From Bradyrhizobiaceae bacterium Ga0074131 (GTDB lineage: Bacteria > Pseudomonadota > Alphaproteobacteria > Rhizobiales > Xanthobacteraceae): 64,000 nucleotides of DNA. The DNA is taken from the NCBI GenBank assembly GCA_001464035.1, contig LNEC01000019.1, positions 682,001 through 746,000 of the forward strand, read 5' to 3'. The stretch's first letter is position 1; the number at the start of each line of letters is the position of its first letter. The position numbers were made by a program, and so were the translations under genes. Under the pieces are notes generated by a model. It saw only the letters and a list, made by a program, of their open reading frames with translations. It did no database searches and was not told the origin of the DNA. Positions 1 to 64,000 of the stretch are shown here, piece by piece.

Positions 1-173
1 GTGAGGCTGGAGAAGGAGAGCGCGAAGAAAAACTGGCCGGTGCGGCGCAGCCATCCGAGCGGGCGTTGCCAGCCCTGAACCGGCGCGCTTTCGACGGCGT
101 CGCTGTCCCGCGTCGACGACGGCGATTCGTCCTCGACATTCAGGCTTGGGTCGGGCTGCGTTCGATCAAGCAA
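1..173 (-). CDS. chvG: ChvG-type sensor histidine kinase, N-terminal fragment (gene runs off window start)
   Basis: Minus-strand frame open to the window edge: LLDRTQPDPSLNVEDESPSSTRDSDAVESAPVQGWQRPLGWLRRTGQFFFALSFSSL; lies directly downstream of chvI. Start codon (TTG at 173) is uncertain. Confidence 0.6.
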   Translation of the reverse strand, partial: MLDRTQPDPSLNVEDESPSSTRDSDAVESAPVQGWQRPLGWLRRTGQFFFALSFSSL

Positions 174-284
174 TGGCCAAAACTGCCGGTTGTTTCGATT
201 CGTCGTCAGAATGCGCGGCGCCTTCGCATCCTACCCGAGATGTGCGCCGGCGTCAGTCAGGAATACGCCCCGAACCCTCGCAAC

Positions 285-986
285 TCAGGTTTCCTTGAAG
301 CGGTAGCCGACGCCATAGAGGGTTTCGATCATTTCGAAATCGTCGTCCACCACCTTGAACTTCTTGCGCAGCCGTTTGATGTGGCTGTCAATGGTGCGAT
401 CGTCGACATAGACCTGATCGTCATAGGCTGCGTCCATCAGCGCGTTGCGGCTCTTGACCACGCCGGGACGCGTCGCCAGCGCCTGCAGGATCAGGAATTC
501 GGTCACCGTCAGCGTCACCGGCTCATTCTTCCAGGTGCAGGTGTGGCGCTCCGGGTCCATCCGCAGCAGGCCGCGGTCCAGCGCCTTGGCGTCGGTCTCC
601 TTCGGCACGGCGGTGGGATCCTTCGGCGCGGCGCGGCGCAGCACGGCCTTGACGCGTTCGACCAGCAGGCGCTGCGAGAACGGCTTGCGGATGAAATCGT
701 CGGCGCCCATCTTGAGGCCGAACAATTCGTCGATTTCCTCATCCTTGGAGGTGAGGAAGATGACCGGCAGGTCCGATTTCTGCCGCAGCCGCCGCAATGT
801 CTCCATGCCGTCCATGCGGGGCATCTTGATGTCGAGGATCGCCAGGTCCGGCGGACTGGTGCGGAAACCGTCGAGCGCGGAAGCACCATCCGTGTAGGTC
901 ATGATGCGATAGCCTTCGGCTTCGAGCGCGATCGAGACGGATGTGAGAATGTTGCGGTCGTCGTCGACCAAGGCGATTGTGGGCAT
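285..986 (-). CDS. chvI: Two-component response regulator ChvI (OmpR family)
   Basis: Receiver domain ([52 protein letters not shown]) plus winged-helix C-terminus; neighbours pckA and chvG as in other Rhizobiales. Confidence 0.93.
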
Positions 987-1200
987 GAGCCTGCTTTCAG
1001 AAACAGTGTGGCTGGAACGGCGAGTAATCCAGCGATGCGCCGCTTGAATGGGCTTCCTACGCGGTCAACGAGCAATGCAAGCTGGGCTGAAGTGTGACCG
1101 AGTTCCGCAAAACGCCTAAGCCAATGTAGGGTTCCAGCTGTATAGAACCCATTTAGCCGAGAAAAGGTCCATATTGCAATGAGATGTCTGGATATGACCG

Positions 1201-1935
1201 ATGCAGCCCACTGATGATTTCGACGCCGGCCGGCTGGCCCGTTCGCTGCTCCGGCGCCGCCGGCAGGGGGCTTTGGCGACTTTGATGGCCGGAAGCGGCG
1301 ATCCCTATTGCTCGCTGGTGAACCTGGCCAGCCATCCCGATGGCTCGCCGATCCTGCTGATTTCGCGATTGGCATTGCACACCCGGAACCTGCTCGGCGA
1401 TGCCCGGGTTTCGCTGATGCTGGACGAGCGGGCCGAGGGAGATCCGCTCGAGGGCTCCCGGATCATGCTGGCGGGCCGCGCTGAGGAGGCCGAGGCCGAT
1501 CAGCTGTCGCTCCTGCGCCGGCGCTACCTCAATGCCCACCCGTCGGCGGAAGCGTTTGTAAAATTTAAGGATTTTTCATTTTTTCGGATTCGGCCAACGA
1601 CGGCGCATCTGGTGGCGGGTTTTGGGCGGATTGTGGACCTCGAGCCGAATCAATTCTTGACCGACATTTCCGATGCCGGCGCGCTGCTGCAAGCCGAGCA
1701 GGGGGCCGTCGCGCACATGAACGCCGATCACGGGGATGCCGTGAACCTCTATGCGACGAAGCTATTGGGGGCGCCGGCGGCGGACTGGATCTGCACCGGC
1801 TGCGATCCTGATGGCATCGACATGCAGGCCGGCACAGCGACACTGCGGCTGGATTTTCCGGAGCGGGTCACCGGTCCGGCGGAACTGCGCAAGATGCTGG
1901 CCAGGCTTGCAGGCGAGGCGCGCGCGAAGGGATAG
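1201..1935 (+). CDS. HugZ-like pyridoxamine 5'-phosphate oxidase/heme-utilisation family protein with DUF2470-like C-terminus
   Basis: LLRRRRQGALATL...YCSLVNLASHPDGSPILLISRLALHTRNL...HMNADHGDAVNLYA motif. Confidence 0.8.
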   Translation: MQPTDDFDAGRLARSLLRRRRQGALATLMAGSGDPYCSLVNLASHPDGSPILLISRLALHTRNLLGDARVSLMLDERAEGDPLEGSRIMLAGRAEEAEADQLSLLRRRYLNAHPSAEAFVKFKDFSFFRIRPTTAHLVAGFGRIVDLEPNQFLTDISDAGALLQAEQGAVAHMNADHGDAVNLYATKLLGAPAADWICTGCDPDGIDMQAGTATLRLDFPERVTGPAELRKMLARLAGEARAKG

Positions 1936-2339
1936 CCGATCGTTGCGTCGATCAATGCAAGCTCTGCAATCGATCGGACTCAGGCTCGCCGGCGCGAGCC
2001 TGCATCGCGGTGCCATTCTGTTTCGGAATCGTGGCTTGTGCGTCGCAATATCATCATGGGTGATCGCGGAGTGCATGGTGGCGCTGCCATCGCGGAATCC
2101 CTCGATAGACGCCGATCCGGCCTCGCTCTGCAGCAAGCATCGAGCCGCATCAATGACCTGCCTTAATGACCTGCCTTGGAATAAGCCAAATACAACGGGA
2201 TCGGCTTGGCAAGCTCGGCGTTCATGAGTATTAGGTCGCCGGACCGAGGCCGAAGGGCTATATTGAAGGTCACCGCGATAGAGGCGCGTCTGGCGGCATA
2301 CGTGCGATCGAGATACGCGGGTTCGAGGAGGATGCTTTC

Positions 2340-3953
<1,614 letters not shown>

Positions 3954-3979
3954 TTTTCGGACGATCGATCGAGTCATCG

Positions 3980-4009
3980 AAAGGGCGGCTCAGCGGGCCG
4001 CCCTTGTTT
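3980..4009 (+). terminator. Putative Rho-independent terminator after pckA
   Basis: Stem AAGGGCGGC-loop-GCCGCCCTT followed by a short GTTT tract just after the pckA stop. Confidence 0.5.
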
Positions 4010-4034
4010 GGCTCTCGTAGCCAGCGAACCATCG

Positions 4035-5006
4035 TCAGGTGTTGTCCGGGAACACCGCGTTGCTTGGTGTCGGACGGTCGGTGATCTGCAGGCCGAACAG
4101 GCTGCCGATCAGCTCGACCGCGACCCGCGCGGTGCGGCCGCGTTCATCGAGAAACGGATTGAGTTCGACGATGTCGACCGAGCGCACCAGGCCGGAATCG
4201 TGCAGCAGTTCCATGACGAGGTGCGCCTCGCGATAGGTGGCGCCGCCCGGCACCGTGGTGCCGACGCCGGGCGCCACCGCCGGGTCGAGAAAGTCGACGT
4301 CGAAGGAGACGTGCAGCACGCCGTCTTGCGCCTTGACCCTTTCGATCACCCGCCGGATCAGGACGCCGACGCCGAACTCGTCGATCGCCCGCATGTCGGC
4401 GATCGCGATGCGGCGGTTGCGGACCAGTTCTTTCTCCAGCGGGTCGATCGAGCGGATGCCGAACAGATCGAGCTGATCGGTAGCGATCGAGACCCGGGGC
4501 TGGTCGCCGAGCAGGCCGTCGAGGCCGGGCTCGCCGCACAGGAACGCCGCGGACATGCCGTGCATGTTGCCGGTCTCGGTCGTGTCGGGCGTGTTGTAGT
4601 CGGCATGGGCGTCGAGCCACAACACGAACAGCGGCCTGCCCTGCTCTTGCCAGTAGCGCGCGACGCCGTTCACCGATCCCATCGACAGGCTGTGGTCGCC
4701 GCCCATGAACACCGGAATCGCGCCCGAGCGGGCGAGCACAAAGGCGCGTTCGCCGAGCGCGCGAATCCAGGCTTTGATCTCGTGGTAGTATTTGGCATTG
4801 GCGAGCGGCGGCCGTTCGGCGGAGGAAACCGCTGCCACCGCCAGATTGCCGTGGTCCTCGACGACGAATCCGAGCTGCTCGAGTACGCGGCCGATGCCGG
4901 CGGTGCGTAACGCATCCGGCCCCATCAGCGTGCCGCGCTGCGACGCACCGATCTCGATGGGAATGCCGAGCAGTGCAATGCGCGGGGTTTTTGGCGGGTC
5001 AGACAT
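4035..5006 (-). CDS. rocF: Arginase
   Basis: IEIGASQRGTLMGPDALR, GGDHSLSMGS, DAHADYNTPDTTETGNMHGM, SFDVDFLDPAVAPGVGTTVPGG. Confidence 0.92.
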   Translation of the reverse strand: MSDPPKTPRIALLGIPIEIGASQRGTLMGPDALRTAGIGRVLEQLGFVVEDHGNLAVAAVSSAERPPLANAKYYHEIKAWIRALGERAFVLARSGAIPVFMGGDHSLSMGSVNGVARYWQEQGRPLFVLWLDAHADYNTPDTTETGNMHGMSAAFLCGEPGLDGLLGDQPRVSIATDQLDLFGIRSIDPLEKELVRNRRIAIADMRAIDEFGVGVLIRRVIERVKAQDGVLHVSFDVDFLDPAVAPGVGTTVPGGATYREAHLVMELLHDSGLVRSVDIVELNPFLDERGRTARVAVELIGSLFGLQITDRPTPSNAVFPDNT

Positions 5007-5089
5007 CAGGCGCCTTCAGACCGTAGATGGGCAAAGTTTCCGCCGTAGCACGAGGAGCGAAGGCGGAAGCGTGCCCACCCTGTGAATCC

Positions 5090-5911
5090 TTACGCCTTGA
5101 AATACGCGATCTGGGTCGTGGTCGCGAGCAGGCGGCCATTCGGCGACCACAGTTCGCCATGCTGGTCGCCGTAACTCTTGTGAAAGATCTTGGCGTCGGC
5201 GACGGCGAGCACACGGCGGGCGTCTTCAGCGGCGAGATCCTCCGCGTCGGCGTGAAAATAGGTCGTCAGTGACACCGTGCCGAACGGCACCAGCGCGCGC
5301 CTCGCATGAAAAACCCGGCCGAAGAACGCATCGGACATCGACATCAGCGAGAGCATGTCTACTTTCCTCGGAACGCGGTCGCCGATCCATAGTCTGGAAT
5401 ACGCGCTCGCGGGCTCGGTCTGCGGCGCCGCCCCGCTGAAATCCGGACCGCCCTCAATGAAGCGAAAATCGTACTGATTGGCCCAGGCGGCCTTGATCCT
5501 GGGGAAGGGCCGGATCTGTTCGAACGGCTTGGCTTGCGGAAAGGGCGCGGCCTGGTGCGACCATGACGGGCGGCGTTCGGCGAACACGGCGGTCGCCAGC
5601 GTCGCAACCTCGCCGCCTCCTTGCGTCAGCTCTACGCACCAGTGCTGCGAGGACCGGTTGGCCTTGACCAGGCGTAGGTCGAGATCGAAGGCGCCGGCCG
5701 CGATCGGCGCGCAGTAATTGACGGTGAGGGCGAGCGGCGTGCCGGCGCGCTCCGGATGATCGATCAGCGCCCGCAGGATGGTGGCGGCCGTGGCGCCGCC
5801 GAACGGGCCGACGAAGGCCCAGTAATCGTCGCTGGTGCGGCCCTGCCAGCGGCTGTCGCCGGCGGTCACCCTTGTGGCGTCGTCGAAAAGGTGCGGTGCC
5901 GTGGTCAGCAT
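5090..5911 (-). CDS. Acyl-CoA thioesterase family (TesB-like, double hot-dog) protein
   Basis: WAFVGPFGGATAATILRALIDHPERAGTPLALTVNYCAPI with a second hot-dog domain near the C-terminus. Confidence 0.75.
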   Translation of the reverse strand: MLTTAPHLFDDATRVTAGDSRWQGRTSDDYWAFVGPFGGATAATILRALIDHPERAGTPLALTVNYCAPIAAGAFDLDLRLVKANRSSQHWCVELTQGGGEVATLATAVFAERRPSWSHQAAPFPQAKPFEQIRPFPRIKAAWANQYDFRFIEGGPDFSGAAPQTEPASAYSRLWIGDRVPRKVDMLSLMSMSDAFFGRVFHARRALVPFGTVSLTTYFHADAEDLAAEDARRVLAVADAKIFHKSYGDQHGELWSPNGRLLATTTQIAYFKA

Positions 5912-5995
5912 GAAGTTCTCCGGCCTCGCGCAGTATCGAGACTATCCCACGTCAATTCAATGACGCCCGAGGTAATGGATTTCAGCTCGCCGAAA

Positions 5996-8614
<2,619 letters not shown>

Positions 8615-8742
8615 TGCGCTAGCATGTCTCTAGGCATATTCATGCAAGGACTGGGCCGATTTGGGGCATCCGCGCGGCTGGCTTTGGTGCTATCATTGGG
8701 TTGGAAAGGCGAGATACCGCGACAGCTTAGGGGAGAACCGCC

Positions 8743-8964
8743 ATGAGATTAATGATCGAAATCGCTGCGGCGGCGCTTTTGGTAGTCTGCATCAGCGCCA
8801 CCAGCGCGGCTTACGCCGCCGGCAAGAGCGCCGACGGCCTGGGCTGCTCCTTCAGCGTCGCGAAGAATGTCTCGCCGGCCGCGCGCTGCGCCGCGATCAA
8901 GCGGCAATGCGGCGGAAAGTTTTATGCCAATTATTGCGGCGACAAGCTGCTGTCGGGGATGTGA
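8743..8964 (+). CDS. Small secreted/periplasmic protein, unknown function
   Basis: 73 aa with Sec-like signal (AAAALLVVCISATSAAYAA) and four Cys in the mature part. Confidence 0.55.
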   Translation: MRLMIEIAAAALLVVCISATSAAYAAGKSADGLGCSFSVAKNVSPAARCAAIKRQCGGKFYANYCGDKLLSGM

Positions 8965-9265
8965 GCTGGTACTGGCGGCGGCTGCGGGACTACCCTGCCG
9001 CCGGCATCGGCCCAACGGCGCCGGATTTGCGCGATCGCAGAAGCTACCAAGCCTCGCATGACGCCCACCTCGTTCAGTTGAGGCCGGTCCCCGCCGACGC
9101 GAGGAATCTCCGGCATCTGTAAACTATTTAGCGGCTTTGCGGCGTCCGAATGCCTACCTTGCCTTGGAACAAATTAAGAACACTTTAGTAAGTGTTTGAT
9201 ATATCGTAGTGATTCGGAACATCGCCGATACAATATCTGGGGCCTATCCAGGATTCGAGGACTAC

Positions 9266-9697
9266 ATGTCCACCATTGCCTTCGATCAATTCGCGCTCAC
9301 CCGCATCGCCGACTTCGCCCGTACGCTGTCGCGGCTGCACCAGGCCTCAAGGCGTCGAATCGTCGATGATGACCAGATCGACCGTGAGTTCAACGCGGTC
9401 TGCATGTCAGTGTGGGGCTACACCACGGACGATTTCAGCGACGCGCTGTTTTCCGGCGAAGACCACGCCTTCCTCGACAGGCTCGACGAAGCCCACGCCC
9501 GCATCTTCGCCGCCGAGCAGGGCTACGACCTCGTCGACGACCAGGGCATGCTGACGGACTGGTGGGGCTATTGCTGGATGATCCTGGCCGAGAAACGCGG
9601 CCTGCTGACGCCGGAACATCGCGCCGCCGCCCGCGCCGAGATCGAGGACAAGTATCTGTCGGCGCCGAATGTGATCGGCGTTATCGTCGGGCGATGA
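9266..9697 (+). CDS. Conserved hypothetical protein
   Basis: ATG in the 9209-9697 ORF; MSTIAFDQFALTRIADFARTLSRLHQ...; coherent coding composition. Confidence 0.55.
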   Translation: MSTIAFDQFALTRIADFARTLSRLHQASRRRIVDDDQIDREFNAVCMSVWGYTTDDFSDALFSGEDHAFLDRLDEAHARIFAAEQGYDLVDDQGMLTDWWGYCWMILAEKRGLLTPEHRAAARAEIEDKYLSAPNVIGVIVGR

Positions 9698-9725
9698 TCC
9701 GCCCGTCATGGTTTTCGCGTGCGGC

Positions 9726-10577
9726 CTAATTCACTTCCGCGCGCTCGTCTTTCGTTGAAGCAGCTTTCGGCACCGAAGTCGCGGGCAGCCCCACTTCGCG
9801 GTTTGCCTCCGGCAATGCATTGGCGGCGACCATGTCGGCGCTCACCGGCGCCACCCTCATCTCGCCGAGCCGCGCGCGGACATCGGCGGTGAGGCCCGGA
9901 AAGGAAGCGACCGGGGTGAATTCGGCGGTCTGCGCAGTGCCGAGCTTGACACCGGTATAGGCCACCAGCCCGGAGGTGGTGGCGACCACGTCGCCCGAGC
10001 GCAGCGACGTGTCGAGCGTCAGGTCGACCGGGGCAAGTCCGGCGGGGTCGCGGCCGTTGCAGGTGCAGTCGGCGCGCAGCGCCTTGCGATAGGCAAAGGC
10101 GTTCTCGCTGTCGGCATAACGCTCGCCCGTGGTCGAGGACGCGCCCTCGATGGTGCTGCCGAAGAAAACCTTGGTGACGCTGGCCGGGCAGAATGCCTGG
10201 CACATCTGCACCGGCGAGGCGTTGCCGCGCATTAGCGGAAAGTACTTGCCATCGCAGCTGCGGACGCAAAATGCCGGTCCGGAGCCCGAGGCCATCTGGC
10301 GCGGCGGCGGCGCGGGCTGCTGCTGGAGGCCGAACGGGTCAGCAAAGAAATTGGCCTGCGGCGAGGCCTGGCGCTGCTGCTGTTTTGCGAGGCCGCCGAA
10401 CAGGAAATCGAACAGGCCCTCGGCGGACGCCACGCGCGGCGTCATGGCAGTCGAGCCGGCGAGCACGGCGGCGGCAACAAGCGCCATGCGGCGCCGCATG
10501 CGCTGATCGGTCAACTCTCTACGCAACGCACACTCCACGCAACGCAACAAACCGGCCGCGGCGATGCGCCTCAGCAC
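9726..10577 (-). CDS. DUF2865-type exported protein
   Basis: Signal region followed by FCVRSCDGKYFPLMRGNASPVQMCQAFCPASVTKVFFGSTIEGASSTTGERYADSENAFAYRKALRADCTCNGRDPAGL, recognised as the DUF2865 signature. Confidence 0.75.
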   Translation of the reverse strand: MLRRIAAAGLLRCVECALRRELTDQRMRRRMALVAAAVLAGSTAMTPRVASAEGLFDFLFGGLAKQQQRQASPQANFFADPFGLQQQPAPPPRQMASGSGPAFCVRSCDGKYFPLMRGNASPVQMCQAFCPASVTKVFFGSTIEGASSTTGERYADSENAFAYRKALRADCTCNGRDPAGLAPVDLTLDTSLRSGDVVATTSGLVAYTGVKLGTAQTAEFTPVASFPGLTADVRARLGEMRVAPVSADMVAANALPEANREVGLPATSVPKAASTKDERAEVN

Positions 10578-10653
10578 GGATTCACATTAGGGCGCGATGG
10601 TAAACGAGTGGTGACCGGGGAAACGGATCGGGGAAAAGAAATGCTGTGTGCTG

Positions 10654-10780
10654 CTCCCTCTCCCGCTTGCGCCGCTTGCGGGGAGGGCGGGATGGGGATG
10701 CCTAACGAGAATACGGTGCGAATGGCGGGAGCCCCCACCCGACGCGAAGAGCGCGTCGACCTCCGCGCAAGCGGAAGAGG
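10654..10780. repeat. Intergenic palindromic repeat element, same family as the element inside polA
   Basis: CTCCCTCTCCCGCTTGCG...GCCCCCACCCG...GCGTCGACCTCCGCGCAAGCGG shares ends and core with 14230-14390. Confidence 0.75.
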
Positions 10781-10796
10781 TAAGAAAGCAAATAAC

Positions 10797-11417
10797 TCAC
10801 CGCTTCAGAAATTCACCGGCCTTGTAAAGCGAGCGAAACGTCAGGCCGGCCCGCGCGAAGGTTTCGGCAGCACCTTCCTCGCGGTCCACCATGGTGAGCA
10901 CCAGCGCGATCTCGGCGCCCGCATCGCGCGCCGCCTCGACCGCCTTCAACGCCGAGCCGCCCGTCGTGGTGACGTCCTCGACGATCACCACGCGCTTGCC
11001 CTGCAGGCTTTCGCCCTTGGCCAATCCCTCGACCGCGAGCCGGGCGCCGTGTTCCTTCGGCTTCTTGCGCACGAAGAACGCCGCGATCGGGTGGCCCTTG
11101 ATCCAGGATAGCTGCGCGATCGCCCCGGCCAGCGGCACGGCGCCCATTTCCAGCCCGCCGACGTAATCGAGTTGATCGTCTTTCAGCGCCTCGAAGGTCA
11201 GTTCCGCCAGCAGCGTGGCGCCTTCGGGGTCCAGCATGGTCGGCTTGAGATTGAAGTAGAAATCGCTCTTGCGGCCCGACGCCAGAGTGATTTCGCCGCG
11301 GCCGAACGAACGCTTGCGGATGATTTCGGCGAGGCGGGCGCGGGAGGCTGATTTGGACAAAGCGAGGTTCTCGGACAGGGCTGGGCCGGCGCAATCTATC
11401 GGCGGACGCCGGCACAT
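10797..11417 (-). CDS. pyrE: Orotate phosphoribosyltransferase
   Basis: [22 protein letters not shown] and [28 protein letters not shown] (PRPP motif). Confidence 0.95.
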
Positions 11418-11568
11418 TCCAGAGCCGAGGTTGCCCCGTCAACAGCGCATAGTGTCACCGTCGGGGCCGACCCTCTGCTCTCTGCCACCCGTGAAGGCAT
11501 CGAGTGCCATTTGACCGCGTCCGCGACGATGCTACAGACGCTTCGCCCGCCAACGCAAAGAGGCCCGA

Positions 11569-12195
11569 ATGACCATCGAACTGCACACCTGGAACACGCC
11601 CAACGGCCGCAAGATTTCGGTCGCGCTGGAGGAGATGGGGCTGCCGTACCAGGTTTTCCCCATCAACATCAGCAAGGGCGAGCAGATGACGCCGGGCTTT
11701 CTCAGCCTCAGTCCCAACAACAAGATTCCCGCGATTGTCGATCCCGAGGGCCCCGGCGGCCAACGCGTCAGCGTGTTCGAATCCGGCGCCATCCTGCTCT
11801 ATCTCGGCGAGAAGACCGGAAAATTCCTGCCCGTCCCCCTGATCGACCGCATTCCGGTCTATGAATGGCTGATGTGGCAGATGGGTGGCTTCGGGCCGAT
11901 GCCGGGGCAGGTGCATCACTTCATCGCGCTGGAGAACGAGGCGGACCGCGCTTACGGCCTGAAGCGCTATATGGATGAGACCCGCAGGCTATATGGCGTG
12001 CTGGACCGCCGGCTCGCGACCCGCGAGTTCGTCGCGGGTCCTTTGTCGGTCGCCGACTTCGCCATTCTCGGCTGGGCCTGGCGGCACCCGCGCCACAAGG
12101 TGGAGCTGAAGGATTTCCCGCATGTCGAGCGCTGGTACAACACGCTGATGGCGCGCCCGGCGACCAGGCGCGGCATGGAGGCGAAGCTGGATTGA
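11569..12195 (+). CDS. Glutathione S-transferase family protein
   Basis: MTIELHTWNTPNGRKISVALEEMGLPYQVFPINISKGEQMTPGFLSLSPNNKIPAI; ESGAILLYLGEKTG. Confidence 0.9.
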   Translation: MTIELHTWNTPNGRKISVALEEMGLPYQVFPINISKGEQMTPGFLSLSPNNKIPAIVDPEGPGGQRVSVFESGAILLYLGEKTGKFLPVPLIDRIPVYEWLMWQMGGFGPMPGQVHHFIALENEADRAYGLKRYMDETRRLYGVLDRRLATREFVAGPLSVADFAILGWAWRHPRHKVELKDFPHVERWYNTLMARPATRRGMEAKLD

Positions 12196-12268
12196 GTGCT
12201 GGGACGGCGGCGTGGGCTCTCACCTCACGCACTGTTATCAGCGCCAGCCGGGCGATGACAGTCAATGG

Positions 12269-15200
12269 CTAATGCGCCTCGTCCCAATTATCTGCCGCTC
12301 TTGCATCCACATGCAGCGGCACCGAGAGCAGCACCGCCGGGAACGGCGCGTCCTGCATGACATGCTGCACCACCGGCAGGGTCGCGGCGACCTCGTCGTC
12401 GGGCACTTCGAAAATCAGTTCGTCATGAACTTGCAAAAGCATCTGCGCCGAGAGCTTCTTCCCGGCAAGTGCTTCTTCCATCCGCATCATGGCGCGGCGG
12501 ATGATGTCGGCGGCGGTGCCCTGCAGGCGCGCATTGATCGCGGCGCGCTCGTTGAAGGAGCGGATCGAGGCGTTGGAAGCCTTGATATCGGGGTAATGGC
12601 ATTTTCGTCCGAACAGGGTCTCGACATAGCCATGCGACCAGCAGAAATCCCGCGTCGAGTCCATATAGGCGCGGATGCCAGGAAAACGCTCGAAGTATCT
12701 CTTGATATAGGCGGAGGCTTCCTCGCGGGCGATGCCGAGCTGGTTGGCGAGGCCAAACGCCGAGATGCCGTAGATAATGCCGAAATTGATCGCCTTGGCG
12801 CGGCGGCGCACCTCGCTCGGCATGTCCTTGATCGGAACGCCGAACATTTCCGACGCGGTCATGGCGTGAATGTCGAGCCCGTCTCGGAACGCCTGTTTCA
12901 GCACGGGAATGTCGGCGATTTCGGCCAGCAGCCGCAACTCGATCTGCGAATAGTCCGCCGACACCAGCTTGTGGCCCGGTGCGGCGATGAAGGCGCGGCG
13001 GATCTTGCGGCCGTCTTCGGTGCGAACGGGAATATTCTGCAGGTTCGGCTCGTTCGACGACAGCCGGCCGGTGGTGGTCGCCGCCAGCGCGTAGGTGGTA
13101 TGAACGCGGTGGGTCTGCGGATGCACGTAAGTCGGCAGCGCGTCGGTGTAGGTCGATTTCAGTTTTGAAACCTGCCGCCATTCCAGGATCTTTTTCGGAA
13201 AATCATGCCCCTGTTCGGCGAGCTCGTCGAGAATCTGCGCCGAGGTCGACCACGCCCCGGTTTTGGTCTTGGAGCCGCCCGGCAATCCCATCTTGCCGAA
13301 GATGATGTCGCCGAGCTGCTTCGGGCTGCCGACATTGATGGGCTCGCCGGCGATCTCCTGGATCTCGGCCTCGACCCGCGCCGCGGTTTGGGCGAAATCG
13401 GCCGACAGTCTCGAAAGCACGTGGCGGTCGATCGAGATGCCGCGCCGCTCCATCCGCGCCAGCACCGAGATCAGCGGCCGCTCCAGCGTCTCATAGACCG
13501 CGGTCATGCGCTCGGCGACCAGGCGCGGCTTCAGCACGTTCCACAGCCGCAGGATCACGTCGGCATCCTCGGCCGAATAGGCGGTTGCCCGGTCGATTTC
13601 GACCTGGTCGAATCTCAGCTTGGCCTTGCCGCTGCCGGTCAGTTCGCCATGGCTGATCATGGCGTGGCCGAGCCGGCTTTCGGCCAGCGCATCGAGCGCA
13701 TGCGAGTTGCGGCCGGCGTCGAGCGCGTAGGACATCAACTGTGCGTCGTCGTGATTGCGAATGGTGACGCCATGCTGCGCCAGCATCACGGCATTGAACT
13801 TGATGTTGAAGCCGATCTTGAGGATCCCTACCGATTCCAGCAGTGGCTTTAGCGCCTCGATCGCGTCGGCGGCCTTGATCTGGTCCGGTGCGAGCCCCGC
13901 GGCGAACAGGCCGGAGCCATCGCCGGACTGCTTGTGGGCGAGCGGGATATAGCAGGCGTCGTTCGGCGCCAGCGCCAGCGCGATGCCGCACATCTCGGCC
14001 TGCATCGGATCGATCGAGGTGGCCTTGGCTTCGATCGCAAAGTGGCCCGTGTCGTGTATCCGCGCGATCCAGCCGCTGAGCTCTTCGAGGCTGCGGACGG
14101 TCACGTATCTGCTGCGATCGACCGGCGTTTTTCGCGCCGCCTCGGCGCGCGCGGCGGCGAGCGCGACGGGGGTACCCTTGAGGCTGCCCGCCTTGTCCTG
14201 ACGGTCACCGGGCTTCCGCGGCGGCGCGCTCCCTCTCCCGCTTGCGGGGGAGGACCCGAGCGAGCGAAGCTCGTCCCCTGGGGTGGGGGCGCCTCCATTT
14301 GCGAAGTCGAAGAGGCCCCCACCCGCCGCCCCCTGGCGCGCAATTGCGCTGCCGCGGGCGTCGACCTCCCCCGCAAGCGGGGGAAGCGAAGAAGAGCCCT
14401 TGCCACCACTCGTGTTGCTTGTATCCGCTTCTACATCCGACGGATCGATCTGCGAGTATTCGGCGACGCGGCGGGTCAGGGTGGAAAATTCCATCGCCTT
14501 CAAGAACGCGATCAGCTTGCGCGCGTCCGGCTCGTGCACCGCGAGTTCGTCGAGCGGCACGTCGAGTTTGACCTTGTCGTCGAGCAGCACCAGCTGTCGA
14601 GAGATCCGCGCCTTCTCGGCATTCTCGAGCAGCGCCTCGCGCCGTTTCGGCTGCTTGATCTCGCCGGCGCGGGCCAGGAGCGTTTCCAGATCGCCATATT
14701 CGACGATGAGTTGCGCGGCGGTCTTGATGCCGATGCCGGGCACGCCCGGCACGTTGTCGGTGGAATCGCCGGCCAGCGCCTGTACCTCGACCACCTTCTC
14801 CGGCGGCACGCCGAATTTCTCGATCACTTCGGCAATGCCGATCCGGCGGTCCTTCATGGTGTCGTACATTGTCACCTTGTCGGTGACGAGCTGCATCAGG
14901 TCCTTGTCGGAAGAGACGATGGTGGCGGTGGCGCCGCGCTCGCCGGCTTCGCGCGCATAGGTGGCAATCAGATCGTCGGCTTCGAAACCGCTCTGCTCGA
15001 GGCAAGGCAGGTCGAACGCCCGCACCGCCTCACGGATCAGCGCGAATTGCGGGATCAGGTCGTCCGGCGCCGGCGGCCGGTGCGCCTTGTAGTCCGGATA
15101 GAGCTTGTTGCGGAAGGTGACTTCGGACTTGTCGAAGATGATGGCGAGATGGGTCGGCCGGTTATCCGGCGGCATCTCGCGCAACAGCTTCCACAGCATG

Positions 15201-15391
15201 TTGCAGAAGCCGAGCACGGCATTGACCTGCAGGCCGTCGGACTTGCGGTTCAGCGGCGGCAGCGCGTGGTAGGCGCGGAAGATGTAGGAGGAACCATCGA
15301 CCAGAAAGACATGGTCGCCCTTGCCCGGAGTTTTGGCCTGGGCCTTGACGGCAACGGGCTCGGCGGCGGCTTTTTCGGATGTTTTCGGCAT
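12269..15391 (-). CDS. polA: DNA polymerase I, with a repeat-derived linker
   Basis: 5'-3' exonuclease ([16 protein letters not shown]), 3'-5' exonuclease-like and polymerase motifs ([49 protein letters not shown]). Confidence 0.96.
   Translation of the reverse strand: [1040 protein letters not shown]
14230..14390. repeat. Palindromic repeat element embedded in frame in polA
   Basis: Ends CCCGCTTGCGGGGGAGG and CCTCCCCCGCAAGCGGG are inverted repeats; the minus-strand reading frame stays open through it. Confidence 0.8.
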
Positions 15392-15540
15392 GGCCGCAAC
15401 TTAGGGATTTTTGCAGCGATTGACAGCCTTCGATCCCGCGTTGCGCCGGGATTTTTCGCGGCAACCGTTCCCTCGAATCGGTTGCGTCGGCGCCCGTTCC
15501 ATGCGCCCCTGCGGGCTAGGGACGACCGGAAGGATACGTC

Positions 15541-16131
15541 ATGACAACGCCACTCGACGACTTGATGGAGAAGCTGCGGGGGGTTCAGTCCGAAATCGAG
15601 GTCGAGCTGGCGAAACGGCGGGAAGAATTGCGCTTCCACCTCGAAAACCGCCGGATCGTGTTCGAGCGGGAGGTGCTGCGGATCCACCGCGAGCTCAAGA
15701 CGCGGGCGACGCGCTATCTCATCGACGCCAATCCGCTGATGATCCTGAGTGCGCCGGTGATCTATTCGCTGATCGTCCCGATCGCACTGGCCGATCTCTG
15801 GGTCATGGCCTATCAGGCGATCTGTTTTCCGGCCTACGGGGTTCCCAAGGTGCGGCGCCGCGATTACCTGGTGTTCGACCGTCATCACCTCGCCTATCTC
15901 AACATCATCGAGAAGATCAATTGCGCCTATTGCTCCTATGCCAACGGCGCGTTCGCATTCATGCGCGAGGTGGGCGCGCGCACCGAAGTCTACTGGTGCC
16001 CGATCAAGCACGCCCGCCGCATGCTTGGTCCGCACCCGCATTATCAGGGATTCGCGGATTTCGGCGACGCCGAGGCGTTCCGCGGCAAGCTGGCGCAGAT
16101 GAAGGATGGCGTTAAGATCGAGGGGGCGTGA
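15541..16131 (+). CDS. Conserved hypothetical protein (membrane segment)
   Basis: 196 aa MTTPLDDLMEKLRGVQSEIEVELAKRREELRFHLENRRI...; contains ILSAPVIYSLIVPIALADLWVMAYQAI. Confidence 0.7.
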   Translation: MTTPLDDLMEKLRGVQSEIEVELAKRREELRFHLENRRIVFEREVLRIHRELKTRATRYLIDANPLMILSAPVIYSLIVPIALADLWVMAYQAICFPAYGVPKVRRRDYLVFDRHHLAYLNIIEKINCAYCSYANGAFAFMREVGARTEVYWCPIKHARRMLGPHPHYQGFADFGDAEAFRGKLAQMKDGVKIEGA

Positions 16132-16142
16132 ATGCCCAATGC

Positions 16143-16281
16143 CGTCGTCCCGGCCAAGCGAGCGAAAGCGAGCGCAGAGCCGGGACCCATACCGCGTGAT
16201 CTGTCGTTAGGACACTGCGTCTGACGCCTTAGGCAACGATTGCTGCCGCGGCGTATGGGTCGCTGCTTTCACAGGGACGAC
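16143..16281. repeat. Intergenic imperfect palindrome (CGTCGTCCCGG...GGGACGACG type)
   Basis: Outer arms CGTCGTCCC/GGGACGACG; inner ACCCATACCGCG/GCGGCGTATGGGT. Confidence 0.65.
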
Positions 16282-16294
16282 GAGGGAGAGAAAC

Positions 16295-17374
16295 CTACTC
16301 CGCCGCCTGCAGCGCCGGCTGCGTCTTTTTCGGAACGATCCAGAACGCGGCCGGACGCTCGAACAGGAAGTTGGCGCCGGCCATCAGTGCGATCCGCCAG
16401 ATCGCGATGGCGCCCGCGATGCCGGCGACCGTCACGATCAGCGAGACGGTCCCGATATCGTGGATGAAACCGGCCTTCAGCAGCAGCGTCCGCGTCGCCG
16501 CCATCGGCAGGAAGAACGCCAGATAGATCACGATCGAATGTTCGCCGCAGAAGCGCAGGAAATTCAGCCACTGTATCCGCGCCAGCAATGTGCCCATGGT
16601 GACGATGGCCAGCGCGCCTGCGAGCCCAAGCGCCAGCGAGACCAGTGGCCACTCGCTGTAACCCAGTTCGACCAGGCTGCCGTTGATGAGCGCCCACAAC
16701 GCCAGACCGGCGATCGCCCACGCCGGCTGCGCCCGGCTGCGGTCCGACCATGCGAACACGTAGCCCGCGAGCCAGTAGCCGGAATAGAAGTATACGAAGC
16801 GCGAACAGAACTCGTCGATCACGGTCCAGCCGGTCGAGATGTGCGCCGCCTCCAGCAGTGCCGCCAAGGCCCAGATCAGGAGCGGTGGCATCTGGCGCAT
16901 CGCCTTGGTGACGACAAAGAATACCGGCAGCAGATAGATGAACCACAGCGTGCCGAACGGTTCGATGAAGGATTGCAGATACATCAGGCCGACATGGGCC
17001 CAGCCGGTCTCGGCGGCAAAGGAGGGCGCCTTGAAGCCGAACTGGATCGTCACCCACAGCGCGTAGAAATAGGCGAAGTGCACCACCTTGCGATCGAGAT
17101 AGGTACGCCAGTCGCGGTCGATCACGACCGCCAGGAACAGTCCGGAAAGCAGGAAGAAGTCCGGCATCCGGAACGGTTTGGCGAAGGCGACCAGGACGTG
17201 CATGAAGCCGGTCTGGCCCGCGGCCGCCTCGACCCCCAGCACCGAATGCATCATCACCACCATGACGATGCAGAGGCCCTTGGCGTAGTCGACCCAGTCG
17301 ATGCGCTCAGGCGCTGACTGCGCCGATGGCGCTGAAAGCGCGGGCATGGCAGATGTGCCGTTTGGTATCATCGG
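16295..17374 (-). CDS. Acyltransferase 3 family membrane protein
   Basis: RIDWVDYAKGLCIVMVVMMHSVLG...PFRMPDFFLLSGLFLA with many TM helices. Start approximate within ORF 16295-17497. Confidence 0.85.
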   Translation of the reverse strand, partial: PMIPNGTSAMPALSAPSAQSAPERIDWVDYAKGLCIVMVVMMHSVLGVEAAAGQTGFMHVLVAFAKPFRMPDFFLLSGLFLAVVIDRDWRTYLDRKVVHFAYFYALWVTIQFGFKAPSFAAETGWAHVGLMYLQSFIEPFGTLWFIYLLPVFFVVTKAMRQMPPLLIWALAALLEAAHISTGWTVIDEFCSRFVYFYSGYWLAGYVFAWSDRSRAQPAWAIAGLALWALINGSLVELGYSEWPLVSLALGLAGALAIVTMGTLLARIQWLNFLRFCGEHSIVIYLAFFLPMAATRTLLLKAGFIHDIGTVSLIVTVAGIAGAIAIWRIALMAGANFLFERPAAFWIVPKKTQPALQAAE

Positions 17375-17615
17375 TGTCCCTTTTCGGCGCGGATCGGCGG
17401 CATCTTCGGGCCAGTAGGTTTCAATTGCCTTATTCCGTTCAAGGAATGTGCCGTTCTCCCGCGGATGTGATGTGCCGGGGCGGGTTTTCCTCGTCACCGG
17501 AAAATGCTCTAAGACGCGGGCGAAAGCCTTGGCGTTCAGACGCGCTTCGCGCTCTTGCGCGTGAAGACGCTTTGCCGCCTTTGCGCTTCGTTAACCATGA
17601 TGACTTGGAAATTTC

Positions 17616-18935
17616 ATGCGCATTGCCATGATAGGCACCGGCTATGTGGGGCTGGTGTCCGGCGCCTGTTTCGCGGATTTCGGCCACCTGGTCACCTGCG
17701 TCGACAAGGACGCTGACAAGATCGCCAGCCTGCGCCGCGGCGAGATCCCGATCTTCGAGCCCGGCCTGGATGCGCTGGTCGCCGCCAACGTGAAAGCCGG
17801 CCGGCTGGATTTCACCACCGATCTTGCCGCGCCCGTTGCCGCGGCCGATGCGGTATTCATCGCGGTCGGCACGCCGTCACGCCGCGGCGACGGCCACGCC
17901 GACCTGAGCTATGTTCATGCCGCCGCGCGCGAGATCGCCGGGGCCCTGTCCGGCTTTACGGTGGTGGTGACCAAATCGACCGTGCCGGTCGGCACCGGCG
18001 ACGAGGTCGAGCGGCTGATTCTTGAGACCAATCCGACGGCCGAGGTCGCGGTCGCCTCCAATCCGGAATTCCTGCGCGAGGGCGCCGCGATTCGCGACTT
18101 CAAATTTCCCGATCGCATCGTTGTCGGCACTTCCGATGAGCGCGCGCAAAAAGTGCTCGGCGATATCTACCGGCCGCTGTCGCTCAACCAGGCGCCCTTG
18201 ATGTTCACGGCGCGGCGTACCGCGGAGTTGATCAAGTACGCCGCCAACGCCTTCCTCGCCACCAAGATCACTTTCATCAACGAGATCGCCGATCTCGCCG
18301 AGAAGGTCGGCGCCGACGTGCAGGAAGTCGCGCGCGGCATCGGGCTGGACAACCGGATCGGCTCGAAATTCCTGCATGCCGGTCCCGGTTTCGGCGGCTC
18401 CTGCTTCCCGAAGGACACCCGCGCGCTGGTCAAAATCGCGCTCGACCACGACGTCCATTTGCGGATCGTCGAGGCGGTGCTGGCGGTCAACGACAACCGC
18501 AAGCGCGCGATGGCGCGCAAGGTGTCGAACGCCGCCGGCGGCAGCCTGCGCGGCAAGACCATCGCCGTGCTCGGCCTCACCTTCAAGCCCGACACCGACG
18601 ACATGCGCGAGGCTCCCTCGATCCCGCTGGTGACCGGGCTGCTCGACATGGGAGCGAAAGTGCGCGCGCATGATCCGGTCGGCATGGAGCAGGCCCGCCG
18701 CGAACTGCCCGATATCGAATATTGCGACGATCCCTACGCCTGCGTCCGAGGTGCCGACGCCATGGTGGTGGTGACCGAATGGGTGCAGTACCGCACGCTC
18801 GACCTGGAACGGCTGAAGCGCGAAATGAAGCAGCCGGTGGTGGTTGATCTCCGCAACATCTATCGCCCCGAGGATATGGCGGCGCTGGGCTTCATTTATG
18901 AGAGTGTCGGGCGCCCGTCCGAGCCGCGGGGCTGA
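17616..18935 (+). CDS. UDP-glucose 6-dehydrogenase
   Basis: MRIAMIGTGYVGLVSGACFADFGHLVTCVDKD, GPGFGGSCFPKDTRAL, LGLTFKPDTDDMREAPS. Confidence 0.93.
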   Translation: MRIAMIGTGYVGLVSGACFADFGHLVTCVDKDADKIASLRRGEIPIFEPGLDALVAANVKAGRLDFTTDLAAPVAAADAVFIAVGTPSRRGDGHADLSYVHAAAREIAGALSGFTVVVTKSTVPVGTGDEVERLILETNPTAEVAVASNPEFLREGAAIRDFKFPDRIVVGTSDERAQKVLGDIYRPLSLNQAPLMFTARRTAELIKYAANAFLATKITFINEIADLAEKVGADVQEVARGIGLDNRIGSKFLHAGPGFGGSCFPKDTRALVKIALDHDVHLRIVEAVLAVNDNRKRAMARKVSNAAGGSLRGKTIAVLGLTFKPDTDDMREAPSIPLVTGLLDMGAKVRAHDPVGMEQARRELPDIEYCDDPYACVRGADAMVVVTEWVQYRTLDLERLKREMKQPVVVDLRNIYRPEDMAALGFIYESVGRPSEPRG

Positions 18936-18949
18936 TGCCGGAGTTGCTG

Positions 18950-19044
18950 TCATACCCCCGCGCAGGCGGGGTATCCAGTACTCCCAGTCCTCGCGATCAG
19001 TAACGCCGGCGTTTACTGGATCACCCGCCTTCGCGGGTGATGAC
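18950..19044. repeat. Intergenic palindromic repeat (TCATACCCCCGC..GGCGGG / CCCGCC..GCGGGTGATGA)
   Basis: Inverted arms with internal ATCCAGTA/TACTGGAT pair; related copies at 32940 and 41526. Confidence 0.75.
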
Positions 19045-19056
19045 GGATCAGAGACC

Positions 19057-21546
<2,490 letters not shown>

Positions 21547-21704
21547 GGAGACAGCTCAAGCTGTCATCACCCGCGAAGGCGGTGACGACCGAAGCACAAT
21601 GACGGTTGCCCAGATCGCGAGTACTCATGCATGTCACATTGGTATGCTGCCAGCCCTAAATGGAGCTGCCGGCTCATAGCTAACTCCCAGCCCACGGCGA
21701 GATA

Positions 21705-21842
21705 TCACGATTGAAACCATATGGTCATGGCAATGGCCGCCAGTGCGAGGACAAAGAATGCTAAGATGGCCAACGGCCCTTCGGCCTCACCTTCGATAAT
21801 TCGAAATATACGCACTGTTAGACGGTGACGGTTATCGTGCAT
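21705..21842 (-). CDS. Small single-TM protein (45 aa), not in supplied ORF track
   Basis: Hand translation of the minus strand: MHDNRHRLTVRIFRIIEGEAEGPLAILAFFVLALAAIAMTIWFQS*. Confidence 0.45.
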   Translation of the reverse strand: MHDNRHRLTVRIFRIIEGEAEGPLAILAFFVLALAAIAMTIWFQS

Positions 21843-22201
21843 TGCATGACCCTCGGATCAGATTGCGGTCAGCGTTCCCAGGAAGGCGGCGCTCTGACAT
21901 AACCCGGATCGGCCGCCGTCAACCGTTCTAGGGCGCGCGCAGGGGGCGTACCTAGAAACGGGGACTAACTGTGTATCTTCGTACTAATACGGTTGGGTGT
22001 GCGTGAATGGGTGCAGTTTAAGGGTGTATACTTTGGGTGACCTGGGAGCCGCCCGCTCCCCGCCTGTAGGTTCATCCGCTGGGCGTCTTGTAATTCGCCC
22101 TGGGCGTACCCAAGTTCGCCCTATGTAACCCGCGATAACGTTGTTAGGCGTTCAGTTTGCGCCAATATGATTGCAGCACGCAAGCGATTTGGAGAGATTA
22201 G

Positions 22202-22690
22202 ATGTCTGAAACGAGCGCGGTCAAGGCCGAAGTCGAAACTGTAAAAACCAACGAAGATAAATGGTCGAAAGAACTTATGGCCGCAGGCTGGACGGTTTTG
22301 CCCAGCATGATTCTGGAAAAGCAGCATGCGATCGGCCTTGACGCGATCGATATCAATATCATTGCACATCTGTCGATCTACTGGTGGAAAAAGGCTAACC
22401 TGCCGCACCCATCGGTAGCCACGATTGCGAAAGCCATTGGCGTTAAACCCCGCACTATCCAGAAGCACATCAAGGCCATGGAGGCGAGCGGCTTCATTAC
22501 TCGCCATGAACGCCGGCAGAAGGGACAAGGCAGCAAGACCAACCTGTATTCCTTCGAGGGGTTAATTAAGGCGGCCACGCCGTATGCACAGGAAAAAACG
22601 GCTGCGATCGCAGAACGTTCCAAGAAGGACGCCGACCGGGTTGCCCGGAAAAAGCCCAAGCTTGCGCTCGTTAAGGGCGTCGGCAAGTAA
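22202..22690 (+). CDS. Winged-helix/HTH DNA-binding protein (replication-initiator-like wHTH)
   Basis: HPSVATIAKAIGVKPRTIQKHIKAMEASGFITRHERRQKGQGSKTNLYSFEGL. Confidence 0.75.
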   Translation: MSETSAVKAEVETVKTNEDKWSKELMAAGWTVLPSMILEKQHAIGLDAIDINIIAHLSIYWWKKANLPHPSVATIAKAIGVKPRTIQKHIKAMEASGFITRHERRQKGQGSKTNLYSFEGLIKAATPYAQEKTAAIAERSKKDADRVARKKPKLALVKGVGK

Positions 22691-22693
22691 TCC

Positions 22694-23689
22694 ATGAAAT
22701 TTAGACAGCGGAGCCTCATGCAGATTGCGGAATTAATCTGCGGCAACCGCAACCACGACGAGATGTGCTACTTTCGCTATCGGAGTAGCAAGTACCTAAC
22801 CGAATTCTTCCAGGACTGCGATACCGACTACATTCACGATGGCTCCAGCCGCGCTTATTGGGTCGCCGACGTCTTGAAAAGTATATTAGAAGAGCCACAG
22901 CCGAACGCCAACACGCCGCCGGAGACATTTTCGCGCGTGATCCGCGTGCTGATGGACCAAGGCGACGCGGAGAGCGAACAACCGTCGCGGCCCGGCGCCC
23001 TAGCGGCCCTTAATGCAGCCCTAACGCGCGAGGGGTTTGAAGCGTTCTACGGCGACGACAAGCAGTGCTACTTACGACATCTCGCAACGTCGACCGTGGC
23101 TATAGCGTCACCGAATCCGCACCGGCCATTCTCGGCACAGGAAATCAAGAGGCGCGAGCAGCTGATTTCTTATCTCGATGAAGCCTCCGAGGATGACTTA
23201 ATAGCGGAAGTGCTGCTGCCGTTATTTCGCCAGCTTGGCTTCCATCGGATCACCTCCGCCGGGCACGTCGACAAGGCGCTGGAGTACGGCAAGGACATCT
23301 GGATGAAGTTCAACTTGCCGACTCAGCACGTTCTCTATTTCGGCATTCAGGTGAAAAAGGGAAAGCTTGACGCCGCCGGTATCAGCAAGGCTGCAAACGG
23401 CAACGTGGCTGAGATCCATAATCAAGTTACCATGATGCTCGGCCATGAGATCTTTGACCCTGAGTTGAGCAGGCGCGTTTTGGTCGATCACGCCTTCATT
23501 GTGGCAGGCGGAGAAATTACAAAGGCCGCGCGCAATTGGCTTGGAAACAAGCTAGACGCTACGAAGCGTAGCCAAGTGATGTTCATGGATCGCAACGATA
23601 TCTTGAATTTATTCGTAGTCACCAATCTGCCGTTGCCGAGCGGTGCCATCCCTCCAAGGGCGCCAGACGACGGCGACCTTCCTTTTTAG
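22694..23689 (+). CDS. Putative abortive-infection/nuclease-like protein (AbiJ N-terminal-domain-3-like N-terminus, PD-(D/E)xK-like C-terminus)
   Basis: N-terminus LICGNRNHDEMCYFRYRSSKYLTEFFQDCDTDYIHDGSSRAYWVADVL; C-terminus EYGKDIWMKFNLPTQHVLYFGIQVKKGKLD fits a D...QxK nuclease core. Starts 3 nt after the wHTH stop. Confidence 0.55.
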   Translation: MKFRQRSLMQIAELICGNRNHDEMCYFRYRSSKYLTEFFQDCDTDYIHDGSSRAYWVADVLKSILEEPQPNANTPPETFSRVIRVLMDQGDAESEQPSRPGALAALNAALTREGFEAFYGDDKQCYLRHLATSTVAIASPNPHRPFSAQEIKRREQLISYLDEASEDDLIAEVLLPLFRQLGFHRITSAGHVDKALEYGKDIWMKFNLPTQHVLYFGIQVKKGKLDAAGISKAANGNVAEIHNQVTMMLGHEIFDPELSRRVLVDHAFIVAGGEITKAARNWLGNKLDATKRSQVMFMDRNDILNLFVVTNLPLPSGAIPPRAPDDGDLPF

Positions 23690-23751
23690 CGAGCGGTCTG
23701 TACCGCGAAGTTTTGACTAAGGTCAGTCCGGTGCGCCCATTGATCCCAATG

Positions 23752-23838
23752 GTCAATGCCGGGCTTGACCGGCAATCCATCACCCAAAAAACTTCATGCG
23801 AAGAGGATGGATGCCCGGATCAAGTCCGGGCATGACGA
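23752..23838. repeat. Intergenic palindromic repeat (TGCCGGGCTTGACCGG...CCCGGATCAAGTCCGGGCATGACG)
   Basis: Two internally palindromic arms. Confidence 0.65.
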
Positions 23839-23961
23839 CGTTGCTCCTCCCGTTAACCCTTCACTCATCCTTTTCGCGAAAATGGCAGTTGCCACCGCCG
23901 CCGTTGGTCGCGGCCTGGCGGTGGATGTGGTGATATCGCGGGTCTCCTGAGCGAGTGTGGC

Positions 23962-24480
23962 GTGATGCGTAACATTATGATTATGGCGGCCTTCCTTGTC
24001 GGCCTCGGCACCCTCATGGCGCAGTTGGCGGACAGAATGTCGGCGTCTCCGGCGCTTGCCAGCGGCGTGTCGCGGCAAGCCCACGTCGAAACACCTGCGC
24101 CAACCGGCGGCCGTAGCCTCAGTATTCCGCGCGACGTCCGCGGTCATTTTCAGACCGAAGGCCGGATCGATGGCCAGCGCATCGGTTTCATGGTCGATAC
24201 CGGCGCCTCCGTGGTGGCCCTGAACGAGAAGTCCGCGGCGCGGTTCGGTTTCCGCCCCGGCCGCAGCGACTACAACGCCACCGTTTCGACCGCCAACGGC
24301 ACCATCAAGGCGGCGCGCACGCGGCTCGCCATGGTCGAAGTCGGCGGCATCGTGGTGCGCGACGTCGACGCCATGGTGCTGCCGGATGAGGCTTTGTCCG
24401 AAAATCTGCTCGGCCTGTCGTTCCTGTCGAAGCTCAAGCGCTTCGAGTACGCCAATGGCAGGCTGGTGCTGGAGCAATAA
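23962..24480 (+). CDS. Retropepsin-like (clan AA) aspartic protease
   Basis: RGHFQTEGRIDGQRIGFMVDTGASVVALNEKSAARFGF; N-terminal TM segment. Confidence 0.85.
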   Translation: MMRNIMIMAAFLVGLGTLMAQLADRMSASPALASGVSRQAHVETPAPTGGRSLSIPRDVRGHFQTEGRIDGQRIGFMVDTGASVVALNEKSAARFGFRPGRSDYNATVSTANGTIKAARTRLAMVEVGGIVVRDVDAMVLPDEALSENLLGLSFLSKLKRFEYANGRLVLEQ

Positions 24481-24602
24481 GGCAGCACCACTGCCAATCC
24501 GTCGCATTTGATACCCATCCATCGCTGTCCCGCCTTCCGCTCCGCCCCTGCATTCGCTAAGGCTGCGGTGCTCCATTTTTGCGTTCTCATGACGAGGCCT
24601 GA

Positions 24603-26102
24603 ATGTTTCCGAAGCCGAAACCCGCGCTGGTTCCGAACACCTATGCCTATGAGTCCGAGCCGATGGTGAAGGCGACCGGCTTTCGCGAATACGACGCCCG
24701 CTGGCTGTTCGGCCAGGAAATCAACCTGATGGGCATTCAGGCACTGGGCATGGGGCTCGGGGCGTTGATCGCCGAACTCGGCGTCAAGCAGGAAGTCGTG
24801 ACCGGACACGATTTCCGCGGCTATTCGGCCTCGATCAAATACGCGCTGATTTCGGGGCTGCTGGCCTCCGGCTGCAAGGTTCACGACATCGGCCTGTGCA
24901 TGACGCCAATGGCCTATTTCGCGCAGTTCGACCTCAATGTGCCCTGCGTCGCGATGGTGACGGCGTCGCATAACGACAATGGCTGGACCGGCGTCAAGAT
25001 GGGCGCCAACCGGCCGCTCACCTTCGGCCCGGACGAGATGACCCGGCTGAAAGAGATCGTGCTCAACGCCGAGTTCGGGAACAGGGTCGGCGGCTCCTAT
25101 CAGTTTCACGAGAATTTCCCGGCGCGCTACATCGCCGACCTCACCTGCCGCCCGAAACTGAAGCGCAAGCTGAAAGTCGTGGTCGCCTGCGGCAACGGCA
25201 CCGCGGGCGCATTTGCGCCGCAGGTGATGCAGGCGATCGGCTGCGAGGTGGTGCCGCTCGACACCGAGCTCGACCACACCTTTCCGAAATATAATCCCAA
25301 TCCCGAAGACATGGAGATGCTGCACGCCATCCGCGACGCGGTGTTGCAGCACAACGCCGATGTCGGCCTTGGGTTCGACGGCGACGGCGATCGCTGCGGC
25401 GTGGTTGACAATACCGGCGAGGAGATTTTCGCCGACAAGGTCGGCGTCATGCTGGCGCGGGACATGTCGGCGGTGACGGCGAACGCGCAGTTTGTGGTCG
25501 ACGTCAAATCGACCGGTTTGTTTGCAACCGATCCGGTGTTGCAGAAGCAGGGCGCGAAAGTCGCCTATTGGAAGACCGGCCACTCCTACATGAAGCGCCG
25601 CACTCACGAATTGGGGGCGCTGGCCGGCTTCGAGAAGTCCGGCCACTTCTTCTTCAACGCGCCGCTCGGCCGCGGCTATGATGACGGCCTGATCTCGGCG
25701 ATCGCGATCTGCGAAATGCTCGATCGCGCGCCCGGCAAGTCGATGGCGGACCTGAAGGATGCGCTGCCGAAGACCTGGTCGTCGCCGACCATGTCGCCGC
25801 ATTGTTCGGATGAAACCAAATACGGCGTGGTAGATGCCGTGGTGAAGCATTTCGAGGCGATGCAGAACAAGGGCGAAAAGGTCGCGGGGCAGAAGATCCG
25901 AGATCTCGTCACCGTCAACGGCGTACGCGTCACCGTCGAGGACGGCAGCTGGGGGCTGGTGCGGGCGTCATCCAACAAGCCGGAACTGGTAGTCGTGGTC
26001 GAGAGCCCGGTGAGCGAGCAGCGCATGCACGATCTGTTCGAGGCGATGAACGTGGTGCTGCGCACCCATCCCGAGGTCGGCGACTACAATCAGACGATCT
26101 GA
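24603..26102 (+). CDS. Phosphomannomutase/phosphoglucomutase
   Basis: VTASHNDNGWTGVKMG (phosphoserine loop), DGDGDRCGVVDNTG (metal loop), GFEKSGHFFF. Confidence 0.93.
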   Translation: MFPKPKPALVPNTYAYESEPMVKATGFREYDARWLFGQEINLMGIQALGMGLGALIAELGVKQEVVTGHDFRGYSASIKYALISGLLASGCKVHDIGLCMTPMAYFAQFDLNVPCVAMVTASHNDNGWTGVKMGANRPLTFGPDEMTRLKEIVLNAEFGNRVGGSYQFHENFPARYIADLTCRPKLKRKLKVVVACGNGTAGAFAPQVMQAIGCEVVPLDTELDHTFPKYNPNPEDMEMLHAIRDAVLQHNADVGLGFDGDGDRCGVVDNTGEEIFADKVGVMLARDMSAVTANAQFVVDVKSTGLFATDPVLQKQGAKVAYWKTGHSYMKRRTHELGALAGFEKSGHFFFNAPLGRGYDDGLISAIAICEMLDRAPGKSMADLKDALPKTWSSPTMSPHCSDETKYGVVDAVVKHFEAMQNKGEKVAGQKIRDLVTVNGVRVTVEDGSWGLVRASSNKPELVVVVESPVSEQRMHDLFEAMNVVLRTHPEVGDYNQTI

Positions 26103-26187
26103 GATTCATCTCTCGCATCCCACCTTCGGCATACCCCGATCGCCCGCTTTCGCGAACGATGACGCCGGTAGGCGGGTCGACGAAGCA

Positions 26188-26688
26188 CTACGTCGCCGGC
26201 ACCGGCAGCGCGGTGACAGACTTGATCTTCTCCATCGCAAAGCGCGAGGTGACGTTCTTGAGCGGCACCGCGCCGATCAGTTTCTTGTAGAACACGTCAT
26301 AGCTCTGCATGTCCGCGACCACGACGCGCAGCATGTAGTCGACGTCGCCGGCCATCCGATAGAACTCCATCACCTCGGGCATGGCGCTGACCGCGCTGGC
26401 AAAGGTCTTGAGCCAGGCCTCGGAATGATCGGCGCTTTCGACCGAGACGAACACCGTGATGCCGAGCCCGATCTTGTTCTGGTCGACCAGCGCGACCCGG
26501 CGCAGGATGACCCCGTCGGCCTCCAGCCGCTGGATGCGCTTCCAGCACGGCGTCGAGGACAGGCCGACCCGGTCGCCGATTTCGGCGACCGAGAGCGAAG
26601 CGTCTTCCTGCAGTACCGTCAGAATCTTGCGGTCGATGCCGTCGAGGCGGCGGTTGGGCTCGTTGATCTGAGGCGACGGGTCGGCCAT
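26188..26688 (-). CDS. Lrp/AsnC family transcriptional regulator
   Basis: LDGIDRKILTVLQEDASLSVAEIGDRVGLSSTPCWKRIQRLEADGVI with RAM domain. Confidence 0.93.
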   Translation of the reverse strand: MADPSPQINEPNRRLDGIDRKILTVLQEDASLSVAEIGDRVGLSSTPCWKRIQRLEADGVILRRVALVDQNKIGLGITVFVSVESADHSEAWLKTFASAVSAMPEVMEFYRMAGDVDYMLRVVVADMQSYDVFYKKLIGAVPLKNVTSRFAMEKIKSVTALPVPAT

Positions 26689-26759
26689 GAGAAGAACTTT
26701 ATTCCATCGAAGGACACGATTTACCCTAATACATAGAATATTCTTCTAAGGCAAGCCCG

Positions 26760-27737
26760 TTACCGCTTGCCCCGGACCGGGTCCGCCGACTGGCTCTGGC
26801 TTAAAAGCGCATCCACTTCAACACGTTGCGGAGCGGCAAAGGCGCCGCCATGCCGCGTACATTTCAGTGCTGCGGCCGCGGAGGCAAACCGCAGCGCGTC
26901 CCGCAATTCCTGCTGTTCGGTGATCGCCAGCGCGAACGCGCCGTGAAACACGTCGCCGGCGCCCAGCGTGTCCACCGTGTGCACCGGGAAGGCCGGCGTC
27001 TCCTGCAGATTGCCCTGCTCGTCTAGCCAGATCGTCCCTTTCGGCCCGCGCGTCCCCGCCAGAAACGACGGCGTCAGTTTGGCGATTTTCTTCAGCGCCT
27101 CGCCGTCGTCGGCGAGGCCGGCGGTCTCCTGCAGCGGCTCGCTGGAGAATACCAGATGGGACGATGCGGTGAGCAGCCCCTCGCGCAGCGACATCGCGCG
27201 GTCGACGTCCACGATCACCGGGATGCCGCGTCGGCGCGCCTCGGCGCACAAATCTGTGCAGAATGCGGCGCAGCGGCTCTCGGTCAGGATGGCGGCGCAA
27301 TCCTCCAGCAACTTCTCGGTGTCGGGCAGGCGGACCTTCCACAGTTCGGGATCGCGGAACGTCACGATGGTGCGCTCGCCGCTTGGATCGACCATGACGG
27401 TCGAGATCGGCGTCACCAGTCCCGGCATGTGCAGGATGTGCCTGGTCTCGATGCCCTCATGCGCGAGTTTCTCGAAAATGAAGCGGCTGGATGCTTCGCG
27501 GGCGTCACCCATCGGGCCGCAGATCGAGGCGCGGCCGCCGAGGCGGACAATTCCGATCGCGGCGTTGAGCGCGTTGCCGCCGCAGATTTCGTCGAAATGA
27601 GTGGCGTTCTCCTTCGAGCCACGCGCAGGAATGCCGCTGACGCGGAACGTCAAGTCGCGCACCGGCATGCCGATGCAGAGGATGCGGGGCGGGATTTTTG
27701 GCGCGGCAGCGTGAAAATTCATGCGGGAATCCGTCAT
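26760..27737 (-). CDS. PfkB family carbohydrate kinase
   Basis: CGGNALNAAIGIVRLGG and HTVDTLGAGDVFHGAFALAI. Confidence 0.9.
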   Translation of the reverse strand: MTDSRMNFHAAAPKIPPRILCIGMPVRDLTFRVSGIPARGSKENATHFDEICGGNALNAAIGIVRLGGRASICGPMGDAREASSRFIFEKLAHEGIETRHILHMPGLVTPISTVMVDPSGERTIVTFRDPELWKVRLPDTEKLLEDCAAILTESRCAAFCTDLCAEARRRGIPVIVDVDRAMSLREGLLTASSHLVFSSEPLQETAGLADDGEALKKIAKLTPSFLAGTRGPKGTIWLDEQGNLQETPAFPVHTVDTLGAGDVFHGAFALAITEQQELRDALRFASAAAALKCTRHGGAFAAPQRVEVDALLSQSQSADPVRGKR

Positions 27738-27803
27738 AGCGGTTCCGCGTGTTGCCGGAACCCGGGCCCGGAGTTAATGAATGGAACCATGGGGTGTTCC
27801 CCG

Positions 27804-28757
27804 CTATGCATGCGCATTCGGGCCCTCATGCAGCCAGCGCCCCAGCAAATGATGGGCAATCGCAAACGGATGCGGGCCGGCGAGGCCATCAGGATGCTGC
27901 CTCTTGATCATCAAGGTCGCCTCGGCGCGGTCGAACCAACGGGCATCCTCGAGCTCCGTACGGTCGACGATGATGTCGTCGGTGGTGGCGCGTGCGGTGC
28001 AGCCGATCATCAGGGATGACGGATAGGGCCAGGGCTGCGTCATGTAATAATGGACGTCGGTGCAGCGGATCCCGGATTCCTCGAAAATCTCGCGGCGCAC
28101 CGCGTCCTCGATGGTCTCGGCGGCCTCGACGAAGCCGGCCAGGCACGACCACATGCCCGGGGGGAACTGCTTCTGCCGCCCCAGCAGGCATTTGTCGCCC
28201 GAGGTCACCAGCATGATCACGACCGGGTCGGTGCGCGGAAAATGCTCCGCCTTGCAGCTCGGGCAATCGCGCTTCCAGCCGCCTTCCTTCATCGCCGTGC
28301 GGGTTCCGCAATTGGCGCAGTAGCCGTGGCGCTGATGCCAGCTCACCATCGATTTCGCCATCGCGATCGCCGAAAGTTGTTCGGGCGGCACCACGCCCTG
28401 CATCGCCATGCCGCGCAGTTCGGTAACGGCGACGTCGTCGCGGGTCAGCAGTTTTTCCACTGACGCGGCCGAGATGCCCATGCCGAACACCGCCGCGCCG
28501 CCCTCGCGCAACCCCAGAAAGATCGTGCCGGGATTGGCGCCGAATTTCAGCGCCTCGTCGATGGTAAGGAGCGCGCGGGGGCCGCCGGCGTCCTGCTTCA
28601 CGACCAGCGAGTCGCGGTGGACCACATAGGCACGGGCGTCGCGATGCCCCTCCAGCGCCAACAGCTTCTCGTCATTGCCGCGCAGATGCGCGGCGCGATC
28701 GAGAATATTGGTGATGAAGGCGGGCCGGCCCAACGGAAAGGAATCGAATGCTGTCAT
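27804..28757 (-). CDS. nudC: NAD+ diphosphatase (NudC)
   Basis: YCANCGTRTAMKEGGWKRDCPSCKAEHFPRTDPVVIMLV and Nudix box GFVEAAETIEDAVRREIFEESGI. Confidence 0.94.
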   Translation of the reverse strand: MTAFDSFPLGRPAFITNILDRAAHLRGNDEKLLALEGHRDARAYVVHRDSLVVKQDAGGPRALLTIDEALKFGANPGTIFLGLREGGAAVFGMGISAASVEKLLTRDDVAVTELRGMAMQGVVPPEQLSAIAMAKSMVSWHQRHGYCANCGTRTAMKEGGWKRDCPSCKAEHFPRTDPVVIMLVTSGDKCLLGRQKQFPPGMWSCLAGFVEAAETIEDAVRREIFEESGIRCTDVHYYMTQPWPYPSSLMIGCTARATTDDIIVDRTELEDARWFDRAEATLMIKRQHPDGLAGPHPFAIAHHLLGRWLHEGPNAHA

Positions 28758-28761
28758 GGAC

Positions 28762-29208
28762 TCAACCAAGCCAAATCTTGCGGCGAAGCGCGCCGATGAA
28801 ATTCTGGACTTCCTCGGCGTCATGCGCGAGCGGCGGCATCATTCCCCAGACCGGACGCGGCCAGGCGGCGTCGCCGGAGCGGCGCGCGATCACATGGACG
28901 TGGAGCTGTGGCACCAGATTGCCGAGGGCTGCAATATTCAGCTTGTCGCATTTTGTGACCTCTTTCAGCGCACGGGCGACGCGGGAAGTTTCCGTCATTA
29001 ATTGCGCCTGCTCGACCTCGTCGAGGTCGATGATCTCGACAGCGTCAGGGCGGCGGGGCACCAGCAGAAGCCAGGGATAATTCGCATCCTTGATGACAAG
29101 CACCTTGCACAGCGGCAGGTCGCCGATGTCGATGGTGTCTTCCTTGAGCCGTGAGTTCAGCGACCAGGTGGGAGCGTCAGAAGGCATTTGGGTTCCAGGT
29201 GCGTCCAT
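28762..29208 (-). CDS. HIT family protein
   Basis: LPLCKVLVIKDANYPWLLLVPRR...QLHVHVIARRSGDAAWPRPVWG. Confidence 0.88.
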   Translation of the reverse strand: MDAPGTQMPSDAPTWSLNSRLKEDTIDIGDLPLCKVLVIKDANYPWLLLVPRRPDAVEIIDLDEVEQAQLMTETSRVARALKEVTKCDKLNIAALGNLVPQLHVHVIARRSGDAAWPRPVWGMMPPLAHDAEEVQNFIGALRRKIWLG

Positions 29209-29423
29209 CGTTTTCCCGATGGCTTCGAAAGTGGCCTGAAATGGACACCGCGGGCAGTGTCATATCAAGGCGTTACCATCCGCGAAAGCGGCTGATCCTG
29301 CAGGCCGCGGCGTCTCCTGGACCCGCGACGCTTCGGAGTATCGGAGGCCGGGAGCGACCCGGTGACGGGCGTGACGAGCGGTCCCCGCTTGCTTTCCGGG
29401 GCTTTTGGCCCCAAATAAGGAAC

Positions 29424-29525
29424 GGGAGATTGGCGGTGGACGAGCCACTCGCCAACCGGGTCAGGTCCGGAAGGAAGCAGCCCTAACGAGGTCCGGATCG
29501 GGTCGCTCGTCAGTCTCCTACCTGT
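29424..29525 (+). ncRNA. ffs: Signal recognition particle 4.5S RNA
   Basis: GGGAGATTGGCGGTGGACGAGC...GGGTCAGGTCCGGAAGGAAGCAGCCCTAACGAG...GCTCGTCAGTCTCC, T-tract afterwards; located upstream of dnaX. Confidence 0.93.
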
Positions 29526-29626
29526 TTTTTCGAGCGGATTGCGCAGGCTGGGCTACCCGTCCTGCGCTGGATTCCGTTCCCGATCCGCAAGCCGGCTTCG
29601 AGAGACAATCAATTGCGGATCGATCG

Positions 29627-31480
29627 ATGACCGACGCTGGCAGTCCCGTAACGCCCCCCAAGAATCCTGAAAGCGTCCATCAGGGAGGTTTCGACCTCGG
29701 CGGCCCGCCCCAGGCCGGCAAGCATTACCGGGTGCTGGCGCGGAAATACCGTCCCGCCAGTTTCGACGATCTGATCGGCCAGGACGCCGTGGTCCGCACG
29801 GTGTCGAACGCGTTCGAGACCGGCCGAATTCCGCAGGCCTGGATCCTGACCGGGGTGCGCGGCGTCGGCAAGACCACCACGGCGCGGATCCTCGCCCGCG
29901 CGCTGAATTACGAACTGCCGGACGGCTCAGTGAAGGGGCCGACCATCCACATGCCGGGTCTGGGCGTGCACTGCCAGGCCATCATGGAAAGCCGGCACAT
30001 GGACGTGCTGGAAATGGACGCCGCCTCCCATACCGGCGTCGACGACGTGCGCCAGATCAACGACAGCGTGCGCTATGCGCCGGCCAGCGCGCGTTACAAG
30101 GTCTACATCATCGACGAAGTCCACATGCTCTCGACCGCGGCCTTCAACGCGTTCCTCAAGACGCTGGAAGAGCCGCCGGAGCATGCCAAATTCGTGTTCG
30201 CCACCACTGAAATCCGTAAAGTGCCGGTCACGGTGCTGTCGCGCTGCCAGCGGTTCGACCTGCGCCGGGTCGATGCCGACGTGCTGATGGCGCATCTTGC
30301 CAACATCGCTGGCAAGGAGAATGTCGAGGTCGAGCCGGAAGCGCTCGGCGTCATCGCGCGCGCGGCCGAAGGCTCGGTACGCGATTCGCTGTCGCTGTTC
30401 GACCAGGCGATTGCGCATGCGGCGGGACCGGTGCGCGCCGATGCGGTGCGGCAGATGCTGGGCCTGGCCGACCGAACCCGCGTGATCGATCTGTTCGACT
30501 CGCTCGTTCGCGGCGACATCGCCAGCGCATTCAAGGAGTTTCGCGAGCAGTACGACACCGGCGCCGACTCGATCGTGGTGCTGTCCGACCTTGCCGAATT
30601 CGTCAACTTCGTCACGCGGGTCAAGATCGTGCCGGCTATCGCCGACAATGTCGCGTTCGGCGAGACCGAGCGCGTCCGCGCCCGAGACTTCGCATCGAAG
30701 CTCTCGATGCGGGTGCTGTCGCGGATGTGGCAGATGCTGCTCAAGGGCATCACCGAGGTGCAGGCCGCGACCCGGCCGGCGGCGGCGGCCGAGATGGTGC
30801 TGGTGCGCATTGCCTATGTCGCGGACATGCCGACGCCCGACGAGGCGATCCGGATGCTGGAACAGAATGGCGGCGCATCGCCGGCGGCCGCATCGGGTTC
30901 GGCGTCGGCACGAGCGACGTCCGCGTCGACGGTGTCCTCGCTACAGACTTCGTCAGCCCGCGCACCCTCCGCGCCGCGTGCCGGCGTGGAGGCGTCGGCC
31001 CGCCCGCAGATGACCGCGCCGATGGCGGAGGCGCAGGCAGCGCCCACAGCGTTGAAGATCGCCAGCTTTCCCGAACTGGTGGCGCTGGCCGGCGAGAAGC
31101 GCGATCTGCTGACCAAAGCAGCGCTGGAAGCCGATGTCCGGCTGGTTCGCATCGAAGACGGACGACTCGAACTGGCGCTGGAGCGCAGCGCGCCGCGGGC
31201 CCTGGTCAACGATCTCTCGCGCAAGCTGGAACAATGGACTGGGCGGCGCTGGACCGTGATCGTCTCCAACGAAGCCGGACAGGCGACGCTGCGTTCGCAG
31301 AACGAAGTCCAGAAGAACCAGCGCGAGCGCGACGCCGAGGCTGACCCGCGGGTGCAGGAGGTGCTCGCGCGGTTTCCCGGCACCAAGGTGGTCGAGGTGC
31401 GCAGGCTTGCCGCTGAGCCGCCGGAATCCGATGGTAGCGGTGAAGACCCCGCCGAGAGTTCCGACAGCGACGATTTCTAG
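29627..31480 (+). CDS. dnaX: DNA polymerase III subunit gamma/tau
   Basis: YRVLARKYRPASFDDLIGQDAVVRTVSNAF, LTGVRGVGKTTTARILARALN, YIIDEVHMLSTAAFNAFLKTLEEPPEHAKFVFATTE. Confidence 0.95.
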   Translation: MTDAGSPVTPPKNPESVHQGGFDLGGPPQAGKHYRVLARKYRPASFDDLIGQDAVVRTVSNAFETGRIPQAWILTGVRGVGKTTTARILARALNYELPDGSVKGPTIHMPGLGVHCQAIMESRHMDVLEMDAASHTGVDDVRQINDSVRYAPASARYKVYIIDEVHMLSTAAFNAFLKTLEEPPEHAKFVFATTEIRKVPVTVLSRCQRFDLRRVDADVLMAHLANIAGKENVEVEPEALGVIARAAEGSVRDSLSLFDQAIAHAAGPVRADAVRQMLGLADRTRVIDLFDSLVRGDIASAFKEFREQYDTGADSIVVLSDLAEFVNFVTRVKIVPAIADNVAFGETERVRARDFASKLSMRVLSRMWQMLLKGITEVQAATRPAAAAEMVLVRIAYVADMPTPDEAIRMLEQNGGASPAAASGSASARATSASTVSSLQTSSARAPSAPRAGVEASARPQMTAPMAEAQAAPTALKIASFPELVALAGEKRDLLTKAALEADVRLVRIEDGRLELALERSAPRALVNDLSRKLEQWTGRRWTVIVSNEAGQATLRSQNEVQKNQRERDAEADPRVQEVLARFPGTKVVEVRRLAAEPPESDGSGEDPAESSDSDDF

Positions 31481-31501
31481 ACAATTTTGAAGGAGGCATT
31501 C

Positions 31502-31822
31502 ATGGCTGACTTTCTCGGCATGATGAAGCAGGCAGCCCAGTTGCAGTCGAAGGTGCAGGCGATGCAGGAAGAACTCGGCAATGTCGAGGTCGAGGGCATT
31601 TCCGGCGGCGGGCTGGTCAGCGTGCGCATGACCGCGAAGATGCAGGTGAAGGCGGTGAAGATCGACCCGTCGCTGATGAAGGCGGACGAGCGCGAAATCC
31701 TCGAAGACCTGCTGGTGACCGCGCTCAACGACGCGCAGCGCAAGGCGGAAACCGCGATGCAGGAGAAGATGCAGACGCTGACCGGCGGGCTCGGCCTGCC
31801 GCCCGGACTGGGTCTCGGCTAG
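31502..31822 (+). CDS. YbaB/EbfC family nucleoid-associated protein
   Basis: [32 protein letters not shown]; between dnaX and recR. Confidence 0.93.
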
Positions 31823-31827
31823 CCCAT

Positions 31828-32433
31828 ATGGCTTCTGCGGTTGCCGGCCCCGAAATCGAACGCTTGATCCAGCTGCTGGCGCGGCTGCCGGGGCTTGGCC
31901 CGCGTTCGGCGCGGCGCGCGGCGCTGCATCTGATCAAGAAGCGCGAGGCGTTGATGACGCCGCTGGCCGGCGCGCTGCAAGTGGCGATCGACAAGATCCA
32001 GGTCTGCAAGACCTGCGGCAATATCGACACGCAAAATCCCTGTACGGTGTGCACCGACCCGCGGCGCGATCCCTCGATCATCGTCGTAGTCGCCGACGTC
32101 GCCGATCTCTGGGCGCTGGAGCGCGCGCATGCCACCAACGGCCTATATCACGTGCTCGGCGCCACGCTGTCGCCGCTCGACGGTATCGGCCCGCAGGATT
32201 TGACCATCGAGGCGCTGGTGGCGCGCGCGCACGATACGCGGGTGACCGAAATCATTCTCGCCCTGAATGCGACAGTGGATGGCCAGACCACCGCGCATTA
32301 CATCACCGATCTCCTGCAGGAGGCCGGCGTCAAGGTGACGAGGTTGGCCCACGGCGTCCCGGTGGGCGGCGAACTCGATTATCTCGACGAAGGCACGCTT
32401 TCCGCAGCGATGCGGCAGCGGACTCTGTTCTGA
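31828..32433 (+). CDS. recR: Recombination protein RecR
   Basis: [45 protein letters not shown], Toprim region. Confidence 0.95.
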
Positions 32434-32458
32434 CACAATACCAACGGAAACGACCGAC

Positions 32459-32887
32459 ATGATGATGCGACGATTCGGCAAGCGTCTTGCTTTGGTGACC
32501 GCGATCGCGGCGGCGTGGGCCGCGCCTGCCTCCTCGCAACAGGCCGAGCCTGCGCCGAAGCCGGGCAGGCTGATCAACGCCGGCGATGTGCTGTCGGGCG
32601 AACTCAATGCGATGAAGGCCCGCGGCGGCAAGCGGGACAAGCGCGTCGCTTTCTACCAGATCAAGAGCGAACCGCGCCGGCTGCCGCCGCCGAACGGGCT
32701 GTGCAACCTGGAGACGGGACCTGAAACCTTTCAGCTCATCACGACAAGCGAGGCGCAGGCCGCGCAGCTGAAAGGCTTCATCGGCAAGCCCATCTCGATC
32801 AAGGTCGACGAGGTCGCCTGCGCGCAGGATGCCGGGCAAACGAGTGAAGCCGTGGTGACGAAATGGAGCGTGGTGACGAAGCATTGA
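32459..32887 (+). CDS. Exported hypothetical protein
   Basis: Signal peptide (LALVTAIAAAWAAPASSQ) and coherent mature region. Confidence 0.6.
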   Translation: MMMRRFGKRLALVTAIAAAWAAPASSQQAEPAPKPGRLINAGDVLSGELNAMKARGGKRDKRVAFYQIKSEPRRLPPPNGLCNLETGPETFQLITTSEAQAAQLKGFIGKPISIKVDEVACAQDAGQTSEAVVTKWSVVTKH

Positions 32888-32939
32888 GGTGTTGTTGTTG
32901 CGGGCGCGCTGCATGCCATGCGGCTACAGAAAACACCGC

Positions 32940-33042
32940 TGTCATCGCCCGGCTTGACCGGGCGACCCAGTACGCCGTGACCTCTCGTTTGAACTCAGGC
33001 GACTCAGGAATACTGGGTCCCCCGCTTTCGCGGAGGATGACA
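32940..33042. repeat. Intergenic palindromic repeat
   Basis: GTCATCGCCCGGCTTGACCGGGCGACCCAGTA...TACTGGGTCCCCCGCTTTCGCGGAGGATGAC. Confidence 0.75.
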
Positions 33043-33085
33043 ATTGAGGTCGCTGGCGCGGCGTTCCGCTAATTTGCGCTACGCC

Positions 33086-34456
33086 CTAAATCCTCACCGG
33101 CCCCAATTCATCAAAATGTCCGCGGCGCTGCAGCCACGCCAGCAGGATCAGGCTCGGCACCGCGACCACCACTGAGATCACGAAGAACAGAGGCCAGCCC
33201 GTGGCGGTCGCCACATAGCCCGCGCCCGAGGACAGATAGGTGCGCCCGACCGCGGCGAGCGCCGTGAGCAGCGCGTACTGCGTCGCGGTGTGCAGCGGGT
33301 TCCTGCACAGCGCCGAGAGGTACGCCACGAAGATCACGGTGCCGATCGCTCCGGTGAAGTTTTCCGCCGAGATGGCGACGGCCAGCGCCCATTGATTGAC
33401 GCCGACATAGGCGAGCCACGCGAACGCCAGGTTGGAGAGCGCCTGCAGCACGCCGCCTATCCACAGGCTGGCGACCAGCGAATAGCGTCGGGCCAGATAG
33501 CCGCCGGCAAAACCGCCGATCAGGGTCGCAGCGAGGCCGACGCCCTTCACGATCGCGGCGTAGTCGTTGCGGGTGAAGCCGAGATCGATCACGAACGGCG
33601 CCGTCATGGTGCCGGAAAACGCGTCGGTGAGTTTGAACAGCACCACGAAGGCCAGCGCCGCCCAGGCGTGCTTGAGAAGGAGAAATTCGGAGAACGCCCC
33701 GCCCGCCGCGTGCATGACCCGTGACAAGGCGGCCTCGCCGCGGGTCGCTTCCTCCGCGCGCGCGGATTGCCCGGGCTCGGTGGCGGCCAGCGCGGTGACG
33801 GTGCCGATCAGCACCATCGCCGCCATCACCACATAGCCCCACATCCACGCCGAACTGCGGCCGATGCCGGTGTCTTCAAAGGCGCTCACCAGGAACAGCA
33901 CGCCGGCGGTCGAAACCAGCATGCCGATCCGGTAGGCCGCGACGTACGACGCCATGCCGGCGGCCTGTTCGCTCTCGGGCAGGGTTTCGACGCGAAACGC
34001 ATCGACCACGATGTCCTGAGTCGCCGACATCGCCGCGACCAGGAGCGCGCCGAGCGCCACGAACAGGGGCGAGCGCGCCGGGTCGGTGTGCGCCAGCAGC
34101 AGAATCGCGCCGATCAGCAACAGTTGCGAGAACACCAGCCAGCCGCGGCGGCGGCCGAAGGCACGCGTGAAGAACGGCACATGCAGCGCATCGACCAGCG
34201 GCGCCCAGATGAACTTCAGTGTGTAGGGCGTTCCGACCAACGCGAACAGCCCGATGGTGCCGAGATCGACCCCGGATTCGCGCATCCACACCAGGAGCGT
34301 CGATCCCGACAGCGCCAGCGGCAGGCCGGAGGAAAAGCCGAGCAACAGCACGATCAGCACGCGAGGCTGCAGGTAGACGGCGAGCCCTTCGCGCCAGGAG
34401 GCACGCGGCTTAAGCGGACTTGAGGCGTCGGGCAGGCTGTCGGGTGCGCTGGTCAT
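33086..34456 (-). CDS. AmpG-like MFS transporter
   Basis: 12-TM protein: LLLGFSSGLPLALSGSTLLVWMRESGVDLGTIGLFALVGTPYTLKFIWAPLVD. Confidence 0.88.
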   Translation of the reverse strand: MTSAPDSLPDASSPLKPRASWREGLAVYLQPRVLIVLLLGFSSGLPLALSGSTLLVWMRESGVDLGTIGLFALVGTPYTLKFIWAPLVDALHVPFFTRAFGRRRGWLVFSQLLLIGAILLLAHTDPARSPLFVALGALLVAAMSATQDIVVDAFRVETLPESEQAAGMASYVAAYRIGMLVSTAGVLFLVSAFEDTGIGRSSAWMWGYVVMAAMVLIGTVTALAATEPGQSARAEEATRGEAALSRVMHAAGGAFSEFLLLKHAWAALAFVVLFKLTDAFSGTMTAPFVIDLGFTRNDYAAIVKGVGLAATLIGGFAGGYLARRYSLVASLWIGGVLQALSNLAFAWLAYVGVNQWALAVAISAENFTGAIGTVIFVAYLSALCRNPLHTATQYALLTALAAVGRTYLSSGAGYVATATGWPLFFVISVVVAVPSLILLAWLQRRGHFDELGPVRI

Positions 34457-34528
34457 GCCGCAGTGCTAGCAGATTCGGGGGAACAATCGGGCGATGACAG
34501 GCGTTAAATCTCGCGGAGAACTGCGCCC

Positions 34529-35737
34529 CTACTCCCCCGCCTGCAGCTTGCGGGCCAGCGGGAACAGTTCGGCGGCGGCCGGCCTTGTGACAGGCGCGGT
34601 GTCGGCGGGGGCCTCGGTCTTGCTGAAATCCAGCTCCTCGATGCGGCCGGCGCGCTTTTCGATCTTGTCGGCGGAGATCAGGATCTGGCGGACGTCCTCG
34701 TTGACGTCGCCGAAATGCTTCTGCAGCTTCAGCACGCGGTCGCGCAGCCGGTTGAGATCGTCGCCGAGGTTGAGCACCTCGGTGCGGATCTGGTCGGCGG
34801 CGTCGCGCATCCGCGCGTCCTTCAGGATCTGCTGCATCACTTGGATCGCCAGCATCAGGAGTGACGGCGACACCAGCACCACCCGGGCGCGGTAGGCCTT
34901 CTGGATCACGTCGTCGAAGCCGTCATGGATTTCCGCATAGACCGATTCCGACGGCACGAACATCAGCGCGGTATCCTGGGTTTCGCCCGCGATCAGGTAT
35001 TTCTCGGCGATATCGCTGACATGCTTCATGACGTCGGCGCGCAGTCGCTGCGTGGCGTATTTCTTTTGCTCGTCCGTCCGCGCATCGTGCAGCGCGGTCA
35101 TCGCCTCCAGTGGAAACTTGGCGTCGATACAGAGCGGCCGCTGGTCGGGCAGGAACACCACGCAGTCCGGCCGCTTCCCGCTGGAGAGCGTGTGCTGGAA
35201 TTCGTAAGAACCCCTCGGCATGCCGTCCTGGACGATGGCTTCCATCCGGGCCTGGCCGAACGCGCCGCGCGACTGCTTGTTGGCGAGCACGTCGCGCAGC
35301 GTGGTGACCTGCGAGGTCAGGTCGGTGAGGTTCTTGTGCGCATTGTCGATGATACCGAGCCGCTCATGTAGCACGCGCAAGCTGTCCATGGTGTTGCGGG
35401 TGGTCTGCTCCATCGACTGGCCGACCCGGTGGGTGACCGAGTCCAGCCGCTCGTTGACGGCGCGCGCCATGTCGGCCTGGCGGCCGGCCAGCGCCTGGCC
35501 CATTTCGTGGACGCGGCCGGTCGCCTCGCTCTGGGCGCGCAGCATTTCGCTGACGCGTTCTTCCAGTTCATCGGCGCGGATGGCCTGCGCCATCGCCAGC
35601 GCGGCCCCACGGCTGCCCGCGCGCGCGATGATGACGGCGATGATGAGCAATAGAACCAGCGCCAGCGCGCCGAAGCCGAGCAGCGCCTCGGCGGTTTGGA
35701 CCGGCGTCTCGCCGATCATGAAAAGAATCTCGTTCAT
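34529..35737 (-). CDS. rmuC: DNA recombination protein RmuC
   Basis: N-terminal TM, coiled coil and RmuC domain (CIDAKFPLEAMTALHDA, MFVPSESVYAEI, RVVLVSPSLLMLAI). Confidence 0.92.
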   Translation of the reverse strand: MNEILFMIGETPVQTAEALLGFGALALVLLLIIAVIIARAGSRGAALAMAQAIRADELEERVSEMLRAQSEATGRVHEMGQALAGRQADMARAVNERLDSVTHRVGQSMEQTTRNTMDSLRVLHERLGIIDNAHKNLTDLTSQVTTLRDVLANKQSRGAFGQARMEAIVQDGMPRGSYEFQHTLSSGKRPDCVVFLPDQRPLCIDAKFPLEAMTALHDARTDEQKKYATQRLRADVMKHVSDIAEKYLIAGETQDTALMFVPSESVYAEIHDGFDDVIQKAYRARVVLVSPSLLMLAIQVMQQILKDARMRDAADQIRTEVLNLGDDLNRLRDRVLKLQKHFGDVNEDVRQILISADKIEKRAGRIEELDFSKTEAPADTAPVTRPAAAELFPLARKLQAGE

Positions 35738-35925
35738 GCCGCCCTTGTAACCGATTCGGTCTTGAACGCGAACGAAGAGGGAACATTTATGGTTAATGAA
35801 GCCTTACCGGTCATGGTTAGCGTTGGCTGAAGAATCATGGTTAGCGCGGGGTTAACCGGGTTTCCGGGGCGCATTGACCCCGGCAGATCAGGAGCTTAAA
35901 TCGCCCGCCAAGCACTCGAGAAACC

Positions 35926-36453
35926 ATGGCACTCAGAGAAATCATCATCCTGCCGGACAAGCAGTTGCGGCTGGTCTCCAAACCTGTCGAAAGGGTCACG
36001 GCGGAGATCCGCCGGCTCGCCGACGACATGTTCGAGACCATGTACGATGCGCCCGGCATCGGCCTTGCGGCGATCCAGGTCGCGCAGCCGCTACGGCTGA
36101 TCACGATGGATCTCGCCAAGAAAAGCGAGGACGGCGAGACCAAGCCGCTGCCGCGGGTGTTCATCAATCCGGAGATACTGTCATCTTCGGAGGAAACCTC
36201 GGTCTACGAGGAAGGCTGCCTCTCGATCCCCGAATATTACGAGGAGGTGGAGCGGCCGGCGCAGGTCCGTATCCGCTTCACCGATCTCGACGGCAAGGTG
36301 CATGAGGAAGACGCCGACGGCCTGTTCGCCACCTGTATCCAGCATGAGATCGATCACCTCAACGGCGTGCTGTTCGTGGACTATCTGTCCAAGCTGAAGC
36401 GCGACCGCGTGCTGAAGAAGTTTGCCAAGGCCGCGAAGAGGGCGGCGGAGTAG
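35926..36453 (+). CDS. def: Peptide deformylase
   Basis: [47 protein letters not shown]. Confidence 0.95.
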
Positions 36454-36485
36454 CTGCCCGGCCAGCAATAGATCGGCTTTACCTG

Positions 36486-37418
36486 ATGCCGCTTCGTCTG
36501 ATCTTCATGGGCACGCCTGACTTCGCGGTGCCGACGCTGCTTGAACTCGTCGCCCATGGCCACGAGATCGCGGCAGTCTACACCCGTGCGGCAAAGCCGG
36601 CCGGGCGCGGCATGAAGCTGCAACCGAGTCCGGTGGAGCGGGAGGCGCGGCGGCTCGGCATTCCCGTATTGACGCCGGCCACGCTGAAGACGCCGGAGGC
36701 GCTGGAGGAGTTCGGTCGCCACCACGCCGACGCCGGCGTTGTCGTCGCCTATGGCATGATCCTGCCCAAAGCCATTCTCGACACCCCAAAGCTCGGCTGC
36801 TTCAATTTGCACGCCTCGCTGCTGCCGCGCTGGCGCGGTGCGGCGCCGATCAACCGCGCCATCATGGCAGGCGATGCCGAATCCGGCGTGATGGTGATGA
36901 AGATGGATATCGGCCTCGATACCGGCGAGGTGGCGATGGCCGAGCGCTTGACCATCAGCGATGCCATGACAGCGGCCGATCTGCACGACGCGCTGGCGCC
37001 GCTCGGAGCCGACCTGATGGTGCGGGCGATGGGCGCGCTGGAGCGTGGCAGGCTGCAGCTTACAAGGCAAAGCGATGATGGCGTCACCTACGCCGCCAAG
37101 ATCGAAAAGGCCGAAACGCGGATCGACTGGAACAGGCCGGCCCGCATGGTGCTGCGCCACATTCACGGGCTCTCGCCGTTTCCCGGCGCGTGGTGCGAGC
37201 TGGCGATCGATGGCGCGCCGTTGCGGGTAAAAATTCTGCGCTGCGAGTTGGCGGACGGATTCGGCGGGGCGGGCGATCTGCTCGACGATCGCCTGGCCAT
37301 TGCCTGCCAGCAAGGCGCGATCCGCATTCTCGAACTGCAGCGCGCCGGCAAGGCGCCGATGAAGGCGGGGGATTTTCTGCGTGGCACGCCGCTGCAACCG
37401 CCGCTGCGGCTCGTCTGA
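36486..37418 (+). CDS. fmt: Methionyl-tRNA formyltransferase
   Basis: [41 protein letters not shown]. Confidence 0.95.
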
Positions 37419-38155
37419 TGCCCCGCTACAAACTCGTCATCGAGTATGACGGCGCCCCGTTTTGCGGCTGGCAGCTGCAGGACAACGGCGTCTCGGTGCA
37501 GGGCGCGCTGGAAGACGCGGTCAAGGCGATCTGCGGCGAGCGGGTGCGCGTGCACGGCGCCGGACGTACCGATGCCGGGGTGCATGCGCTGGGACAGGTC
37601 GCGCATTGCGACATCGCCAAACATTTCGTGCCGGGCCGCTTTCGCGACGGGCTGAACGCGCATCTGCGGCCGCATCCGATCGGCGTACTCAGTGCGGAGA
37701 TAGTCCCCGACAGCTTCGAGGCGCGGTTCTCGGCGAAGAAGCGCCATTACCTCTACCGCATCTCCAATCGCCGGGCCAACCTCGCGCTCGACATCGGCAA
37801 GGTCTGGCGGCTGCCGCGGCCGCTCGACAGCGATGCGATGCATGCGGCGGCGCAGCGGCTGGTCGGCAAGTTCGACTTCACCACCTTCCGCGATACCGAA
37901 TGCCAGGCCAAATCGCCGGAGAAGACGCTCGACCAGCTCGACGTGGTGAGAGACGGCGACGCCGTCCACATCGTGACCTCGGCGCGCTCGTTCCTGCACA
38001 GCCAGGTGCGCTCGATGGTCGGCTCGCTGGTCTGGGTCGGCGAGGGCCGCTGGAACGCCGACGACCTGCAGAAGGCGCTCGATGCCCGCAGCCGCTCCGC
38101 CTGCGGTCCCGTCGCGCCGCCGGACGGACTGTATCTGGTGCGGGTGGAGTATTAG
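37418..38155 (+). CDS. truA: tRNA pseudouridine(38-40) synthase
   Basis: [35 protein letters not shown]; starts by ATGA overlap with fmt. Confidence 0.95.
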
Positions 38156-38221
38156 GCTGACTGTCAAAACATCGTCATGGCCGGGCTTGTCCCGGCCATC
38201 CACGTCCTTCATCATCGGTCG

Positions 38222-38507
38222 ATGTCAGGCGGCTACGTTTATATTTTGGCCAGCGCTCCCAACGGCATTTTGTACGTCGGGGTGACGAGCGATCTCGTCC
38301 GTAGAATCTACCAACACCGGAACGGGTTGATCGAAGGGCTTACGAAGAAGTATTCCGTGAAACGCCTGGTCTACTTCGAGCGTTACGAGAACATTCAGAC
38401 GGCTATCCAACGAACACAACATCAAACACTGGTCGCGGAAATGGAAAGTGCGATTGATTCTGGCGAACAATCCGGATTGGAATGATCTGTACGATTCAAT
38501 TACCTAA
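38222..38507 (+). pseudogene. GIY-YIG nuclease superfamily protein, apparently frameshifted
   Basis: MSGGYVYILASAPNGILYVGVTSDLVRRIYQHRNG...; expected C-terminus (HNIKHWSRKWKVRLILANNPDWNDLYDSIT*) continues in another frame from about 38403-38414. Confidence 0.7.
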
Positions 38508-38572
38508 TCGCACCGAAAAGCGGCCGCTATTTTCCATCTGCTTCGAACTACCTGGAGATCATCCACCCTTCG

Positions 38573-38662
38573 TCATGGCCGGGCATCGACCCGGCCATCC
38601 ACGTCTTTCTTGCTTGTTGCGGTCAAGAACGTGGATGGCCGGGACGGGCCCGGCCATGACGG
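38573..38662. repeat. Intergenic palindromic repeat (CATGGCCGGGC..ACCCGGCCATCCACG / CGTGGATGGCCGGG..GGCCATGACG)
   Basis: Long inverted arms; half copy at about 38173-38207. Confidence 0.75.
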
Positions 38663-38693
38663 CGGAGGGTGTGTGGGCGCCGGCAATCCCCCT

Positions 38694-39848
38694 TCACCCA
38701 AAATACCGGTCCAGCACGCCGCGATAGATCCTCGTCAGCTTCTCGAGATCGGCCACCGGCGTGCGCTCGTCGACCTGGTGCATGGTCTGGCCGACCAGGC
38801 CGAACTCGATCACCGGGCAATAGCTGGAGATAAAGCGTGCATCCGAGGTGCCGCCGGAAGTGGAGAGTTCCGGCTTGCGGCCGGTGACCTCTTCGATCGC
38901 GGCGACCGCGAGATCGGTGAAAGGGCCGGGCTTGGTCACGAACACATTGGAATTCGACGGCTCCCACACGATCCGCGCGCGGATCCGGTTGCCGCAGGCT
39001 CTTTCCAGGCGCTGCTCCACCAGTTGCCGCAGCGTCGCTTGGGTGTGGAGATCGTTGAAGCGGATGTTGAATTTCGCCCGCGCCTGGCCGGGGATCACGT
39101 TGCCGGCCTTGTTGCCGACATCGACCGAGGTGAATTCGAGGTTGGAGGCCTGGAACTGGGCGCTGCCGTGGTCGAGCGGCTCGTCGCCGAGCGCCACGAT
39201 CAATCGCGAGATATCAGGCACCGGATTCGCCGCGCGATGCGGATAGGCGACGTGGCCCTGGATGCCATCGACGTACAGCATGCCGTGCAGGGAGCCGCGG
39301 CGGCCGATCTTGATGCAGTCGCCGAGCACCTCGACATTAGAGGGTTCGCCGAGCACGCAGTGGTCGAATTTCTCGCCGCGAACTGCTGCCCATTGCAGCA
39401 GCTTGATGGTGCCGTTGACGGAGATGTCTTCCTCGTCGCCGGTGATCAGGAACGAAATCGATCCCTTTGGTCTTCCGTCGTGGGCGGCGAGATAGTCCAG
39501 CACGGCGGCGACGCTGCAGGCGATGCCGCCCTTCATGTCGACGGCGCCGCGCCCGTACAGAAAGCCGTCCTTGACGTCGCCCGAGAAGGCGCCATGGCTC
39601 CAGGCGCTCTCGTCGCCCGGCGGCACCACGTCGGTATGGCCGGCAAAGGTGATGTGCGGAGGACGGTTACCGATGCGGGCGTAGAGATTGTCGATGTCGG
39701 CGGTGCCGGGCTCGCCGAAGGTGACGCGATGCACCTCGAAGCCGGCGGCGTTCAGAATGGTTTCGAGCACGCCGAGCGCGCCGGCGTCATCAGGGGTTAC
39801 CGAGGGGCAGCGCAAGAGATCGCGGGCGATGGAGAGGGCATCGGTCAT
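38694..39848 (-). CDS. dapE: Succinyl-diaminopimelate desuccinylase
   Basis: [56 protein letters not shown]. Confidence 0.94.
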
Positions 39849-39851
39849 GCC

Positions 39852-40697
39852 CTAGTCCCGCAACAGCTCGTTGATGCTGGTCTTGGCGCGGGTGCGCTCG
39901 TCGACCCGCTTGACGATCACGGCGCAGGCGGTGGACGGGCCGGGCTGGCCGTTCTTGAGCGGCCGGGCCGGCAGGTTGCCGGGCACCACGACCGCGTATT
40001 CCGGCACTTCGCCGATGAACGTCTCGCCGGTGTCGCGGTCGACGATCTTGGTGGAGGCGCCGAGGAACACGCCCATCGACAGGACCGCGCCCTTGCGCAC
40101 GATCACGCCTTCGGCGACTTCGGAGCGCGCGCCGATGAAGCAATCATCCTCGATGATGACAGGTTCGGCCTGCAGCGGCTCCAGCACACCCCCGATGCCG
40201 ACGCCGCCGGAAATGTGCACCCGCTTGCCGATCTGCGCGCAGGAGCCGACCGTCGACCAGGTGTCGATCATGGTGCTCTCATCGACATAGGCGCCGAGAT
40301 TGACGAAGGACGGCATCAGCACGACGTTCCTGGCGATGAAGGCCGAACGGCGGACGATGGCGCCGGGCACCGCGCGAAAGCCGGCGTCGCGAAACCGGTT
40401 CTCGCCCCAGCCGTCGAATTTCGACGGCACCTTGTCCCACCACGAGGCCTGGCCCGGGCCGCCGGCAATCGCGCGCATGTCGTTGAGGCGGAACGACAGC
40501 AGCACCGCCTTCTTCAGCCACTGATTGACCTTCCACTTGCCGCTGGCCTCGCGCTCGGCGACGCGGGCCTCGCCCTTGTCGAGCAGTTCGAGCGCGGAAT
40601 CGACGGCATCGCGGACCTCGCCCCTGGTCGCGGTCGAGACGGTGTCGCGGGCATCGAACGCTGAATTGACGGTGGATTCAAGGGAGGCGAGAGACAT
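39852..40697 (-). CDS. dapD: 2,3,4,5-tetrahydropyridine-2,6-dicarboxylate N-succinyltransferase
   Basis: [23 protein letters not shown], hexapeptide repeat region [43 protein letters not shown]. Confidence 0.95.
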
Positions 40698-40811
40698 CGA
40701 GATTTCCTTGCGGCGCCTGGGATTGGCTGATGGCGATTTGAGAAGCTTTTGTCGGGATTCGGGAACGGAGAGTCAAGAACGCACCCTCGTCAAGCCCGGG
40801 CTAGGCGGCCG

Positions 40812-41516
40812 TCAGCGTTCGGGGCTGCCGACCTTCTCCAGAAATCCCGTCAGATCATCCGTGACATGATCGACATGGGTGGCTTCGCGGCCTTCCAGTT
40901 CCCAGTCCTCGCGCACCACTTCCTGTGAGCCGTCGGGCACCACCAGCACGGTGGTCATGCCGAGCTGGTGCGGCACCACGAGGTTGCGCGCGAGATCCTC
41001 GAACATCGCCGAGCTGGCGGGATTCACGCCGTGATCCCGGAGGAATTTCTGGTAGGTCTGCGGCGCCGGCTTCGGCTCCAGTTCGGCGGCGATGATGTCG
41101 AACACTGCCTCGAAGTGGTCACCGATACCGAGCCGCCCCAGAACCGCGGCGGCGTGGTCGGTGGAGCCGTTGGTCAGGATCAGCTTGCGTCCGGGAAGCC
41201 TGGCGATCGCCGCACCCATTGTGGGGTTGGGTTCGAGCGGCGAATGATCGATCTGGTGCACATAGGCGAGATAGTCGTCGGCGCGCACCCCGTGCTCGGT
41301 CATCATGCCGCGCATGGTGGTGCCGTAGCGGCGGTAATAGTCCTTCTGGATCGCGCGCGCTTGCTCAGGCGTAACTTTCAGCCAGGCGCTGACGAATTGG
41401 CCGATCCGCGCATCGACCTGCTGCCACAGGTTGACGTGATGGGGGTACAGCGTGTTGTCGAGATCGAACACCCAGGTGTCGATGCCGGTGAACAGGCGCG
41501 GTGGTGTCTGCATCAT
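40812..41516 (-). CDS. HAD-superfamily pyrimidine 5'-nucleotidase
   Basis: TWVFDLDNTLYPHHVNLWQQVDARI; LTNGSTDHAAAVLGRLGI; MFEDLARNL. Confidence 0.9.
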   Translation of the reverse strand: MMQTPPRLFTGIDTWVFDLDNTLYPHHVNLWQQVDARIGQFVSAWLKVTPEQARAIQKDYYRRYGTTMRGMMTEHGVRADDYLAYVHQIDHSPLEPNPTMGAAIARLPGRKLILTNGSTDHAAAVLGRLGIGDHFEAVFDIIAAELEPKPAPQTYQKFLRDHGVNPASSAMFEDLARNLVVPHQLGMTTVLVVPDGSQEVVREDWELEGREATHVDHVTDDLTGFLEKVGSPER

Positions 41517-41525
41517 ATTCTCTCG

Positions 41526-41625
41526 CTGTCATGCCCGCGAAGGCGGGCATCCCGTACGCCGTGGCGTTCGGAAAAGCCACTGGCGTCACGGAATACTGGA
41601 TCAACGGCCTTCGCGGGTGATGACG
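41526..41625. repeat. Intergenic palindromic repeat (TGTCATGCCCGCGAAGGCGGGCAT...GCCTTCGCGGGTGATGACGG)
   Basis: Inverted arms; same family as 18950-19044. Confidence 0.78.
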
Positions 41626-41649
41626 GATGAGGGAGTGGGGCGAGGTATT

Positions 41650-42717
41650 TCATGGCATCGCGAAGCGCAGCGTCTTGCCGCCGCTGCTCATGTCGACGGC
41701 GGTAAAACCTGTTGCGGTGAGGCCGCGGTTGCCGCAGTCGTTCTGGTCGTTGATCTCGAACTTGCTTTCGCGGGTGCAGAGCTGCGTGGTGCCGCCCCAG
41801 TTCAGCGCCTTGTCCCTGTATTTCAACGCGCGGTTTTCCGCGTCGACCGCCTCGGCGAAACTGAATATCTGTTTGAGCTGGCCGGTAACGTCGGGATGCA
41901 GGCATTTGCCGGGATCGATCCGGTACCAGCCGCGGCTGATCACGGTCTTGCCGTCGTCCGTGCCGACCGCGGCCATGATCTTGTGCGGCGTGTCGTTGCA
42001 CCAGGTCAGCCCGGTGGAAGACGGAGATTGCACCGCGTCGATCATGGTGGCGAAGAATTTCGGCGACTGCACCACCTCGGCGGCGAGCCCCCGGCTTTTC
42101 AGGAATGCCGCCAGTGCTGCCTGCGTCTTCGGGCCGTCGACGCCGTCGATCGGCGCCGCATCATAGCCCGCGATCACCAGCAGGCGCTGAATGGCGGCGA
42201 GCCGCGCCTGTTCGTCGTCATATTCGCTGCCTTCGGCCAGATACGCCACCAGATGGCCGTCGTCTGTCTTCGTCGGATTGATCTGGGTGAACGGCGCTGG
42301 GGTCTGGCCGGCGCGGCATTGGCGGGCTGCGGCGATGACAAAATTATCCGGCGCGATGCAGAGCGTATCGTTGCCGCTCTGCGGCACCGGCGATGAGCCG
42401 TAGACGCCAAGCGCGCGGGCATTGAGCAGGATGCGATCGGCGGTCAGCGTGCCCTGCACGACGACGCGGCACGCCGCCGGATCGATCCGGAACCAGCCGC
42501 GTGTCGCGGTGGCGGCCTTGTCGTCGATGCCGATCGCGACCTCGACCACATAGCTCATGCGGTTGCAGAGTTTCAGGTCGGCATAGGCGGGCGCCGACGA
42601 AGCGAGGAACGAGATCGTCGCGGCCGGCAGCGCATAGGCCGTGCGCACCCAATATCGCCGCACCGCTGCGCGGCAACGGCGCGTCCATCGAGGGAGCGGG
42701 GCGAGCGTCGGGGTCAC
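41650..42717 (-). CDS. Exported protein with two DUF1036-type domains
   Basis: Two repeats: [29 protein letters not shown] and [31 protein letters not shown] start overlaps the argB stop. Confidence 0.78.
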
Positions 42718-43585
42718 TTGTGGATCAGTGTGCCGGTGCCCTGGTTGGTGAACAGTTCGAGCAGCACGGCGTGCTGGGTCTTGCCGTCGATGATGACGAC
42801 GCCCTCGACGCCCTGCTCGAGCGCGTAGATGCAGGTTTCGACCTTCGGGATCATGCCGCCGGAAATGGTGCCGTCGGCGATCAGCTTGCGCGCGTCCTTG
42901 ACCGACAGTTGCGGAATCAGCTTCTTTGACTTGTCGAGCACGCCGGGTACGTCGGTCAGCAGCAGCAGCCGCTTGGCCTTGAGCGCGCCCGCGACCGCGC
43001 CGGCGAACGTGTCGGCGTTGACGTTGAAGGTCTGTCCGGTGGCCGAGGTCGCCAGCGGCGCCAGCACCGGGATCAGCTCGTGGCCGATCAGCTGGTTCAA
43101 CAGCGTCAGGTCGACCTTCTCGGGCTCGCCGACGAAGCCGAGATCGACCACCTTTTCGATGTTCGAATCCGGATCGACCATGGTGCGCGTCGCCTTCGAC
43201 GCCGTCACCATGTTGCCGTCCTTGCCGCACAGGCCGACCGCCTTGCCGCCGGCCTCGTTGATGTAACCGACCAGTTGCTTGTTGATCGAACCGGCCAGCA
43301 CCATTTCGACGATCTCGATGGTGGCGGCATCGGTGATGCGCAGTCCCGCGGCGAATTCGGACTGAATGCCGAGCCGCTTCAGCATGGTGGCGATCTGCGG
43401 TCCGCCGCCATGCACCACCACCGGATTGATGGCGGTCTGTTCCAGGAGAACGATGTCGCGGGCGAACGCCTTGGCGGTTTCCTCGGCGCCCATGGCGTTT
43501 CCTCGTCATACCGCTGCATGTGCGGCAGCGCCTCGGACAGGATACGGGCCTGATCGAGCGGACTGATATACGGCGCGTCGGTCAT
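42714..43585 (-). pseudogene. argB: Acetylglutamate kinase, apparently disrupted by about 25 nt deletion/frameshift near the N-terminus
   Basis: [30 protein letters not shown] in one frame, then [34 protein letters not shown]... in another. The intervening V-V-I-K-Y-G-G-H-A stretch is missing. Confidence 0.8.
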
Positions 43586-43700
43586 GAAACAGGTCTCGTC
43601 GGACAAGGTTGGGCGGGTTCTTATCTGATTGGCGGGCAGGGTGCAAAGCAGCTGTCGCCTGCTTTCTTGCCCTCTCCCGCAAGGGGAGCAGGGAAGGAAG

Positions 43701-44075
43701 TCATCCCCGCTTCGGCCATGCCGCCGCCACCGCCAGCAGAAGCCAGCTCGCGATCAGCAGCGCGCCACCCGCCGGCGCCGCCATCGGGAACAGCCCGTGA
43801 CCGGCATACTGCCGCAGCGTCAGGTCGCCGGCGAACAGGGCGGTGGCGACGACGAAGCCGCCGGCGGCCGCTGTGCCGATTCGCAGATGGACCACGCCGC
43901 GCTCCGCCAGCCCTACCGTGCCGAGCACCGCGATGGCGTGAAACAGCAGCATCGATGACGCCGACGCCAGCCGTGCCGCATCCGGCTGGTGCGCGGCCGC
44001 CGCCGCCAGGATCACGCCGTCGGCGCCCATCACTCCTGCCAGTACGATCAGGATGCGGAACAGGCGCGCACGCAT
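43701..44075 (-). CDS. DUF423-type membrane protein
   Basis: [30 protein letters not shown]...[17 protein letters not shown]; four TM helices. Confidence 0.7.
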
Positions 44076-44725
44076 CAGCTTCGCTCGCCGAGCAGCCGCA
44101 CCATGGCTGCGCGCAATTCGGCCATTCCGGCGCCGGTGCGCGAGGATGTCACCACAATTTCCGGGAAGGCGGCGGGATGCTTGGCCAGCGCGGCCTTGAG
44201 GTCGGCGACGCGCTGCTCGAGTTCGGGGGCCTTTACCTGGTCGGCCTTGGTGAGCACGACCTGATAACTGACCGCGGACTTGTCGAGCGTCTTCAGCACG
44301 TCGAGATCGACCTCCTTGAGCCCGTGCCGGGCGTCGATCAACACGTAGACCCGCGCCAGACTGGCGCGGCCCTGCAGGAATTGGTGGATCAGCGCCGTCC
44401 ATGACGCGACTTTCGCCTTCGGCGCGGAGGCGTAGCCGTAGCCGGGCATGTCGACCAGCCGGAAGCCGGCATCGTCGGGGCCCTCGAAGAAGATCAATTC
44501 CTGGGTGCGGCCGGGCGTATGCGATGTGCGCGCCAGCGCGTTGCGCCCGGTCAGCGCGTTGATCAGGCTGGACTTGCCGACATTGGAGCGGCCGGCGAAG
44601 GCAACTTCGACGCCCGCCATCGGCGGCAGCGTTTCGATCGAGGGCGAGGCCCAGATGAACTGCCAGTCGCCGGCGAACAGCTTTCTGCCCTGTTCGACCA
44701 AGTCAGCATCGGCATCCGTGGTCAT
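44075..44725 (-). CDS. engB: Ribosome biogenesis GTPase EngB/YsxC
   Basis: EVAFAGRSNVGKSSLINALTGR, LVDMPGYGYA, VLTKADQVK. Confidence 0.95.
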   Translation of the reverse strand: MTTDADADLVEQGRKLFAGDWQFIWASPSIETLPPMAGVEVAFAGRSNVGKSSLINALTGRNALARTSHTPGRTQELIFFEGPDDAGFRLVDMPGYGYASAPKAKVASWTALIHQFLQGRASLARVYVLIDARHGLKEVDLDVLKTLDKSAVSYQVVLTKADQVKAPELEQRVADLKAALAKHPAAFPEIVVTSSRTGAGMAELRAAMVRLLGERS

Positions 44726-44827
44726 GCGAAGGGCTTCCGTTGGAGGCGCGCGATGCGCCGCAGCCGACATCGCGAGCCAACAGGTCGGCGCGAGGCGCCG
44801 CCCGATGGCTCGCCAAGACGAGTAAAA

Positions 44828-46690
44828 TCAGGTCTTCGATTCGGCCTTCTTCGAAACGAACACGGCCTTGAGATTGTCCATCAGTTCCACCTTCACGCCG
44901 TTCTTGCGCATGATGTAGCTCTGCTGCAGCACCGAAAGCAGGTTGTTCCAGGCCCAGTAGATCACCAGACCCGCCGGGAACGAGGCCAGCATGAAGGTGA
45001 AGATCAGCGGCATCCAGTCGAAGATCATCTTCTGGGTTGGATCCGGCGGCGTCGGATTGAGCTTCATCTGGAACCACATCGTGATGCCCATGATGATGGG
45101 CCAGACGCCCAGCATCAGATACGGGCCGATATTCGGTCCGAGCGCCATCGGATCCCACGGCAGCAGTCCGAACAGGTTGAATATCGTGGTCGGATCGGGC
45201 GCCGAGAGGTCCTTGATCCAGCCGTAAAACGGCGCGTGACGCATCTCGATGGTGACGAACAGCACCTTGTAGAGCGCGAAGAACACGGGGATCTGCAACA
45301 GGACGGGAAGACAACCGGCGACCGGGTTGATCTTCTCCTTCTTGTAGATCGCCATCATCTCCTGCTGCTGCTTCACCTTGTCGTCGGGAAATCGCTCCTT
45401 CAGCGCGGCCAGCTGCGGCTGTACCGATTTCATCTTCGCCATCGACGCGTAGGACTTGTTGGCAAGCGGGAAGAAGATGAGCTTGATGAGCACCGTCACC
45501 AGCAGGATCGAAACGCCGAAATTGCCGACCAGGCGGAAGAAGAAGTCGAGCGCCACGAACATCGGCTTGGTGAGGAAATGGAACCAGCCCCAGTCGATCA
45601 GCAGGTCGAAGTGGTTGAGGCCGAGCTGCTTGTTGTAGCCGTCGAGACCGGCGAACGGAAAATTGATGCCGACCACACCGGCTTCCTTGGCGCCGGCGAA
45701 CAGCCGCGCATTGGAGGAGCCGGTGCCGCCGATCGCGATGGTCTGCGGATCCTGCAGATAGTCGGTCTGGTAGGTGCGGGTGCCTGCCACCAGGTTGGAC
45801 GAGAACCGCGCCTGCAGCTGCGCCGTGGTGTCCGGCAGCAGCGCGGAGGCCCAGTACTTGTCGGTGATGCCGAGCCAGCCGTTGGTGACCTTGAAGGTCT
45901 TCACCTTGTCTTCGTCGATCTTCGAGTAGCTGTATTCCTGCAGGCCCTGGTCGCCGAGATAACCGATCAGGCCTTCATGCAGGATGTAGAAGCCCTCGAC
46001 CTTCGGGGTGCCGTGACGCGAAATCAGCGCGAATGGATAGAGCGTGACCGGCGCATTTCCGATATTGGTGACGTCGTCCTTGACGGTGAAGAGATAACGC
46101 TCGTCGACCGCGATGGTGCGGCGGAAGACGAGGCCGTCGCCATTGTCGTATTTCAGGGTCACGGGGCTGCTCGGTGTAAGGCTGCCCGAGCCCTCCTGCT
46201 GCCAAACCGTGTTCTGGTCGGGAAGCCGCACGGTTGAGCCTGCGGCGGCGACCCAGCCGAATTCAGCATAATAGGGCGTCGGCGAGCCCGACGGCGAGAA
46301 CAGCACGATGGCAGGCGATTTGGGATCGACGGTGGTGCGGAACTGCACCAGCGCCAGATCGTCGATCCGCGCGCCCTTCAGTGAAATGCTGCCGCTGACC
46401 CGCGGGGTTTCGATCTTGATGCGCGGCGTCGCTGCTATCGCGACCTCGCGGTTGACCACTACTGGCGTCGAGGCGGGTTGAGCAGCCCCTGGCGCGGTGG
46501 GCGCGGGCGGCGCGCCGGCGGTCTGCGGGGTAGCGGGACTGCCGGGCTGCGGCGCTGGCTTCGCCAGTTCGCTCTGAGCCTGCTGCGCGCGCTGCTTTTC
46601 CATCTGCGGAATGTTGAAGAAATATTGCCAGCCGATCAGCACGAGGCCGGACAGAATGACGGCGAGGATGGTGTTGCGGTTATCGGTCAT
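44828..46690 (-). CDS. yidC: Membrane protein insertase YidC
   Basis: MTDNRNTILAVILSGLVLIGWQYFF; NFGVSILLVTVLIKLIFFPLANKSYASMAKMK. Confidence 0.96.
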   Translation of the reverse strand: MTDNRNTILAVILSGLVLIGWQYFFNIPQMEKQRAQQAQSELAKPAPQPGSPATPQTAGAPPAPTAPGAAQPASTPVVVNREVAIAATPRIKIETPRVSGSISLKGARIDDLALVQFRTTVDPKSPAIVLFSPSGSPTPYYAEFGWVAAAGSTVRLPDQNTVWQQEGSGSLTPSSPVTLKYDNGDGLVFRRTIAVDERYLFTVKDDVTNIGNAPVTLYPFALISRHGTPKVEGFYILHEGLIGYLGDQGLQEYSYSKIDEDKVKTFKVTNGWLGITDKYWASALLPDTTAQLQARFSSNLVAGTRTYQTDYLQDPQTIAIGGTGSSNARLFAGAKEAGVVGINFPFAGLDGYNKQLGLNHFDLLIDWGWFHFLTKPMFVALDFFFRLVGNFGVSILLVTVLIKLIFFPLANKSYASMAKMKSVQPQLAALKERFPDDKVKQQQEMMAIYKKEKINPVAGCLPVLLQIPVFFALYKVLFVTIEMRHAPFYGWIKDLSAPDPTTIFNLFGLLPWDPMALGPNIGPYLMLGVWPIIMGITMWFQMKLNPTPPDPTQKMIFDWMPLIFTFMLASFPAGLVIYWAWNNLLSVLQQSYIMRKNGVKVELMDNLKAVFVSKKAESKT

Positions 46691-46708
46691 CGTTCAAGGT
46701 CTCGTCAT

Positions 46709-47143
46709 TCAATTCGGTTTGCGGCTGGCGCGAGAGTCTTTTGACGCGGTTTCCTGAGGCGAACCGGTGTCCACTTCGCTTGGAGACGCCTTGGACGGCT
46801 TCATCACGTGGTCCTTGGGCTGCCGCTCGAGGCGATCGAGCGCCGAACGGAGATCGTCGAGCATGGTGGCAAAGTCGCGGTACAGTGCGGTACGACGGCC
46901 GACTAGCACATAATCGCTGTGCGGTCGCATGGATATGACGTCCAGCCGCTTCACCAATTCGCGGAGCCTGCGCCGGATGCGATTGCGCTCGGTGGCCGTG
47001 CCGTTCTTCTTGGTAACGGTGAAGCCGATCCGGATCGGGCCGTCATCGTCGCGGCGACGGCCTTGCAGCACGAAGCCAGCGCTGTTGGCCCGCTGGCCGT
47101 TGGCAACGGCGAGGAAGTCCGCCCGCTGCCTTAGCCGATCCAT
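46709..47143 (-). CDS. rnpA: Ribonuclease P protein component
   Basis: LRQRADFLAVANG, ERNRIRRRLRELVK; next to rpmH. Confidence 0.93.
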   Translation of the reverse strand: MDRLRQRADFLAVANGQRANSAGFVLQGRRRDDDGPIRIGFTVTKKNGTATERNRIRRRLRELVKRLDVISMRPHSDYVLVGRRTALYRDFATMLDDLRSALDRLERQPKDHVMKPSKASPSEVDTGSPQETASKDSRASRKPN

Positions 47144-47167
47144 GATGAAATCCCCGGGGAGCCCGGC

Positions 47168-47302
47168 TCAGGCGCTCAGGCGCTTACGGCCGCGCGCGCG
47201 GCGCGCAGCGAGAACTTTGCGGCCGCCGACCGTGGCAAGGCGGGCGCGGAAGCCGTGGCGGCGCTTGCGCACCAGTTTGCTGGGTTGATAAGTCCGCTTC
47301 AC
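47168..47302 (-). CDS. rpmH: 50S ribosomal protein L34
   Basis: Hand translation from [47 protein letters not shown]. Confidence 0.95.
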
Positions 47303-47610
47303 GGGTCGTTCTCCGCTGACCGGGCAATTTGCCTGATGAATGAGGTAAGTCCGGTGATGCTGACCGGCCCGAAACGGGCCGCTTCCGGCCCGATTGAGCC
47401 GCCCCGGTCGGACCGGGCCATCGCGGACAGTTGCCGCGGCTTATACGGGAGCGACCCGTTTTCGTCAATGTTGCGGGACGCCGCATTCGCGGTTCGTCGA
47501 ATCGACGCAACTGGCGCGAATATATCTGTTTTCGCGGGGTTTTTGCCTGTAGTGGCACGGCCGCATCAGATCCGGAACGGTCCGACATTAGCGATCCGTA
47601 ATTTGACCTG

Positions 47611-49137
47611 TTGCAGTGCGGAATGCATCCTCGCAACAAAGGCATCGAGGCCTATATCGTGTCCGTGAGCGACCAGCAGTCAGCCATCGAATCGCCGCGG
47701 CCAAAGCCGCCGCGACGGCTGGGCCTTTCCGGAAAGCTGTTGCTGCTGACGATTCCGCTGATCATGATCGCGGGAATTCTGATCTACGTGCCCTCGATCG
47801 CCAATTTCCACATGAATCGGCTCAACGACCGGCTGGCGGCGGCCAACACCGCCGCGCTGGTGCTGGATGCGGCGCCGCGGGGCATGGTTCCCGATTCGCT
47901 GTCGCGGCAAATCCTGAAGAGCATCGGCGCGCGTGCGGTGGCCATCAAGATGGGACAGCAGCGGCGGCTGTTGGCGAGCGACGATCTGCCGCCGGCGATC
48001 GATCGCGATATCGACATGCGCACCATGACGTTGTGGTCGGGAATCCTGGATTCCTTCGGGATCATGCTGGAACGCGGCAACCAGGCGATCCGGGTGATCG
48101 GACCCGCGTCGGGCGGCGCGCAGTTCATCGAGGTCGTGATCGACGAAGCGCCGCTGCGCCAGGCGATGTACCGGTTTTCCCGCAACCTGCTGCTGGTCTC
48201 GCTGGGCATCGCGGTGCTCACGGCGGGGCTGGTCTATCTCGCTCTGCATTATCTGTTCGTGCGGCCGATGCGGCGGCTCACCGCGAGCCTGGTCGGATTT
48301 CACGAGAATCCCGAGAGTTCGGCCTACGTTATCGTGCCCAGCCGGCGCGGTGACGAGATCGGGGTCGCCGAACGCGAATTGTCCGACATGCAGCGCGATC
48401 TGGTTTCGATGCTGCACCAGAAGAGCCGGCTCGCCGCGCTCGGCCTTGCGGTATCGAAGATCAACCACGACCTGCGCAATCTCCTCGCGTCCTCGCAACT
48501 GCTGTCGGACCAGCTCGCCAGCGTGCCCGACCCGCGGGTGCAGCGATTCGCGCCGAAACTGATGCGCTCGCTGGAGCGCGCCATCGCGTTCTGCCAGTCG
48601 ACGCTGTCCTATGGCCGCGCCCAGGAGGCCGCCCCCGACCGCCGCATGGTGCTGGTCGAGCCCGTGGTCGCCGAGGTGCGCGAATCCGCCGGGCTCGCCT
48701 CCGACGCATCGATCGGCTGGATCAGCGCGATCGAGCGTGGGCTGTCGATCGATGCCGATCCCGATCAGCTGTTTCGCGTGCTGCTCAACCTCGTGCGCAA
48801 TGCGGCGCAGGCACTGGAAAGCCGCCCGAAGGGCGACGCCGCCGCCTTCCAGATTCGCATCACCGGCCGCCGCGAGGGTACGGTCGCCATCATCGAGGTC
48901 TCCGACACCGGCCCCGGCGTTCCCGCCAGGGCCCGCGAACACCTGTTCGCGGCGTTTCAGACCTCGGGGCGTCCCGGCGGCAGCGGGCTCGGCCTCGCGA
49001 TCGCCGCCGAACTGGTCCGTGCCCATGGCGGCGACATTCACCTCGTGGAAGGCACCATCGGCGCCACCTTCCGGGTCGCCATCCCCGATCGCCCGGTGGA
49101 ACTGCACAGCGTGCGAAATGAGCGGGCACGGGCGTGA
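47611..49137 (+). CDS. Sensor histidine kinase (HAMP, HisKA-like, HATPase)
   Basis: Two TM segments, SKINHDLRNLLASSQ H-box, NLVRNAAQALES N-box, SDTGPGVPA and GGSGLGLAIAAELVRAHGG. No adjacent response regulator. Confidence 0.9.
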   Translation: MQCGMHPRNKGIEAYIVSVSDQQSAIESPRPKPPRRLGLSGKLLLLTIPLIMIAGILIYVPSIANFHMNRLNDRLAAANTAALVLDAAPRGMVPDSLSRQILKSIGARAVAIKMGQQRRLLASDDLPPAIDRDIDMRTMTLWSGILDSFGIMLERGNQAIRVIGPASGGAQFIEVVIDEAPLRQAMYRFSRNLLLVSLGIAVLTAGLVYLALHYLFVRPMRRLTASLVGFHENPESSAYVIVPSRRGDEIGVAERELSDMQRDLVSMLHQKSRLAALGLAVSKINHDLRNLLASSQLLSDQLASVPDPRVQRFAPKLMRSLERAIAFCQSTLSYGRAQEAAPDRRMVLVEPVVAEVRESAGLASDASIGWISAIERGLSIDADPDQLFRVLLNLVRNAAQALESRPKGDAAAFQIRITGRREGTVAIIEVSDTGPGVPARAREHLFAAFQTSGRPGGSGLGLAIAAELVRAHGGDIHLVEGTIGATFRVAIPDRPVELHSVRNERARA

Positions 49138-49234
49138 GCCCCTGTTCTTGCCGAGCCGGCGGCGGGGCTTCCGCCGACTATCCAATATCCGCATGCGCCC
49201 CGGCCGGTGTGGGTTAGACCGGTGGGCGGGTTCG

Positions 49235-50020
49235 TCAGGCCGACTTGCGCCACGGAATGAGCATCGACACCCGTTCCCGATAGCGGCGGTAGTCGTCGCC
49301 AAAGAGGTCGAGCAGATCGCGCTCCTCGAGCAGAATGCCGACGATGATGTAGGCGGTGGTGACGGCCGCAAACAACACGTGGCCGACTGTCATCGTTGGC
49401 GCCGCCCAGAACGCAATGATGAAACCCAGATAGATCGGATGCCGCACGAACTTGTAGAACAGCGGCGTGCGGAACCGCGGCGCGGGCACCGGCCTGCCGG
49501 CCAAATTGTTCGCCACCTGATGCAGGCCGAACAGTTCGAAGTGATTGATCAGAAACGTGCTCGTCAGCACGATCAGCCAGCCGATGAGAGACAGGCCGGT
49601 CACGGCGGCGGCCAGTTCAGGGCTTTCGATCTGCCATACCACGGAAGGCATCGGGCGCCATTGCCAGAAGAGAAGAGCAAGGCACAGGCTCGCGCACAGC
49701 ACATATGTGCTGCGCTCGACGGACTTCGGGACAAACCTCGTCCACCATTGCTTGAAAGACTTGCGGGCCATGACGCTGTGCTGGATGGCGAAACCCGACA
49801 TCAGCAGGAGGTTGACGAGCAGGGCGCCGGCCGCTGCGGATGCCGGCCCGTCGTCTATTGTCTTGGGTACGCCAAGGCCGCTGACGAAGCCGACAGCGTA
49901 GAGGAACGTGACGAAGAATATGGCGTAACTCGCAACTCCGTAGAGAAATGCAAGATAGCGGCCCAGTGCACTTCCCCGGGAGTCGGTTAGCGCGATAGCG
50001 GGAGTGGTCTCGGCGGTCAT
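49235..50020 (-). CDS. MddA-like methanethiol S-methyltransferase / isoprenylcysteine methyltransferase-fold membrane protein
   Basis: SGFAIQHSVMARKSFKQWW, FELFGLHQV, PLFYKFVRHPIYLGFIIAFWAAPTMTVGHVLFA, EERDLLDLFGDDYRRYRERVSMLIP. Confidence 0.78.
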   Translation of the reverse strand: MTAETTPAIALTDSRGSALGRYLAFLYGVASYAIFFVTFLYAVGFVSGLGVPKTIDDGPASAAAGALLVNLLLMSGFAIQHSVMARKSFKQWWTRFVPKSVERSTYVLCASLCLALLFWQWRPMPSVVWQIESPELAAAVTGLSLIGWLIVLTSTFLINHFELFGLHQVANNLAGRPVPAPRFRTPLFYKFVRHPIYLGFIIAFWAAPTMTVGHVLFAAVTTAYIIVGILLEERDLLDLFGDDYRRYRERVSMLIPWRKSA

Positions 50021-50082
50021 TTCAGGTTCTCCTCCTCGATCTGGCACTGAAAGTTGAAAACACGCGTGCCGGGGGAGATTAA

Positions 50083-50128
50083 TTCGGTCGATCGACTGAA
50101 TCAAGAAAAGTTCGGTCGATCGACCTAA
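50083..50128. promoter_or_regulatory. Pair of palindromic TetR-type operators upstream of the MddA-like gene
   Basis: TCGGTCGATCGACTGA (50084-50099) and TCGGTCGATCGACCTA (50112-50127); nearly identical to the pair upstream of tetR. Confidence 0.75.
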
Positions 50129-50193
50129 ATTCTGAGCAACTTTTTGTGAGCCGTGGCTGGCAGATCAGCGGCTGGCGCAGACAGGGCCGGGAA

Positions 50194-52302
50194 TCAGAGA
50201 ATTTCAGAGATCATGCGCGCCGCGCGCGCGGCGCCGCCTGCTTCGACCGGGCGGCTTGCCAACGGCGCCGCCAGTGCCTCGACCATCGCGTCGGCCAAAC
50301 TATCCGGCGTCACCGCCGCGTAGTCCATGCGCCGGCCCGCGCCATAGCGATCGAGCCGGTGAGCGACATGGAAGTTCTGCTCGAAGTGGTTGCGAAGCGG
50401 GAAATACAGGAAAGGCGTTCCGGCCGCCGCCAGCTCCATACAAGTGGTCAGACCGCCCTGCACAAGAGCAAGGTCGCATGCCGCAAGGTGTCGATCCAGA
50501 TCAGGCACGAAGCGGCGCACCTCGACGCCGCCGGGCGCCTCGAGCGAAGACGGATCGATTCGCGGGCCTGCGATCACGAGCATGCGAAGTTCCGGCAATC
50601 TCGCCCGAACCATGGGATAGCTCTGCAGAATACGTTTGATTAGGTGGAAGCCGACACCCGAGCCACCGACGGCCACGAGGCAAACTCGCTCGTCGGGGCG
50701 ATAGCCGAGGCGGTTCCGAAGCTCGGGGCGCGGCCCGAAGCTGGAAGGATGTTGTCCGATTACGTACCCGGCAAACTCGAAGTGCTTCGGCACCCAGTCG
50801 CGCATGGCCGGCAGATCCTTGCCGAAGCCGAGCGGAATGATGTCATCGGGATTGCCAACGAAGATCGAGCGATCGCGTACCGATGGGTGCCGCTCGACAT
50901 GCCCGATCATCTCGGCGTTGTAGTCTGCGGTCAGGAACGCCTCGCTGGAGCCGCCCGACGGCATCGGAACGTAGCCGACGAAGTCCGTAAGCCACGCCAG
51001 TCGCGCCCTCTTCAGCTCTGGATGCTCGTGCCAGTAGTGGTCGACGTCCCACGCCTCGTCAGCAACGACGAGATCATAGCCGCCCTCCACAACCGCGTCC
51101 TGAAACCGCATGAAATTGGCGATCAGAACTTCGTCCATGCGGCGAATGGCCTGGAAGCAATGCAAGTCGTGCTCACCGGATTCCAGCTCGATATGACGCG
51201 ACTCGCTGGCGAGCCGGGAGCTCAGCGGATGAACGCGTTCGCTGTTGGCCTCGAGCAGGCGCGTGACCGGATCTTGCGCCAGCCAGTCGATCTGCATATC
51301 CGGGTGCAACTTGCGAAGTTCACGCGCAATCGCGATGTCGCGCCGCCCGTGCCCGAGGCCGATCGGCGACGATAGATAGAGCACCTTCCGGCCGCCCGTC
51401 GAACGGACCGCGGGAGGCGTTGGCGCAGGGAGCCCGAGCCTGCGGTCAAGGAAGGCGACGATCAGATCGTTGCACTTGGCCGGGAAACGGCCCAGCGGAT
51501 TGTGACCGCCACCTGCAATCGTCACGAATTCGGCGCCGGTCCGTTCAGCCACGGCCTGTCCGCGCGCATGTGGTTGAATGCGATCGTCATCCCCATGGAT
51601 GGCCAGCACGGGGCAATCGATCTTGCGGTACATGGCGTCGCCGACGTCGAAATCGGGCGGGATGCGACCGGCTTCCACCGTCCGTGCCAGCACCGTGCCC
51701 GTGGTGCCGCTGGCCCAGCTGACGCCGTCCTCGATTTGCTTGGTCGAATGCGGTTCCGGATAGATGTGACGGATGAAATGATCCGCGAAATCAGGATAAT
51801 TGGTCAGCCAGTATTCGCGGTTGAACTTGTCCCAGCCCTCGAAGTGCTCCCGTTTGGCCAAAAAATTCCTCGGCGACCGGTAAGGGTAGTCCGGACCAAT
51901 CGTCGCCAGCGTCCCGCACAGAATGGCGGCCCTGACGCGATCGGGGTGCCGCGCGGCGAGAATGCAGGCGATCAAGCCGCCAAACGATAACCCGACGAGG
52001 ATGGCCTTGCCGGCGTCTGTGGCATCCATGACGACGCAGGCATCATCGACAGAGTTTGCCAACGAGTAGGCGTTGGCATCATCCGGGCGGTCCGATTTTC
52101 CATTTCCACGCCCGTCATAGGTGATGCAGCGGAAGCGTTCGCTGAAATATGGCACCTGCGCCTTGTAGACCCGGGAATGGACGATGCACCATGGCGGCAG
52201 GAACACCATCGTCTGCGGTCCGTCGCCGTAGATCTCATAGTGAAGGTTGACACCTCCACGTTGAGCGAAGCCTTCCCTGTCAGGAACCTTGGCGCGCATC
52301 AC
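50194..52302 (-). CDS. Fusion: N-terminal alpha/beta hydrolase + C-terminal GT-B glycosyltransferase
   Basis: N-terminus: FLPPWCIVHSRVYKAQVPYFSERFRCITYDGRGNGKSD..LVGLSFGGLIACILAARHPDRV..HGDDDRIQP..GGGHNPLG. C-terminus: YLSSPIGLGHGRRDIAIARELRKL...ACDLALVQGGLTTCMELAAAGTPFLYFPLRNHFEQNFHV. Confidence 0.85.
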   Translation of the reverse strand: MMRAKVPDREGFAQRGGVNLHYEIYGDGPQTMVFLPPWCIVHSRVYKAQVPYFSERFRCITYDGRGNGKSDRPDDANAYSLANSVDDACVVMDATDAGKAILVGLSFGGLIACILAARHPDRVRAAILCGTLATIGPDYPYRSPRNFLAKREHFEGWDKFNREYWLTNYPDFADHFIRHIYPEPHSTKQIEDGVSWASGTTGTVLARTVEAGRIPPDFDVGDAMYRKIDCPVLAIHGDDDRIQPHARGQAVAERTGAEFVTIAGGGHNPLGRFPAKCNDLIVAFLDRRLGLPAPTPPAVRSTGGRKVLYLSSPIGLGHGRRDIAIARELRKLHPDMQIDWLAQDPVTRLLEANSERVHPLSSRLASESRHIELESGEHDLHCFQAIRRMDEVLIANFMRFQDAVVEGGYDLVVADEAWDVDHYWHEHPELKRARLAWLTDFVGYVPMPSGGSSEAFLTADYNAEMIGHVERHPSVRDRSIFVGNPDDIIPLGFGKDLPAMRDWVPKHFEFAGYVIGQHPSSFGPRPELRNRLGYRPDERVCLVAVGGSGVGFHLIKRILQSYPMVRARLPELRMLVIAGPRIDPSSLEAPGGVEVRRFVPDLDRHLAACDLALVQGGLTTCMELAAAGTPFLYFPLRNHFEQNFHVAHRLDRYGAGRRMDYAAVTPDSLADAMVEALAAPLASRPVEAGGAARAARMISEIL

Positions 52303-52308
52303 GTCACC

Positions 52309-52917
52309 TCATGGTCGAGTCTGCTCCAATGCGGCGATCAGTTCGCCGACGGCACGCAGCGCCTTGCGCACGGGCACGGCCTTCTTTTCGAGGCCAAGCA
52401 GGATGTACGCCTCTCCTCCGATGAACACGGCCCCGATCAGGGCTGCGATCTGCTGCGGCGGAAGGTCTCCAAGCCGCCCAAAATTGGCGCGCGACTTGAG
52501 TGCAAGCCTGGTCAGGAGTTCCTGCCAGCCGAGGATGCCTCGACGAACCACCGCCGCAATCTCCGGATTGGCGTACCCCGCGACCCAAAGCTCCTGCAGG
52601 ACGGTCACGTAACCCGAGGCGAGATCTTCGTCGAGATAGTCACAGGCGAGCTTCCACTGCTCGGACAGCCGCAGATCAGGGTTGCCGAACATCTCCGCCT
52701 GGCGGTTCAGAAGTTGTCCATTCAGGTAGTCGAACAACGCGAGCACCAGCCCTTCCTTGGAGCCGAAATGGTAGTGGATCTGGCTGAGGGGCATTTCGGC
52801 GGCAACAGCGACGTCGCGCGTTGAGAGGCCGGAATAGCCCTTGCTGCGCAGAACGGTCTTGGCCGCTTCAAGGAGCGCGGTGCGGGCCTGCTCGGATTTT
52901 TTCGTCTTGACCAGCAT
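52309..52917 (-). CDS. TetR family transcriptional regulator
   Basis: ARTALLEAAKTVLRSKGYSGLSTRDVAVAAEMPLSQIHYHFGSKEGLVLALFDYL. ATG at 52917; the longer ORF to 53094 runs through the operators. Confidence 0.92.
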   Translation of the reverse strand: MLVKTKKSEQARTALLEAAKTVLRSKGYSGLSTRDVAVAAEMPLSQIHYHFGSKEGLVLALFDYLNGQLLNRQAEMFGNPDLRLSEQWKLACDYLDEDLASGYVTVLQELWVAGYANPEIAAVVRRGILGWQELLTRLALKSRANFGRLGDLPPQQIAALIGAVFIGGEAYILLGLEKKAVPVRKALRAVGELIAALEQTRP

Positions 52918-52944
52918 CTCTCCTCCGGAACAAGAACACCCTAT

Positions 52945-52989
52945 TTCGGTCGATCGACCGATGTCAACCTTCTCGGTCGATCGACCGAC
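52945..52989. promoter_or_regulatory. Pair of palindromic operators upstream of tetR
   Basis: TCGGTCGATCGACCGA at 52946-52961 and again at 52973-52988 (perfect 16-nt palindromes). Confidence 0.8.
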
Positions 52990-53308
52990 ACGTTTCACCG
53001 TCGGCGTCGCCGTCCGGGTGTGATACCGGACCGGCGGGGTGAACGGCGTATCCGCGCGCGATGACGAGCGGGGAAAATCGCTCACCCTTGTCATTCGAGG
53101 CGCTGCGAAGCATTGAACCCGAAATCCGGAGCAGTTTGCACGAGATTTGCGCGGGTGCCCTTTGCTGCCCGCGATTGGCGGCCAGAAGCGGGCTTGTGGA
53201 CCTTGCCAATCAGGGCTGGAGCGGCTAGCTAAAGCGCTCTTTCGCGACCTTCCGGACCTGTTTCGGAACGCATGCAGGGCAGTTCAGCCCAGGATGCCCA
53301 GCGGAAAA

Positions 53309-53385
53309 CGCGCCCGTAGCTCAGCTGGATAGAGCACCAGACTACGAATCTGGGGGTCAGGAGTTCGAATCTCTTCGGGCGCGCC
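53309..53385 (+). tRNA. tRNA-Arg (anticodon ACG)
   Basis: Cloverleaf GCGCCCG-TA-GCTC..GAGC-A-CCAGA-CTACGAA-TCTGG-..TTCGAAT..-CGGGCGC-G-CCA. Confidence 0.95.
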
Positions 53386-53471
53386 AAAACGGTATCAAAC
53401 GGCGATCGCCAGCCGCCGCCGTTTCTGCCCTCGCTGTGGCAGCAAGCGTCCGGCGGACGGCAACGCCGCGG

Positions 53472-56036
53472 TCATTCCGCAGCCTCCCATTTCAGATTGC
53501 CGGCATAGCGTCGCATCGCCCCGCCTTCGCCGGCCAGAGCGAACAGGCTAACCCAACCATTTTCGAACAGTTGGCGGACAGAGGTGTGGGCCTCGATCAC
53601 CCGGTTCAGGGCGTCCTCGGGCGCCTCGATGAAGACATTGAGCCGCAGCGGTTCATGGACGAAGCGTGTCCCGTCATGCACCGACTGCCAGGGCAGCCCG
53701 ACCTTCAGATCGCCGGCATTGCCTTCGAGCACGCCGAGCTGGCCGACGACGTTGTGCAATACCTTGTTGCCGCTGCCGAAGGCGCGGTTGTTCACCGTCG
53801 AGCCGTAATATTGCAGGTTGATCCAGCTGGCGACGACCATCGGCGCGGTCATGATCAGTTCGAGCACGACGAAGCCGGTGTCCTTCCGCCACTCGTAATC
53901 GTGCAGGAAGGCGCGGCCGCCTAGGTCGAGCCCGCGGGTCCGCCGACGCGGTGCGGCGATGAAGGCGGCATTGCCCGCCAGCCCCCATTCGGGACGGACC
54001 TGCGCCCAGTCGCGGCTGCGCGCCTTCACCGCGCGATCGACATTGGCATTGGCGCCGATGCCGAGCAGCAGCGCCCGCTCGGCGCGCGCGAGCGCGGACG
54101 CTCTGGCCAGCGCTTCCCGCAGCCGGGCGAGATCGCCGGCATGCGACGCCGGCAGCCGATCGGCATCGAAGATGCGGACCTCGTCGGTCGTGGTGTCGTG
54201 CAGGCAGCCGAGGAACCAGGTGTCCTGCGGGATCACGATGCCCCTGGCGGCGAGCCCCACCCGCACGTCGGCCGCGTTGAGGACGGCGGCGGCGACGCGC
54301 GCGTTCGCCTCGCCGGTATGGCCGCCGCAGGCGCCGCAATCGAGCCCCGAGGCGTGCGGGTTGTTGACCGTGGTGCTGCCATGGCCGGTCAGCAACACCA
54401 GCCGCGCGAAATCTTGCGTCATCGACATCGCTCGCAGTACCGCCTCGGCCATGGCCACCCGCTGCCCGCCGTCGAAGCCGGTGAGCCGGCCGCCGACGGC
54501 GCGCGGCTCGAGGCGAGGTCCGATGCGGCCGACGACGCGCTCGTCGAGGCCATCGGTGTTGGGATCGCTGACCGTGCGGGTCAGGCGCAAGCTGTCACCG
54601 ACGAGCTTACCCGCGAACAGCAGCCCTGCGGTCTCGACATAGGTGAACGAAGACACCGCCGACAGCTTGAACGCCTTCCATGCCTTGGCCGCCCGGCGGC
54701 GGAGCAGACGAAGCTCGAGGATCTCCGCCTCCTCGGCTTCCGACGCGCCGGCGACGGCTTCGCAAACCACGAACGCGGGCTTCAACAGCACCGGGCATTG
54801 CGCGCCGCCAATCTTGCGGCCGATCGGCACATATTCGATCGGAAAACCGAAGAAGCCCGCGAACCCGATCGTCTCTGCCTCGGGACAGGCGGTTTCCAGC
54901 GAGCGCCGGTAGACCTCGGAGCGGACGTCGATGCAGAACGCCGCCTGGAATGCCTTGCGCGCGGCGGTGGGAGCTCTTCCAGGTGCCGCAAGATGCTGCG
55001 ACAGCCGCGCGAGCAGGCGACGCCGATACGCCGCCTCATAGGCCTCTTGCAGGATCAGGTCGAGCGTGAGCTCGGGATCGTCGCCGAGCCGCTCATCCTC
55101 CGGCAGCGTCGCGGCTTCGGCCATCGCCTGGGCCCAGGCTGCGGTGAACTCCGGGTCCGCGCGTTCGAGGAACAGCGCATAGCCCCATACCAGCCGGATC
55201 GCGAGCAGTTGCACCAGCGTGTCGTCGTCGCGTCCGTAGAGCGCGTTATCCCAGACCCGGTAGCGCGCATAGGCCGCCCAACCGCCGATATCGATCAGCG
55301 CCCGGTGCAGATAGTCCTCGATCGCGCGTTCGGGGATGCCGAGCGCGCCGACGACCGAGTCGATCGCTGCGCGCGGGTCATCCGGCATGGCGGCAACGGC
55401 CTTGCGGAAGCCCCGGATGCCCATCGCCTCGGGATTGCGGTCGAATCTCATCGCGGCGCGCCAGGCGGCGTAGGGCGGCAGCGCCCGCGACGGCAGTCTC
55501 CAGGCGGCCTGGCCCTCGTCGAAATAGGCCGCGCACCATTTCGAGATCTCATCGATCATGAAGGCGGTGCGCGAGGCTTGGCGGTCGCCCGCGGCCAGCC
55601 CGTCGAGAACTTCCGCCACGGTGGCGACCACGGCCTTGGGCCGGCCGCCGGCTACCGGCTCGCGGATGGCGGCCCGGCGCAGCGAAGCGGCGTCGCTCGC
55701 CAAGGCCGAATGGCTGGACATCGCTGCGATGGCCGTCTCCAGATCGCGGTCCTCGATACTTCCCGTCGCCAGTGCCTCACGGTAGAAGGCGCGCGGCATC
55801 AGCATGTCGAGCCCCGCGACCCGACGTAGCGTGGCGCAGGTCGCGGCAAAGCTCCGGTCGCTGAAGCCGAGAAATGGATTGACGGCGACGAAATGCTTGA
55901 GCGGCCACAGCGGCGCGATCTTGCTGCATGCGCGGTCGATGGCGGCGTCGATGGCCAGCCCGGCCGCGGTGGTCGGTTGCGGCGCCGGCTGCGCCGGGGT
56001 GGGCGCGTCGATCTTGAGGGCGATGGCGTCTCTCAT
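53472..56036 (-). CDS. dabA: DabA-like inorganic carbon uptake subunit (UPF0753/DUF2309)
   Basis: FCIDVRSEVYRRSLE and LLTGHGSTTVNNPHASGLDCGACGGHTGEANARV retain the C-x-D / H...C zinc-ligand pattern known for DabA. Confidence 0.9.
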   Translation of the reverse strand: MRDAIALKIDAPTPAQPAPQPTTAAGLAIDAAIDRACSKIAPLWPLKHFVAVNPFLGFSDRSFAATCATLRRVAGLDMLMPRAFYREALATGSIEDRDLETAIAAMSSHSALASDAASLRRAAIREPVAGGRPKAVVATVAEVLDGLAAGDRQASRTAFMIDEISKWCAAYFDEGQAAWRLPSRALPPYAAWRAAMRFDRNPEAMGIRGFRKAVAAMPDDPRAAIDSVVGALGIPERAIEDYLHRALIDIGGWAAYARYRVWDNALYGRDDDTLVQLLAIRLVWGYALFLERADPEFTAAWAQAMAEAATLPEDERLGDDPELTLDLILQEAYEAAYRRRLLARLSQHLAAPGRAPTAARKAFQAAFCIDVRSEVYRRSLETACPEAETIGFAGFFGFPIEYVPIGRKIGGAQCPVLLKPAFVVCEAVAGASEAEEAEILELRLLRRRAAKAWKAFKLSAVSSFTYVETAGLLFAGKLVGDSLRLTRTVSDPNTDGLDERVVGRIGPRLEPRAVGGRLTGFDGGQRVAMAEAVLRAMSMTQDFARLVLLTGHGSTTVNNPHASGLDCGACGGHTGEANARVAAAVLNAADVRVGLAARGIVIPQDTWFLGCLHDTTTDEVRIFDADRLPASHAGDLARLREALARASALARAERALLLGIGANANVDRAVKARSRDWAQVRPEWGLAGNAAFIAAPRRRTRGLDLGGRAFLHDYEWRKDTGFVVLELIMTAPMVVASWINLQYYGSTVNNRAFGSGNKVLHNVVGQLGVLEGNAGDLKVGLPWQSVHDGTRFVHEPLRLNVFIEAPEDALNRVIEAHTSVRQLFENGWVSLFALAGEGGAMRRYAGNLKWEAAE

Positions 56037-57661
56037 GGCTGGACTCCGCTGGCGGGCGTGGACGGGACGATTGCGGTCCGTCGCGGCGGCGGGCTCGGCC
56101 AGAACCGCAGCACCAGCCGGTTGGCGAGCGTGTTGACATAGAGGCCGTTGGCGAGATGGACGTAGAGCGCCTGCCAGCGCGGCGTGACGACCCTGCCGGG
56201 CAGCAAACTCTGGAACACCGTCACCGCGGCGAAAGCGAGCACCACCAGGGCGACAATGGCGAGGTCGAGCGGGCCGCGCAGCGCCTGTACCGGCGGCAGC
56301 GAACCGGCAAGCAGGCGTTCGGCCGCGAACTGCAGTCCGAAATAGCCGAGCCCCACCACGACCGCGAGCGCCACCGTGCGGCCGATGACGTAGAGGCTGG
56401 GACGCTCATCGAGTGATTGCGTGACGAGGTGGGCGAGCCCCAGCATCACCACCGCGCCGAGCGCAAAGACGCCGGGCTGTGCGGTGATCGTGGCGCCGAA
56501 CAGCGTGCCGGTCACGAGGGTCACCGCAAGCACCAGTCCGACGACCATCGCCATCCGCGCCGGATGCGGCTGCCCGCCGGGGCTCGGCGACCACGATGCC
56601 CGCGCCAGATCGATGACGCTTCCCGAGGACAGGAAGGCGTGCGCCTTGTAGAGCGAGTGGGCGACGATGTGGAGCAGTGCAGCGGGAAAGGCCCCAAGGC
56701 CGCATTGCAGCATCATGAAGCCCATCTGCGCGATCGTCGAATAGGCCAGCGAGACCTTGACGCTGGTCTGCGTCAGCATCACCACCGAGCCGAACAGCGC
56801 GGTGAACCCGCCGACGATCACAAGTATTTCCAGCGACGGCGTCGACAGCGAGATCACCCCGGCGAAGCGCAGCACGAGGAAGCCGCCGGCATTGATGACG
56901 CCGGCATGAAGCAGCGCGGATACCGGCGTCGGGGTTTCCATCACCTCGGTCAGCCAGCCATGCAGCGGGAACTGCGCCGACTTCAGCAGCGCGGCGACGA
57001 CCAGCAGGATCGCCGCGGCGTGGATCGCGGCCGGGACGTTTGCGGTGGTGCGTAGCGCATCGGCGCCGGCGAAGAGCACCGCATAGTCGAGGCTGCCGAA
57101 GGTCCGGTGCAGCAGCACCATCGCGCCGACCAGGCAGAGGTCACCGAGGCGGCTGGCGAGGAACTTCTTGCGCGCCGCGAGCATGGTGGTTCGACGCTCG
57201 GGGTAGAACAGCAGGAGCCTGTTGAGGCCGACGCTGGTTGCGATCCAGGCGAGGGCGAACTGGAAGAGGTTGCCCGAGATGATCAGCAGCAGCACGGCCG
57301 CGAGGGTGAGGCATAGCCAGCGCGTGAAACGGCCCTGTCCGGGATCGCCGTCGAGATAGTTGCGGCTGTAAACGACCACGATCAGGCCGACGAAGGCGAC
57401 GAGCGTGACCATGGTCGCACTCAGCGCGTCGACATGAATCCCCAGGCCCACCCCGGCGATGCCAAGGGTGCCCGTCGCGAGCGGACCGTGGATGGCGACA
57501 GCGGCGCCAGCAGACGTCGCCAAGGCCAGCGCGAAAGCCGCGGCCATGGCCGCACCCCGTCCCGCCGATCGTCGGCGCGGGTCGATGGTGCCAGCGGCCA
57601 GGCCGGATACGACGAGTGCGAGAGGTCCAAGGGCAAGGCACCAGGTCGAGGCTGAGGTCAT
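56033..57661 (-). CDS. dabB: DabB-like proton-conducting membrane subunit (NuoL/MrpA family)
   Basis: LLHAGVINAGGFLVLRFAGV, AYSTIAQMGFMMLQCGLGAFPAALLHIVAHSLYKAHAFLSSG; 4-nt overlap with dabA. Confidence 0.9.
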   Translation of the reverse strand: MTSASTWCLALGPLALVVSGLAAGTIDPRRRSAGRGAAMAAAFALALATSAGAAVAIHGPLATGTLGIAGVGLGIHVDALSATMVTLVAFVGLIVVVYSRNYLDGDPGQGRFTRWLCLTLAAVLLLIISGNLFQFALAWIATSVGLNRLLLFYPERRTTMLAARKKFLASRLGDLCLVGAMVLLHRTFGSLDYAVLFAGADALRTTANVPAAIHAAAILLVVAALLKSAQFPLHGWLTEVMETPTPVSALLHAGVINAGGFLVLRFAGVISLSTPSLEILVIVGGFTALFGSVVMLTQTSVKVSLAYSTIAQMGFMMLQCGLGAFPAALLHIVAHSLYKAHAFLSSGSVIDLARASWSPSPGGQPHPARMAMVVGLVLAVTLVTGTLFGATITAQPGVFALGAVVMLGLAHLVTQSLDERPSLYVIGRTVALAVVVGLGYFGLQFAAERLLAGSLPPVQALRGPLDLAIVALVVLAFAAVTVFQSLLPGRVVTPRWQALYVHLANGLYVNTLANRLVLRFWPSPPPRRTAIVPSTPASGVQP

Positions 57662-57763
57662 GGTCGTCTCCGGCGGGAAGCGACCCTTTCATTAGCCTGT
57701 CGAATTGGTTCGATAAAATACAAAGATTGTAACATATCGTTCTGTTTCGTAAACTAAGCCGCC

Positions 57764-58645
57764 ATGGCGACCCTCAACTACCATCACCTGCGCTATTTCT
57801 GGGCGATCGCCCATGAAGGCAGCCTCACGCGCGCTGCCGAGCGCCTCAACCTGTCCCAGTCGGCGCTCTCGGTGCAGTTGGCAAAGCTCGAACTGCAGTT
57901 GGGTCATCCCCTGTTCGAGCGGGCAGGCAAGCGGCTCGTCCTCACCGAGGCCGGCAGGATCGCGCTCGATTACGCCGACACCGTCTTCCAGGCTGGCGAC
58001 GAACTCGTCAGCACCATGCAGGGCCGGCCGGTCGATCGGCGGCAGGCTTTCAGGGTCGGCGCGTTGACGACGCTGTCGCGCAATTTCCAGTTGGAGTTCC
58101 TCCGCCCGTTGGTCGGCCGTGCGGACGTGGAGCTGATCGTCAGGTCGGGCACGATGCGCGACCTGCTTGCGCGGCTCGAGGCCCACGAGATCGACGTGGT
58201 GCTTGCCAACAGCGCCCCCCAGCACGACGCACGATCTGACTTTCGCAACCGCCTGCTCGATCAGCAGCCGGTGGCGCTGGTCCGGCGACCGGGCGTCCGA
58301 TCCAATTCCTTCCGCTTCCCGGAAGACTTGCGCACCGAGCCGATCCTGCTGCCCAGTCTCGACAGCGAAATCCGCGTCGCGTTCGACCGGATCCTCGAAC
58401 TCGCCGGCGTGCGCCCGGTGATTTCCGCCGAGGTTGATGACATGGCGATGCTACGGCTTCTGGCGCGCGACAGCGACGGTCTCACCCTGGTGCCCCCGAT
58501 CGTGGTGCGCGACGAACTCGCCGCCGGCGTGCTCGTTGAAGTTTGCCCCATCCCAAATCTCAGCGAAAGCTTTTACGCCATCACGCAGAAGCGGCGCTTT
58601 CCCAATCCATTGCTCGGCGAACTGCTCACGGTACAGCGCAGGTAG
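57764..58645 (+). CDS. LysR family transcriptional regulator
   Basis: NYHHLRYFWAIAHEGSLTRAAERLNLSQSALSVQLAKLELQLGHPLFERAGKRLVLTEAGRIAL; divergent from dabBA. Confidence 0.93.
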   Translation: MATLNYHHLRYFWAIAHEGSLTRAAERLNLSQSALSVQLAKLELQLGHPLFERAGKRLVLTEAGRIALDYADTVFQAGDELVSTMQGRPVDRRQAFRVGALTTLSRNFQLEFLRPLVGRADVELIVRSGTMRDLLARLEAHEIDVVLANSAPQHDARSDFRNRLLDQQPVALVRRPGVRSNSFRFPEDLRTEPILLPSLDSEIRVAFDRILELAGVRPVISAEVDDMAMLRLLARDSDGLTLVPPIVVRDELAAGVLVEVCPIPNLSESFYAITQKRRFPNPLLGELLTVQRR

Positions 58646-58685
58646 TTCTGCGAACTTCGAGTCAGGCCTGCGGTATCATGCGACG

Positions 58686-59186
58686 TCATCCAGGCGTCCG
58701 ACCCTGGACATCCGCTACAAACCGCTCGATCAGGCGCTTGTCGCCACCGGACTTTCGGTCGGCATCGCAAATCGTCGTCGTTGCGCGAGGCGCGCGACCG
58801 AGCATGGCGGCCATGTCGTCGAACGCTTGAGACCCTACAACGCCTCCCGCCGTGGCGAACGCCGCATAAGGCACGTTCGCCGGAAGGGGATTGGCGCGCA
58901 GCCAGCCGCGGACGACCGGATTGAGCTTCCACGCCCATATCGGCGTGCCGATGATGACGAGATCGTAGTCGCCAGGCTTGCGCGACGCGGGCCTGGCGGC
59001 CCAGGCGAATTTCATGCTGGCCGCGAACCCGCCGAGGAAGAGCAGGGCTTGCCGGCTGCCGGGCAGCGGCTTGACAGCCTCGATTCGCTCGAGATCGGCG
59101 CCGAGCGGCTCGGCAATGGCTGCCGCCGCCGCCTTCGTATGACCCGACACTGAAAAGTAGGCAACGAGGGTTCTCAAGGCCGTCAT
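58686..59186 (-). CDS. Flavodoxin family protein
   Basis: TLVAYFSVSGHTKAAAAAIAEPLGADLERIE...YDLVIIGTPIWAWKLNPVVRGWL. Confidence 0.85.
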   Translation of the reverse strand: MTALRTLVAYFSVSGHTKAAAAAIAEPLGADLERIEAVKPLPGSRQALLFLGGFAASMKFAWAARPASRKPGDYDLVIIGTPIWAWKLNPVVRGWLRANPLPANVPYAAFATAGGVVGSQAFDDMAAMLGRAPRATTTICDADRKSGGDKRLIERFVADVQGRTPG

Positions 59187-59636
59187 CCCCATGCTGGCCG
59201 GCAACGGATCGTTGTTGCTGGCATGGTGAATCATTCTCGGTCTTGCCCTGCGCTGACGGGCGGAAGCACCGTAGAATGCCGTCGCACGATCGCGTTGACG
59301 CAGATCAACGCTCCGCGCGGAGGGCTGGTCTGCCGCATTCACAACGACCACCGAGACGGCATGCGTCGAATCGGTTAGGCGCGCCGCGCGGATTGTCACC
59401 GCATTGGTCCTGAACCCGCCGACCGTGCCCGACGGGTTTGCGTCCCGGTTCTCTCTCGCATATCTGGCTCGAATCAATCGAAACATCGAGCGCCTGCTCG
59501 ACATGTATGAATAGGGGAGGGGACCTGGAGCGTGCCCGTCATAGCGCTTCGCCGGCGCGATCACCACGACCGGCATCGTTGCATGATCGCTTCGTGAAGA
59601 TGGACGCCTCCATGAACGAAGGCGCGGTGGCTCCCG

Positions 59637-60374
59637 CTAGCCGTATCTGGTTTCGAGCCAGCACTTGCCGAATGCCACGATGTCCGGCGCGTCAAACAAA
59701 TAGCTTGAAGCCGAGCCCACCCGCCCCGATCTGTGTCGGCGGGCCGCGACATAGGCCCTTGCGATGGTCTCTACCGCATCCGGCTCTCCCTCACGCGCGA
59801 AGCAATCGAGGATGCCATTGGAATCGAAGTCCTCGCACCTATGCCAGCGCTTGCGTCCCTGCTCGTCGAGCAGCGGCATCTCGTAGGAAACCCGCCGCTT
59901 GTTTGAAATCTCTGCAATCGCCTCGGCGTAGTGCAGTACGGTAACCGCATCGAGGGACGCGCCGAGCAACAGCACTTTTCCGTCGACGGCGAGAAAGCGT
60001 TCGAGAGGCGATCCTGGTCCGTACGCCTGACCCAATCGATGATCCGCTACCAGAAACTCCGCGTGGAGACCGATGGCGACCATCGAGGCGTCCGGATGAC
60101 GACTGCGGTGCGCTTGCGGGTGTGCGACGATGAACTGGTTCAATACACCAAACCCGCGATAGGAGCCGGCGTCGCCTGGATCGTACGCCGGCCAGAGGTC
60201 TCGCTCCTCGGCGCTCAATCGATTTTCGCCCAGCGTCTCGGAATACGGGGACCGATCCCACGAGACGAAAGCCATCACGGTCCCCGCTGGGCCGACTGAG
60301 TCTCGCACGGCTTCCACGATCGCAGCCGGGCCGCCTTCGACCTCGCCAATCGCCTTCAGGGAGGCATGGACCAT
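59637..60374 (-). CDS. Aminoglycoside N(3)-acetyltransferase family protein (start ambiguous)
   Basis: MVHASLKAIGEVEGGPAAIVEAVRDSVGPAGTVMAFVSWD...SRHPDASMVAIG...YGPGSPLERFLAVDGKVLLLGASLDAVTVLHYAE. Confidence 0.82.
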   Translation of the reverse strand: MVHASLKAIGEVEGGPAAIVEAVRDSVGPAGTVMAFVSWDRSPYSETLGENRLSAEERDLWPAYDPGDAGSYRGFGVLNQFIVAHPQAHRSRHPDASMVAIGLHAEFLVADHRLGQAYGPGSPLERFLAVDGKVLLLGASLDAVTVLHYAEAIAEISNKRRVSYEMPLLDEQGRKRWHRCEDFDSNGILDCFAREGEPDAVETIARAYVAARRHRSGRVGSASSYLFDAPDIVAFGKCWLETRYG

Positions 60375-60522
60375 GACGGTGTCACCGGCGCATAGTCCCA
60401 GCGATCGAAGATCGCCGCTCAGCGATGTCCGGGTATGAGACGCGCTGCGAATTTTTGGTCTCCGTATGCAGGCAGGGCCTGATTACCGATACGATAGTCA
60501 GCAGCAGATTGTAATGGGGCAG

Positions 60523-61092
60523 CTACTGGCCGTTACGCTGCAACAGCCCGGCGACCGTATCGATCTGGTCGGTCGAGATTCCGCCGACAAACCCTTCAGG
60601 CAGACGACGGAGGGCTTCTTCTCCGTCGATCCCCTGTGAGAAGCCGCCGCCATGGTATGGGGCGACGACGAAAAACACGCTGTTGACCTTCGAGAGACGA
60701 CGCTGAAACCTGTTGGGCCAACCCCACATCCAGGGGCCGACATTCATCGGCACGAGCAGGACCGAGTTCTGGCACGGCGACGGCATGTAACCGGTCCAGC
60801 CCACCGCGACGTACTGCAAACAGCAGGAACGCAGCGTGGCCCGCGACATGGTGCGCAGGTCCGGAAGCGCCTGCCGCAGCGCGGCGATGGGCTGGTCGCC
60901 GCCGTAAGCCATCAGATTTCCGCGCCGCGCCTTCGGCAACTTGCCCAGATCCTCAGCCAATCTGCGCCCCTCGGCTGGATCGTTGCTCTTGATGTTGATC
61001 AGCAGGAGCTGGTCCGGGAACGCTTTCGACGAATTCGCACCCGAGCGATATTCCCGGAAAGCCGCCCGGCATGAGCCGGCCTTATCACGCAA
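60523..61092 (-). pseudogene. C-terminal remnant of a glycerophosphodiester phosphodiesterase (GDPD)-like protein
   Basis: AFPDQLLLINIKSNDPAEGRRLAEDLGKL...GISTDQIDTVAGLLQRN resembles the GDPD C-terminal half; catalytic N-terminus absent. Confidence 0.55.
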
Positions 61093-61486
61093 GCCAGTTC
61101 TCCACGTTCAGGCCGTGGATACGTTTGAACTCGTTGGCATTGGCGGTCACGATCGTGGCGCCGATCGCATAGGGGTGGGCGGCGATCAGCAAATCGTTGC
61201 CCCCGACCGGTTTTCCAGCCGCTTCCAGTTCCGAGCGGATTCCACCGTATTCGGTGCCGGCCGGCACATCGAAAGGCAGCACGCTGATTTCGCCGAGCAG
61301 ATCTTCGACGGCCTTGCGCAGTCGTTTCGAGCCGCTCTTCGCGCATCCGTAGCGCAATTCGGCCGCCACGATGATGCTGGTGCAGATGTTGTCCTCGCCC
61401 ACCTTGGCGATCCGCTTTGCAGCCTTGCCCTTCGGGTTCCTGATCAGGTCGGAAATGATGTTGGTATCCAGCAGGTGGGACGTCAA
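61085..61486 (-). CDS. vapC: VapC-type PIN-domain toxin
   Basis: HLLDTNIISDLIRNPKG, VAAELRYG, NDLLIAAHPYAIGATIVTANANEFKRI. Confidence 0.93.
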   Translation of the reverse strand: MTSHLLDTNIISDLIRNPKGKAAKRIAKVGEDNICTSIIVAAELRYGCAKSGSKRLRKAVEDLLGEISVLPFDVPAGTEYGGIRSELEAAGKPVGGNDLLIAAHPYAIGATIVTANANEFKRIHGLNVENWLA

Positions 61487-61719
61487 AACATGTCCTCACG
61501 CGCCGGTACGGGATCGTCGATTTCAGGAAGCCTCTCTTGGAGCGGCTTCATCGTCTTGAGCAGGGCGACCAGTCCGCGCTTGCGCACCGGCTCGATCACC
61601 AGACGATCGCCGTCACGGTGCATGATCGCCTCATCGCCAGGTAGTTCGAACTCCGCGGGAATACGCACCGCCTGATTGCGGCCGTTGCGAAACAATCTGA
61701 CGTGCCTCTGCCCGGACAT
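61483..61719 (-). CDS. vapB: VapB/VagC-type AbrB-fold antitoxin
   Basis: RHVRLFRNGRNQAVRIPAEFELPGDEAIMHRDGDRLVIEP; 4-nt overlap with vapC. Confidence 0.9.
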   Translation of the reverse strand: MSGQRHVRLFRNGRNQAVRIPAEFELPGDEAIMHRDGDRLVIEPVRKRGLVALLKTMKPLQERLPEIDDPVPAREDMF

Positions 61720-61884
61720 GAATTGCCTCCTTGGCATATGCCAAAGACATAGGCCGAATTGCGCATCGTCACAACGGGCTCGGGACCGGTCGTTTTCTCG
61801 CGACTTTGCCGAACCTTTCCCGGATGCCGTCGGGCTGCTAAGCCCTCGACGCCCTCTGTTCATCCAGATTCAGACCTGCCATCC

Positions 61885-63117
61885 ATGACCCCTCCCGCCG
61901 TCACCCCCTCGCAAGTCCGCAGCATGCTGCTGCAGCGCGATGAAATCGCGCTGCTCGATCTGCGCCACGAAGCTGCCTTCGCCACCGGCCATCCGCTGTT
62001 CGCCGCCAACATGGCGGCCGGCAGGATCGCACTCGAAGCGGAGGCGAGGCTGCCCCGAAAGGACGTGGCTATTGTTGTCTACGACGCCGGCGAGGGTCTG
62101 GTTGCGCAGGCCGCCGGTCGGCTTGCGGCATTGGGCTACACCAACATTCGTCAGCTTGACGGCGGGCTGCAGGCATGGCGGGCGGCGGGCCATGAAGTCT
62201 TCCAGGACGTCAATTCCTATGCAAAGGCGTTCGGCGAACTGGTCGAGTCGCGCCGCCACACGCCGTCATTGCCCGCAGCCGAAGTCGCGGCCCTGGTGGC
62301 GAGCCAGGCCAATGTCGTCATCCTCGACGTCCGGCGGTTCGACGAATATGCCACCATGAACATTCCCGGCTCCGTCAGCGTGCCGGGCGCCGAACTGGTG
62401 CTGCGCGCCGGCCGCGCCGCACCGGATCCCGCCACCACCATCATCGTCAATTGCGCCGGTCGCACCCGCTCGATCATCGGCGCCCAGTCGCTGATCAACG
62501 CCGGCATCGGCAACAAAGTCGTGGCGTTGCGAAACGGCACGATCGGCTGGACGCTGGCCAGGCAGCCGCTCGAGCACGGCGCCGACCGGCGCGGCGAGGT
62601 TGGTCCGTTCGAGGGTGCGCGACCCAATGCCCGCGATGTCGCCTATCGCGCCGGGGTTCGGCATCTAGGCCCTGCAGAAGCGGCGGCGCTGCAGGCGGCG
62701 GCCGGCCGAACGCTCTATCGCTTCGACGTTCGCTCCACCGAAGAATACGCGGCCGGTCATATCGCAGGCTTTCGCCACTACGCGGGCGGCCAGCTGGTCC
62801 AGGAGGTCGACATGGCTGCTCCGGTGCGTGGCGCGCGGATCCTGCTGTCAGACGATATGGGTGTGCGCGCCGACATGACCGCGTCCTGGCTCGCGCAAAT
62901 GGGCTGGGAGGTTTACGTGCTCGAAGGCGGCTACGATGGCGCGTTGGAAATCGGCGCGCCGCCCACCCTGCCAAAATCCGATCCGGCGCACCGCTACCGG
63001 CGGCCCTACGAGGGCACCGATGTCGATGCGGGCGCGATGCAGGCCTATCTCGACTGGGAATACGGCCTGGTCGAACAGCTCCGCCGCGACGCCAGCCACG
63101 GGTTCTTTGTGATTTGA
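61885..63117 (+). CDS. Triple rhodanese-domain protein
   Basis: Three rhodanese-like repeats; only the middle one has the Cys loop (IIVNCAGRTRSIIGAQSL). Confidence 0.88.
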   Translation: MTPPAVTPSQVRSMLLQRDEIALLDLRHEAAFATGHPLFAANMAAGRIALEAEARLPRKDVAIVVYDAGEGLVAQAAGRLAALGYTNIRQLDGGLQAWRAAGHEVFQDVNSYAKAFGELVESRRHTPSLPAAEVAALVASQANVVILDVRRFDEYATMNIPGSVSVPGAELVLRAGRAAPDPATTIIVNCAGRTRSIIGAQSLINAGIGNKVVALRNGTIGWTLARQPLEHGADRRGEVGPFEGARPNARDVAYRAGVRHLGPAEAAALQAAAGRTLYRFDVRSTEEYAAGHIAGFRHYAGGQLVQEVDMAAPVRGARILLSDDMGVRADMTASWLAQMGWEVYVLEGGYDGALEIGAPPTLPKSDPAHRYRRPYEGTDVDAGAMQAYLDWEYGLVEQLRRDASHGFFVI

Positions 63118-63254
63118 TGCCGAGGCGGCGGTCTTGATTCGCCTGGGGTTTCAATTTTGCGATAGAAGCCATAACGATATTGAGCTGCGTGCGTGCCGCC
63201 AAACCATCCCGTCTGAGCACCCAATCCGCACAACAAAGTAAGGAGCGCCGCCCG

Positions 63255-63815
63255 ATGGCAGACCTGGCCGCCAAGCCGAAACCGACATCGCCGCCGTCGT
63301 GGCCGGACGATGTCTACCGCGTTCTCAAGGAAGCGGATGTCAAGCAGGTTGCGATGGTTCCGGATGCCGGCCATAGCCGCCTCATTCGCGCCTTCGATGC
63401 CGACCCGGAGACGCGCCTCGTCACCCTTACCACGGAAGAGGAAGGCGTGGCCATGCTGGCTGGCGCCTGGCTCGGCGGCCAACGCGGCGTCCTGCTGCTG
63501 CAGTCGAGCGGCGTCGGCAACTGCATCAACATGCTGTCGCTGCCCGCGATATGCCACATGCCGCTGTTGATGCTGGTGACGATGCGGGGCGACTGGGGCG
63601 AGTTCAACCCGTGGCAGATTCCGATGGGCCAGGGCACGCAGGCCGCGCTCGAGGCCATGGGCGTCATCGTCACGCGCGCGGATACCCCTGATGATGTTGC
63701 GCCGGCGGTCTGGGGCGCGGCGAATCTCGCCTTCAACACCTGGCGGCCGGCCGCGGTCCTGATCGGGCAGCGGGTGTTGGGAGCCAAGAACTTCAAGGAG
63801 CTGGCACGCAAATGA
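63255..63815 (+). CDS. TPP-binding decarboxylase alpha subunit (sulfopyruvate/phosphonopyruvate decarboxylase-like, PYR domain)
   Basis: VYRVLKEADVKQVAMVPDAGHSRLIRAF..TLTTEEEGVAMLAGAWLGGQRGVLLLQSSGVGNCINMLSL. Confidence 0.82.
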   Translation: MADLAAKPKPTSPPSWPDDVYRVLKEADVKQVAMVPDAGHSRLIRAFDADPETRLVTLTTEEEGVAMLAGAWLGGQRGVLLLQSSGVGNCINMLSLPAICHMPLLMLVTMRGDWGEFNPWQIPMGQGTQAALEAMGVIVTRADTPDDVAPAVWGAANLAFNTWRPAAVLIGQRVLGAKNFKELARK

Positions 63816-64000
63816 CAAGTCCGAATGCACTCCTTCATCGCCGCGACGTCGTCAACGAACTGCTGCGCGATCGCGGCGATCTCCTCGTCATTGCCGGTCT
63901 CGGCGCCCCGAACTGGGACGTCTCGGCCGCCGGCGACCACCCCAACAATTTTCCGCTGTGGGGGGCGATGGGTGCCGCCGCAATGATGGGCCTGGGCCTT
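63812..64000 (+). CDS. TPP-binding decarboxylase beta subunit (PP domain), partial at window end
   Basis: MTSPNALLHRRDVVNELLRDRGDLLVIAGLGAPNWDVSAAGDHPNNFPLWGAMGAAAMMGLGL; ATGA overlap with the alpha subunit. Confidence 0.75.
   Translation, partial: MTSPNALLHRRDVVNELLRDRGDLLVIAGLGAPNWDVSAAGDHPNNFPLWGAMGAAAMMGLGL

Follow-up and report, generated by a model that had tools for sequence, protein, structure and literature searches.

The 64,000-nucleotide stretch that we analysed (the window) carries, between hrpB and an aspartic protease gene, an insert of ~2.2 kb with two genes, one for a wHTH protein and one for a 331-aa protein. Both open reading frames lie where the initial annotation had placed them, 3 nt apart. 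The features of the locus are as follows.

21547..23751, no strand: acquired low-GC insert; hrpB ends at 21546 on its left, and on its right lies the flank of the aspartic protease gene that relatives share
22202..22690, plus strand: wHTH protein of 162 aa, HTH_36/DnaD_N-like, phage/plasmid replication-type (Pfam, PHROG and plasmid relatives)
22694..23689, plus strand: 331-aa protein, AbiJ-NTD-like domain plus predicted Mrr-type nuclease (open reading frame intact; homologs across phyla)
22694..23128, plus strand: N-terminal domain, residues 1–145 (AlphaFold of the domain alone; profile similarity to AbiJ_NTD3)
23183..23641, plus strand: predicted Mrr-type PD-(D/E)xK nuclease domain, residues about 164–316 (Foldseek; weak Mrr_cat matches in 2 of 33 homologs)
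23294..23296, plus strand: predicted catalytic Asp, D201 (invariant in 33 homologs)
23348..23356, plus strand: predicted catalytic Q-x-K, Q219 and K221 (invariant in 33 homologs)

The low GC content and different codon use first noticed in this stretch hold up on measurement. At 55.0% GC the insert is the lowest in the 64 kb (minimum 61.1% and mean 64.6% over 1150 other 2190-nt windows), and its GC3 is 0.66–0.69 compared with 0.81–0.85 for four other genes. The aspartic protease gene is present in 58 of 61 genomes searched, with hrpB directly upstream in 27 of the 29 relative loci examined. All 27 relatives with this adjacency have a gap of just 136–355 bp (median 146) between the two genes, as against ~2.4 kb in the window; on the basis of this difference, we place the insert between the hrpB stop (21546) and ~23752, where sequence common to relatives restarts and where some relatives carry a repeat-like palindrome. 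The site is thus empty in close relatives rather than universally conserved, and we read the insert as horizontally acquired and of mixed origin.

Repeat-like sequence lies at both edges of the insert (21560–21582 and 23752–23850). The 23-nt sequence on the left recurs at several other places in relatives, the palindrome on the right is common to the gaps of some relatives, and the two are possibly entry sites. There is no tRNA near the insert, Rfam gave no match to a structured RNA within it and a promoter scan returned nothing exceeding chance. Strong RNA structure 5' of the wHTH gene was considered and rejected (z of -0.66 in the window, with mixed values from +1.0 to -3.3 in relatives). 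Besides the two genes, the longest open reading frame in the insert is at most 135 aa; one of 45 aa with one apparent membrane helix (21705–21842, minus strand) has no match in plasmids or in 60 relatives.

The wHTH protein has the look of a plasmid gene product. It matches Pfam HTH_36 (E=1.2e-8) and a PHROG of replication initiation proteins (2.5e-11), and its best relatives (45–61% identity) are found on alphaproteobacterial and other plasmids, with 39–56% identity to 13 of 14 aligned plasmid relatives. At the sequence level it is like the HTH_36/DnaD_N-like proteins of plasmids such as p93U204 and pTiAF1_95, whereas in the window the gene is chromosomal and is followed by the nuclease gene. 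A role for such proteins in replicating small plasmids is not secure: a 3.3-kb E. coli plasmid (L067) has RNAI and therefore replicates in a ColE1-like manner. The 5.7-kb Vibrio plasmid p93U204 (L066) holds two copies of the PAGEV RNA (911–1129 and 3665–3883) in addition to its wHTH relative. GC-rich inverted repeats of the GGGAG...CTCCC type occur 5' of the wHTH gene in the window (21972–22201) and of plasmid wHTH genes (L063–L069 and L150–L160), and either TTTGGGTG or TTTGGGAG is common to 6 of 16 upstream regions, the window included, ~160–170 nt before the start codon. These repeats could be where the wHTH protein binds, either as an operator or as an origin array.

The initial annotation had joined the two genes into one module, with the wHTH protein as repressor or sensor and the nuclease as its regulated effector. 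Their spacing and shared strand speak for such an arrangement, as do the wHTH relatives that adjoin PemK/MazF toxins in two Sphingobium plasmids and the distant wHTH genes that lie near the nuclease gene at two other loci (L007 and L027). In these two loci, however, the wHTH gene is downstream and on the opposite strand, the other nuclease loci have no wHTH at all, and the close plasmid relatives of the wHTH gene are followed by differing, unrelated genes. The genes immediately upstream of the nuclease gene elsewhere are likewise unrelated (VapBC, YceI-rhodanese, PDC-S19, DUF4238-like and others), and across ~44 loci we found neither a conserved wHTH beside it nor a conserved upstream partner of any kind. 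We therefore abandoned the two-gene module, which we now consider very unlikely, and read the pairing as a chance juxtaposition within this insert of mixed origin, although co-transcription of the two genes in the window is possible. On plasmids, the wHTH gene is directly followed by a PemK/MazF toxin gene in L155 (1965–2862) and L156 (1965–2896), and it is possibly an unusual partner of that toxin.

The 331-aa protein matches no Pfam or NCBIfam model and nothing in PADLOC 2.0.0 at E<=10 (a library from 2023); PHROGs gave a single match at E=0.21, and a sequence search of the PDB found no relative. AlphaFold, using an alignment of 33 sequences, modelled the protein with a pLDDT of 83 and a pTM of 0.61, and Foldseek placed AspBHI (1.3e-4) and MspJI (3.1e-3) at the top of the PDB matches. 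The TM-scores are low (0.27–0.31), so the main grounds for calling a nuclease are the motif, the secondary structure and the ranking. All 33 homologs keep D201, Q219, K221, E166 and E197 unchanged, giving the pattern E...D-x17-QxK that is typical for Mrr-type enzymes. Q219 and K221 sit on one predicted strand (213–221), which puts D...QxK in the right secondary structure for Mrr-type PD-(D/E)xK nucleases. The Mrr_cat HMM gives weak matches in 2 of the 33 homologs (best E 0.0099) and none in the window protein. The C-terminal PD-(D/E)xK-like nuclease proposed initially is thus supported as a prediction of Mrr type, and the modelled structure did match nuclease folds. The likeness to AspBHI and MspJI lies in this fold and its D...QxK motif; the 331-aa protein differs from both in having no detected SRA-like recognition domain and another domain order, at ~12–14% identity.

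The N-terminal domain is confidently predicted when modelled alone (pLDDT 87.6, pTM 0.84); it consists of five helices with one beta hairpin and carries the motif F-x-YRSS-x3-T-x-FF...H-x-G-S-T-R-x2-W. Searched against PDB folds in this form, it has no match (best E 0.49) and none that is SRA-like. Its mean identity among homologs is 54%, as compared with 79% for the nuclease domain, and is the lower of the two in 99.8% of 528 pairs, as would be expected if the sensing part diversifies. The proposal that this domain is of the AbiJ-NTD3 type survives in a weaker form. The PF18860 HMM does not match the window protein at E<=10, nor any protein of its own genome, and AbiJ_NTD3 is not among the families of the 33 homologs. 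When we aligned the domain with hhalign to an AbiJ_NTD3 profile built from sequences fetched with PF18860, the probability rose from 12% to 40% and then 55% with deeper profiles, and the score reached 32.5 over 60 columns, compared with at most 21.4 for 60 column shuffles and 15.0 for the reversed control. AbiJ_NTD4 (18.4) and AbiJ_NTD5 (7.4) were ruled out as better matches, and an unrelated wHTH profile scored 12.0. The likeness covers the latter half of the domain and takes in the N-x2-L-x2-(D/E)G(Y/F) helix and strand, whereas the YRSS and HxGSTRxxW motifs conserved here are absent from AbiJ_NTD3 (PF18860). Profile comparison thus suggests a relationship to AbiJ_NTD3 that is real but remote, short of membership.

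Further evidence on this domain comes from the company it keeps. In L062 (1003–1887, minus strand) it stands in front of a domain that resembles TIR/deoxyribosyltransferase folds, an effector that also occurs on plasmids in proteins that have no match to the N-terminal domain. Three other loci join it to a domain that is HEPN-like and bears an IRH motif; this partner has no Pfam assignment and weak HEPN HMM support (best E 0.0018, from a small sequence set):

L128, 985–2001: N-terminal domain plus HEPN-like domain
L129, 943–2013, minus strand: the same fusion
L130, 2–796, plus strand: the same fusion

The identities of both effectors rest on resemblance. Because the same N-terminal domain is fused to these putative conflict effectors as well as to the predicted REase, it behaves as a swappable sensor, in the modular manner of AbiJ-NTD-type proteins. 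Anantharaman et al. predicted fusions of AbiJ-NTD to MRR-type REases in their 2013 HEPN survey, and listed the AbiJ HEPN, Mrr-type REase and deoxyribosyltransferase as partners of AbiJ-NTD1 (PMC3710099). The resemblance to the domain described there extends to its length (~140 aa), its N-terminal position, its exchange among HEPN, Mrr-type REase and deoxyribosyltransferase/TIR partners, and the proposed design of sensor plus toxin. In the survey, AbiJ-NTD1 and NTD2 are the domains with MRR-type fusions, and the REase joined to NTD3 is of the DUF2726 type, whereas the similarity detectable here is with NTD3. Since the partner kinds are the same as those listed for it, the N-terminal domain may, by analogy, be AbiJ-NTD1.

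These swaps also bear on whether the protein could be a type IV-like restriction enzyme, whose N-terminal domain would bind methylated or hypermodified DNA and whose Mrr-type nuclease would cut it on entry, with no cell death. AspBHI and MspJI, the best structural matches, are both modification-dependent, and the predicted catalytic triad is of Mrr type. However, a domain that also accompanies non-DNase effectors (HEPN-like and TIR/deoxyribosyltransferase-like) is ill-suited to reading modified DNA, and nothing in the PDB, SRA-like or otherwise, matches it. We regard this explanation as unlikely; the swaps speak more for an abortive design than for a reader of modified DNA.

The gene for the 331-aa protein is mobile and sporadic, with frequent decay. 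Homologs with 52–79% identity occur in Alpha- and Betaproteobacteria, Magnetococcales, Deltaproteobacteria, Bacteroidota (Pedobacter), Cyanobacteria, Verrucomicrobia and Actinobacteria, yet the gene is found in just 5 of 101 relatives and 6 of 399 genomes of the phylum. The closest homolog in one search came from a Burkholderiales MAG (78%), compared with 69% for a copy from the same genus (G043), which points to horizontal transfer. In G014 the hrpB–protease site is empty and a truncated nuclease gene lies at another genome position, so copies in the genus occupy different places; other broken copies are split (G053 and L056) or interrupted by a stop codon (G381). Complete E. coli genomes carry a homolog in 191 of 5426 cases, nearly all chromosomal. 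At the one locus examined, the gene (WP_023147794) has an integrase on one side and hokD on the other, within a Qin-like prophage region. A phage-encoded family was rejected on the lack of any match in 50,697 phage records; contigs of IMG/VR, which are putatively viral, do give matches.

The gene is also present on 46 plasmids, many of them conjugative. This distribution, together with the plasmid origin of the wHTH relatives, could suit a protein that maintains a plasmid or other mobile element or excludes its competitors (addiction or competing-plasmid clearance) instead of defending against phage. We find this improbable: the gene has no conserved antitoxin partner, and many copies are chromosomal and lie among anti-phage genes. 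Among the two nearest genes on each side at 39 loci (146 proteins from mechanical calls, including some spurious open reading frames), 101 PADLOC models matched at E<=1e-20, where one protein can match several models. The matches include Gabija GajA, DISARM DrmD, a CBASS cyclase, BREX BrxHI and TIR-TM, as well as type I and II R-M, PDC-S19 and PDC-S28. By comparison, 48 other genes of the window matched one PADLOC model, of PolA type. This control represents the local chromosome rather than matched accessory regions, so the comparison establishes residence among defence genes, an association, and not a defence role of the gene's own. Searches of the literature, without most subscription journals, found no assay of the protein.

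Taken together, we propose that the 331-aa protein is probably a solo, mobile anti-phage (or anti-plasmid) defence protein of abortive-infection design. The phage-defence part of the original proposal is thereby retained, with neighbourhood, mobility and effector swapping in its favour, and its two-gene form is dropped. The analysis shows the domain layout, the invariant catalytic residues, the exchange of effectors behind one N-terminal domain, the sporadic and often decaying presence across phyla and the location among known defence genes; action against phage, a sensor role for the N-terminal domain and the DNA target are what we infer. The AbiJ-NTD-like domain would keep the protein inactive until it senses an infection-specific cue, whereupon the predicted Mrr-type D...QxK nuclease would be released to cut DNA of the phage, the host or both, ending phage production; the outcome may be either cell death or clean restriction. 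The wHTH protein would be a DNA-binding protein of plasmid type, either brought in with the insert or already present at the site, and would not be needed for function. More tentatively, and with considerable doubt, the N-terminal domain, for which no solved structure is a close relative, might be an unclassified infection-sensing module for one common phage-derived cue, serving DNase, TIR/deoxyribosyltransferase-like and HEPN-like effectors in a family of single-gene defence systems that spans at least five phyla.

A protein that crosses phyla and occurs in that many complete E. coli genomes is thus unnamed in the family and defence libraries we searched. What AbiJ-type N-terminal domains detect has been a question since their description in 2013 (PMC3710099). 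Because one sensor-like domain appears here with three kinds of putative effector, a single set of experiments could tell what such domains detect, and the existence of complete homologs in E. coli makes the family testable in laboratory strains. Overall, our best reading is that this is a solo sensor–effector protein of the kind predicted in 2013 (PMC3710099), which would act in abortive infection or as a DNA-cleaving defence.
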